Origin: Synechococcus sp. M44_DOE_062
GTDB taxonomy: Bacteria; Cyanobacteriota; Cyanobacteriia; Thermostichales; Thermostichaceae
NCBI GenBank assembly: GCA_015295985.1
Contig: DVDX01000003.1
Coordinates: 1-49,576, forward strand
DNA length: 49,576 nt
Direction of reading: 5' to 3'
Position numbers and translations under genes: made by a program. Shown here one piece after another: positions 1 through 49,576 of this stretch (position 1 is its first letter; the number at the start of each line of letters is the position of its first letter). The notes under the pieces were generated by a model. That model made no database searches, was not told where the DNA came from, and saw only the letters and a list, made by a program, of their open reading frames with translations.

Positions 1-48
1 CTGTCGCTTTAGCGGTGCGTAGCACTGTCGCTTTAGCGGTGCGTAGCA
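1..48. repeat. 24-bp unit, two perfect tandem copies
   Basis: Positions 1-24 and 25-48 are identical, each ending in GCGGTGCGTAGCA. The array may continue beyond the left edge. A diverged partial copy of its core lies at 30672-30691, upstream of petA (17 of 20 bases match by eye), so the unit looks like a dispersed repeat. Function unknown. Confidence 0.85.
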
Positions 49-59
49 CTATAATCAAC

Positions 60-225
60 TTGGTTGTACAAAACGGCATTGCCGGAATCTGGTACAGCTA
101 CGCGGTGAGGCATCCCGTGTCTGCTCGTGGAGGGTTCTTGTGTAGGCTCCCCGTTGAAGCGAGAAGCCCGCACTTTATGCGTCAGCATGAATGCAGGAGT
201 ATGTCACCAGGTTAGATCCGGATCG
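60..225 (+). mobile_element. possible eroded 3' end of an IS200/IS605-type tnpB
   Basis: One forward frame reads ESGTATR, a stop, then further on SPLKREARTL. This recalls the ends of cyanobacterial TnpB proteins, where a GTA(C)G-like motif is followed by an S-x-KQEA-like tail. Downstream bases at about 165-206 can fold weakly and end in GTATGTCAC, as right ends of such elements often do. No zinc finger or RuvC motif is present and the frame is broken. The reading is by eye only and is tentative. Confidence 0.3.
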
Positions 226-236
226 GAGTCATCGCA

Positions 237-602
237 ATGCTGAAATGCACCACTCGCCACGTCCATATCTTTGCCGGTGAAGTTACTGCCGACAACAACT
301 TCGTGCCCCGCGACGACCTGTTTACCCTCGACGTGGATCCGGACAATGAGCTGGTCTGGACGGATGCTGCGCTCCAGAAGGTCTATGCCCGTTTCGAAGA
401 ACTGGTGGAAGAGTACCGAGGGCGAGATTTGACCGAGTACAACATCCGCCGCATTGGGTCTGACCTGGAACATTTCATCCGATCCCTGCTCAAGCAAGGG
501 GAGATTGCCTACAACCTGCAAGGGCGTGCCCCCAACTTCAGCATGGGCTTTCCCCAGATCCCTGCCGAAGAAATGGTCGGCCAGTACATTCCCAAGGGCT
601 AG
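237..602 (+). CDS. ndhM: NAD(P)H-quinone oxidoreductase subunit M (NdhM)
   Basis: Encodes a 121-residue protein matching NdhM, a small peripheral subunit of the photosynthetic NDH-1 complex on the thylakoid membrane, which takes part in cyclic electron flow and respiration. The N-terminal stretch KCTTRHVHIFAGEV and the later segment EYNIRRIGSDLEHFIRSLL are characteristic, and the length is normal for the family. The ATG at 237 follows a GGAG at 224-227 at reasonable spacing. It is the first intact gene of the window; the DUF2996 gene starts 80 bp downstream on the same strand, so co-transcription is possible. Confidence 0.93.
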   Translation: MLKCTTRHVHIFAGEVTADNNFVPRDDLFTLDVDPDNELVWTDAALQKVYARFEELVEEYRGRDLTEYNIRRIGSDLEHFIRSLLKQGEIAYNLQGRAPNFSMGFPQIPAEEMVGQYIPKG

Positions 603-682
603 CTCTTTGCCGGTTCTGGGCAGAGTTTTTGATGGTTTTGCATCTGAGTCTTTCACCCATCTCATTGTCGGAGCGTTTCCCT

Positions 683-1108
683 ATGTCTGGAGAACCCACC
701 CCCGAAGTTGCTGCTACCGAGAAACCTGCTGAAGCTGCCAAGCCTGCTGCTGAGGATTCCCCCAAAGCTGCCGGGAAAAAAGTCGCTAAGGAAGAAAAGC
801 CTTTCGAGCAACAGATCACGGAAGAGGTGATCCCGGCGGCTATTGCAGCTTTTCAAAAACGGGGGGTCAACGATCTGGAGCTGCGCCTAGAAGGCAAGAC
901 GCTGATCGGGGCGTTTGCAGGAGGCAAGAAGCAGTTCAGCGTGCTGTTTGCCGAGGGATCCTTGAATGGTCGCAAGTTCTTCCGCTGTACCACCGAAGGA
1001 TCCCCAGCCAGCACCATCGAGTCTTTTATGATCGACGAGCGGCGCGTGGATGTCAACCTATTTGTGTTTTATTTGGTGCAGCGCCTTTACGCTCAGCAGT
1101 GGTATTGA
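683..1108 (+). CDS. DUF2996 family protein
   Basis: A 141-residue protein with an Ala/Lys/Pro-rich, probably disordered N-terminus (about residues 5-40) followed by a compact conserved domain ending in FYLVQRLYAQQWY, the typical end of the cyanobacterial/plastid DUF2996 family. The frame is open from 629, but the ATG at 683 has GGAG at 670-673 at good spacing and gives the expected N-terminus, so it is preferred. No signal peptide or membrane segment is seen. The biochemical role of the family is not something I can state. Confidence 0.85.
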   Translation: MSGEPTPEVAATEKPAEAAKPAAEDSPKAAGKKVAKEEKPFEQQITEEVIPAAIAAFQKRGVNDLELRLEGKTLIGAFAGGKKQFSVLFAEGSLNGRKFFRCTTEGSPASTIESFMIDERRVDVNLFVFYLVQRLYAQQWY

Positions 1109-1153
1109 GTTCGGGTGACCTAGGGGGATCCCTGCCTGAGGAATTGTAAACAG

Positions 1154-1351
1154 GTGCCACCCCCTATCGACATTGCTCATGGACCCCATGTAGAAAATGT
1201 TTTGGTTTGGCAAAGGCGGGATCCATCCGGCGATATTCTTTGGCTTGCCTGCGATCCCAGAGCGAGCACTGCTGCTGCTGCTTTCTCGGGGGATGAGCTG
1301 CGCACTTGCATCGAGGAACAGTACTGCTACGCCGAGATCAACGGTTTATAG
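1154..1351 (+). CDS. small hypothetical protein
   Basis: A 65-residue open frame starting with GTG. I do not recognise the family. The composition looks protein-like: a hydrophobic core ENVLVWQ then ILWLACDPR, and an acidic end CIEEQYCYAEINGL. It sits 45 bp after the DUF2996 gene on the same strand and no clear ribosome binding site precedes it. It could be a lineage-specific small protein or a chance frame. Confidence 0.4.
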   Translation: MPPPIDIAHGPHVENVLVWQRRDPSGDILWLACDPRASTAAAAFSGDELRTCIEEQYCYAEINGL

Positions 1352-1708
1352 TCTTTCAGGTTAGGGTGAAGCACCCGGGCTACTGTGTTGCTACGCAACG
1401 TTGCCGCGACCATGCCGGCGGGACGGAGTCCTTGAAAAGCCTTCTGGCCCTTGCATCCAACGTTTTAGGTGGGGGCGCAGTGCCCTAGTTTGAATCAAAG
1501 TGACCCCAGTTCCGTAGAGAGCTGCTCCTGGAGTTCAGGTCTCCAGCACATGGCTTAGTTTGAGCCTGAACCCAGTTGGCCCAGAGGTTGTTCAAGGTAG
1601 GGATCCCCAGTGCAGGGATCCCTTGCCATTGCAAGGAATGCTCTATCGAGACCAAAAACGATTATCGTTTGTAAATAAAGGTAAGGCTCTGCTACGGGAG
1701 GTCTCGAA
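1352..1708. other. 357-bp spacer upstream of glgA
   Basis: No convincing gene. It contains two related segments (about 1486-1511 and 1556-1577, both beginning TAGTTTGA and ending CCCAGTT), two GGGATCCC palindromes at 1600-1607 and 1615-1622, and a 6-bp-stem hairpin at 1621-1636 (CCTTGC, 4-base loop, GCAAGG). The promoter and leader of glgA must lie here, but I cannot place -35/-10 boxes with confidence. Confidence 0.6.
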
Positions 1709-3184
1709 ATGTACATCGTGCAGATTGCGTCTGAATGTGCCCCGGTCATCAAGGCAGGGGGACTGGGGGATGTGGTGTACGGCCTCAGCCGAGAGCTGGA
1801 AGTGCGGGGGCACTGTGTCGAGCTGGTTTTGCCCAAGTACGACACCATGCGCTACGACCAGATTTGGGGCTTGCACGATGCCTATCGCGATCTCTGGGTG
1901 CCCTGGTACGGGGGAGCCATTCACTGCTCGGTGTACTGCGGCTGGGTGCATGGCCGCCTTTGCTTTTTCATTGAGCCCCACTCAGGAGACAACTTCTTCA
2001 ATCGCGGGTGCTATTACGGCTGCCCGGATGACAACATGCGTTTTGCTTTTTTTAGCAAGGCGGCTCTAGAGTTTCTCCTGCAAAGCAACAAGCGCCCAGA
2101 TGTGATCCATTGCCACGACTGGCAGACAGGGTTGGTGCCGGTGCTGCTGTTTGAGATCTACAAGTACCATGGCATGGGAAATCAGCGGGTATGCTACACC
2201 ATTCACAACTTCAAGCACCAAGGCTTTGGCGGCCCAGAGATTCTTTGGGCTACCGGCCTCAACCGTGAACCCTATTACTTCCACTACGACCGTTTGCGCG
2301 ATAACTTCAACCCTTTTTCTCTCAACTTTATGAAGGGAGGAATTGTTTTTTCAAACTTTGTTACCACAGTCTCTCCCAATCACGCGCTGGAGGTGCAATT
2401 TGGCGACTACGGCTATGGACTAGGCCATACCCTCTACCTGCACCGGCACAAGTTTCGCGGCGTTTTGAACGGCATTGATTACGACATTTGGAACCCGGAG
2501 ATCGACCGCTTTATCCCCGCACGCTACACCGCTCAAACGCTGGAAGACAAAGCCAAAAACAAAAAAGCCCTGCGGGAACGGCTGCTATTGCAAGATGTTA
2601 ACAAGCCTATTGTTGCCTATATCGGGCGGTTAGACGAGCAAAAGGGCGTGCATTTGGTGCATCATGCCATCTACCGCTCGCTGTTCAAAAATGCCCAATT
2701 TGTTCTCCTGGGATCCGCTACGGAGCGAGGGATCGGTGCTTGGTTTGCCCACGAGAAAAGCTACCTCAACGACAACCCCGATGTTCATCTCGAACTGGGC
2801 TTTAACGAAGAACTCTCTCACCTGATCTATGCCGGCGCGGATGTGATCGTGGTGCCCAGCCACTACGAACCCTGTGGACTCACCCAGATGATTGGCTTGA
2901 AATATGGCACGGTTCCGGTGGTAAGAGGAGTGGGTGGCCTGGTGGATACCATCTTTGACCGCGACTACGATCCCCACAAATTGCCGGAGCAGCGCAACGG
3001 TTACGTCTTTTATCACACAGATCCGGCTGCTTTGGAGTCGGCTCTGGATCGGGCCATCGATCTTTGGTACACCGCTCCCGACCAGTTTCGCCAACTGCAG
3101 ATGCAAGGCATGAGCTACGACTACTCCTGGAACTACCCTGGCAAGGAGTATCTGGAGATCTACGACTTCATTCGCCACCGCTGA
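1709..3184 (+). CDS. glgA: glycogen synthase, ADP-glucose dependent (GT5)
   Basis: A 491-residue GT5 glycogen/starch synthase that adds glucose from ADP-glucose to the non-reducing end of an alpha-1,4-glucan in the cytoplasm. The N-terminal ADP-glucose-binding motif KAGGLGD is at residues 15-21. The C-terminal Rossmann domain carries YIGRLDEQKG near residue 305 and the catalytic-loop motif HYEPCGLTQ around Glu387. GGGAGG at 1696-1701 precedes the ATG. The next gene is a GH57 branching enzyme, which fits a glycogen-building locus. Cyanobacteria often have two synthases; this could be either isoform. Confidence 0.95.
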   Translation: MYIVQIASECAPVIKAGGLGDVVYGLSRELEVRGHCVELVLPKYDTMRYDQIWGLHDAYRDLWVPWYGGAIHCSVYCGWVHGRLCFFIEPHSGDNFFNRGCYYGCPDDNMRFAFFSKAALEFLLQSNKRPDVIHCHDWQTGLVPVLLFEIYKYHGMGNQRVCYTIHNFKHQGFGGPEILWATGLNREPYYFHYDRLRDNFNPFSLNFMKGGIVFSNFVTTVSPNHALEVQFGDYGYGLGHTLYLHRHKFRGVLNGIDYDIWNPEIDRFIPARYTAQTLEDKAKNKKALRERLLLQDVNKPIVAYIGRLDEQKGVHLVHHAIYRSLFKNAQFVLLGSATERGIGAWFAHEKSYLNDNPDVHLELGFNEELSHLIYAGADVIVVPSHYEPCGLTQMIGLKYGTVPVVRGVGGLVDTIFDRDYDPHKLPEQRNGYVFYHTDPAALESALDRAIDLWYTAPDQFRQLQMQGMSYDYSWNYPGKEYLEIYDFIRHR

Positions 3185-3346
3185 GCCTGACGGCGATCCC
3201 CAGCGATCCCAGCCCTTGACCCCAAGGATGAAATGCTGGACGATAGGTAGCAATCGCGGGCTTAACCTTCTCTACAGATTTGCTGCTGAAGTGAAGAAGG
3301 GAGGCCTGCTCCGTTATCTTTTCCTGCTTGAGGATCCCTGGCTGCT

Positions 3347-4954
3347 ATGGGTTATCTCGCTTTGGTGCTCCACGCCCACCTGCCGTTTGTGCGCCACCCT
3401 GAACAAGACTTTGTGCTGGAAGAAGAATGGCTCTACGAAGCCATCACGGAGACCTATGTCCCCCTGCTGCACATGTTCGAGGGGCTACAGCGAGATGGCA
3501 TTGATTTTCGTTTCACCATGTCCCTGACGCCACCCTTGGTGTCGATGCTGCGGGATCCCTTGCTGCAGGAGCGCTACGACCACTACTTGACCAAGCTGGA
3601 AGAACTGGCCCAACTGGAGTACGACAAAAACACCACCAACGGCCACATTCGCTACCTAGCCGAGCACTACATCAAGCAATTTGCCATGGTGCGGGATCTC
3701 TGGGAGCGCTATGACCGGGATCTGGTGCGGGCCTTTCGACAGTTTCAAGACAGTGGCAACCTGGAGATCATCACCTGTGGGGCTACCCATGGCTACCTGC
3801 CCCTGATGCAGATGTACCCACAGGCGGTTTGGGCCCAGCTCATCGTTGCCTGCGAGCACTACAACGAACACTTTGGCCAGTGGCCGCGGGGGATCTGGCT
3901 GCCGGAATGCGCCTATTACCAAGGGCTGGAACGGATGATCGCCGATGCCGGCCTGCGCTACATGATCACCGACGCCCATGGTCTTCTCTACGCCAAGCCA
4001 CGGCCCCGCTACGGCATGTACGCCCCCATTTTTACCGAGACCGGTGTTGCCGTCTTTGGGCGAGATCACGAATCCTCGCAGCAGGTGTGGTCGGCGGAGG
4101 TGGGTTACCCAGGGGATCCGGTTTACCGCGAGTTCTACAAAGACCTGGGGTATGAAGCCGACTACGAGTACATCAAGCCCTACATCATGCCCAACGGCCA
4201 ACGAAAAAATACTGGCATCAAATACCACCGCATCACCGGGCGCAATTTGGATTTGGGGCAAAAGCAGCTTTACGATCCCTACTGGGCGCGGGAGAAAGCG
4301 GCAGAGCATGCGGGCAACTTCATGTTCAACCGGCAGCGGCAAATTGAGCACCTCTACAGCGTGATGGGACGTCCGCCGCTGGTGGTGGCCCCCTACGATG
4401 CCGAGTTGTTCGGCCACTGGTGGTATGAAGGTCCCTGGTTTTTGGATTTTCTCATCCGCAAGAGCTACTTCGACCAGTCCACCTACCGTATGACCCACCT
4501 GGCCGAGTACCTGAAAGAGAACCCCACCCAACAGGTGTGCAAACCCGCCCAATCCAGTTGGGGGGCGCGCGGCTTCCATGAATACTGGCTTAACCCCAGC
4601 AACGCTTGGATTTATCCCCATTTGCACAAGGCCACCGAGCGGATGATTGAGTTGAGCCGTCGTGAGCCCGCCGATGACCTGGAGTGGCGAGCCTTGAACC
4701 AGGCGGCGCGAGAATTGCTGCTGGCTCAATCTTCCGACTGGGCTTTTATCATGCGTACGGGGACGATGGTTCCTTATGCGGTGCGCCGCACCAAGTCCCA
4801 TCTGCTGCGCTTCAATCACCTCTACGAGAAGATCAAGGAGGGTCGGTTTCGGCGGGAGAAGGCCACTCCTGAAGAGGAGCAGTGGCTGGCCAAGGTGGAA
4901 TATATGGACAACATCTTCCCCAATCTCAACTACCGAGTTTACCGACCCCTCTAA
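3347..4954 (+). CDS. GH57 1,4-alpha-glucan branching enzyme
   Basis: A 535-residue GH57 protein. It should introduce alpha-1,6 branches into the glucan made by the upstream synthase. Diagnostic motifs are HAHLPF (residues 9-14), WLPECAY with predicted nucleophile Glu187, and APYDAELFGHWW with predicted acid/base Asp351, followed by an alpha-helical C-terminal domain. The length is normal for the GH57 branching-enzyme group (DUF1957-type C-terminus). It lies 162 bp after glgA on the same strand. GH57 also contains amylases and 4-alpha-glucanotransferases, but motif layout and neighbour favour branching activity. Confidence 0.88.
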   Translation: MGYLALVLHAHLPFVRHPEQDFVLEEEWLYEAITETYVPLLHMFEGLQRDGIDFRFTMSLTPPLVSMLRDPLLQERYDHYLTKLEELAQLEYDKNTTNGHIRYLAEHYIKQFAMVRDLWERYDRDLVRAFRQFQDSGNLEIITCGATHGYLPLMQMYPQAVWAQLIVACEHYNEHFGQWPRGIWLPECAYYQGLERMIADAGLRYMITDAHGLLYAKPRPRYGMYAPIFTETGVAVFGRDHESSQQVWSAEVGYPGDPVYREFYKDLGYEADYEYIKPYIMPNGQRKNTGIKYHRITGRNLDLGQKQLYDPYWAREKAAEHAGNFMFNRQRQIEHLYSVMGRPPLVVAPYDAELFGHWWYEGPWFLDFLIRKSYFDQSTYRMTHLAEYLKENPTQQVCKPAQSSWGARGFHEYWLNPSNAWIYPHLHKATERMIELSRREPADDLEWRALNQAARELLLAQSSDWAFIMRTGTMVPYAVRRTKSHLLRFNHLYEKIKEGRFRREKATPEEEQWLAKVEYMDNIFPNLNYRVYRPL

Positions 4955-4970
4955 GCAGTGTTGATCCCAA

Positions 4971-5012
4971 CTCTCCTCTCCCTTTGGGAGAAGGGCTGAG
5001 GGTGAGGGTCAG
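4971..5012. repeat. dispersed GC-rich repeat, copy 1
   Basis: A CTCTCCC...GGGAGAAGG inverted segment is followed by GGGCTGAGGGTGAGGG. A related copy lies at 35188-35235, sharing that 16-base core. Here it sits between the convergent GH57 gene and ilvB and can form a hairpin, so it may also end transcription. Confidence 0.6.
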
Positions 5013-5072
5013 GAGTCGGCAGAGAGAACTTGGGATCCCAGCTTCCCCAGCCGAATGGCCAGGCTGCCGGTT

Positions 5073-6869
5073 CTAGAGCTTGGTGCCGCACTCGGCGCAG
5101 AACTTATGTAGGGTAGGGTTTTTGGTGCCGCAGTTGGGGCAGTAGATCAGCTCTGCCGCCTGCTCCAGTTGCCGCTTCTCCGGCAGCCCGATCATCTGAT
5201 AGTTGGCTTTGCCAGCGGGCACCATCGGGTAGCAGTTTTCATCCCGCTTGACCACAAAGTCGGCCACTACCGGCCCCTCGTGCTTGAGGATCTCCTGGAT
5301 GGCATCTTCCAGTTGGTCGGGGTGATCGACGCGGATCCCTTTCACCCCAAAAGCCTCGGCCAGCTTAACAAAATCCGGCATGCCGGGGGACATATCCGAG
5401 TGGGAGTAGCGCTCGCCGTGGAAGGCCTGCTGCCACTGCCGCACCATGCCCTGCCAGCCGTTGTTGATGATGGCCACCTTGGTGGCAATGCCGTACTGGG
5501 CCACCGTGCCCAGCTCTTGCATGTTCATCTGGAAGCTGGCGTCGCCGCTGATGCAGATCACCTCTTGATCCGGCAGGGCCACCTTGACCCCCATCGCCGC
5601 CGGGAACCCGTAGCCCATGGTGCCTAGCCCAGAACTGGAGATCCATTGGCGCGGCCCATTGCGCAGAAACTGTGCGGCCCACATCTGATGCTGGCCAACA
5701 TCGGTGGTGTAGTAAGCGTGGGGGGCATGACGACGAAAGGCATCGATCACCTGTTGAGGAGCAATCACGCCTTCGTAGCTGGGCACCTGCAGGGGATAGT
5801 CCCGCTTCCAGCGCTCGATCCGATCCAGCCAAGCCTGAGTTAGGCCGGGGGTAGAAGGCATTTTGCTCAGTTGGGCCAACATCTCCACCAGAACGGTGCG
5901 CACATCCCCCACAATCGGCACATCCGGGGCACGGTTTTTGCCCACCTCGGCTGGGTCGATGTCGATGTGAATGACTTTGGCGTGCTTGGCAAATTCGTCC
6001 AGCTTACCGGTCACGCGATCGTCAAAGCGTGCCCCCACCGCAATGAGCAGGTCACACTCGGTAACGGCGAAGTTGGCATAGGCCGTGCCGTGCATGCCGA
6101 GCATCCCCACCGACAGGGGATCGTTCTCATCGAAGGCCCCTTTGCCCATGAGGGTGGTGGTTACCGGGATCCGATAGGTGTGGGCCAGCTCGGCAATTTC
6201 GGCGTGGGCACCGGAGATAATCGCCCCACCCCCCACATAGAGCAAGGGCCGTTTGGCCTGTAGGATCAGCTTGGCCGCCGCGTGGATTTGCCGCGGGTTG
6301 CCCCGCACGGTGGGCTTGTAGCCGGGGATATTGACCTCGCTGACAGGTTGATAGTCAAACTCTTCCAGGCCCACATCTTTGGGGATGTCAATCAACACCG
6401 GCCCAGGCCGTCCTGTCCCGGCAATGTGAAAAGCCTCTGCCACGATCCGAGACATTTGGCGCGGATCCCGTACCACGTAGGAGTGCTTGACAATCGGCAG
6501 GGTGATGCCAAAAATATCCGTCTCCTGGAAGCCGTCGGTGCCGATCAAATGGCGGGGCACCTGCCCGGTGATAACCACCATCGGTACAGAGTCCATCATG
6601 GCGTTGGCAATGCCCGTCACCAGGTTGGTCGCCCCTGGGCCAGAGGTAGCAAAACACACTCCAACCTTGCCAGTGGCGCGAGCATATCCATCGGCAGCGT
6701 GGGCAGCCGCTTGTTCATGGCGAACCAGGTAATGTTTGAGCAGCCCCTGAGACTCGGCTTTGTACAGCTCGTCGTAGATGGGGAGGATGGCTCCCCCTGG
6801 ATAGCCAAAGATGTGTTGCACCCCGTGCCGGTGCAGGCTATCCACCAACGCATATCCACCAGTCGCCAC
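5073..6869 (-). CDS. ilvB: acetolactate synthase large subunit with C-terminal zinc ribbon
   Basis: A 598-residue ThDP enzyme that condenses two pyruvates, or pyruvate and 2-oxobutyrate, in branched-chain amino acid synthesis. Visible are the N-terminal [15 protein letters not shown] segment, the catalytic-Glu region [18 protein letters not shown] and the ThDP/Mg motif GDASFQMN. After the usual end, a short tail carries Cys577-x2-Cys580-x10-Cys591-x2-Cys594, a zinc-ribbon pattern not normally part of this enzyme. The start is GTG at 6869 preceded on the coding strand by GGGGAGA; no nearer ATG fits the conserved N-terminus. No small subunit (ilvH) gene is adjacent. It is divergent from the PMT-like gene. 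Confidence 0.95.
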
Positions 6870-7084
6870 GATGTCTTCTCCCCACTGAGATGACCGGATG
6901 TTGAGCGCCTGCTTTCAGGAGCGCCGGCGCAGACAGGGTAGTGGCCAGCAGTTGGCCAACTTTGTATTTAATTCTACAGTCTAGCAGCGGTCTGCTCTGG
7001 AATCCCTCAGACTTTCCCAGTCGGCTAAAGTAACACTGGGGATCCCTGGGGATCCTTGCCGGATGTGTTGAAGGTGCCCCATCC

Positions 7085-8662
7085 ATGACTGGAGAGCCAA
7101 CCCCCATTGACTCCGGGCCCGAGCGGTCTCAGGGCAGCTTGCTGCTGTCTGGGCCCATCCTCGGATCCCCGCACAGTGCTGTGGGATCCCGGCAGTGGCT
7201 GGTATGGGGAGCGCTGGGGATCTTTCTGGTGGGCCTGGGGTTGCGCCTGTGGCGGCTGGACGAGTTCCCGGCACCCGTGTTCGATGAGGTGTACTTCCCG
7301 GAGTTTGCCCAGAATTACCTGGATGGCAAGCCTTTTTACGATGTGCATCCCCCCTTGGGAAAGTACTTCATTGCCCTCAGCATTCAGGTGTTTGGCCGCA
7401 ATGAGTGGGGGTTCCGCTTCGCCACCGCTTTTTGTGGATCCCTGATCCCGCTGTTGCTGACCGGCTTGGCCTACCGCCTCACCTACCACGTGGGCTTTGC
7501 CCTATTGAGCGGGGCTTTGCTGCTGACCGATGGGGTGTTTCTGGTGGAATCCCGCTTTGGCCTGATCAACGTGTATCTGGTGGCCTTTGGGCTGGCGGCG
7601 ACTATTCTGCTGCTGAAAGGTCTAGAAGAGCAAGGTTGGCGGCGGGCTGCTTACTTTACTTGCTCCGGGATCTTGTTGGGGGCGGCAGCTTCGGTGAAGT
7701 GGAATGGCCTCTGGTTTGCCTTCATGTTTGCTCTGTTGGGGATCCTCGTCTGGGGGGTGGTCTGGCTGCGCCCGCAGTGGATCCCACGGCTGGGCCTTTT
7801 GATCCAGATTCGTCATCTGCGCTGGTGGCACTATGGGTTTTGCTTCATCCTTGCTCCGCTGGCCTTTTACGCCATTCAGTGGATCCCACACCTGCAACTG
7901 AATCCCCAACAGGGGCTAACCCTAGATTGGAGCTGGACGGGCATCCAGAATTACTTGCGATCCCTGGTGCTCATCAACCAATCCATCTACGGTGGACACA
8001 TGGCAGCTCACCTGGTGGTGGACGAAGAGACACCCGTCCACCCCTACTGCTCCACCAGCTTGCGCTCCCTGGTGGCTTGGTTCCCAGCTTTGCGTCCTTG
8101 GCTGACCACGCCCTTAGCCTCGGCAGGAGCTTGGTCCTGGCCAATTCTAGGCCGCCCCGTAGCCTACTACTTCAGCAGTCAGGGCAACCTCTGGCAAGCT
8201 GTTCATGGCCTGGGCAATCCTTGGCTGTGGTGGTTGGGCACGGGATCCATCTTGGCGCTCGTCTGGCGAGGGATCCGCCATTTTCATGGTCTCGAAGCCT
8301 TCATCTTGATCGGCTATGCAGCCAACTACCTGCCTTGGTTTAGGGTCAGCCGCTGCGTTTTCATCTACCACTACATGAGCGCTCTGGCGTTTAGCACCCT
8401 GGCCCTGGCTTGGTTGGTGCTGCTGGGCTGGCAGAGCTATCGCCGCTTTGGGCGCGGGGCGAGCATCACGGCAGTGGCCTTGGTTTTGGCGTCCTTTGTC
8501 TTCTTTTTCCCCGTTTGGCTCGGCCTGCCCCTCAGCCCAAGTGGATTTTACGCCCGCATGTGGTTTCGCTCCAGCCCGGTGCCGCTGTTCTGTTTCAGCC
8601 CTCAATCTTGCCAACAGCCTCCGCTGCGCCTGCCGCCCATTCCCGGCTTGAACTGGATCTGA
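7085..8662 (+). CDS. PMT-like (GT39) membrane glycosyltransferase
   Basis: A 525-residue polytopic membrane protein of the dolichyl-phosphate-mannose-protein mannosyltransferase type. After a polar N-terminus of about 38 residues and the first membrane segment come the acidic loop DEVYF (Asp67, Glu68) and HPPLGK (88-93), both hallmarks of PMT/GT39 enzymes, then many hydrophobic helices. It probably transfers a sugar from a polyprenyl-phosphate donor to an acceptor outside the membrane. The acceptor, protein or glycan, cannot be told from sequence. AAGGTG at about 7069-7074 is a plausible ribosome binding site. Confidence 0.85.
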   Translation: MTGEPTPIDSGPERSQGSLLLSGPILGSPHSAVGSRQWLVWGALGIFLVGLGLRLWRLDEFPAPVFDEVYFPEFAQNYLDGKPFYDVHPPLGKYFIALSIQVFGRNEWGFRFATAFCGSLIPLLLTGLAYRLTYHVGFALLSGALLLTDGVFLVESRFGLINVYLVAFGLAATILLLKGLEEQGWRRAAYFTCSGILLGAAASVKWNGLWFAFMFALLGILVWGVVWLRPQWIPRLGLLIQIRHLRWWHYGFCFILAPLAFYAIQWIPHLQLNPQQGLTLDWSWTGIQNYLRSLVLINQSIYGGHMAAHLVVDEETPVHPYCSTSLRSLVAWFPALRPWLTTPLASAGAWSWPILGRPVAYYFSSQGNLWQAVHGLGNPWLWWLGTGSILALVWRGIRHFHGLEAFILIGYAANYLPWFRVSRCVFIYHYMSALAFSTLALAWLVLLGWQSYRRFGRGASITAVALVLASFVFFFPVWLGLPLSPSGFYARMWFRSSPVPLFCFSPQSCQQPPLRLPPIPGLNWI

Positions 8663-8771
8663 GGGAGGCATGGTAAGCTTTGTGAAGTTTGTTTCGTGAA
8701 ATGCCGCGCTCTGTTACCGGAAGATGGGGTGTGGTTCGCGAAACCTTTGTGGTGGAGGTAGTGGAAACGTC

Positions 8772-9836
8772 ATGGCCCGATCCTGCCCGAGTTCTGCCAA
8801 CTCTCCCCGCCGTCCACTGGCTTACCCAGAGCAAGCTGTCCCGGTTGGGGTGATCGGGGTAGGCAACATGGGCCAACACCACACCCGTGTGTTCAGCCTG
8901 ATGAAGGATGTGCGGGTCGTGGGGGTAGCGGATATCAATGTAGAACGGGGATTGGATGTGGCCAGCCGCCACCGTGTTCATTTCTATGAGGACTACCGCG
9001 ATCTGCTGCCCCACGTAGCTGCTGTGGCCATTGCCGTACCAACAGCTTTACACCACGAGGTGGGTATGGCCTGCCTGGAGGCCGGGGTTCATGTGCTGAT
9101 CGAAAAGCCCATCGCCGCCAGCATCAGCGAAGCAGAATCGCTGGTAAACCGAGCTGCCGATTGCAATTGTATCTTGCAGGTGGGGCACATCGAGCGCTTC
9201 AGCCCTGTTTTCCAAAAGCTGGGCCAAGTCTTACAGGCGGAGGAACCTCTGGCTTTTGAGGCCCACCGTCTCAGCCCCTATTCCGACCGCGCCAGCGATG
9301 TGTCGGTAGTATTCGACTTGATGATCCACGACATTGACCTATTGCTGGAGCTGATCCCGTCTCCGGTGACTCAAATTACCGCCAGCGGCAACCGTGTCTC
9401 CAAGCTGGGTTACCTGGACTACGTCACGGCTACTCTCACCTTTGCCAACGGTGTCATTGCCACCCTCACTGCCAGTAAGGTCACCCACCGCAAGGTGCGC
9501 AAAATTGCCGTCCACTGCAAAAATGCCTTGGTAGAAGCGGATTTTCTACACAACGAGATCTCAGTGTACCGCCAGGGATTCGTCAGCAGCACCAGCGACT
9601 ACGGCCAAATGCCCTACCAGCGGGATTGTTTGATTGAGAAAGTCCACACCGAAAACATCGACAAGCTCCATGCCGAACTGGAGCACTTCATCAACTGCGT
9701 GCGGGGGGGCAACCAACCTTCCGTGGGTGGCGAGCAGGCCCTGAAAGCTTTAAGGCTGGCCTCGGAGGTTGAGCGGATTGCTTTGGATGGATGTGCCTGG
9801 AGCGAAGCCAAGCCCCGCCGTAGTCTCCTGTCTTAG
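8772..9836 (+). CDS. Gfo/Idh/MocA family oxidoreductase
   Basis: A 354-residue NAD(P)-dependent dehydrogenase. The N-terminal Rossmann motif GVIGVGNMGQHHTRVF begins near residue 26 and the family signature EKPIA lies at 111-115; the C-terminal domain contains HDIDLLLEL. The substrate is likely a sugar or nucleotide-sugar, but the family is broad and the exact one cannot be named. The frame is open from 8724; ATG 8772 is preferred because GGAGGT lies upstream at 8754-8759. It follows the PMT-like gene by about 110 bp on the same strand, so a link to surface-glycan synthesis is possible. Confidence 0.88.
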   Translation: MARSCPSSANSPRRPLAYPEQAVPVGVIGVGNMGQHHTRVFSLMKDVRVVGVADINVERGLDVASRHRVHFYEDYRDLLPHVAAVAIAVPTALHHEVGMACLEAGVHVLIEKPIAASISEAESLVNRAADCNCILQVGHIERFSPVFQKLGQVLQAEEPLAFEAHRLSPYSDRASDVSVVFDLMIHDIDLLLELIPSPVTQITASGNRVSKLGYLDYVTATLTFANGVIATLTASKVTHRKVRKIAVHCKNALVEADFLHNEISVYRQGFVSSTSDYGQMPYQRDCLIEKVHTENIDKLHAELEHFINCVRGGNQPSVGGEQALKALRLASEVERIALDGCAWSEAKPRRSLLS

Positions 9837-9971
9837 TCTTTCAGCACAAGCCGCTTACAGTAAGTGCTGTCAGCCTTTACCCAGTGTTGCGAAGAATACC
9901 ATCAACAAGAATCCTCCTCCTTTAGGGCGGGGAGTGTGTCAAAATTCGGCAAGACCCCTCGAGTGGCCGCA

Positions 9972-12761
9972 ATGATCCCACCGGATGGATCCCCCCTTTC
10001 CTCTGTCCCTGCCTGGCATAGCCTCACCCTCGCCGCCGCCATCGAAAAGTTGCAGACCGATCCCGATCGTGGCCTCACCACTCAGCAGGTGATCCAGAGG
10101 CAGCGGCAGTATGGCTCCAATGAGCTAATCACCACCTCTGGCCGTAGCTCCTGGCAAGTCCTGCTGGATCAATTCCGCAACGTTATGCTGCTGATGCTGA
10201 TTGCCGTAGCGGCAATCTCGGCTACTTTGGACTTGCAAGAAGGCGAGTTTCCCAAAGATGCCCTGGCCATTATGTTGATCGTCGGCCTCAACGGTGGCCT
10301 GGGCTATTTGCAAGAAAGTCGGGCGGAAAAGGCGCTGGCAGCCCTGAAAAAACTGGCTTCCCCTACCGTTCGGGTACAGCGGGATGGCCTGTGGCAAGAA
10401 GTTCCGGCCAGCCAACTGGTGCCAGGGGATCGCGTGTTGCTGGAGGCGGGGGTACAGATCCCAGCCGATGGGCGCTTGGCTGAGGCCGTGAACTTGCAGG
10501 TGCGAGAAGCAGCTTTGACCGGAGAAGCCACCCCTGTCACCAAACAGGCAGATTGCCTACTCCCGCCGGACATCGAGCTGGGGGAACGTCGCAACATGGC
10601 TTTCATGGGCACCGAAGTGATTCAGGGGCGAGGGATCCTCTTGGTCACCAGCATCGGGATGAATACCGAGCTGGGCAAAGTGGCAACCTTGCTGCAATCG
10701 GTGGAGACCGAGCCCACCCCTCTGCAGCGGCGCATGAGCCAATTGGGGAAGGTGCTGGTGTCGGGATCCCTGGCCTTGGTGGCCTTGGTGGTGGGGATAG
10801 GGCTGCTGCAAGCCGGGAGTATGGCCCCTTTCACCTCGCTGTTGGAAACCTCTTTGAGCATGGCTGTGGCCGTGGTACCGGAGGGGTTGCCTGCGGTGAT
10901 CACTGTCACCCTGGCCATTGGCACCCAACGCATGGTGCGCCGCCACGCCCTGATCCGCCGCCTGCCGGCAGTAGAGACCCTTGGGTCGGTGACCACCATC
11001 TGCTCCGACAAAACCGGCACCCTCACAGAAAACAAAATGGTGGTAACGGACATCGTCACGCCAGATCGCCACTACCACGTCAGCGGCACCGGCTACACTC
11101 CCAAGGGATCCTTCTACTGCGGCGGCCAGCCCATGGATCCGGAGAGCGCCCCGGATTTGCAGGCCATCCTGCGGGCCGTAGTGTTCTGCAACGATGCTCT
11201 GTTGCAGGCCAGCCTCCAACCCGTTGCCGGGCGCAACCCTCGGTCTGCAGTTTCTTCTCCCCCGCCAACGCCCACCTGGTCTATCCTGGGGGATCCGACG
11301 GAAGCGGCCCTGCTGGTGGCAGCCGCCAAAGCCAACCTCCACAAAGGCTCCTTACAGGAGCGCTACCCACGCGTGCAGGAGCTCCCCTTCAGCTCGGAAC
11401 GCAAACGCATGAGCGTGGTGATCCAGGAAAACGGCGGCTATTGTGTCTACACTAAGGGATCCCCAGAGCTGGTGCTGGAGCGGTGTGATCGTATCCAGAA
11501 AGGGGGCGTTTGGCAGGAACTGTCGGAAACGGCTCGCCAGGCCATCCTCAGCACCAATAACCGCCTGGCCGCCCAAGGCATACGGGTTCTGGGGGTAGCC
11601 ACCCAGAGGCTAGAGCGGATACCGGACAACGGGGAAGAGGTGGAGCACAACCTGGTTTGGCTGGGCTTGGTGGGGATGCACGATGCTCCGCGACCAGAGG
11701 CGCGAGAGGCCGTGGCCCGCTGCCGAGAAGCCGGGATCCGCACCCTGATGATTACCGGGGATCATCAGCTCACGGCTGTGGCCATTGCCCGTCAGCTGGG
11801 CATTCTTGAGTCCGAAGATCAGGCCATCGATGGACGCACCCTCTCCCGCCTCAGTCTTGAGGAGCTGCTGCAAACAGTGCAAACGGTCAACGTCTATGCC
11901 CGCGTGGCACCTGAACACAAGCTGCGCATTGTGCAAGCCCTGCAAAAGCAAAACGAGTTTGTAGCCATGACCGGGGATGGGGTTAACGACGCGCCTGCCC
12001 TGCGCCAAGCGGATATTGGCATTGCCATGGGCATCACGGGCACCGATGTGAGCAAAGAGGCCAGCGATATGGTGCTGCTGGACGACAACTTTGCCACCAT
12101 TGTGGCCGCTATTGAAGAAGGGCGAGTGGTCTACAGCAACATCCGCCGTTTTGTGAAATACATTTTGGGCAGCAACATCGGCGAAGTGCTGACGGTGGCT
12201 GCCGCCCCCATCCTGGGCTTGGGAGATGTGCCGCTGACACCCCTACAGATCTTGTGGATGAACCTGGTAACTGACGGCTTGCCCGCTCTGGCTTTGGCTT
12301 TGGAACCGGCGGAACCAGGGGTAATGCAGCGCCCTCCCTTCAACCCCAAAGAAAGCATCTTCGCGCAGGGGCTAGGAGCCTACATGATCCGCATTGGCGT
12401 GGTCTTCGCCATCTCCACGATCCTCATGATGGCCATTGTGGAAGCCTACATCCCCCACTGGCGCACGATGGTCTTCACCACCTTGTGTATCGCCCAGATG
12501 GGCCATGCGCTGGCAGTGCGCTCCAACGAGAAGTTCATTATCGAGACCAACCCCCTCTCCAACCCCTACCTGCTGGGCGCCGTGCTGACCACTCTGCTCT
12601 TGCAATTGGCTCTGCTTTATGTGCCTTTCTTGCGCAGCTTTTTTGGAACAGAGGAGCTAAGCCGTACTGAACTTTTAATCTGCCTGGGCTTCAGCACTGT
12701 GGTCATGGTTTGGGTGGAGCTGGAAAAGCTCTACTGCCGATGGCGCAAGGGATCCCGCTGA
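9972..12761 (+). CDS. P-type cation-transporting ATPase (PacL/Ca2+-type, P2)
   Basis: A protein of about 929 residues with full P-type ATPase architecture: actuator-domain motif TGEATP, membrane motif PEGLPA (Pro303-Glu304) typical of P2 Ca2+/Na+ pumps, phosphorylation site DKTGTLTEN (Asp346), nucleotide-domain KGSPE, and hinge [10 protein letters not shown] (666-675). Expected to export Ca2+ or a similar cation across the plasma membrane using ATP. The frame is open from 9864; ATG 9972 gives the N-terminus closest to family members, with in-frame GTG 9963 as the alternative. No strong ribosome binding site decides between them. Ion specificity is inferred. Confidence 0.92.
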
Positions 12762-12965
12762 CGCTTCAACAAAATTATTTTTCACAATGAAGCATCTTCG
12801 CAACAAAAAGCCCCTCTCCCTGCTGCACCCAGAAACAAAACTTTGAGCCAAGACTCATTTCCCCAAAAAGTCATTCCTGAGGAATCCTGCCAATTTATTT
12901 CCGCAAGTTAGCCGAACTCCCTCTTTTGACTTGCAGGATAAGCTGGAAAGACTTGCTGGGATACT

Positions 12966-15900
12966 GTGGAAAGAGGGCAGGAACCTCTGGATTCTATGCA
13001 CAGGGAGCTGTGGGCAGCAGGGAAAACGGTGGGCCTGGTGGATCCCCCTAGCCTTGGCTTTTGGATAGTGGGATCCCTCTTCTTGGCTCTCCTGTTGTTC
13101 GGTGTCAGCCTGGGGGAAAGTCAGCCGCTTTCTGTCTTCAGAAGGATCCTAAGATCCCTTTCTCAAAGATTTCCCTTCCAACCTCCTAGAGGCACCCCCA
13201 GCCCAGAGGCTCGCTTTCGGGCAGCCCTGGAAGCCAGCTTGGATGCTATTTACCTGCTGGAGGCGGTGCGGGATCCCGTTACCCGCGAGATCTGCGATTT
13301 TGTCTTTGTGGATGTCAACGCCAAGGGGGAAGAGCTCATCTCCCTTAAGCGCCACCAGATCATCGGCCAGCGGCTGTGCGAGCTGCTGCCCATCAACCGC
13401 TGGGGGGGCTTTTTTGAGAAATACAAGCGGGTGGTGGAAACCCGCATTCCTCTGGAAGAGGAGTTCCCCATTTCCGGCCAGCCGGGCTTGAAGGCCAGTT
13501 GGATCCATCACCAAGTGGTGCCGGTGGGAGACGGGATCCTCATCACCAGCCGCGACATCAGCAACCAGGTCAAGACAGAGCAGGCTCTGCAGGAAAGCGA
13601 GTCTCGCTACCGCGCCCTCTACGAAGCCATTCCCGATTTGATTTTCGAGCTTAGCGCCGAGGGAGTCATTCTTCACTGCAAGCCTTCCCCTTACGTCCCC
13701 ACCCAGCATCCGCCTGAGTTTTATGTGGGTCGCCGCGCTCAAGACGTGTTTCCCGGCTCTCTGGGAGAGCAGTACCAACTTTTGGCAGAGCGGGCCTTGG
13801 CCAACCAAACGCCGCAGTACCTGGAGTACAAAGTTGAGATTGCGCCGGGGATCCACTGCTATCAGAGGGCCTGCATCGTCGCCTATGGCAAGAGCAGGGT
13901 CTATGTTCTGGTGCGGGATATTACCGAGCGGAAACAGGCGGAGTTGGCCCTTAGAGAAATGGAAGGCACCCAGCGAGCCATTCTCCAAGCCATCCCCGAC
14001 CTTATTGTTCGCCTAAATAGCCAGGGTATCCGCTTGAGTTTTATCTCCGGCGGCGATGTCCACCTTTACTGCCCAGGAGAGATCCAGCTAGGGCGATCCC
14101 TCCAGGAGCTTTTGCCACCGGAGTTGGCCGAGCAGCGGCTTTTCTTTGTTCAGCAGGCCCTGGCCACCCAAACCCAACAGCGCTACGAGTACAGCATTGA
14201 AGTCCAAGGGGAAGTGCGTCATGAAGAGGCCCGCATTGTGCCTTTGAACAGCCAAGAAGTGCTGGTGATCGTGCGGGATATTACAGAGGCCAAGCAGGCG
14301 GAGCTGGCCTTGCAGACTGCTGAACGGGTGCAGCGAGCCATTCTGGAAGCCATTCCCGACTTGATCTTTCGCCTCGACAGCCAGGGCATTTGCTTGAGCT
14401 TTGTCTCGGGGGGCGAGGTTCTTCCCTACGGCTCACCCGACACCTACGTGGGCCGATCCCTGCAGGAGCTTTTGCCACCGGAGTTGGCCGAGCGGCGGCT
14501 TTTCTTTATTCGGCAGGCCCTGGCCACCCAGACGCGGCAGCGCTACGACCAAAGCATCGAGATTGAAGGGGAGACCCGCCACGAAGAGGTGCGCATCGTG
14601 CCCCTCAACCCCCAAGAGGTGGTGGTGATCGTCCGCGATGTTACCGACAGGGTGCGATCCCAGCAGGCCGTCCAGGAAAGCGAACAGAAGTTCCGGGCGC
14701 TGTTTGAGAATGCCGCTGTGGCTATCCTCATCCGCCACGGGGAAACGGGGGAGATCCTAGAGGCCAACTCCCAAGCCATTGCGGCCTATGGCTTCTCCAG
14801 CCTGGAGGAGCTGCGGGCCTTCGACGCTTCGGAGCAGTCTCCCTATCGCCAGGCTTTGCAGGGAAGGGGGTTTGCCTTACAGCCTTACCTGGAGGAGGCT
14901 CGATACCAAGGATCCGCTCGCTTTGAGTGGCAATGGCAGCGGCAGGATGACCGGGTTGTCTGGGAAGACGTGTTTGTGCAGCCCCTTGTCCTGCGTGGGA
15001 TCCCGTGTTGGGTATTTACCGCGGTGGACATCACTGCCCGCAAGTCGGCAGAAGCGGAGCTGGAGCAGTTTTTCTCGGTGGCCTTGGATTTGCTCTGCAT
15101 TGCCGATGCCCAAGGGTACTTTCGCCGTCTTAACCGCGCCTGGGAGACCACGCTGGGCTATTCTCTGCAGGAGCTGCAGAGCCGACCCTTTTTGGAGTGG
15201 GTTTACCCGGAAGATGTCCCCGCCACGCAGGCGGCCATGCAGCAGCTCTTAGAAGAGAAACGGCTGGATCACTTCGTCAACCGCTACCGCACCCAGGACG
15301 GAAGCTATCGCTTCATCGAGTGGCGAGCCTTTTTGGACGGATCCCTGGTTTACGCCGCCGGGCGGGATATCACTGTGGCCAAGCTGGCAGAAGAGCAGAT
15401 GAAAGCAGCCAAGGAAGCTGCCGAAGCTGCCAGCCGCGCCAAGAGCGAGTTCCTGGCCACCATCAGCCACGAGATCCGCACTCCCATCAACGCCATCCTG
15501 GGAATGGCCAACCTGCTGCTGGACACTTCTTTGGATCCGCAGCAGCGGGATTGGGTGCAGACCATCCGCTATGGGGGCGAGGTGCTGCTGAACTTGATCA
15601 ACGACATCCTCGATTTCTCCAAGATCGAGTCCCAGAAGCTAGAGCTGGAGGAAATGCCCTTTTCCTTGCCGCAGTTGGTGGAGGAGCTGCTGGACTTGAT
15701 GGCAGCTCAAGCCCAGAGCAAGGATCTGGAGCTGATGGCCTGGGTGGATCCCAACCTGCCGCCAACCTTGATAGGGGATCCGGGACGCCTGCGGCAAATT
15801 TTGGCCAATCTACTCAGCAACGCCATCAAGTTCACCCCCCAGGGAGAGGTGGTGGTAACCGTCGAGGCCGGGGAGAGGGATCCCGAAAAACAATGGGTCA

Positions 15901-17324
15901 ACGTTCAGGTGCGGGATACCGGCATTGGCATTCCCCCTGAAAAACAGGATCGCCTCTTCAAGCCCTTCAGCCAAGTGGATAGCTCCATCAGCCGCCAGTT
16001 TGGGGGCACCGGCCTAGGCTTGGCCATCAGCCAGCGCCTTTGTCAGCTCATGGGGGGAGCAATCGGGGTGGAAAGTCAGCCGGGCCAGGGATCCACTTTT
16101 CGCTTTCGCATCCCCCTAAAGAGGCCAGACCAGGAGCTGTTGCCAACCGCCGCACCGGATCCCTGCTTAGCCGGCAAGCGGGTTTTGCTGGTGGAAGATA
16201 ATGCCAGCCAACGGCAGTTGCTATCCCGATTGCTGAGCGCTTGGGGCTTGGAGGTAACCTGTTGTGCCTTGGCAGCAGAAGCCCAGGCTGCAGCTAAAAC
16301 CCATCCTTTTGACCTAGCCCTGCTGGATGCCACCCTGCCAGACCGGGATGGCTTGACCCTGGCGGCTGACCTGCAGACAGCGCAACCCCACCTGTTACCC
16401 CTAGTGCTGACGGGGCGCAATTTCATCTCCACAGCGGCTCCTTTTCCCACCCTGGCCAAGCCGGTCAAAGCCTCCCAACTACAGAAGTTGCTGCTGGGGC
16501 TTTTGGGAGAAAAGGCTCCTCTCTCTTTATCTTCCTCTCCCGCCGCTCCTCCCTCCATTTGGGACGCAACCCTGGCCAGCCGCCACCCGCTTCAGATCCT
16601 GGTGGCAGAGGATAACCCGGTTAACCAGAAGGTGATTCGCCTCATGCTGGAGCGATTGGGCTACCGACCCGACATAGTCGGCAACGGCCTAGAAGCCGTC
16701 CAAGCTCTGCGCCTGCGCCCCTACGATCTGGTGTTGATGGATATGCAAATGCCGGAGCTGGATGGTCTTTCGGCCACCCGTCGCATCCGCGCTGAACTGC
16801 CTCCTGAGCGCCAGCCTCGCATTGTTGTCCTTACGGCCAATGTGTTTTCGGAAGGCCGTGCCGCTGCCGAAGCTGCTGGGGTAGATGGCTATCTAACCAA
16901 GCCCTTGGAGCCGGCCACCCTAGTGCAAGTTCTTCAGGGATCCCCTCCCCTTCCCAACCCGGCCAGCCAAGAAGAGGATCCGCCCCTCGACCCCGTTATC
17001 CTCGCCCAGATGCGGGCAGTGCTCGGCTCCCCAGAAGCCTGGCAGGAGATGATCCAAACCTACCGGCAGGACAGCAAGGCTCTATTGGGATCCCTGCGGC
17101 AGGCCCTGGAGCAGCGGGATCCCCAAGCCATTGCTCGATTGGCTCACCGCCTCAAAGGCGGCAGCAGCACCCTGGGCGCCAAACGTCTGGCTGAGTTGTG
17201 TCAGCAGTTGGAGAAGCTGGCTCACGCCGAGCCAGCCAGTTCTGTAAAATGGGATACTCTAGAGCAAGCCGTGCAGAAATTGGAGGTGGCGTATCGGCAA
17301 GTTATCCTCAGTCTCTCCCCCTGA
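12966..17324 (+). CDS. multi-PAS hybrid sensor histidine kinase with two receivers and Hpt
   Basis: A 1452-residue phosphorelay protein. In order: one membrane segment (about 30-49), PAS-like domains near 81-200, 212-330, 335-455, 455-575, 572-690 and 699-810, HisKA with [12 protein letters not shown] (His835), HATPase (N box [25 protein letters not shown]), receiver 1 (Asp1121), receiver 2 (Asp1259) and a C-terminal Hpt domain with [11 protein letters not shown] (His1394). All phosphotransfer residues are present. Receiver 1 is somewhat shortened between its LTGR and KPVK elements. PAS 3 and 4 are near copies (period 360 bp). Start is GTG 12966 or ATG 12996. The signal sensed is unknown. The next gene, 28 bp on, is a natural partner. 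Confidence 0.93.
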
Positions 17325-17352
17325 GTGCAGAGCTTTTCTTCCTCTCGTCGCG

Positions 17353-18600
17353 ATGCCTATGCTGAGGTCTGATCCCCATCCCCCAGGTAACTCGCCACCG
17401 GTAGCCCCCATTCCTGAGACACAGGCGGGATCCCCCTCTCTTGGAAGGAAGCCGTTGTTGTTGGTTGTGGACGATGAGGCTAGCCAGCGGCTTTTGGTTC
17501 GCTACGCCCTTGAGCGAGAAGGCTACCAAGTGCTGGAAGCCAGTAGTGGCGAGGCTTGCCTGGAGCTAGCCGCTCACCATCCGGTAGATATGGTGTTGCT
17601 GGACGCGGTCATGCCGGATGTGGATGGGTTTGAGTGCTGTCGCCGCCTCCATGCTCAAAACTCGGATTTGCCCATTCTCATCGTCACGGCGCTGGAAGAT
17701 GAGTCCTGCGTGGATGAAGCCTTTGCTGCCGGGGCCAGCGATTACATTTCCAAACCGATTCGCTGGTCGGTTTTGAAGCGGCGCATCCGCCACCTGATCC
17801 AGGCCAGCCAAGCCCAACGCCACCTACGGGAACTTAACCATGCCCTAGAAGCCAAGGTGCAAGAACGCACTGCCCAGTTGGCCTGCCAGGTGCAGGGTCT
17901 GCAGCAGCTCAACCGCCTTAAAGATAGCTTTCTGGCCAGCGTTTCCCACGAGCTGCGCACCCCCCTTACCAAGATCAAGCTAGCCCTGGAACTACTGGGC
18001 CGCACGCCTCTGGACGACAAGCAGCACCAATACCACCGCATTGCCTTGGAAGAGTGTCAGGCTGAAATTGAGCTGATCAATAGATTGCTGGATCTGCAGA
18101 GCCTAGAAGCCAAAGAGTTGAGCGCTGCGGCTGCCGCCATCGATCTCCACAGCCTTTGCACCAGCCTGCTTGATGGGGTGCGGGAACGGGCCCAGGCCCG
18201 GAAACTGAAGCTGGAGATGGCGGAGCCGACCGCATTTCCCGCAGTGCTCTACAGCTACCCGCAGCAGCTAACCCTGATCCTAAAGGAACTGCTGGAAAAT
18301 GCCTGCAAGTTTACCCAACCGGGCGGAACCCTTCGCTTGGAGGTGCAAGCCTTTCTCGGTGGGGTTGAGCTAAGGATCGGCAACACCGCCCAAATCGAGC
18401 CTGAACATCTGCCCCTCCTTTTCGAGCGCTTCTACCGGGTGCCCTCTGAGGATCCCTGGGCACAGCCGGGCAGCGGCCTTGGACTGGCCTTGGTGAAGCA
18501 GTGGGTGGAGTATCTGCAGGGCCAAGTCCGGGTCACCAGCCAGAAGGGATGGACTTGGTTTGTCCTTTGGCTGCCCAGCCTAGAACCGTCCAGCCCTTGA
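17353..18600 (+). CDS. receiver-histidine kinase fusion
   Basis: A 415-residue soluble protein: receiver domain with LLLVVDDEASQRLLV and acceptor Asp84 (MVLLDAVMPDVDG), a helical linker of about residues 145-185, HisKA with FLASVSHELRTPL (His199), then an HATPase domain with LLENACKFTQPGG and GSGLGLALVKQW. The receiver-first order suggests that its kinase is controlled by phosphorylation from another kinase, and the large hybrid kinase 28 bp upstream is the obvious candidate. No DNA-binding output domain is present, so the final target lies elsewhere. No membrane segment is visible. Confidence 0.92.
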   Translation: MPMLRSDPHPPGNSPPVAPIPETQAGSPSLGRKPLLLVVDDEASQRLLVRYALEREGYQVLEASSGEACLELAAHHPVDMVLLDAVMPDVDGFECCRRLHAQNSDLPILIVTALEDESCVDEAFAAGASDYISKPIRWSVLKRRIRHLIQASQAQRHLRELNHALEAKVQERTAQLACQVQGLQQLNRLKDSFLASVSHELRTPLTKIKLALELLGRTPLDDKQHQYHRIALEECQAEIELINRLLDLQSLEAKELSAAAAAIDLHSLCTSLLDGVRERAQARKLKLEMAEPTAFPAVLYSYPQQLTLILKELLENACKFTQPGGTLRLEVQAFLGGVELRIGNTAQIEPEHLPLLFERFYRVPSEDPWAQPGSGLGLALVKQWVEYLQGQVRVTSQKGWTWFVLWLPSLEPSSP

Positions 18601-18642
18601 GGCAGCTTGCCCAGAGGCAGATGGGATTGAGCTGTTGAGACT

Positions 18643-18999
18643 TTAGTGGCCGACGGCAGCAGCGGTCTCGGCAGTGGCAAAGGAGGTGCCACACCCACAG
18701 CTAGCGACTGCGTTGGGGTTCTTGAAGCGGAAGCCACCGCCCAGCAGATCTTCAGAAAAATCGACGGTGGTGCCGCTGATCAAAGTCATGCTCAAGGGAT
18801 CCACCGCCACCTGGATATCCCCAAAGTCGAAGGTGTGATCGTCAGGGTTGGCCTGAGACTCGAAGTTCATCACATAGGAGAGGCCAGAGCAGCCGCTCGG
18901 CTTGACTCCCAGACGCAGGATGGGCTGGGATCCCTCTTTTTCGTACTTGCTGCGCAGGCGCTTCAACTCTTGGACAGCGCTATCGGTCAGGGTGATCAT
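18643..18999 (-). CDS. IscA/SufA-like iron-sulfur cluster A-type protein
   Basis: A 118-residue HesB/IscA-family protein with the three conserved cysteines: Cys37 in GCSGLSY and Cys101, Cys103 in SCGCGTSF. Such proteins carry Fe-S clusters or iron during cluster maturation, relevant here for photosynthetic Fe-S proteins. The length is typical for A-type carriers. ATG 18999 gives the standard MITLTDSA start; a TTG 15 bp further out is less likely. It is divergent from the RNase Z gene. The precise ortholog (IscA or SufA) is not resolved. Confidence 0.92.
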   Translation of the reverse strand: MITLTDSAVQELKRLRSKYEKEGSQPILRLGVKPSGCSGLSYVMNFESQANPDDHTFDFGDIQVAVDPLSMTLISGTTVDFSEDLLGGGFRFKNPNAVASCGCGTSFATAETAAAVGH

Positions 19000-19110
19000 G
19001 ACGAGAAGGCTCAAGGGTACAGTCTACTTCCCATCGTATCAGGGGTTTTTTCTCGGCCAGCGGGAGCAGTTGGTAAGCTAGGGATCCCAATCCCTAAAGG
19101 TTTTGCCCCT

Positions 19111-20097
19111 GTGACAGATCCCAACGCCATTCGGATCACCTTTTTGGGCACCAGCTCCGGCATGCCCACCCGCCAGCGCAATGTCTCCGGGGTGGCAGTG
19201 CAGTTTCCCCAACGGTCGGAATGGTGGCTGTTTGACTGCGGCGAGGGCACCCAGCACCAGTTGCTGCGCCTAGATGAGCTGCGCCCTAGCCAGTTGCGCC
19301 GCATTTTCATCACCCACATGCATGGGGATCACATCTACGGCCTGCCGGGGCTGTTGGCCTCTTGTGGTTTGGGCAGCGCCCCTGAGCACATCGATATCTA
19401 CGGCCCGCCAGGTTTGGAAGAGTACCTGAAGGCGGTGTTGCGCTACAGCGAGACCCGGATCCCCTATGGCTTCCGCGTTCACACTGTAGAAACTGGTCTC
19501 ATCCTGCAAGAGCCGGAGTACTCTGTCTTCTGTGCGCCCTTGGATCACCGGGTACCCGCCTTCGGCTACCGCGTGGTGGAACAGGATCGGCCAGGCAGCT
19601 TTAATGTGGCCAAAGCCCAAGCCGACGGGATCCCCTTTGGCCCTCTGTATGGGCAGCTCAAGGCCGGCCAATCCATCATCTGGCAGGGCCGCTGCTTTCA
19701 CGGACGGGATTATGTCGGGGATCCCATTCCGGGCCGCAAATTCTCCTATTGCACCGACACCACCTTCTGCCGCAACGCCGTCGATCTCTCCCGGGCTGCC
19801 GACCTGGTCATTCACGAGGCCACCTACGCCCAGGCTGACTGGGAGCTGGCCCGCCGCTCTAAGCATTCCACCGCTGCTATGGCCGCCCAAGTGGCCGCTG
19901 AAGCCAAAGCTCAAGCCCTCATCCTCACCCACTTCAGCCCCCGCTACACCCCAGAAGCCCCCATTACTCTGGAAGACCTACTGGCCGAAGCCCAAGCCAT
20001 TTTCCCCAATACCCTGCTGGCTCGCGATCGGCTGACCTACGAGATCCCTCGTCGCAGCCCGGCCCCCCTGCCCGTGGGTGTGGGCTTGCCTCGCTAG
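19111..20097 (+). CDS. rnz: ribonuclease Z
   Basis: A 328-residue metallo-beta-lactamase-fold nuclease that trims 3' ends of tRNA precursors in the cytoplasm. The zinc motif THMHGDH (His69, His71, Asp73, His74) and N-terminal TFLGTSSGMPT are diagnostic; later metal-ligand segments KFSYCTDT and LTHFSPRY are present. The frame is open much further upstream, over the divergent IscA-like gene, but GTG 19111 gives the expected N-terminus and has AAAGG at about 19096-19100. The RDD gene follows after 29 bp. Confidence 0.94.
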   Translation: MTDPNAIRITFLGTSSGMPTRQRNVSGVAVQFPQRSEWWLFDCGEGTQHQLLRLDELRPSQLRRIFITHMHGDHIYGLPGLLASCGLGSAPEHIDIYGPPGLEEYLKAVLRYSETRIPYGFRVHTVETGLILQEPEYSVFCAPLDHRVPAFGYRVVEQDRPGSFNVAKAQADGIPFGPLYGQLKAGQSIIWQGRCFHGRDYVGDPIPGRKFSYCTDTTFCRNAVDLSRAADLVIHEATYAQADWELARRSKHSTAAMAAQVAAEAKAQALILTHFSPRYTPEAPITLEDLLAEAQAIFPNTLLARDRLTYEIPRRSPAPLPVGVGLPR

Positions 20098-20126
20098 AAT
20101 GGTAGAACTGACTGTCTCAACCGGCA

Positions 20127-20990
20127 ATGACGGATCCCAGACCCTACCCCAAACAACCCCAATTTCCAGAGCGGCCCAAAACCGAACAACTGGATCAAAG
20201 TGCTGGTGAATGGCAAGCCTTTAGCGCTTTGCCCCCTGCCACCTCTCTGCCCCCGGTTCAAGCCGAGCGGCCAGTCCCGCAAGCGGCTGCTAAGGGGGAA
20301 ACTCTGCCCAAATTGGCTCCCTGGAGTAAACGGATCGGGGCCTTTGCCCTCGACTTTGGGCTGGGGTTGGGGATCTCCTATCTGGCTCAGGGCTTGGCTG
20401 CTCTGGTGGGATCCGATGCAGGCGCGGTGGACATGGTTGGCTATGTCGCCTTCTTCGCCACCTGGCTGGTGAACCGTGGCTATTGCCAATCCCGTCCTGA
20501 GGGCCAAAGCCTTGGCAAATGGCTGCTGAACATCAAAACCCTGGATCCCGAAACCGAAGCCTCGCCGCACCTGATTCGTTCTCTGGCTCGAGAGGGGGTG
20601 CTCTCCCTCTTTGTGCTCACGGAGGCCCTGCTGGTGCCTCTGGCTGCGGATGGGCTGTTTGCCGTCTTCGACAAGGAAAAACGCCAAACCATCCACGACC
20701 GGGCTGGACGCACCTTGGTGGTGGAAGCAGAGCGGGGCTACCACCTGGATGAAAAAGTCTTGCGGTTTTTGCAGGACATCCTAGAGGGGGACGCTGCTGA
20801 CGACGTCAAATCGGCTGCTCGCGACCTGCTGCGCCAAGCCCAACGCAATGACGCCGTGCGGGATCTGTCCAAGCAGTTGCAACGCCTGAGCAAAGATGTG
20901 GATCGCAATGCCCGCAGCCTACGGCAACAAACGGGCAAGCACGTGAAAACTTGGGTTGATTCCGTCAAGGAAAAGTTGGATAATTGGTGA
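20127..20990 (+). CDS. RDD family membrane protein with charged C-terminal tail
   Basis: A 287-residue protein. A Pro/Gln-rich N-terminus (1-65) precedes the RDD core: KRIGAFALDF near residue 70, two to three hydrophobic segments, GQSLGKWLLNIKTLD in the middle and an HDRAGRTLVV segment. The final roughly 90 residues are highly charged and probably helical or coiled. Some RDD proteins have been linked to ion transport, but the function here is unknown. It lies between RNase Z and the L33 gene on the same strand. Confidence 0.8.
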   Translation: MTDPRPYPKQPQFPERPKTEQLDQSAGEWQAFSALPPATSLPPVQAERPVPQAAAKGETLPKLAPWSKRIGAFALDFGLGLGISYLAQGLAALVGSDAGAVDMVGYVAFFATWLVNRGYCQSRPEGQSLGKWLLNIKTLDPETEASPHLIRSLAREGVLSLFVLTEALLVPLAADGLFAVFDKEKRQTIHDRAGRTLVVEAERGYHLDEKVLRFLQDILEGDAADDVKSAARDLLRQAQRNDAVRDLSKQLQRLSKDVDRNARSLRQQTGKHVKTWVDSVKEKLDNW

Positions 20991-21081
20991 TCGCGCTTGT
21001 TGAGGCAAACCCATATCTCCAGCCTTAGGGCCTGGGATGGCGGTTTCCTCGTTACTGTTTACCTTTGTCCTGGGATCCGTC

Positions 21082-21276
21082 ATGGCTAAAGCAAAGGGTG
21101 CCCGCATCATCATCACCCTGGAGTGCACCGAGTGCCGCACCAACGTCAACAAACGTTCTCCAGGCGTGAACCGCTATACCACCACCAAAAACCGCCGTAA
21201 CACAACAGCTCGCTTGGAGCTGAAGAAATTCTGCCCTCACTGCAACCGCCACACCATCCACAAAGAGATTAAGTAG
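21082..21276 (+). CDS. rpmG: 50S ribosomal protein L33
   Basis: A 64-residue ribosomal protein starting [15 protein letters not shown]. It has both cysteine pairs of the zinc-binding form (CTEC and CPHC). The frame is open from 21037, but ATG 21082 gives the standard protein. It is followed after 29 bp by rpsR, the usual cyanobacterial and plastid rpmG-rpsR pair. Confidence 0.96.
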
Positions 21277-21305
21277 TTCAAGCCGTTTTGCCGTTCTCCT
21301 ACCCT

Positions 21306-21521
21306 ATGGTTTACACTCGTCGCCGCCTGTCTCCCATCAAGCCGGGAGAATCTATTAAATACACCGATGTTGAGCTGCTCAAGAAATTTGTAACCGAGCG
21401 CGGCAAGATCCTGCCCCGTCGCATCACCGGCCTGACCGCCAAACAACAGCGGCAACTCACCGCTGCAATCAAGCAAGCGCGCATCATGGGTCTTCTTTAC
21501 TTTGTCAACAAAGAGGGATAG
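21306..21521 (+). CDS. rpsR: 30S ribosomal protein S18
   Basis: A 71-residue S18 with the typical N-terminus [15 protein letters not shown] and core [20 protein letters not shown] followed by a TGL segment. ATG 21306 is chosen over the in-frame ATG 18 bp upstream because it gives the conserved N-terminus. It is tightly linked to rpmG, and the Dus gene starts 16 bp after its stop, so the three are probably co-transcribed. Confidence 0.96.
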
Positions 21522-21537
21522 CCTTCTCCGGATCTCG

Positions 21538-22608
21538 ATGGGCCTACAGCTTTCGCCGGAACTCCAAGCCCGCCTATCCCCGCCCCTGAATATCGGTGGG
21601 GTGAAAGTCTTGAGTCGCGTTTTTCAGGCGCCGCTGTCAGGGGTAACCGACCAAGTCTTTCGAGGGCTGGTGCGCCGTTTTGCCCCCCACAGCTTGGTTT
21701 ACACAGAAATGGTCAGTGCGGCTGGCTTGCACTATGCCCGCCAGTTGCCCCGCATTATGGAGGTTGGCGAGGGAGAGCAGCCTATCGGCATTCAACTGTT
21801 CGATTGTCGGCCTGACTTTCTGGCAGAAGCAGCCCGCATGGCGGTGGACGAAGGGGCGACCTTGGTGGACATCAACATGGGCTGCCCGGTGAACAAGATT
21901 ACCCAAAACGGCGGTGGCTCTTCTCTGCTTCGCGATCCCGACACGGCAGCACGAATCGTGGAGGCGGTGGCCAAAGCGGTGGAGGTGCCCGTAACCGTAA
22001 AAACCCGCCTAGGCTGGTCGGATCAGGAGATCAACATTTTGGATTTTGCCCACCGTCTGCAGGAGGCAGGGGCACAACTGCTCACCTTGCATGCCCGGAC
22101 ACGCGCCCAAGGCTTCAACGGCAAAGCTCGCTGGGACTGGATCCGCCGCGTCAAACAGCACTTGCGCATTCCCGTCATTGCCAACGGGGATATTTTCTCG
22201 ACAGCCGCAGCGGTGAAGTGTCTGGAGGAAACCGGAGCCGATGGGGTGATGTGCTCCCGTGGCACCATGGGCTATCCCTTTCTGGTGGGGGAAATTGATC
22301 ACTTCCTGAAAACCGGTCAAGAAAGACCGGCTCCTACTCCCCTGGAGCGGATTCAAATGGCTCTAGAGCACCTGCGCGGTCTCTGGGAGTACAAGGGGGA
22401 ACGTGGCATTCGTCAGGCCCGCAAGCACATGACTTGGTACGTCAAAGACTTTGCCGGGGCCTCTCAATTCCGCGCTCTCCTCTGTCGCATTGAGACGGTG
22501 CAGGAAGGGGAAGCCCTGCTTCTTCAGGCTATGGAGCGCTGCCAAGAAGCCACACCTCAACCGGAAGGGACTATGGAAGAGGCCGATCTTCTCCCTGAGG
22601 CCAGTTGA
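21538..22608 (+). CDS. tRNA-dihydrouridine synthase, DusB-like
   Basis: A 356-residue FMN-dependent TIM-barrel enzyme that reduces specific uridines in the tRNA D-loop. Motifs: QAPLSGVTD near the N-terminus, TEMVSA, INMGCPVNKI with catalytic Cys116, LHARTRAQGF and ANGDIFS. ATG 21538 is chosen; the frame extends upstream into rpsR without a better start. It is convergent with leuB, with 73 bp between the stops. The position of the modified uridine is not predicted. Confidence 0.93.
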   Translation: MGLQLSPELQARLSPPLNIGGVKVLSRVFQAPLSGVTDQVFRGLVRRFAPHSLVYTEMVSAAGLHYARQLPRIMEVGEGEQPIGIQLFDCRPDFLAEAARMAVDEGATLVDINMGCPVNKITQNGGGSSLLRDPDTAARIVEAVAKAVEVPVTVKTRLGWSDQEINILDFAHRLQEAGAQLLTLHARTRAQGFNGKARWDWIRRVKQHLRIPVIANGDIFSTAAAVKCLEETGADGVMCSRGTMGYPFLVGEIDHFLKTGQERPAPTPLERIQMALEHLRGLWEYKGERGIRQARKHMTWYVKDFAGASQFRALLCRIETVQEGEALLLQAMERCQEATPQPEGTMEEADLLPEAS

Positions 22609-22681
22609 ATGATCTTTGCAACTGAAAATCGCTGCCTGCCTGCGCTGGCTGTAGCCGCGTCCCTGAAATCCCTGAAAAAGG

Positions 22682-23797
22682 CTATTGCGCCTGCTGTTGG
22701 GACAGCGCTGCCACCAACTTTTCTCCCATTTCCTGACAACCCACCAAGGTCATTCCCTCAGAGTAAATGTCTGGGGTACGGTACCCTTGCGCCAAAACGG
22801 CCTCTACCGCCTGTTCGATACGGTCAGCAGCTTGCGGCTGATCCAAGGAGTAACGCAGCATCAGGGCGCCGGAGAGCACCTGGGCAATGGGGTTGGCTTT
22901 GTCTTGTCCGGCAATATCGGGGGCCGACCCGTGTACCGGCTCGTATAGGCCGGGGCCAGAGGATCCCAGAGAGGCAGAGGGCAGCATACCAATGGAGCCG
23001 GTCAGCATGGCCGCTTCATCGGAGAGGATATCACCGAAGAGATTGCCCGTGAGGATGACGTCGAACTGCTTGGGCCAGCGCACCAGCTGCATAGCGGCAT
23101 TGTCGATGTACAGGTGGGAAAGTTCCACATCCGGGTAGTCAGCCGCAATGACATTGACCCGCTCCCGCCACAGTTGCGATACCTCCAGAACGTTGGCTTT
23201 GTCCACCGAGCAGAGCTTGCGCCGACGCTTGCGGGCCAGCTCGAAGGCAACTCGGGCGATCCGATCCACCTCAGCTTCGCTGTAGACCATGGTGTTCACG
23301 CCACGCCGGGATCCCTGGGCATCCGTGAAGATTCCCTTGGGCTGGCCGAAGTAGATGCCCCCCGTCAGCTCTCGCACCACCACCAGATCGATCCCCAAGA
23401 CCACCTCTGGCTTTAGGGAGGAGGCCCCCACCAGTTGAGGGAAGACTTTTACCGGGCGCAAGTTGGCAAACAGCCCCAGCCCCGCCCTCAGGCCCAACAA
23501 GGCCCGTTCTGGGCGTTTCTCAGGAGGCAGAGTGTCATACTTGAAGTCGCCGACAGCAGCCAGATAAACGGCATCGCTCTCTTGAGCCATCTTCAGGGTT
23601 TCTGCCGGCAAGGGATCCCCGGTCTGTTCGTAGGCAGCCCCGCCGATCAAACCCTCTTGCCACTGCAGAGCAAATCCCATCTGCTGGGCAACCGCATCCA
23701 AAACAGCCCGCCCCACCCGCATGATTTCGGGGCCGATCCCATCTCCGGCAAGGGCTGTGATCCGATAGGTTCGAGCAGTTGAAGAAGGAGCGCTCAT
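22682..23797 (-). CDS. leuB: 3-isopropylmalate dehydrogenase
   Basis: A 371-residue enzyme for the oxidative decarboxylation of 3-isopropylmalate in leucine synthesis. Clear LeuB features are [12 protein letters not shown], the substrate-loop arginines in [32 protein letters not shown], and the metal-site segments DNAAMQLV and [10 protein letters not shown], then HGSAPDIAG. The length is normal. No clear ribosome binding site precedes the ATG. It lies downstream of petD on the same strand, but a hairpin at 23910-23939 suggests a separate transcript. Confidence 0.96.
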
Positions 23798-23899
23798 GAG
23801 CAGTCAAGCTAAAACGAGGGCGTAGAGATACTACCACTTCGGCGGGCTGGCCCATCCCTTGGCACACAGGTTTGCAGACAACTTCTCCAAAAAGCTCTC

Positions 23900-23939
23900 C
23901 AAAAGACAAAGTGCAGCCCGGCCACCGACCTGCTGCACT
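23900..23939 (-). terminator. likely terminator of petB-petD
   Basis: An 8-bp stem (AGTGCAGC at 23910-23917 with GCTGCACT at 23932-23939) is followed on the minus strand by a T-rich run TTGTCTTTT, just after petD. It fits a factor-independent terminator with an imperfect U tract. Confidence 0.55.
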
Positions 23940-23991
23940 GTGATGGTGATGATGACAGTTAACCCATCAAGCTGGAGTCCCAGATGTTCCT

Positions 23992-24504
23992 TTAGAACAA
24001 GCCCAAGGTGACCCACTTATCCAAGGGCAGAGTAGCACCAATGCCCAGGTAGAGAGTGACCAAGGTGCCGATCAAAAACACCGTTGTCGCCACCGGGCGG
24101 CGCAGGGGGTTTTGGAACTTGTTGACGCTTTCGATGAAGGGCACAAACAGGAGACCGACAGGAATGGCAGACATCAGAGCAATTCCCAACAGCTTATTGG
24201 GAGCAATCCGCAGAATATGGAAGGCGGGGTAGAGATACCATTCCGGCAGAATTTCCAGAGGCGTAGCAAAGGGATCCGCTGGCTCACCTACACCTGCAGG
24301 ATCCATGACCGACAGGCCGACGATCACCCCAATAGTGCCCAAGATCACCACCGGAAACATAAAGAGCAAGTCGTTGGGCCAAGCGGGCTCGCCATAGGTC
24401 ATGTGGCCCATGTTTTTCTTCAGCTTGGCTACAACTTTGGGGTTGTCTAGGTCAACCTTACGGGTAATGGCCTCAGTTGCTATCACCTGTTTTGAGACAG
24501 CCAT
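23992..24504 (-). CDS. petD: cytochrome b6f subunit IV
   Basis: A 170-residue thylakoid protein with three membrane helices that forms the quinol-side core of cytochrome b6f together with PetB. The segment [16 protein letters not shown], the Qo-site [13 protein letters not shown], and the [15 protein letters not shown] loop are diagnostic. It is about ten residues longer than many PetD proteins because of an N-terminal extension before [20 protein letters not shown] precedes the ATG on the coding strand. The petB stop is about 100 bp upstream, giving the usual petB-petD order. Confidence 0.97.
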
Positions 24505-24604
24505 GAGAGTTCTCCTTATCTAGGGGCAAAAGGTTTTGAAAAAGTGGCAGCTTAGAGATCCCAGTTGCCGGGACGGTCAAAGCCGGCTGGGAGTCAAACC
24601 TTGC

Positions 24605-25252
24605 TCACAAAGGCCCAGAAATACCTTGGCGGCGAATCATCAAAAAGTGCATGGTCATAAAGACCGCAGTCAGCCAAGGTAACACGAAAGTGTGCAAGCT
24701 GTAGAAACGAGTCAGGGTAGCTTGACCCACTGCTTCGCCGCCCCGGATCAGTTGCACCAACGAGTCGCCCACCACCGGAATGGCACTGGGCACACCGGAG
24801 ACGATCTTGACCGCCCAGTAGCCCACCTGATCCCAGGGCAGGGAGTAGCCGGTAACGCCGAAGGAGACAGTCAGCACCGCCAAGATCACACCGGTTACCC
24901 AGGTCAGCTCGCGGGGCTTCTTGAATCCCCCCGTCAGGTAAACCCGGAAGGTGTGTAGGATCATCATCAGCACCATCATGGAGGCACTCCAACGGTGGAT
25001 GGAGCGCAACAGCCAGCCGAAGTTCACCTGGGTCATGATGTAGTTCACCGATTCAAAAGCCTCGGCCACCGTCGGACGATAGTAAAACGTCATGGCAAAG
25101 CCGGTGGCAAACTGGATTAAGAAGCACACCAGCGTCACCCCGCCAAGGCAGTAGAAGATGTTAACGTGAGGCGGAATGAATTTTCCCGTTGCATCGTCGA
25201 CGAAAGGCGTAATCTCTAGCCGCTCGTCCAACCAGTCGTAAACTTTGCTCAT
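24605..25252 (-). CDS. petB: cytochrome b6
   Basis: A 215-residue four-helix cytochrome that carries the two b hemes and heme ci of cytochrome b6f. Cys35, the covalent heme-ci anchor, is in [10 protein letters not shown]; the heme-histidine regions [12 protein letters not shown] with LHTFRVY and [11 protein letters not shown] with [12 protein letters not shown] are intact. It is transcribed with petD and is divergent from the CtpA-like protease, with about 180 bp between starts. The two other large subunits, petC and petA, lie about 5 kb away on the opposite strand. Confidence 0.98.
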
Positions 25253-25435
25253 AATGCCTGCAATTCTTGAAGTTGGATCTCAGGGGCGGGGCAAGCCCAC
25301 TCCTCAATGTAACACAATCCTTTAACACTATCCTGGCGTCGGGCTCAGCTTGGGGACGAAGATCTCGATCCCAGCAGGCCAGACGAGTCTTTGATATTGC
25401 GTTTTGTTCATGTTTCTTAACGTTTTTTGGGATCG

Positions 25436-26707
25436 ATGGTTGTGCAGAAGCCGAGATACACAGGGATCCGTTGGTGGGGGATCCGCCTTGTCTTGCTTGG
25501 GTGTTTGCTCTGGGCGAGTTTGGCCATTGGCCCCTGTCCAGCACAGGCCAGCCGCTGGGGAGAAGAGCAGCAACTGCTGGCGCAGGCTTGGGCCTATGTG
25601 GATCGGGCCTATGTGGATCCGGGGTTTAACGGGCAAAACTGGTGGCAGGTGCGACAACGGTTTCTCTCCCGACCCTTGAAGGAGCGCAAGCAGACCTATC
25701 AGGCCATCGAGGAGATGTTGGCCACTCTGGGGGATCCCTTTACCCGCTTTTTGGACAGAGAGCACTACCTTAGCCTGCAGACCTCTACAGCCGGCGAGCT
25801 GAGTGGTGTCGGCTTGCAGATTGCCATCGACGAGGAAGGCGCTGTGCGGGTGATTGCCCCCATGGAAGGCACTCCTGCCGAGCAGGCCGGGATCCAACCT
25901 CAGGATGAGATTTTGGCGGTGGATCGGGTGCCGGTGGCGGGGTTGAGTCTGGACGAAGTGGCCGAGCGGATGCGGGGGCGCAGTGGCACGCCGGTTACCT
26001 TGAAGCTGAAGCGGCAGGATCGCATTTGGGAAGTGGAGCTGGTGCGCCAATCGATCACCATCAACCCCGTGCGCACCCGTTTTTTTGAGCTGCCTCAGGG
26101 ATCGGTGGCCTACATTCGTCTCAGCCAGTTCAACGGCAATGCTGCCGCCCAAGTCCGTCAAGCCATTCGAACCGCAGAAGCTCAAGGGGTGCGGGGCTAC
26201 ATTCTCGATTTGCGCAACAATCCGGGGGGACTCTTGCAGGCGGCTATCGAGATCGCCCGCTTCTGGATCCCCAAGGGCGACATTGTGCTGGTGACGGATC
26301 GCCACGGCATTCAAGATAGCATTCCCGCCACTGGCGAGGTGCTCACAGAGGCGCCGCTGGTGGTCTTGGTGAACCAGGGCAGCGCCAGTGCCAGTGAAGT
26401 GTTGGCCGGGGCACTTCAGGATAGTGGGCGAGCCCAACTGGTGGGAACCCGCACCTTTGGCAAAGGGCTCATTCAATCGCTGCTGGAGCTGGCGGATGGA
26501 TCGGGGCTGGCAGTGACCACGGCCAAGTATCTCACCCCCAAAGGCCACGACATTCATCGCCAGGGGATCCAGCCCGATGTGGTGGTGGCGGAGGAATCCG
26601 TTCCCCTGACGGCGGAAACCTTGGCCGGGCCGGAGGACATCCAGCTGCAGCGAGCCCTGGAGTTGTTGGGGCAGCTGCAAGGGATCCCGGTGGCCAAAAG
26701 CCGGTGA
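25436..26707 (+). CDS. carboxyl-terminal processing protease (S41, CtpA-like)
   Basis: A 423-residue exported serine protease. An N-terminal signal sequence (hydrophobic about 16-32, ending near AQAS) leads to a PDZ domain (GVGLQIAIDEEGAVRV, PAEQAGIQPQDEIL) and an S41 catalytic domain with GSASASE (nucleophile Ser318) and TFGKG (general base Lys343); the 25-residue spacing matches the known Ser/Lys dyad of D1 protease. Such enzymes trim lumenal C-termini, for example of the D1 precursor of photosystem II. Which paralog this is cannot be settled. ATG 25436 is chosen over TTG 25427. Confidence 0.92.
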   Translation: MVVQKPRYTGIRWWGIRLVLLGCLLWASLAIGPCPAQASRWGEEQQLLAQAWAYVDRAYVDPGFNGQNWWQVRQRFLSRPLKERKQTYQAIEEMLATLGDPFTRFLDREHYLSLQTSTAGELSGVGLQIAIDEEGAVRVIAPMEGTPAEQAGIQPQDEILAVDRVPVAGLSLDEVAERMRGRSGTPVTLKLKRQDRIWEVELVRQSITINPVRTRFFELPQGSVAYIRLSQFNGNAAAQVRQAIRTAEAQGVRGYILDLRNNPGGLLQAAIEIARFWIPKGDIVLVTDRHGIQDSIPATGEVLTEAPLVVLVNQGSASASEVLAGALQDSGRAQLVGTRTFGKGLIQSLLELADGSGLAVTTAKYLTPKGHDIHRQGIQPDVVVAEESVPLTAETLAGPEDIQLQRALELLGQLQGIPVAKSR

Positions 26708-26852
26708 GGAAGGGGATCCCACTGTAGATCTCAACAGATCTCAATCGTTGGCATTCAGGATTTGGATTCCTGGTTGTTTTCGATTCGTTTTAGGATCGGA
26801 AGCAGGGTTTCCTACCCAGCGCCGATCTCTGACTCTGTCCGCTCCCGCCCGC

Positions 26853-27407
26853 ATGAACGCCATCCAGCAATTTCACCACTTTTTCAACTGCTGCATTGGG
26901 GCTTGGCGCACAGAGCGCACCTACCATTACCTAGACCGTGGCGAGGTGGAGCGCTCCCGCACCGAGTTCACCATTCGCACCCTCACCCCTGAGCTCAAGC
27001 ACAAGGTGCTCGCCGACAACAACTACCCCAACCACAACGTGGATGGTTTTCTGGGCTTTCACTTGGCTTTTGAGACGGTTTCCGAAAAGGGTGAGGAGGC
27101 CGGGCAAGAGCTGAACATGCTGTTTGTTCCTCGGCGGGAAACCCCCTTGGGGCTGCAGGGAGACTATCTGCGGGATCGGGCTTATGAGGAAGATCGCCCG
27201 ATGGTGGCGGCTTTCCGGTTCGATCCTGGATCCCTGCAACTGGTGATGACCACCACCTACACTCGTGTGGTTGCCGTAGATACCATCACTCTACTGAATC
27301 CGCGCCTGCGCCTGCGGCAGATCCTCACCTACCGGCGTCCTCCTCAGGGTCAACCTTTGCAGGAGCTGTTGCTGGTGGGGTTTGGGGTAGAACAGAAGCT
27401 GACGTGA
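26853..27407 (+). CDS. phycobilin lyase, CpcS/CpeS type
   Basis: A 184-residue lipocalin-like protein of the CpcS/CpeS chromophore lyase family, which attaches phycocyanobilin or a related bilin to cysteines of phycobiliproteins. The N-terminal FFNCCIGAWRTERTYHYL and EVERSRTEFTI, and the later segments GFHLAFET and TTTYTRVVAVDTI, support this. The frame is open from 26748, but ATG 26853 gives the conserved N-terminus. No phycobiliprotein genes are adjacent. Which subunit and cysteine it serves is not predictable here. Confidence 0.85.
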   Translation: MNAIQQFHHFFNCCIGAWRTERTYHYLDRGEVERSRTEFTIRTLTPELKHKVLADNNYPNHNVDGFLGFHLAFETVSEKGEEAGQELNMLFVPRRETPLGLQGDYLRDRAYEEDRPMVAAFRFDPGSLQLVMTTTYTRVVAVDTITLLNPRLRLRQILTYRRPPQGQPLQELLLVGFGVEQKLT

Positions 27408-27481
27408 CCTACTCCTGCACTCATGCTGATGCATAGAGGGCGGGGCTTCTCGGCGGTCTAGCTAACCTGCGGATCCTGAGC

Positions 27482-28006
27482 ATGACGCTTCCCGAAGACT
27501 TGAGATTGTCCCAGCACTTGGCCCTGATCCAGTTGAGGTTCGAGCGAGGACAATATCGGCAGGCGCTAGAGCAGGCCAAACAGGCCCAAAGCCGCTATCC
27601 ACAGTCGGGTAAGCTACGGCTCTGGCAGGCCCTGGCCCAAGAAGCCCTTGGCGAAACGCAGGAGGCTATCCTGTTGGCCCAAACCTTACTGCGCAACCCA
27701 GATCCAGAAGTTGCCCAGCAGGCTCGCTATGTCCTGGGCATCTGGCAAGCCCCTCGTCTGCGGCGTCCGGCGGAGTGGTTGAGCGAAATTCCCGATCTCA
27801 GCCGGCTGGAAGAAGCCGATCCCCCGGAATACCGCTTGCTCCATGGGCACTCTCAACGCAAAGGCCCTTCCCCAGGATCCGGCGCTCCTTCTGGGGATCC
27901 CCTCAGCCGCCGTGAAGCGGATCCCCCATTGGATACCCAGCCCCTCATCTGGGTGTTGATCGGGATCCTCTTGACCCTGCTGGCCGTGATGGCTTGGCTG
28001 CCCTAG
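27482..28006 (+). CDS. TPR-like protein with C-terminal membrane anchor
   Basis: A 174-residue protein I cannot assign to a named family. Residues 1-95 form helix pairs of TPR type (QLRFERGQYRQALEQAKQ, then RLWQALAQEALGETQEAILLA). A polar, Pro/Gly-rich linker (about 115-150) follows, then one hydrophobic helix at the very end (WVLIGILLTLLAVMAWL), so it is probably tail-anchored with the TPR part in the cytoplasm. The next gene begins 49 bp downstream; both may act at a membrane. Confidence 0.7.
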   Translation: MTLPEDLRLSQHLALIQLRFERGQYRQALEQAKQAQSRYPQSGKLRLWQALAQEALGETQEAILLAQTLLRNPDPEVAQQARYVLGIWQAPRLRRPAEWLSEIPDLSRLEEADPPEYRLLHGHSQRKGPSPGSGAPSGDPLSRREADPPLDTQPLIWVLIGILLTLLAVMAWLP

Positions 28007-28055
28007 AGGGGGACACAACCCTCGCCGCTGCTGGGTTAATGGGGAGATACTGGGA

Positions 28056-29492
28056 ATGGAGGAGACGATGGGTCTAGCTCAGGGGAGCGGATCTGCGTCC
28101 AGGGATCCCAATAGGCTCCTCGGCAGTTGGGGCGGAAAGCGGAGGTTAAGAGTGGCTACACAAACAGTGGTGATGGATGCAGTGGAACAGTTGGGCCTGC
28201 GGGTGACGCTGGGAGATATTGCATCCAGCACAGGATTGGCTTTACACGAGGCCAAACAAGAGCTGCTGAATTTGGCCCAAAAGGCGGAGGGGCATCTCCA
28301 GGTCTCCCGGCAGGGGGAGATTACCTACGTCTTCCCGCCGGATTTTCGCAGCATTCTCAAGCGCAAGGAGCAGCAGGATCGGCTGGCAGCCCTACGTCGC
28401 CGGTTGTGGGGGGGCTTCCTCTATGGGTTGCGCATTTCCTTCGGCATTCTGCTGGTGGTGTCGATTGTCTTGATTGTCCTGGCGTTGATTGCCTTGCAGA
28501 TGGCCAGTAGCCGCGAGCAGGACAATCGCAGCCGGTCGCGGGGAATAGGGTTTTACTACTTCCCCAACCTTTGGATCGGCAACCCCTTCTGGGATCCTTA
28601 TCCCTACTATGGGAGCTACTCCGGTCGGACGCGCCCTCACCAGCCGCAAAAATCCGAGATGAACTTCCTGGAAGCAGTGTACAGCTTCCTCTTTGGGGAC
28701 GGGGATCCCAATGCCGACCTGGAAGAGGAGCGCTATGCCCTCATCGGCCAACGGATTCGCGCCAATGGGGGGGTGATCGCAGCGGAGCAGGTGTTGCCCT
28801 ATCTGGACGTGGAGCCGGGATCCCCCGCCCTAGAATACGAAGATTACATGCTGCCCATTCTGCTCAAGTTTGACGGTCAGCCGGAAGTCAGCGAGGACGG
28901 GGACATTGTCTACCGCTTCCCAGAGCTGCAGGTGGCCGCCTCAGAGCGCAAGCCCAAGAGGATCCCTGAGGTGTTGCAGGAGAAACCTTGGGTGTTCAGC
29001 CGGGCCACGCCTGGTCAACTGACCCTGGCAGGGGGCTTGGGAGTTCTCAATTTCTTTCTGGCCGCCATTCTCTATGGGGCACGGGAGGAGGTGGCAGCGG
29101 CAGCCGGCAGCAATGCTTTTTTGGCCTTCATCTACCCGTTGATCGGCTTCCTCTTCCTCTACGGCACGCTGTTTTTGGCGGTGCCCGCTGTTCGCTGGCT
29201 AGCCTTGCAAATCCGTAACCAGGGGGTGGAGCGTCGCAATCGTATCCGGCAGCTTTGGCGAGAACATCTGCAGCATCCCACAGAGGCGCTGCTGCGCAAA
29301 CTCAACTTTGCCCGCCGCTTCCGCCGCCAAGAAGTTGTGCAAGAGTCGGACACCATTTACTCAACCGACCGGGATTTGATCGAGCAGCGAGACTACCGTC
29401 TGGACGAGCCGGTGTTCCGCCAGCTTTTGGAATCTGAAGCTCAGCAGGAGCACCCGGAAACCGAACAAGTGCGCAAGCCGCGTCCCCTCTAG
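28056..29492 (+). CDS. conserved membrane protein of unknown function
   Basis: A 478-residue protein with a winged-helix-like N-terminal part (about 35-105), a membrane helix (about 125-147), an aromatic segment GFYYFPNLWIGNPFWDPYPY near 165-185, a second soluble part containing EMNFLEAVYSFLFGDGDPN, and two membrane helices near 325-375, then a charged C-terminus. I recall similar proteins in other cyanobacteria and plastids but cannot give a function. Start choice is open: ATG 28056 gives the full frame, while ATG 28068 has an ideal GGAGGA just upstream. Confidence 0.75.
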   Translation: MEETMGLAQGSGSASRDPNRLLGSWGGKRRLRVATQTVVMDAVEQLGLRVTLGDIASSTGLALHEAKQELLNLAQKAEGHLQVSRQGEITYVFPPDFRSILKRKEQQDRLAALRRRLWGGFLYGLRISFGILLVVSIVLIVLALIALQMASSREQDNRSRSRGIGFYYFPNLWIGNPFWDPYPYYGSYSGRTRPHQPQKSEMNFLEAVYSFLFGDGDPNADLEEERYALIGQRIRANGGVIAAEQVLPYLDVEPGSPALEYEDYMLPILLKFDGQPEVSEDGDIVYRFPELQVAASERKPKRIPEVLQEKPWVFSRATPGQLTLAGGLGVLNFFLAAILYGAREEVAAAAGSNAFLAFIYPLIGFLFLYGTLFLAVPAVRWLALQIRNQGVERRNRIRQLWREHLQHPTEALLRKLNFARRFRRQEVVQESDTIYSTDRDLIEQRDYRLDEPVFRQLLESEAQQEHPETEQVRKPRPL

Positions 29493-29615
29493 AGAGGTCA
29501 TGGCCGTTGGGCAAACTCCCGGTCTGCCGTTTGAGCCGAGACCCATTCGAGTTTCTTGCCCAGCCGGAGAATCCGGCGCTTGGGTTTGCTTGGACTTTTT
29601 TCTCCCCCGGAGAAC

Positions 29616-29933
29616 TCAAAGCAACCACTCCGAGACCCGCTCCCCCACCTTCTGCAAATCCAGAGGAATGGCCACCGCCTTGCCCATACGAGGTCTCTGA
29701 CGGGTGGACTCGATCTCCCGGCGCACCGATTCCCACACCCCCCAAGCCTGCAAATGGGCCAGCACTCTCTCCAAGTGGGCCAGATACTCCGCCTCGCTCA
29801 AGGGAAAGGAGGGCTGCTCCAGGTAGCGCCACATCACCAGCAGCACCACCTTCTGCTGGATACGGCGCAACTGTACGTCGTAGGAACAGCCCCACTTCTC
29901 GCGCAACAAAGCTTGAAAGTCGGATCCCTTCAT
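29616..29933 (-). CDS. DUF3067 family protein
   Basis: A 105-residue protein from ATG 29933 (a TTG 36 bp upstream would add 12 residues). The sequence LLREKWGCSYDVQLRR, then VMWRYLEQPSFPLSEAEYLAHL and RQRPRMGKAVAIPLDL, matches the small cyanobacterial/plastid DUF3067 family. No membrane segment or known catalytic motif is seen; function unknown. It is convergent with the preceding membrane-protein gene and divergent from petC. Confidence 0.85.
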   Translation of the reverse strand: MKGSDFQALLREKWGCSYDVQLRRIQQKVVLLVMWRYLEQPSFPLSEAEYLAHLERVLAHLQAWGVWESVRREIESTRQRPRMGKAVAIPLDLQKVGERVSEWLL

Positions 29934-30116
29934 CAGAGTTGCCTGAGACTGGTTTGGATCTGGCTCCAACCTTGCCGGGTGGGCCGCTCACCTTGGGAAG
30001 GAAGGCTACGGCCTCTTCCAGCGTTGCATTTCTTAACGATATTGGCCAGAGGGGTCGGTTAGGATGGTGTCGTTTGTCAACGAACGTTAAAACTTTTCAG
30101 GTCTGCATTTGCCATT

Positions 30117-30635
30117 ATGACGGAAGCGGTTAGCAACTTTGAAGCGCCCCCCATGAGCCGGCGGGTTCTTCTCAATGCCCTGCTCAGTGGCTCTGTGGGA
30201 GTCGTGGTGGTGGGCGCCCTCTACCCGGTGGTGAAGTACTTTATCCCGCCCTCTTCCGGTGGAGGGGGTGAGGGCCTCATAGCTCAGGACGCTCTCGGCA
30301 AGCCCATCAGTGTCAGTGAGCTGTTGGCCACCCATGCTGCCACGGACCGGGTGCTGGCCCAAGGCTTGAAGGGGGATCCCACCTACATCGTGATCGACAA
30401 TGGGGCGGTGGCCAACTATGGCCTCAACGCAGTTTGCACCCACCTTGGTTGCGTGGTGCCCTGGAATGTGGGGGAAAACTTGTTTAAATGCCCCTGCCAC
30501 GGATCCCAGTACGCGGCCAATGGCAAGGTGATCCGGGGGCCGGCTCCCCGCTCGCTGGAGCTGGTGAGCGCCACGATAGATGGAGACAACGTGCGCTTCA
30601 GCCCCTGGCAAGGCCCTGATTTCCGGGAGACCTAA
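30117..30635 (+). CDS. petC: cytochrome b6f Rieske iron-sulfur protein
   Basis: A 172-residue Rieske protein with one N-terminal membrane helix (about 18-42), a Gly-rich hinge (SSGGGGEG) and the lumenal cluster domain. Cluster ligands are Cys107/His109 (CTHLGC) and Cys125/His128 (CPCHGS), with Cys112 and Cys127 forming the disulfide. It transfers electrons from plastoquinol to cytochrome f. petA follows about 220 bp downstream on the same strand, the common cyanobacterial petC-petA order. Confidence 0.97.
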   Translation: MTEAVSNFEAPPMSRRVLLNALLSGSVGVVVVGALYPVVKYFIPPSSGGGGEGLIAQDALGKPISVSELLATHAATDRVLAQGLKGDPTYIVIDNGAVANYGLNAVCTHLGCVVPWNVGENLFKCPCHGSQYAANGKVIRGPAPRSLELVSATIDGDNVRFSPWQGPDFRET

Positions 30636-30671
30636 AGGGCAAGGGATCCCGCCAGTTCTGCCCAGGCAATT

Positions 30672-30691
30672 GCGTCAGCGGTGCGGAGCAC
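30672..30691 (+). repeat. diverged copy of the left-edge repeat core
   Basis: GCGTCAGCGGTGCGGAGCAC in the petC-petA spacer matches the core of the tandem repeat at 1-48 at 17 of 20 positions. It is part of the leader region before petA. Confidence 0.5.
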
Positions 30692-30855
30692 CTTTCCAGT
30701 CCAACTGTTGACCGACCCCTGGTTCAAGGATGGTGAGGAGGGATCCCGTTGGCTGTGCGGGCTTTTGTCCAAATGATTCGGGATAAATTGCCGAGATTGC
30801 TACTCTGAGACTGTGTCCTTGAGCTGTGATGGAAATCCATTTTGAGCTGAGAGTT

Positions 30856-31839
30856 ATGAAGCGAATTGGCTTGGCCTTCTGCGCGCTGCTGCTGCTGCTG
30901 GGGATAGGGGCGCGCCCGGTGGCAGCCTACCCCTATTACGCCCAGATGGCCTACGACAACCCCCGCGAGGCGACCGGAAAAATTGTCTGTGCCAACTGCC
31001 ACCTGAATGCCATGCCCACTCGCGCCGAGGTGCCGCAGGCAGTCACCCCCGGCCAGGTGTTTACCATCAAAGTTGGGATCCCTTATGACTTGAGCAAGCA
31101 GCAGGTGCTGGCAGACGGCAGCAAGGGCGGGTTGAATGTGGGTGCCGTAGTGGTCTTGCCGGAGGGCTTCCGTTTGGCCACCGAAGCCGAGATGACCGAG
31201 GAACAGCGGCAGGAAACTGCTGAGACCTACATCACCCCCTACAGCGACACGAAGCCCAACATCCTCTTGGTGGGGCCTTTGCCGGGCGAGCAGCATCAAG
31301 AAATCGTCTTCCCGGTGGTAGCCCCTGACCCGAAGGAGGATCCCTCAGTGGCCTTCATGAAGTATCGCGTTTACATTGGGGCCAACCGGGGTCGCGGTCA
31401 GCTCAACCCTGATGGCAGCCTCAGCAACAACAACGTCTTCCGTGCTCCGGCTAGCGGGCGCCTGGTCAACATCGCCACCCTCAACTCCGACATCAGCGAT
31501 TTGCCTGCTGAATTGGCCAGCCTGGTGCCCCCGGAATATGAGCTGCCAGGCACGCGGATTCTCAGCTTCGAGACCGAAAGCGGGATCCAAAACCTGGTGG
31601 TGCCACCTGGGCCGGAACTGGTGGTTAGCATTGGCGACAGCGTCAAAGAAGGGGATGCCGTCACCAACAATCCCAATGTGGGCGGCTTTGGCCAGGTGGA
31701 GCGGGATCTAGTGCTGCAAAGCCCGGATCGGGTGAAATGGCTGGTGGCTTTCCTGGCAGCCATTACCATCACCCAGGTGCTGCTGGTGCTGAAGAAAAAG
31801 CAGGTGGAGCTCATTCAAGCCGCCGAAATTCTCGGCTAG
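30856..31839 (+). CDS. petA: cytochrome f
   Basis: A 327-residue c-type cytochrome. The signal peptide (1-24, LLLLLGIGARPVAA) is followed by mature YPYYAQMAYDNPREATGK, where Tyr25 is the axial heme ligand; CANCH supplies Cys45, Cys48 and His49 (mature 21, 24 and 25, as in known cytochrome f). The large lumenal domain is followed by one C-terminal membrane helix and a short stromal tail. It accepts electrons from the Rieske protein and passes them to plastocyanin or cytochrome c6. ATG 30856 is chosen over upstream in-frame starts at 30826 and 30829, because it gives a normal signal peptide. Confidence 0.97.
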   Translation: MKRIGLAFCALLLLLGIGARPVAAYPYYAQMAYDNPREATGKIVCANCHLNAMPTRAEVPQAVTPGQVFTIKVGIPYDLSKQQVLADGSKGGLNVGAVVVLPEGFRLATEAEMTEEQRQETAETYITPYSDTKPNILLVGPLPGEQHQEIVFPVVAPDPKEDPSVAFMKYRVYIGANRGRGQLNPDGSLSNNNVFRAPASGRLVNIATLNSDISDLPAELASLVPPEYELPGTRILSFETESGIQNLVVPPGPELVVSIGDSVKEGDAVTNNPNVGGFGQVERDLVLQSPDRVKWLVAFLAAITITQVLLVLKKKQVELIQAAEILG

Positions 31840-31860
31840 CTCAAGCTCTTTCCTAGCCTG

Positions 31861-31890
31861 CACCTCGGAAGTATGTCCGGGGTGTTTTTT
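31861..31890 (+). terminator. petA terminator
   Basis: CACCTCGG pairs with CCGGGGTG around an 8-base loop (one G-T pair), immediately followed by six T residues. It begins about 20 bp after the petA stop. Confidence 0.8.
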
Positions 31891-31903
31891 GTTCGGTAGG
31901 GCT

Positions 31904-32716
31904 CTAAGGTAGCCTCAGCTCTCCTCTGATCACCTGCACAGCCTGCCCGGCAATCTCCACGCGCGAGCCGAGATCGCGACACCAGAGCTCCCCACCGCGG
32001 TTGGATAGCTGGTGAGCCCGCAACTCAGAGCGACCCAGGCGTTTGGCCCAATAGGGCATCAAAAGACACTGGGCGGATCCCGTCACTGGATCTTCTGGGA
32101 TCCCCAGCCGAGGGGCAAAAACGCGGCAGACGAAATCCGGCCCATCTCGCAGATCCGCCCCAGAGGCTGTGACAATCAATCCCGGAACGGGGAGCGCTTG
32201 AACCTGGGTCAGATCCGGCTGCACCTGCTGCACCTGTCCCGCCGAAGCCAGCACCGCTACCCCCATATCCCCGCGGTACAGCTCCACGGGTGGGATCCCT
32301 AAAGCCGCTGCCACCTGCTCTTTGGCTTCTGGCCAAGGTTCCGGACTTCGAGCAGGAAAATCCATCGCCAGACGATCCCCCTGCCACCGCACCTGCAACA
32401 GGCCACTGCGGGTGGAAAAGGCTACCCTCTCTGCCTGGGGATGCACCTCGGTCAACAACACATAGGCGCTGGCCAGGGTGGCGTGGCCGCAGAGATTCAC
32501 CTCGGTGGTGGGGGTAAACCAGCGCAGCCCATAGCAGGGAACCTCGCCCTGGGATCCCTGGGGAAATAAAAAAGCCGTCTCCGACAAATTGTTCTCTGCG
32601 GCGATGGCTTGCATCAGTGCCTCTGGCAACTCCTGGGGCAGCAAACATACCGCCGCCGGATTGCCGCCGAAAGGCGCCGCCGTAAACGCATCCACCTGAA
32701 AAAACGGGATCCGCAC
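31904..32716 (-). CDS. PhzF-family isomerase/epimerase-like protein
   Basis: A 270-residue protein of the PhzF / diaminopimelate-epimerase fold. The N-terminus RIPFFQVDAFTAAPFGGNPAAV, the acid ENNLSETAF (Glu46, equivalent to the PhzF catalytic Glu), the CGHATLASAYVL motif, and the second-half EDPVTGSAQ are all present. The family isomerises small acids, but most members, including this one, have no known substrate; phenazine synthesis is not implied because no other phz gene is near. The start is GTG 32716. It is divergent from groES. Confidence 0.88.
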   Translation of the reverse strand: MRIPFFQVDAFTAAPFGGNPAAVCLLPQELPEALMQAIAAENNLSETAFLFPQGSQGEVPCYGLRWFTPTTEVNLCGHATLASAYVLLTEVHPQAERVAFSTRSGLLQVRWQGDRLAMDFPARSPEPWPEAKEQVAAALGIPPVELYRGDMGVAVLASAGQVQQVQPDLTQVQALPVPGLIVTASGADLRDGPDFVCRVFAPRLGIPEDPVTGSAQCLLMPYWAKRLGRSELRAHQLSNRGGELWCRDLGSRVEIAGQAVQVIRGELRLP

Positions 32717-32853
32717 GTTCTCAACTCAGCCCAACCCAGGTCATGATCCCACAGCGGTGCCAAAAGTAGGGGGATCCACACCCCGACCGTACCTGCCAAA
32801 AGCGGGATCCCTTCGACAGAGGCTATTGTCAGGCCAGAAAGTTGGTTGATAAA

Positions 32854-32880
32854 CTAGCACTCGTAAGTCGAGAGTGCTAA
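32854..32880. promoter_or_regulatory. CIRCE operator (HrcA site)
   Basis: CTAGCACTC, a 9-base spacer, then GAGTGCTAA: the CIRCE inverted repeat with a single change (C for T) at the first base of the left arm. It lies about 80 bp before groES. CIRCE is the binding site of the heat-shock repressor HrcA, so groESL is probably repressed by HrcA and induced by heat. Confidence 0.95.
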
Positions 32881-32960
32881 ATCCTCGATTTGCACAAGCT
32901 TAGGTTCCCGGTTCACAAATCCTTCAGCTTCGTGCTTCAAGATCACGGAGGACATTTGTC

Positions 32961-33272
32961 ATGGCTGCAGTAGCTCTTAACGTCTCTACCCTGAAACCGC
33001 TGGGCGACCGCGTACTGGTCAAAATTGCTCAGCAAGACGAGAAAACCGCAGGTGGGATCTTCCTGCCGGACACTGCTAAGGAAAAGCCCCAAGTTGGGGA
33101 GGTGGTCGCTGTTGGCCCTGGCAAGCGCAACGACGACGGCAAGCTGATCCCGATGGAACTGAAAGCCGGCGATAAAGTGCTCTACTCCAAGTACGCTGGA
33201 ACCGAAGTTAAGCTGGGCAGCGATGAATATGTGCTGTTGGCCGAGCGGGACATTCTCGCCATTGTTCAGTAA
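32961..33272 (+). CDS. groES: GroES co-chaperonin
   Basis: A 103-residue 10-kDa co-chaperonin. [12 protein letters not shown], the mobile loop around [17 protein letters not shown] and the C-terminal [11 protein letters not shown] are standard. GGAGGA at about 32947-32952 precedes the ATG. It caps GroEL during ATP-driven protein folding. First gene of the CIRCE-controlled operon; groEL starts 91 bp after the stop, with a small inverted repeat (GTTCAA, 33294-33299; TTGAAC, 33307-33312) in the spacer. Confidence 0.97.
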
Positions 33273-33318
33273 CCATTCAGTGATTTAGCAGCAGTTCAAC
33301 GACCGATTGAACCCTTGA

Positions 33319-34998
<1,680 letters not shown>

Positions 34999-35078
34999 TC
35001 GGGTGTCACCACAGCGAGGCGGATTCCTTAGGCCCACTGCAGAGTCTGGGGGTACTCCGCTTCCGAGCTAGACATCTT

Positions 35079-35107
35079 GGGATCCCTTAGTGGGATCCCT
35101 TTCTTTG
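35079..35107 (+). terminator. groEL terminator built from two GGGATCCC palindromes
   Basis: GGGATCCC at 35079-35086 and again at 35092-35099, separated by TTAGT. Since the octamer is its own reverse complement, the two copies form an 8-bp stem with a 5-base loop, followed by TTTCTTTG. It lies 80 bp after groEL. Confidence 0.75.
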
Positions 35108-35187
35108 TGGATTTTTATCAAGGCACAGACGAGCTGGCAGGAGCATTTCCAATAGCCATGCAACAGCAGCACAACTGTCCGTGACGC

Positions 35188-35235
35188 TGACCCCTAACCC
35201 TTTTGCTCAGAGGGAGAGGGGCTGAGGGTGAGGGC
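35188..35235. repeat. dispersed GC-rich repeat, copy 2
   Basis: CCCTAACCC...GAGAGGGGCTGAGGGTGAGGG; shares the 16-base core GGGCTGAGGGTGAGGG with the copy at 4971-5012. Between groEL and the DUF429 gene; otherwise this 300-bp spacer holds only the groEL terminator and an AT-rich stretch near 35260-35330. Confidence 0.6.
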
Positions 35236-35298
35236 GCTAGAGCCATGCAATTGGGAACTGTCTCAAACTGGTTTTTTGGTTTTTATTTGATTTTGATA

Positions 35299-36144
35299 AT
35301 GAATTTGATTCCGTCTAATCCGTCTAACTTGAAGAGAAGGGGAAGGGGTTTGGCTCAGTTGATTTGCATTGGGCTGGATCTGGCTTGGTCAACCCGCAAC
35401 CCTTCCGGTCTGGCCACTCTGCGAGTCCAGCTCGGGGATCCCGGCAGGCAGAACTTGATAGCCCATCTGGTGGATAGCCGCGTTCTCCAGACGGATGAGG
35501 AGATCTTGGACTACATTCAAGCTCAGGCAGGAAGGGATCCCTGCTTGGTGGCGGTGGACGCGCCCTTGCGGGTTCCCAACCTCACGGGGCAGCGGCGGGC
35601 CGAGGCCGAACTGAACCAGGTGTTTCGCACCTATGCAGCCGGGGCTCACCCGGCCAACCGCCGGTTACTGGCAAAAAATGGACAGGTGAGAGGGGAAGCC
35701 TTGGTGCAAGCCCTATCCTCCTATGGCTTTCGGGAGCAGGCCAGCATCGAGCAAGGAAAACTTACCCGCCAAGTGACCGAGGTCTTCCCCCATAGCGCCT
35801 TGGTCGGCCTCTTTGGCCTCAGCCGCACCCTAAAATACAAGGCCCGCCCCCGACGCTCCTGGTCGGAACGGCAACAAGCTTGGCAACTTTACCAACATCA
35901 TCTGCGCTCTCTAGCTGCCGCTGACCCGGCTCTCCAGGGCCACGAAGAGCTGCTCCAAGTGCAGGTGGGATCCCTCAAAGGCCGTCGGCTCAAAAACTAC
36001 GAAGATCAGGTGGATGCGTTGATGTGTGCCTACATCGCCCTCTACGGGTTCCGTTGGGGATCCGAGCGCTGCCGCAGTTTTGGCAACCTGCAAGAAGGGC
36101 ACATTTTCACGCCCCTACCCCCTCGAACCTCTGGGGCGGATTGA
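35299..36144 (+). CDS. DUF429-like protein (predicted RNase H-fold nuclease)
   Basis: A protein of about 260-281 residues. The conserved start of the domain ICIGLDLAWSTRNPSGLA, the middle LVAVDAPLRVPN with the downstream RRAEAELN, then LTRQVTEVFPHSALV and the C-terminal YEDQVDALMCAYIAL resemble DUF429, a predicted nuclease family with an RNase H-like fold; the acidic residues in GLDLAW, AVDAPL and DQVDAL are the likely metal ligands. The true start is uncertain: ATG 35299 adds a poorly conserved leader, while TTG codons near 35350-35360 lie just after a GGGGAAGGGG run. Function not established. Confidence 0.72.
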   Translation: MNLIPSNPSNLKRRGRGLAQLICIGLDLAWSTRNPSGLATLRVQLGDPGRQNLIAHLVDSRVLQTDEEILDYIQAQAGRDPCLVAVDAPLRVPNLTGQRRAEAELNQVFRTYAAGAHPANRRLLAKNGQVRGEALVQALSSYGFREQASIEQGKLTRQVTEVFPHSALVGLFGLSRTLKYKARPRRSWSERQQAWQLYQHHLRSLAAADPALQGHEELLQVQVGSLKGRRLKNYEDQVDALMCAYIALYGFRWGSERCRSFGNLQEGHIFTPLPPRTSGAD

Positions 36145-36258
36145 GGCTGGCTTCGGGATCGCAGGTGGAAATCCCGGCCAGAAGAACAAAACTCTCGCTG
36201 GCCTTGGATCCCCCCTTGGCGGCATGATAAGAACAAAGATCCGCAGAACAGGGGAACA

Positions 36259-37422
36259 ATGGACGTGCAACTGGGCCGCAATCGGCAGGCGAGACGAGCT
36301 TATGGGCTGGATGAGATCGCTCTGGCTCCGGGCAGGCGAACCCTGGATCCCAGCCTGGTGGACACCCACTTCACCCTGGGAGGGATCCAACGGCAAATTC
36401 CCATCATCGCCAGCGCCATGGATGGCGTAGTAGATGTGCGAATGGCCATTTTGCTCTCGGAGCTGGGGGCCTTCGGGGTGCTGAACCTGGATGGGATCCA
36501 AACCCGCTATGTCAATCCCGATGAGGTGTTGGATCAGATTGCGTCAGTAGGCAAAGACGAGTTTGTGCCTCTAATGCAGCGCCTCTACAGCGAACCTGTA
36601 AAGCCGGATCTGATTCAAGAGCGCATCCGCCAAATCAAGGCCGGTGGTGCCATTGCAGCAGCCAGCAGTGTGCCCGCCCACGCCGCCCAATACGGCCCCC
36701 TGGTGGCTGAAGCCGGGGGGGATCTGTTTTTTGTCCAGGCCACGGTGGTTTCCGTTCACCACAAGGTTCCTGAAGGCATGGAACTGCTGGATCTGGCCCA
36801 ATTTTGCCGGTCGATGCCCATTCCTGTTGTGGTGGGCAACTGTGTTACCTACGATGTCGCCCTGGAGCTGATGCAGGCCGGAGCTGCCGGTGTCTTGGTG
36901 GGGATCGGCCCTGGCGCTGCCTGTACTTCCCGAGGCGTGTTGGGGGTGGGAGTGCCGCAGGCTACGGCCATCGCCGACTGTGCCGCTGCACGGGAGCAGT
37001 TTTTGGCAGAAACCGGCACCTATGTTCCTGTGATTGCCGATGGCGGGTTGGTGACCGGCGGCGACATTTGCAAGGCCATCGCCTGTGGGGCCGACGCAGT
37101 GATGATCGGATCCCCCTTAGCCCGCGCCTATGAAGCCCCCGGTCGCGGCTTTCACTGGGGCATGGCCACCCCCAGCCCCATCTTGCCCCGCGGCACCCGC
37201 ATCCGCGTGGGATCCACCGGCACCCTAGAAGAAATCCTACGCGGCCCCGCCCGCCTGGACGATGGCACCCACAACCTCTTGGGCGCCCTGCGCACCAGCA
37301 TGGCCACCTTGGGGGCTGCCAATCTTCGAGAAATGCAGCAGGTGGAGATCTGCATTGCCCCTTCCCTGCTCACAGAGGGGAAGGTGTACCAGAAGGCGCA
37401 AAGCCTGGGCATGGGGAAATAG
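36259..37422 (+). CDS. guaB3: GuaB3-type IMP dehydrogenase-family protein
   Basis: A 387-residue TIM-barrel protein of the IMP dehydrogenase/GMP reductase superfamily, without the CBS pair of classical GuaB. Features: [31 protein letters not shown], the catalytic loop [11 protein letters not shown] with Cys222, [12 protein letters not shown], and [16 protein letters not shown]. The length fits the GuaB3 group of cyanobacteria and actinobacteria. It should act in purine nucleotide balance between IMP, XMP and GMP; the direction is not decided by sequence. A tRNA gene follows 41 bp after the stop. Confidence 0.9.
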
Positions 37423-37463
37423 TCCCTTGGGAATGCTAAACTCAGTCAGCTGGGATCCCTCGG

Positions 37464-37535
<72 letters not shown>

Positions 37536-37833
37536 TCTCCACCTGGCCCGCAGCTTAGAAGCTCTGTCCTAGTTTGAGATACACCCGCTGGCCAGAGCCG
37601 GATCCCTGAGGTAAAGTAATGGATATCGAGCCTCGATCTTCTACCGCAGTTGGGTCTCGCATTGAGTCTCGCGCAGAAAGTGTGTAAAGTGGTAGACGAT
37701 GTGGACTTCGGCTGTATCATGTCTTCCCAGAGTCCGCGATTGCCAGGCTCGTCCTTGAGGTAGGCAGTTTGTCGCTTCTATGAGGACATCCCTACAGCCA
37801 AAAAGGTGTGAGGAAAAGAACAAGGAGAGAAAC
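37536..37833 (+). promoter_or_regulatory. porin upstream region
   Basis: A 298-bp spacer between tRNA-Val and the porin gene. I see no convincing gene in it. It should hold the porin promoter; AAGGAGA at 37822-37828 is the ribosome binding site. No operator-like inverted repeat stood out. Confidence 0.5.
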
Positions 37834-39414
37834 ATGCCCGCGAAACACGCGAACTACTGGAAAACGCTGCTGGCTGGCACTTTGGGTGCAGCAGCGATCT
37901 TGACCCCTGGAGTGGCTTATGCCCAAGCTACCGGGCCGGTCACCTCCATCTCCGAGCTTTCGGATGTGCAGCCCACCGACTGGGCCTTCCAAGCCCTGCA
38001 ATCCTTGGTGGAGCGCTACGGCTGCATTGCCGGCTACCCTGACCGCACCTTCCGCGGCAACCGGGCCATGACCCGCTTTGAGTTTGCCGCCGGTATGAAC
38101 GCCTGCTTGGATCGCATCAATGAGTTGATTGCAGCCGGTTTGGCCGACAAAGTCTCCAAAGAAGACCTGGCCACGCTGCAGCGCTTGCAAGAGGAATTTG
38201 CTGCTGAGCTGGCGGCCCTGCGCGGGCGGGTGGATGCGGCGGAAGCCGAGATCAACGATCTAAAAGGGAAGATCTTCAACCCAGTCACCAAGCTTAACGC
38301 CCAGGTGATCACCGCAATTCTCGGCAGCGCTCTCACAGAAGACCGAGTCGTGCGAGGGAGAGTGGTAGCCGAGCAGAATCAGGCAAACATGACTCTTCCC
38401 TATCGGGTACGCCTGAACTTCGATGCTTCTTTTGTGGGTCGGGATCGCCTGCGCATTCGTCTCCAAGCTCGCGATGCAGTGACCTCCTTCTTTGAAGGTG
38501 ACCCAGGCGTTGGCTTCCAAGGAGGCGCGGGCGGTACTTTTACTCTTGCCCAGCTGGTTTATCAATTTCCTGCTTTTGACCGCGCTGCTACCATCTACAC
38601 AGGTATTACAGGTACAGGGGTGTCCAGTGTTCTGCAGTACAGCACGCCCTTTGATGCCCTGTCGGACTTTGCCGATGCTCCCAACTCCACGGCGGATCTG
38701 CCCAGCGGAACCGTATTTGGCTTCCGCTACCGCCTGAGTGACCAGTTTCGTTTGTCCTATGCCTACAGCACCAGAAGAGGGCAAGCCTTGGGGAGAGGCT
38801 TTGGCGACAGTGGCTTGACAGGTGATGATAGCGCCCACGTCGTTGAGCTGGGCTTCTTGCCGACAAAGGGCCTGGAGTTCTATCTCCAATTTGCTTCCAC
38901 CTACCTACAGCAAGCGAACGACGGCCCCACCTTCCTGGCCACGGGTAAAAGTCTCTTCCGTGGACCGGTACGAAGAACTCAGGTAGATGTCTCTGCGCGG
39001 GTGAATGCTTTTACGTTCGCAGCCAACTGGGAGATCAGCCCTCGCATTACCTTGTCTGGCTGGTTTACGGCTGGCAATGTGGATTACAACTTGCCCAACG
39101 TGGTGCCGGCTGGCACTGTTGATCCGGGTGATGAAGATTTCAACGGCCTTCTTCTTGGCTTCGTTTTCCCCGACCTGTTCGTGGAGGGTGCCAAAGGTGG
39201 CATTGTGTTTGGCCAGCCAATTGTGACTGCCGACAACGATGGAGTGTGGGACACTCGTCCCTTCGTTGTGGACATTTACTACAGCTTCCCGGTGAACGAG
39301 TACATCACGCTGACGCCTGCTGCTTACTTTGTGAGCAATCCTAATGGGGGCAGACCCGGAGACAACGATCCGACCATTGGCGTGGGCGCTCTGCGAGCTG
39401 TGTTTACTTTCTAG
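37834..39414 (+). CDS. outer-membrane porin with SLH domain
   Basis: A 526-residue cyanobacterial porin. A signal peptide ends at AYA (residue 30). An SLH domain (about 42-98: DVQPTDWAFQALQSLVERYG, GYPDRTFRGN, MTRFEFAAGMNACLDRI) that binds cell-wall polysaccharide is followed by a coiled coil (about 105-150) and a beta-barrel of OprB type. The protein ends in Phe (RAVFTF), the usual outer-membrane sorting residue. It allows diffusion of small solutes; some relatives are tied to iron uptake. Strong ribosome binding site and terminator suggest high expression. Confidence 0.92.
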   Translation: MPAKHANYWKTLLAGTLGAAAILTPGVAYAQATGPVTSISELSDVQPTDWAFQALQSLVERYGCIAGYPDRTFRGNRAMTRFEFAAGMNACLDRINELIAAGLADKVSKEDLATLQRLQEEFAAELAALRGRVDAAEAEINDLKGKIFNPVTKLNAQVITAILGSALTEDRVVRGRVVAEQNQANMTLPYRVRLNFDASFVGRDRLRIRLQARDAVTSFFEGDPGVGFQGGAGGTFTLAQLVYQFPAFDRAATIYTGITGTGVSSVLQYSTPFDALSDFADAPNSTADLPSGTVFGFRYRLSDQFRLSYAYSTRRGQALGRGFGDSGLTGDDSAHVVELGFLPTKGLEFYLQFASTYLQQANDGPTFLATGKSLFRGPVRRTQVDVSARVNAFTFAANWEISPRITLSGWFTAGNVDYNLPNVVPAGTVDPGDEDFNGLLLGFVFPDLFVEGAKGGIVFGQPIVTADNDGVWDTRPFVVDIYYSFPVNEYITLTPAAYFVSNPNGGRPGDNDPTIGVGALRAVFTF

Positions 39415-39451
39415 TTCCTAGCTCCTCACGCTGACAGCCAAATTGCCAGGC

Positions 39452-39482
39452 AGGGATCCACTGCAGTGGATCCCTTTTTTTT
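39452..39482 (+). terminator. porin terminator, 24-bp perfect palindrome
   Basis: AGGGATCCACTG is followed directly by its reverse complement CAGTGGATCCCT (39452-39475), then continues into eight T residues (39475-39482). An excellent factor-independent terminator, about 40 bp after the porin stop; its arms carry GGATCC. Confidence 0.9.
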
Positions 39483-39525
39483 AGCTCAAACCTTTATGGT
39501 CATTTCGATTCAGACCGGGACACTG

Positions 39526-39605
39526 CACCCACGTCTGAAACGTTGAGTGCACGTAGCCAAAGGCTTTTTCTCTACAGCCCATGTGTCTCACCCTAATCTG
39601 AAACG
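39526..39605 (+). repeat. two related 17-bp segments
   Basis: 39526-39542 and 39589-39605 both begin CACCC and end TCTGAAACG (14 of 17 bases agree) in the spacer between the porin terminator and the zinc-ribbon gene. They may be a relic of a mobile element or a regulatory pair; nothing else in the spacer is recognisable. Confidence 0.4.
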
Positions 39606-39667
39606 ACTACAACTCCTCTGCGGAGACTGCTGGCTCTGGAGAGCCTGAGGTCGGGCTCAAGACAAGG

Positions 39668-40507
39668 CTAGGGATTACAAAAGGCACACTGAGCGGGATC
39701 CGCCCAAGGCTCTGCCACAGGCTCGGTGTGGGTGTGAGAACAGCGGGAACAGCCATATACCCATGCCTTGACCATGGGAGTGGGGGCGCCACATTGACCG
39801 CAGGGCAGTCCAGAGACCGAGCGGATCCGCCAGTAGCCGGGAGTGCCGCAGGCCGGGCACAGGCTTTGAGCCTTGGCAATTAGGTTTTGGGTGGCGGCTG
39901 CAATCACCTGGAGTCGAGTTGGGTTGCACATGGCCCGCATGTCGGTTTCTAGGTGAAGGCCTCCTTGCCGAGCCAGCATCTCCCCCACCACCTGCTTCAG
40001 GGTCTCTTCATCTTGGATCCCTTTGTGGATGACCTGGGGCTTTTCTGGCCGGTCGAGGGCAATCAGGGCGTGCTGGGGAAAACCCGCCTTCTGGGCAAAG
40101 TCCAGCGCCTCTGCAAAGCTGTGTACCCAGCGATGGCCGAAATTGGTTTGGGTGCTTTCCGCATAGCCCACCAGCTCCAAAGGCTCTGCGCCAGGCTCAC
40201 AAACCCTGAGCATGACCCATTCTTGGTTCCAAGGGATCCAGGGGATCTGAGGGTGGGGGCCAAAGGATCCCTCGCTGGCCAAGCCCAGAGCTGCAGGATG
40301 ATCCTGTAAAGCCCTTGCAATCTTCAGGCGCAGGGTGTGGAGGGGATCTCCCGGTCGAGGCCGCTCTCGCGAGAAGGTGCCCAGTTGGTCGGTGTCAAAA
40401 GTTACTACCTGGACTTGGATTCCCAAATGTTCGGCCAAGAGAGGGCCGATGACCTGCTCTTTGCGATGCATGGTCGCCAAGTAGGCGACCCGACCCTTCC
40501 ATTGCAT
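39668..40507 (-). CDS. conserved protein with C-terminal zinc ribbons
   Basis: A 279-residue protein. The first part begins GRVAYLATMHRKEQVIGPLL and contains VTFDTDQLGTFSRERPRPG, ALGLASEGSFGPHP and a GHRWVHSFAEALDFA segment, suggesting an alpha/beta domain. The last about 70 residues have four paired cysteine motifs (CPACG, CGQCG, CSRC, CAFC), likely two zinc ribbons. I associate it with a family of unknown function (possibly DUF6671). No catalytic site is recognised. An inverted repeat (GGTCGCC, 5-base loop, GGCGACC, about 40472-40490) overlaps codons just after the start. Confidence 0.75.
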   Translation of the reverse strand: MQWKGRVAYLATMHRKEQVIGPLLAEHLGIQVQVVTFDTDQLGTFSRERPRPGDPLHTLRLKIARALQDHPAALGLASEGSFGPHPQIPWIPWNQEWVMLRVCEPGAEPLELVGYAESTQTNFGHRWVHSFAEALDFAQKAGFPQHALIALDRPEKPQVIHKGIQDEETLKQVVGEMLARQGGLHLETDMRAMCNPTRLQVIAAATQNLIAKAQSLCPACGTPGYWRIRSVSGLPCGQCGAPTPMVKAWVYGCSRCSHTHTEPVAEPWADPAQCAFCNP

Positions 40508-40589
40508 AGACTCAGACTTAACCTAGATCTGGCAAACGGATCCCGCAGCTTTGTGGCTCAGGCCAATAGGGATTGCTCAAACCAGGGGG

Positions 40590-42284
40590 CTAGTTTCCAG
40601 GGGCAAGCCCAACTTGGGCAACGGCTTCAGCCAAAGCCACCTCACGGCTGTCCACAAACCGCTCTGGGGGCAGCGGCAGATGCAGGTTTTCCAGGCGCTG
40701 CCGGATCCGGCCCTTGGCCCCAACAATCCACACCTGTTTGCCCCGATCCAGGGCCTCGCGAATGGCATTTTCCAAGGATAGCGTTGCGGAGACGCCCAAC
40801 ATCGGCACATCCGACAAATCCAGCACCAAAGCTTGGCAGGAGGCCACCGCCTGGTGTTGGCGGGAAATGGCTTGGGAAACCCCAAAGATCATCGGCCCGC
40901 TCAGGTAAAACAGCAAGACCTGGCCGCGTCCCTGTCGCAACAAATCCCTCTCTTGCGGGGTGAGATCCACGGCGTCATCCGCATCGGTGATGGCTTTTAC
41001 CTCTTCGGAGTGGATCTCGCTGAGGCGTTGAATGGTGAGCAAGTTGGCCACAAACACCCCCACCCCTACGGCGGCGATGAGATCCACAAACACCGTCATG
41101 AACATCACCCCGTACATGATGGCAGCCCCTTTGAGAGAAAGCCGGTGGGCCCGTTTCAGGAAGCTCCAGTCGAGGATATCCACCCCCACCTTGAGGGCGA
41201 TCCCTGCCAGCACCGCCATCGGTATCCCTTGCGTGAGGGGAGCCGCAAACAGCACCACCATCAACAGGATAAGGGCGCGGGTGACGCCCGCCAGAGGGGT
41301 ACGCCCCCCCGACTGGATGTTCACCACCGTGCCCATGGTCGCCCCCGCTCCCGGCAACCCTCCCATGAAGCCGGAGACCAGGTTGGCGATCCCCTGCCCG
41401 ATCAGCTCTTGGTCGGAGTCGTGGCGGGTGCGGGTGAGGTTATCGGCAATGACTGCTGTCAAGAGGGTATCGATGCAGCCCAGCATCCCCAGCACCACCC
41501 CATCCAGCACCAGGTTGGCCAGGGAAGCAAAGGGCAACTGCGGCCACTGCAACTGCGGCAAACCGGTGGGGATAGGGCCAATGCGCCGCAAATCCCAATC
41601 GGCCATGAACAAGCTGGCCACCAGCGTTCCCACCAGCAAAGCCACCAACTGCGGCGGCACCACCCGTCGCCAGGGCTTGGGATAGCCAAAAAGGATGGCA
41701 AGCGTCAGCAGCCCCAGCCCCAGCTCTGGGATCTTGAGGTTGAGTAGGTAGGTCGGCAGGTTCTGCACCGCCCCGATCACTCCCCCCTGGCTGGCGTGGC
41801 CCAAAAGCGGCGGGATCTGCAGCAAAATCATGATCCAGCCGATCCCAGACATAAAGCCGGAAATAACGCTGTAGGGCATGAGGGTGATGTATTTACCCAG
41901 TTTCAGGGATCCAAACAGGATCTGAAACAAGCCCCCCAGCATCACCACGGTGAAGGCCGGCCCCAGCCCCTGCTCCGGGTAACGAGCTGTAACATTAGCA
42001 ACCACCGCCGTCATCATCACAGTCATCGGCCCGGTGGGTTCGGAGATGAGCGTGGGCGTACCCCCAAACAGAGCCGCAAAAAAGCCCACACACACTGCCC
42101 CGTATAGACCCGCCACCGGCCCTGCCCCCGAAGCCACCCCAAAGGCCAAGGCCATCGGCAAGGAAACAATCGCTGTCGTCAGCCCGCCGAAGAGATCCCC
42201 GCGCCAGTTGTCTAGGCTCAGACGTCGGTGCCAATCCAGAAATCTCCTGTTGCCCGACCGTTGTTCTTTCACTTGGCTCAGCAT
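40590..42284 (-). CDS. bicA: BicA-type Na+-dependent bicarbonate transporter (SulP family)
   Basis: A 564-residue SulP transporter: about 12-14 membrane segments (roughly 28-415) and a cytoplasmic STAS domain (about 435-560). It closely follows the BicA pattern, including LPMALAFGVASGAGPVAGL, FGGTPTLISEPTGPMTV, FGSLKLGKYIT, GAGATMGTVVNIQSGGRT, VGVDILDWSFLKRAH and, in STAS, LLFYLSGPMIFGV. BicA imports bicarbonate at high flux with lower affinity for the carbon-concentrating mechanism. An AT-rich promoter with a small inverted repeat lies upstream, beyond which is a broken KirBac gene. A sulfate transporter is the alternative, but the match to BicA is close along the whole length. Confidence 0.9.
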   Translation of the reverse strand: MLSQVKEQRSGNRRFLDWHRRLSLDNWRGDLFGGLTTAIVSLPMALAFGVASGAGPVAGLYGAVCVGFFAALFGGTPTLISEPTGPMTVMMTAVVANVTARYPEQGLGPAFTVVMLGGLFQILFGSLKLGKYITLMPYSVISGFMSGIGWIMILLQIPPLLGHASQGGVIGAVQNLPTYLLNLKIPELGLGLLTLAILFGYPKPWRRVVPPQLVALLVGTLVASLFMADWDLRRIGPIPTGLPQLQWPQLPFASLANLVLDGVVLGMLGCIDTLLTAVIADNLTRTRHDSDQELIGQGIANLVSGFMGGLPGAGATMGTVVNIQSGGRTPLAGVTRALILLMVVLFAAPLTQGIPMAVLAGIALKVGVDILDWSFLKRAHRLSLKGAAIMYGVMFMTVFVDLIAAVGVGVFVANLLTIQRLSEIHSEEVKAITDADDAVDLTPQERDLLRQGRGQVLLFYLSGPMIFGVSQAISRQHQAVASCQALVLDLSDVPMLGVSATLSLENAIREALDRGKQVWIVGAKGRIRQRLENLHLPLPPERFVDSREVALAEAVAQVGLAPGN

Positions 42285-42350
42285 GCCCCAAAGCCCTCCA
42301 CGCTATGGGCAGCCTATCATTGAACGTTACTATAGAGATCACGCTAGAGA

Positions 42351-42366
42351 ATAGATTTTCTTCTAT
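42351..42366. promoter_or_regulatory. inverted repeat in AT-rich bicA upstream region
   Basis: ATAGA, six bases, TCTAT, in an AT-rich stretch (about 42320-42370) unlike the GC-rich surroundings, 70-80 bp before the bicA start. It resembles the short interrupted dyads bound by LysR-type regulators, which often control bicarbonate uptake genes, but it does not match a consensus I can name with certainty. Confidence 0.4.
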
Positions 42367-42374
42367 AATTTCCC

Positions 42375-42647
42375 TCAAGGATCCCCCTCCAAGTGAGGGC
42401 ATGGGGCTTGAGCCGGCAGGGTGGTATGAAAGTGGGAGTAATCCACATAGCGATGCCCATTGCTGTCCAGGTGGAGAATATCGGCAAATCGGTGGTTCCA
42501 GAGAATCTCATCGGCCAATTAGGAGTGGCGAGCATGGGTGGTTTGGGAAAAGGTATCGTCAATGCCGGTCAGGGTGATGATCAGCTCCGCTTGGCCCACC
42601 TGTAAATCTTGATCCGTGAGGCCGTAGAGAGAGCCACCGATGAACCA
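42375..42647 (-). pseudogene. C-terminal remnant of a KirBac inward-rectifier K+ channel
   Basis: On the minus strand one frame reads SLYGLTDQDLQVGQAELII, then LTGIDDTFSQTTHARHS, a TAA stop (42519-42521), LADEILWNHRFADILHL, and VDYSHFHTTLPA before a TGA at 42375-42377. This is the cytoplasmic C-terminal domain of bacterial Kir channels, where the stop replaces a position that is usually Tyr. The pore and N-terminal half are missing; upstream sequence (42648-42843) gives no recognisable continuation. A full gene would need about 300 codons; about 90 remain. Confidence 0.8.
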
Positions 42648-42843
42648 CTGAGCATGTCTCGCTGGAAGTCAGCCAGCCTTCACGAAGGGCAAATGGTAGA
42701 CTAGGAATACAAAACTTCTCTGATTAACTCAATCACTCTCAAATCACCCTCAGTCTGCCACGGTCAGGGTTTCCTTCTCGATAACCTTCCATGAACCCAC
42801 TGCGCCAAGGCCGACTGGGATCCCTTAACGATAACCCAACCCC
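42648..42843 (+). other. gyrA upstream region
   Basis: A 196-bp spacer between the KirBac remnant and gyrA. No gene seen. An AT-rich patch near 42700-42745 may contain the gyrA promoter. There is no purine-rich ribosome binding site directly before the gyrA ATG; a GGGATCCC octamer lies about 20 bp upstream. Confidence 0.5.
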
Positions 42844-45399
42844 ATGAGCGAGAACGAATCGACGGCGCGCATCATCTCCACCGATCTGCAGCGGGAGATG
42901 TCGCAGTCCTACCTGGAATACGCCATGAGCGTCATCGTCGGGAGGGCTTTGCCGGATGCGCGGGATGGCCTGAAGCCGGTGCACCGCCGCATTCTCTACG
43001 CCATGCACGAGTTGGGCTTGACGGCGGATCGCCCCTTTCGCAAGTGTGCCCGCGTGGTGGGGGATGTGATTGGGAAATACCATCCCCACGGGGATCAGGC
43101 CGTCTACGATGCGCTGGTGCGCATGGCTCAGGATTTCTCCATGCGGGAGCGCCTGGTGGATGGGCATGGCAACTTCGGCTCTGTGGACAACGATCCGCCG
43201 GCGGCCATGCGCTATACCGAGTGTCGGCTGACCGCCTTTGCCCAGGAAGCCCTGCTCCAAGATATTGACGCCAACACCGTCGATTTTGTCGGCAACTACG
43301 ACGGATCCCAGCAAGAGCCCCTGGTGCTGCCGGCGCGGATCCCGCAACTGCTCTTAAACGGTTCTTCCGGCATTGCCGTGGGCATGGCCACCAACATTCC
43401 GCCCCACAACTTGGGCGAATTGGTGGACGGCCTGATTGCCCTCATCCACAACCCCAACCTAACCAGCCTGGAGTTGATGCAGTGGATCCCAGCCCCCGAC
43501 TTCCCCACCGGGGCGCTGATCATGGGCCAAGAGGGCATCCGCGAAGCCTATACCACCGGGCGCGGCTCCATCACCCTGAGGGGGGTGGCCACCGTCGAAA
43601 CCCTCGAGCAGCGGGGCCGACCGGTTCGGGACGCCATCATCATCACTGAGCTGCCCTACCAAACCAACAAGGCAGCCATGATCGAGAAGATCGCCGAGCT
43701 GGTCAACGAGAAAAAGCTGGAAGGCATCGCCGACATCCGTGACGAGAGCGACCGCAGCGGCATGCGAGTGGTGATCGAGCTGAAGCGGGATGCCCAGGCC
43801 CAGGTGGTGCTCAACAACCTCTACAAGCAAACCCCCCTGCAGGCCAATTTCGGGGTCAACATGCTGGCCATTCTCAACGGCGAGCCGCGTACCCTGACCC
43901 TGCGGGATGCTCTACAAGCTTTCCTGGACTTCCGGGAGGAGGTCATTGAGCGGCGCACCCGCTACGAGCTGCAAAAAGCCGAAGATCGGGATCACCTGCT
44001 GCAGGGCTATCTCTTGGCTTTGGGGCAGTTGGATCGGGTGATTGCCCTCATCCGGGGAGCCGCCGATACCGCCACAGCCCGAGAGGAATTGCAGGCTGCG
44101 TTGGGCCTGAGCGAAGCCCAAGCCGACGGGATCCTGCAAATGCAACTGCGCCGCCTGACCGCTCTGGAAGCGGAAAAAATCCAGGCCGAGCACGAAGACT
44201 TGGTGAGGCAAATTGCCGACCTGCGGGATATTCTGGCCCGCCGAGAACGGGTGATGCAGATCATCAGCGAGGAGCTGCAGCAGCTCAAAGCCCGCTTTGC
44301 CAGCCCGCGCCGCTCCCGCCTCTGTCTGGAAGATGGGGAGCTGAGAACGGATGATCTGATTGAAAATCGGGAGACGGTTATCTTTCTAACCGAGCAGGGC
44401 TACATCAAGCGCATGGGCCTTGAGGAGTTCCAGGTGCAGGGGCGAGCCACCCGCGGCAAAGCTGGCGCCCGCATCAAGGAAGACGATGCCATCGAACAGG
44501 TTTTTGCCTGTCGCAGCCACGACACCATTCTCTTTTTCACCAATCGAGGGGTGGTCTATACCCTGCCTGCCCACCAGATCCCCCAAGGGAGCCGTACCGC
44601 CCGTGGCAGCGCCATCGTTCAGTTGCTGCCGCTTACCCGGGAAGAGCGGGTTACTTCCATGGTGCCCGTGAGCAAGTTCAGCGAGGACGAGTATCTGGTG
44701 ATGCTGACCCGCGGGGGCTACATCAAAAAAACGGCCCTCAGCGCCTTTGCCAATGTGCGCTCCAACGGCCTGATCGCCATCTCTCTGGAAGAAAACGACG
44801 AACTGCGCTGGGTGCGCCGCGCCCGCTCCAGCGACGATGTGGTGATGGCAACCCGCCAAGGCATGTCCATTCGCTTTCGGGCGGATGACGAGCAACTGCG
44901 CCCTCTGGGACGGGCCACCCGGGGCGTGCGGGCCATGACCCTCAACTCCGACGATAACATCGTCAGCATGGATATTATCTCTGCCGAGTCGGTGATGGCT
45001 GCCGAACAAGAGGGGGAGAGGCTAGCCAACCCTTGGGTGCTGGTGATCACCAAAGAAGGGCGGGGCAAGCGCTCGGCCATCGACCATTTCCGCCAGCAAA
45101 ACCGAGGTGGCAAGGGGGTGATCGCCACCAAGTTCCGGCAGGACTCCGATGAACTGGCGGCCTTGCGCATCGTCAATGCCGAGGACGAGATCCTGTTGGT
45201 GACCGCCAGGGGCATTGTTATGCGCCAGTTGGCCAAGGCCATTCCCACGCAATCTCGCGAGGCGACAGGGGTGCTGGTGCAACGCCTGGATCCCGAAGAC
45301 AGCATCGTGGGGGTAACGGTGGTGCCTGCCTCTTTTGTCGGGGATCCCACCGCAGCCGAGGAAGAGCCCACAGATGAACCCTTGGAAGAAAGCTGTTGA
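42844..45399 (+). CDS. gyrA: DNA gyrase subunit A (type IIA topoisomerase)
   Basis: An 851-residue topoisomerase subunit that cuts and rejoins DNA during ATP-driven negative supercoiling. The N-terminus ([52 protein letters not shown]) leads to catalytic Tyr124 in AAMRYTE. A coiled-coil tower and a C-terminal beta-propeller follow; the GyrA-box-like segment [10 protein letters not shown] supports gyrase rather than topoisomerase IV. No ribosome binding site is evident before the ATG. The acidic tail [14 protein letters not shown] is typical. Confidence 0.94.
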
Positions 45400-45609
45400 T
45401 CCTGGAGCCACAGCTTCGGCCCTCGATATGAGGGATCCCAGGTACGGCATTTGCCGCCGCAGAAGGGTGGGATCCCGTACCGAGGGGGGTGAAGATGGGG
45501 TGTTAGCTTTGATATAGCCCAAATTTCGGGAAACATGAAGGTCTGTGGGATCAGGCCAAGCGGCCCGGTTTGGGTTGCATCTGCTGTGTTTGTGGAGCTT
45601 GATTACTCC

Positions 45610-45975
45610 ATGGCAAGCCCGTTGAATTTCATCCCTGGTTTTGAGGCAGTGCAAACTCCGAGCCCCGACAACCGACTCTGGCAGTATCTGCAGTCTCAGG
45701 ATCCCAGCGTCTTCCAGGATATTGCCCGCAATTCTTCCCCGGAAGTGCTGGAGATCCTGGGCCACAACATCCGCAGCTTGGTGGGGAGCTTGCCCTCCGA
45801 TCAATTCGGGGTTCAGATCATCACCAACCGCGAGAGCTTAGCCAAAATGCTCTCCGGCGCGATGATGGGCGGCTATTTTCTGCGGGTGATGGAGCAGCGT
45901 CTGGCCCTGGAGCAGTCCTTGGGCAGCTCGCCCGCTTCAGATCCTTCTCCGCAGCCGGAAAGCGACCCTTCCTAG
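45610..45975 (+). CDS. DUF760 family protein
   Basis: A 121-residue protein with the conserved core LWQYLQSQDPSVFQDIARN, then SPEVLEILGHNIRSLVGSLP and AMMGGYFLRVMEQRLALE, matching the cyanobacterial/plastid DUF760 domain. The C-terminus is Ser/Pro-rich and likely disordered. The frame is open from 45535, but ATG 45610 (GGAG at 45594-45597) matches the family start better. No membrane segment; function unknown. Confidence 0.85.
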   Translation: MASPLNFIPGFEAVQTPSPDNRLWQYLQSQDPSVFQDIARNSSPEVLEILGHNIRSLVGSLPSDQFGVQIITNRESLAKMLSGAMMGGYFLRVMEQRLALEQSLGSSPASDPSPQPESDPS

Positions 45976-46083
45976 CTGCCTGAGCTTAAGCTACCTGCCT
46001 CGTCATTCTCATCCATTTTTCGGTTTTCCGCCGGGAGCTGCTGCAGATTAGGCGTTGAGTCCATCGAGTTCGGGCTAGGAGAA

Positions 46084-47259
46084 ATGAGATCCGGATTCGA
46101 GCGCCCGCCCCGGCGGGTTTTGATTTGCCCGGATAGCTTTAAGGGATCCCTGAGGGCAGCAGAGGCGGCAGAGAGCATGGCCCGCGGGATCCAACAGGTG
46201 CTGCCGGAAGTTGAGGTGGAGCGGATCCCCTTGGCGGATGGGGGAGAGGGCACCCTAGAGGCACTGCTGCCGGCGTTGGGGGGAGAGAAAAAGGGTCTAT
46301 GGGTTATCGGCCCGCTGGGGGATCCCGTGTGGGCGGAATATGGGGTGGCGGGAGAGCTGGCCCTGCTGGAGCTGGCCCAGGTGGCTGGCCTGACTTTGGT
46401 GCCAGCGGAGCGGCGGGATCCCACCTGCACCACCACCTATGGCCTGGGGGAGCTGTTGCGGGCTGTCTGCCGAGAGCCCGTCGCCGAGATCTGGATAGGG
46501 CTGGGGGGATCCGCCACTGTGGATGGGGGAGCCGGCATGGCGCAGGCCTTGGGCTATCGCCTGTTGGACGAGGCCGGGGATCCCATCGGCTGGGGCGGGG
46601 GAGAGCTGGCCCGTTTGCGGCGCATCGAGCCTCCTGAGCAGCCTGTTTGGCAGGGGAAACGCATCCGCGGCCTGTGCGATGTGCAGAACCCCCTCACCGG
46701 CCCGTTGGGAGCTGCCGCCGTCTTTGCGCCTCAGAAAGGGGCTACCCCTCCGCAAGTGCAGCAGTTGGAGCAAGCCTTGGCGCATTGGGCAACGGTGGTG
46801 GAGCGAGACCTAGGCCAGGCAGTGGCCGGGATCCCAGGGGCCGGAGCCGCAGGGGGAGCGGGGGCAGGGTTGGTGGCTTTTTTGGGGGCCACCCTGGAGT
46901 CCGGGATCCGCTTGCTGGCCCAGCAATTGGCTCTGCCGGAGCGCATCCGCCGCTGCGATCTGGTCATCACTGGAGAAGGCCGCCTCGACGAACAGAGTGC
47001 CATGGGGAAGGTGGTGGGGGCCGTGCTGGAGCAAGCCATCCGCGCCCAAAAGCCCCTGCTCATCCTCTGTGGCCAGGTGACTCCGGCAGCACGCGCTTGG
47101 CTGGCAGCCCAACCTCTTCCCCTTCGGGTTGGCGCCCTGTGCGACCGGATCCCCGATGTGGCAGAAGCCCAACGGCAGGCAGGTCATCACCTGGAGCAGA
47201 TGGCAGCCCAGGAGCTGAGAGATTTTCTGGAGCAGGGCGCAGCGATGGGCCAGCTATAA
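46084..47259 (+). CDS. glycerate kinase
   Basis: A 391-residue glycerate kinase of the GlxK/GarK type. It starts RVLICPDSFKGSLRAAEAAE and carries LADGGEGTLEAL, CTTTYGLGELL, the Gly-rich GLGGSATVDGGAGMAQALG and DLVITGEGRLDEQSAMGK. It phosphorylates glycerate, which in cyanobacteria connects photorespiratory or glyoxylate-derived glycerate to central metabolism; whether the product is 2- or 3-phosphoglycerate is not decided here. Several GGGATCCC sites lie within it, encoding Gly-Asp-Pro. psb28 follows after 32 bp. Confidence 0.92.
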   Translation: MRSGFERPPRRVLICPDSFKGSLRAAEAAESMARGIQQVLPEVEVERIPLADGGEGTLEALLPALGGEKKGLWVIGPLGDPVWAEYGVAGELALLELAQVAGLTLVPAERRDPTCTTTYGLGELLRAVCREPVAEIWIGLGGSATVDGGAGMAQALGYRLLDEAGDPIGWGGGELARLRRIEPPEQPVWQGKRIRGLCDVQNPLTGPLGAAAVFAPQKGATPPQVQQLEQALAHWATVVERDLGQAVAGIPGAGAAGGAGAGLVAFLGATLESGIRLLAQQLALPERIRRCDLVITGEGRLDEQSAMGKVVGAVLEQAIRAQKPLLILCGQVTPAARAWLAAQPLPLRVGALCDRIPDVAEAQRQAGHHLEQMAAQELRDFLEQGAAMGQL

Positions 47260-47291
47260 TGGCTCAAATGTTTGGGTTTGGTTAGGACATC

Positions 47292-47606
47292 ATGGCCAGT
47301 ATCGAGTTCTCCCCCGGCATCCAAGAGGTGCCCACCCAGGTGCGGGTGCTGAAATCCAAGACCGGCAACCGGGGATCCGCGATTTTCCGCTTCGAGGAGC
47401 TAAAATCCGATACGCAAAATATCCTCGGCATGCGGATGATCGATGAGGAAGGGGAGCTGACCACCCGCAACATCAGGGCCAAGTTCCTGAATGGGGAATT
47501 CAAAGCCCTGGAAGTGACCTACGACATGGAAACCGAGGCGGAGTGGGATCGCTTCCTGCGCTTTATGGAACGCTTTTCGGCGGCCAACCAGATGGGCATG
47601 GCCTAG
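47292..47606 (+). CDS. psb28: photosystem II assembly protein Psb28
   Basis: A 104-residue soluble protein. IEFSPGIQEVPTQVRVLKSK at the N-terminus, RFEELKSDTQNILGMRMIDEEGE in pieces, and the C-terminal EWDRFLRFMERFSAANQMG are characteristic. Psb28 binds the cytoplasmic face of photosystem II assembly intermediates near CP47 and the acceptor side. The length is typical. It starts 32 bp after the glycerate kinase gene and is convergent with gatA, the stops being only 17 bp apart. Confidence 0.95.
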   Translation: MASIEFSPGIQEVPTQVRVLKSKTGNRGSAIFRFEELKSDTQNILGMRMIDEEGELTTRNIRAKFLNGEFKALEVTYDMETEAEWDRFLRFMERFSAANQMGMA

Positions 47607-47623
47607 TTTCCACCTCTCCTTCC

Positions 47624-49141
47624 TCAGCCCTTGGATTTTTTGCTGCCTTTGCCGGACTTGCTCTTGGCTTTGGGCTGGGCGGGGGCAGATTCCTTAGGCT
47701 TTTCCAACGGGGGGCGCTGTCGGTGCCAGTCGGTGCTTTGCTCGTAGGCGTAGGCCACGCGGAGCACCTTGCTCTCCTGTAGGGCGTTGCCCACAATTTG
47801 CAGGCCAATGGGCAGGCCATCGGCAAACCCGCAGGGCAGGCTCAGCCCCGGCAATCCCGCTAAGTTCACGGGGATCGTCATCAGGTCGCACAGGTACATG
47901 CTGAGGGGATCCTCCCGCTCCCCGATCTTGAAGGCCGGGGTGGGGGTGGTGGGGCTGACCAGCACATCCACCTTCTCGAAAGCCCTGAGGAAGTCCTGCT
48001 TGATGAGGGTGCGCACCTTCTGGGCCTTGAGGTAGTAGGCATCGTAATATCCCGAAGAGAGGGCATAGGTGCCGATCATGATGCGCCGCTTCACTTCCGG
48101 CCCAAAGCCATGGGCGCGGGTCTTGCCATACATCGACAGCAGGGAGTCGGCAGGTTCCCGCAGGCCGTATTTCACCCCGTCGTAGCGGGCCAAATTGGCA
48201 GAGGCTTCCGAAGGGGCAATGATGTAATAGGTGGCGAGGCCGTAGCGAAAACTGGGGCAGTCGATCTCCAGGATCTCGGCCCCCAGTTCTTGCAGATGTT
48301 GAATGGCTGCTTGAACGGCAGCGCGGGTCTCCTCCCCGCATCCTTCTCCCAACAATTCGCGGATCACCCCGATTTTGAACCCCTTGATCTCAGGGATCAG
48401 GGCTTGGCTGTAGTCCGGGATCCGCACCTTTAAGCTGGTGGAGTCCATCGGGTCATGGCCGGCGATCCCCTGCAGCAGCAAGGCCACATCCTCCACCGTG
48501 CGCCCAAACGGCCCCACCTGATCCAAAGACGAGGCAAAAGCCACCAGCCCGTAGCGGGACACCAGCCCATAGGTGGGTTTCAGGCCCACCACTCCACAAA
48601 AAGCCGCAGGTTGACGGATGGATCCCCCTGTATCCGAGCCCAGAGCCACCACCGCTTGGTCAGCAGCCACTGCCGCCGCCGATCCCCCAGAGGATCCCCC
48701 TGGCACCCGCGTCAGATCCCAGGGATTGGCGGTGCGCTGAAAGGCGGAGTTTTCCGTAGAGCTGCCCATGGCAAACTCGTCCAGGTTGGTCTTGCCCACC
48801 GTCACCATGCCCGCAGCCGCCAGCCGCGCCGTCACCGTCGATTCATAGGGGGGAATGAACCCCTCCAGCATCCGGGAAGCACAGGTGGTGCGGATCCCTT
48901 GGGTGCAGAGGTTATCTTTTACGGCAAGCGGGATCCCGGCCAAAGGGCCGATTGCCTCCCCAGCCCGAATGCGGGCATCCACCGCCCTGGCCTGTTGCAG
49001 GGCCAGTTCCTCGGTGATGGTAATAAAGCTCTTGAGCTGCGGCTCCAGTTGGGTGAGACGCTCCAGATATTCGCGGGCAATCTCCTCCGCTGAGCGCTCT
49101 TTGGCTAGCAACTGGCTGTGTAGGGCGCGAATCACAGACAT
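47624..49141 (-). CDS. gatA: Asp/Glu-tRNA amidotransferase subunit A
   Basis: A 505-residue amidase-signature enzyme. With GatB and GatC it converts Glu-tRNA(Gln) and Asp-tRNA(Asn) to the amide forms. The Ser-cisSer-Lys triad segments are present: [10 protein letters not shown] (Lys), [13 protein letters not shown] (Ser cluster) and [12 protein letters not shown] (nucleophile Ser). After the usual end, near [12 protein letters not shown], there is an extra basic tail [16 protein letters not shown] not common in the family. The frame is open to 49186, but ATG 49141 gives the conserved [13 protein letters not shown] start. Confidence 0.95.
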
Positions 49142-49304
49142 AGGCAAACTCGCAGGGAATGGCAAACGCCGATGGGGCCAGACCAAGTTCCCTCTAGACT
49201 AATCCAGATGGGATCCCTTCCTAGTCCTAACTCCCCAAAGATCTTGTGGATCTTCTCCTCCCGGGAGCGGGGCTGTGAGCGCTTGGGCCAGGGTTGGATG
49301 GAAG

Positions 49305-49576
49305 CTAACGCCGTTCCAGAAAATCGCGGCGCAGATCCCGAATCTCCTGCCGCATCTCCCTCATCTCCTCAGCCATCTGGTCGGTACGCCGTTCCAGCGC
49401 TTCGGTGCGGCGTTCGATGGCCCGAGTACGCTCGTCAAACCGATCCATTGACTCGCGAAAAAACTGCGCCAGCATCGCCTGTCCCTCCCGCAGCTCTTGA
49501 ATCAAAACCTGCTGGTTTTGCTGGACAAGACGCAGCTCCTGCTGGGCAGCTTGCAATTCTCTCTGGGAGGCTTGTA
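49305..49576 (-). CDS. coiled-coil protein, 5' end outside window
   Basis: The frame stays open to the right edge, so the start is not seen. The visible 90 or so residues are almost entirely heptad-like: a Gln-rich part (QAAQQELRLVQQNQQ), MLAQFFRESMDRFDERTR, then a charged part RRTEALERRTDQMAEEM and REMRQEIRDLRRDFLERR. A long coiled coil is clear; no domain or function can be named. Confidence 0.6.
   Translation of the reverse strand, partial: QASQRELQAAQQELRLVQQNQQVLIQELREGQAMLAQFFRESMDRFDERTRAIERRTEALERRTDQMAEEMREMRQEIRDLRRDFLERR

Follow-up and report, generated by a model that had tools for sequence, protein, structure and literature searches.

A very probable KirBac-type potassium channel pseudogene between bicA and gyrA in Synechococcus sp. 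M44_DOE_062 and the varied decay of this gene across its genus

Introduction

The closest described counterparts of the locus analyzed here are the KirBac channels, inward-rectifier-type potassium channels that include KirBac3.1 and the protein of PDB entry 1p7b, which we take to be KirBac1.1. A cyanobacterial member, KirBac6.1 of Synechocystis (slr5078), is reported to complement K+-uptake-deficient E. coli (PMC13099474). Our literature search for KirBac pseudogenes returned no relevant title, that for an inward rectifier potassium channel in Thermostichus found nothing, and that for Thermostichus pseudogenes had a sole match, on two-component systems.

We analyzed a 49,576-nucleotide stretch of contig DVDX01000003.1 from Synechococcus sp. 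M44_DOE_062, referred to here as the window. A preliminary description, made from the sequence alone, had proposed a KirBac pseudogene on its minus strand between bicA and gyrA. Our analyses support this proposal, and we regard the remnant in the window as very probably a pseudogene derived from an inward-rectifier-type potassium channel gene of the KirBac family.

Results

Both Kir motifs cited in the preliminary description fall in one minus-strand frame with a TAA (42521-42519) between them. When the minus strand from 42668 to 42375 (97 codons plus stop) was translated with internal stops read as X, it matched positions 87 to 162 of the 174-position IRK_C profile (Pfam PF17655) at 61 bits (E 1.5e-16), against a cut-off of 22.5, with only the second half of the domain represented. 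The Pfam match, a six-frame search, and tblastn together place this cytoplasmic-domain remnant at 42402..42629 on the minus strand. A six-frame IRK_C search of the whole genome found no match other than this locus (58.1 bits, E 1.4e-15), and the 47-amino-acid open piece past the TAA, taken alone, still reached 29.9 bits. By tblastn, the remnant aligned with residues 232 to 304 of the intact channel of a relative, G007, with 84% amino acid identity across 73 residues. We rejected chance similarity on the basis of the IRK_C score, the synteny described below, and the absence of IRK_C matches from a six-frame search of 14 control genomes (0/14). A plasmid collection searched with the intergenic region gave no match.

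The window copy contains neither the two membrane helices nor a GYG selectivity filter, as judged by frame reading and leader comparison; the filter of the intact orthologs in G005 and G007 is SIGYG. At the position of the TAA, the three relatives whose copy aligns well enough carry a sense codon, and this single stop, found in the window copy and absent from the remnant of the nearest relative, G004, may stem from a sequencing error.

As an anchor for orthology we used the divergent neighbor, a gyrA-like open reading frame of 851 amino acids at 42844..45399 on the plus strand, whose name follows from similarity and from the preliminary description and whose orthologs in the other five genus genomes are 92 to 96% identical in amino acid sequence. 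Across the six genus genomes, which include the window's own (G000), we observed four states of the kir locus. G005 and G007 each have an intact 305-amino-acid KirBac gene adjoining gyrA, with IRK_C, Ion_trans_2, and IRK domains, and among solved structures the G007 protein was closest to KirBac3.1 (E 1.7e-79). The same half-domain remnant, with a common deletion, is retained in the window and in G004, which gyrA places nearest to it (96% amino acid identity; third-position divergence, 0.158). In G006, about 43 bases of kir persist, of which 38 are identical to those of G007, and G003 gave no kir match. An intact channel gene at the same place in two relatives, together with the frameshifting deletion and the stop in the window copy, supports the pseudogene assignment. 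By eye, the breakpoints of G003 and G006 in the alignment differ from the junction of the window and G004. At least three separate kir deletions are likely among the six genus genomes, although G003 could alternatively have inherited the first deletion and dropped its last part afterwards. The kir gene has decayed repeatedly within the genus.

We located the deletion junction of the window copy at 42629..42637 (minus strand) from the six-genome alignment, the comparison of leader matches with shuffles, and tblastn. In both the window and G004, the old GTG start codon (42648-42646 in the window) is followed by about four codons and then by the sequence from about codon 232 of the 305-codon gene; the 42375-42647 interval given for the pseudogene in the preliminary description agrees well with this placement. 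The reading frame differs across the junction, leaving the old GTG out of frame with the remaining part. Upstream, the leader and start-codon region is retained at 42638..42710 (minus strand; 42710 is approximate), as indicated by its match to the G007 leader. The 60 bases preceding the window remnant matched the leader and first codons of G007 at 34 of 39 bases (a score of 34, with 24 as the highest among 200 shuffles), and the corresponding G004 bases did so at 39 of 47 (score, 49; best shuffle, 28). The remainder of the G007 coding sequence scored only 16 against the same 60 window bases, with shuffles scoring up to 26. These matches substantiate the claim that the pore half is lacking. With G005 as the reference, neither the leader nor the coding match exceeded the shuffles. 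By eye, an AGGAGGT precedes the GTG start in the intact G005 and G007 genes, and this Shine-Dalgarno-like motif is not preserved in the window copy. Assembly error was rejected as the cause of the deletion, the junction being identical in a second genome, G004.

The G004 leader (L025 6620-6870) contains an extra stretch that is mostly missing from the window. Parts of it matched 40 places in G004, counting the stretch itself (of 117 candidates there, 40 were scored), 21 in G003, 12 in G000 (one being the window's own leader), 5 in G005, 2 in G007, and 1 in G006, and its end pieces lie about 1.2 kb apart at other places. From its sequence, this stretch resembles a MITE-like element that derives from an insertion element.

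We then compared the two remnants. Over 71 codons, the window and G004 copies differ at 15 sites, distributed as 2, 3, and 10 over codon positions 1, 2, and 3 (the chance of at least 10 of 15 falling at position 3 is 0.0085). Divergence at third positions was 10/71 (14.1%), matching that of bicA (14.2%) and close to that of gyrA (15.8%), and only 5 of 142 sites at positions 1 and 2 had changed. In a four-taxon codon model of 73 codons, a short alignment under a simple model, omega was 0.125 on both remnant tips, omega = 1 was rejected for the two tips together (LRT, 13.1; p = 3e-4), and the tips did not differ in omega from the other branches (p = 0.68). Neutrality was rejected for the G004 branch alone (p = 0.017) and was not rejected for the window branch alone, for which the test had little power (p = 0.25, or 0.28 for codons 14 to 73). 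In the 150 mostly noncoding bases past the remnant, we counted by eye only 6 differences between the window and G004; low divergence there arises without codon constraint, though this stretch may hold the bicA promoter. Together with the short alignment and the simple model, this calls for caution in reading constraint from the remnants.

If the deletion had been inherited by both genomes from a common ancestor, the G004 remnant would be expected to have drifted, and the apparent constraint there is a mismatch with that expectation. The mismatch could be explained by a young or repeated deletion, by recombination with intact alleles, or by a fragment that is still under selection. The last of these explanations holds that, in the G004 lineage, selection still maintains the pore-less C-terminal Kir fragment as a small protein, for example a binding or interfering partner, and that the fragment was under selection in the window lineage until its stop arose. 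The G004 frame is indeed open over 97 codons without an internal stop, parsimony places no amino acid change on the G004 branch within codons 14 to 73, and neutrality was rejected there with p = 8.6e-4, for a range of codons picked after the data had been seen. However, this fragment has no good start, as its frame begins after a TAG and the old GTG lies in another frame; no ribosome site is evident by eye ahead of the in-frame starts; half a beta-sandwich is unlikely to fold by itself; and a stop interrupts the window copy. We consider a selected fragment very unlikely; if one did exist, a channel gene would have been reduced to a free-standing piece of the cytoplasmic gate, and the window copy would represent its later death.

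The other explanations refine the pseudogene reading rather than compete with it. They posit a deletion of young age in the two lineages. Either the same breakpoints would have been used twice or, in co-living populations, recombination over short tracts would have moved the junction or restored the 3' part with sequence from intact alleles. Codon-constrained divergence since the window and G004 split is what a young deletion would leave, and the few bases shared by both ends, seen by eye, might permit re-use of the breakpoints. Mixing in short blocks is documented between Synechococcus species of Yellowstone springs, with typical blocks reported at about 70 bp in one species and about 30 bp in another (PMC12755884), although the population of the window may differ. 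On the other side, the 50 bases around the junction carry 7 differences between the window and G004. This rate is similar to that at third positions in bicA and gyrA and shows no trace of a recent joint transfer. A second deletion with identical breakpoints is, on prior grounds, a rare event, and the intact kir alleles compared here all come from outside the sub-clade of the window and G004. We give a deletion that is young in both lineages about an even chance of being right, and young or repeated deletion and short-tract recombination, taken together, are the most likely explanation of the mismatch. These findings bear on the earlier suggestion that the loss was recent. A substitution pattern that indicates protein constraint during most of the period after the two lineages separated agrees with it, but the junction held in common with the nearest relative argues for an older deletion.

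The downstream neighbor of the remnant (40590..42284, minus strand) encodes a BicA-like SulP transporter of 564 amino acids. The BicA family NF050096 of NCBIfam was by far its best family at 866.9 bits, although the curated cut-off of 880 was not reached; its best solved relative was PDB 6ki1 (E 8.6e-150), and it has Pfam Sulfate_transp and STAS domains. The preliminary description raised the possibility that channel and transporter were once neighbors under shared control. Adjacency was confirmed in the intact locus of G007, where kir and bicA lie on the same strand with a gap of 125 nt, and bicA adjoins gyrA on its kir side in five of the six genus genomes. We scanned for promoter-like and terminator-like sites and found one and none, respectively, in the window (shuffle means, 0.5 and 0.5) and none and two in the intact locus (shuffle means, 0.8 and 1.6). 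Both terminator-like sites fall inside kir, leaving the kir-bicA gap of G007 without one, as would suit a functional pair under joint control. However, bicA lies about 138 kb from the intact, gyrA-adjoining kir of G005 and persists in G003 though kir is gone. Furthermore, tblastn of BicA and GyrA against the flanks of 157 other kir loci recovered neither protein at E 1e-6 (0/157), and raising E to 1 added a single weak match to gyrA (E 0.42) and none to bicA; in a control set, the same search recovered both where expected. These loci comprised the best 80 matches of one search plus 77 from others; an organism may recur across the two sets, G001 and G002 are included (as L074 and L147), and the flanks spanned about 6 kb (80 loci) or about 8 to 9 kb (77 loci), shorter at contig ends. 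Because of the 0/157 result and the distance in G005, shared control is unsupported beyond adjacency within the genus, and we consider it highly improbable that kir and bicA were once a functional pair.

The window as a whole is also rich in the palindrome GGGATCCC, of which its 49,576 bases hold 56 copies versus 1.4 expected from base composition, and it holds no copy of GCGATCGC. GGGATCCC resembles a variant of the HIP1-type highly repeated octamer.

IRK_C matches were found in six of the eight family genomes searched and in 76 of 386 genomes phylum-wide, indicating a gene of generally patchy distribution. We built a tree of 84 distinct Kir proteins, for which 88 of 161 loci had passed a motif filter. 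In this tree, the G005 and G007 proteins group with those of L074 and L147, with support of 97/88 at the joint fork; we took the latter two as loci of G001 and G002, although the automatic group count labelled G005 and G007 only. A single branch holding the Kir proteins of the family is consistent, at the level of sequence, with an old resident gene that may have been inherited within the family.

Filter motifs at the 161 Kir loci comprised 66 SIGYG, 47 TIGYG, and 2 TVGYG among 115 motif matches, with repeats possible. Two Kir-like proteins, the two inspected of 13 targets, L226 8668-9540 (minus strand; IRK_C, 31.4 bits) and L229 8072-9191 (plus strand), have an IRK_C match and, by eye, no GYG at the filter place. 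They come from genomes G320 and G276 of one other cyanobacterial genus (g56, family f20) and are possibly filterless Kir paralogs. Elsewhere among the cyanobacteria, L228 (G071:C1:4287503-4287643; 28.5 bits) and L230 (G274:C1:1688675-1688902; 22.6 bits, against the cut-off of 22.5) each show a short IRK_C match that contains internal stops, and these two are possibly further kir pseudogenes.

Discussion

Our results suggest a stepwise course for the decay of kir in the window lineage. An internal deletion took out about codons 5 to 231 of 305. The lost codons specify the two membrane helices and the selectivity filter between them with the initial half of the cytoplasmic domain, and the part that remains is out of frame with the old GTG start. 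The TAA, which the sister remnant lacks, would then have broken what remained. Two other lineages of the genus probably lost the same gene through differently bounded deletions, and two kept it intact. Since the window copy has no pore, no working reading frame owing to the frameshift at the junction, and an internal stop, it most likely yields no channel now.

All six genus genomes encode one TrkH and two other Ion_trans_2 matches, and such other likely K+ routes may account for the loss of kir being tolerated. In Synechocystis, deletion of kirBac6.1 is reported to have left growth unchanged under the high-salt and osmotic conditions tried (PMC13099474).

The locus offers a clean view of how one ion-channel gene was lost stepwise and repeatedly within a single cyanobacterial genus: next to gyrA, the gene is whole, halved, reduced to a scrap, or gone. 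In the window and G004, a common deletion stands in tension with divergence of a protein-like kind, and this could be used as a small test of how recombination over short tracts obscures the past of dead genes.

Overall, we view the window copy as a KirBac pseudogene of an ordinary kind and as one of the several forms in which this gene has decayed within the genus. Like other bacterial pseudogenes formed by internal deletion and nonsense mutation, it combines a deletion, a frameshift, and a stop with intact orthologs in relatives; it differs from them in that its remnant and that of G004 share a junction yet have diverged as if protein-constrained. KirBac6.1 (slr5078), to which the gene is likened by description as a cyanobacterial KirBac, is intact and functional in Synechocystis, unlike the window copy. 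The likeness to KirBac3.1 (PDB 7n9k and 1xl4) is carried by the intact G007 ortholog, which aligns with it over residues 27 to 301, whereas the window copy differs from KirBac channels in that it retains just the final quarter of the gene, which a stop interrupts, and lacks a pore.
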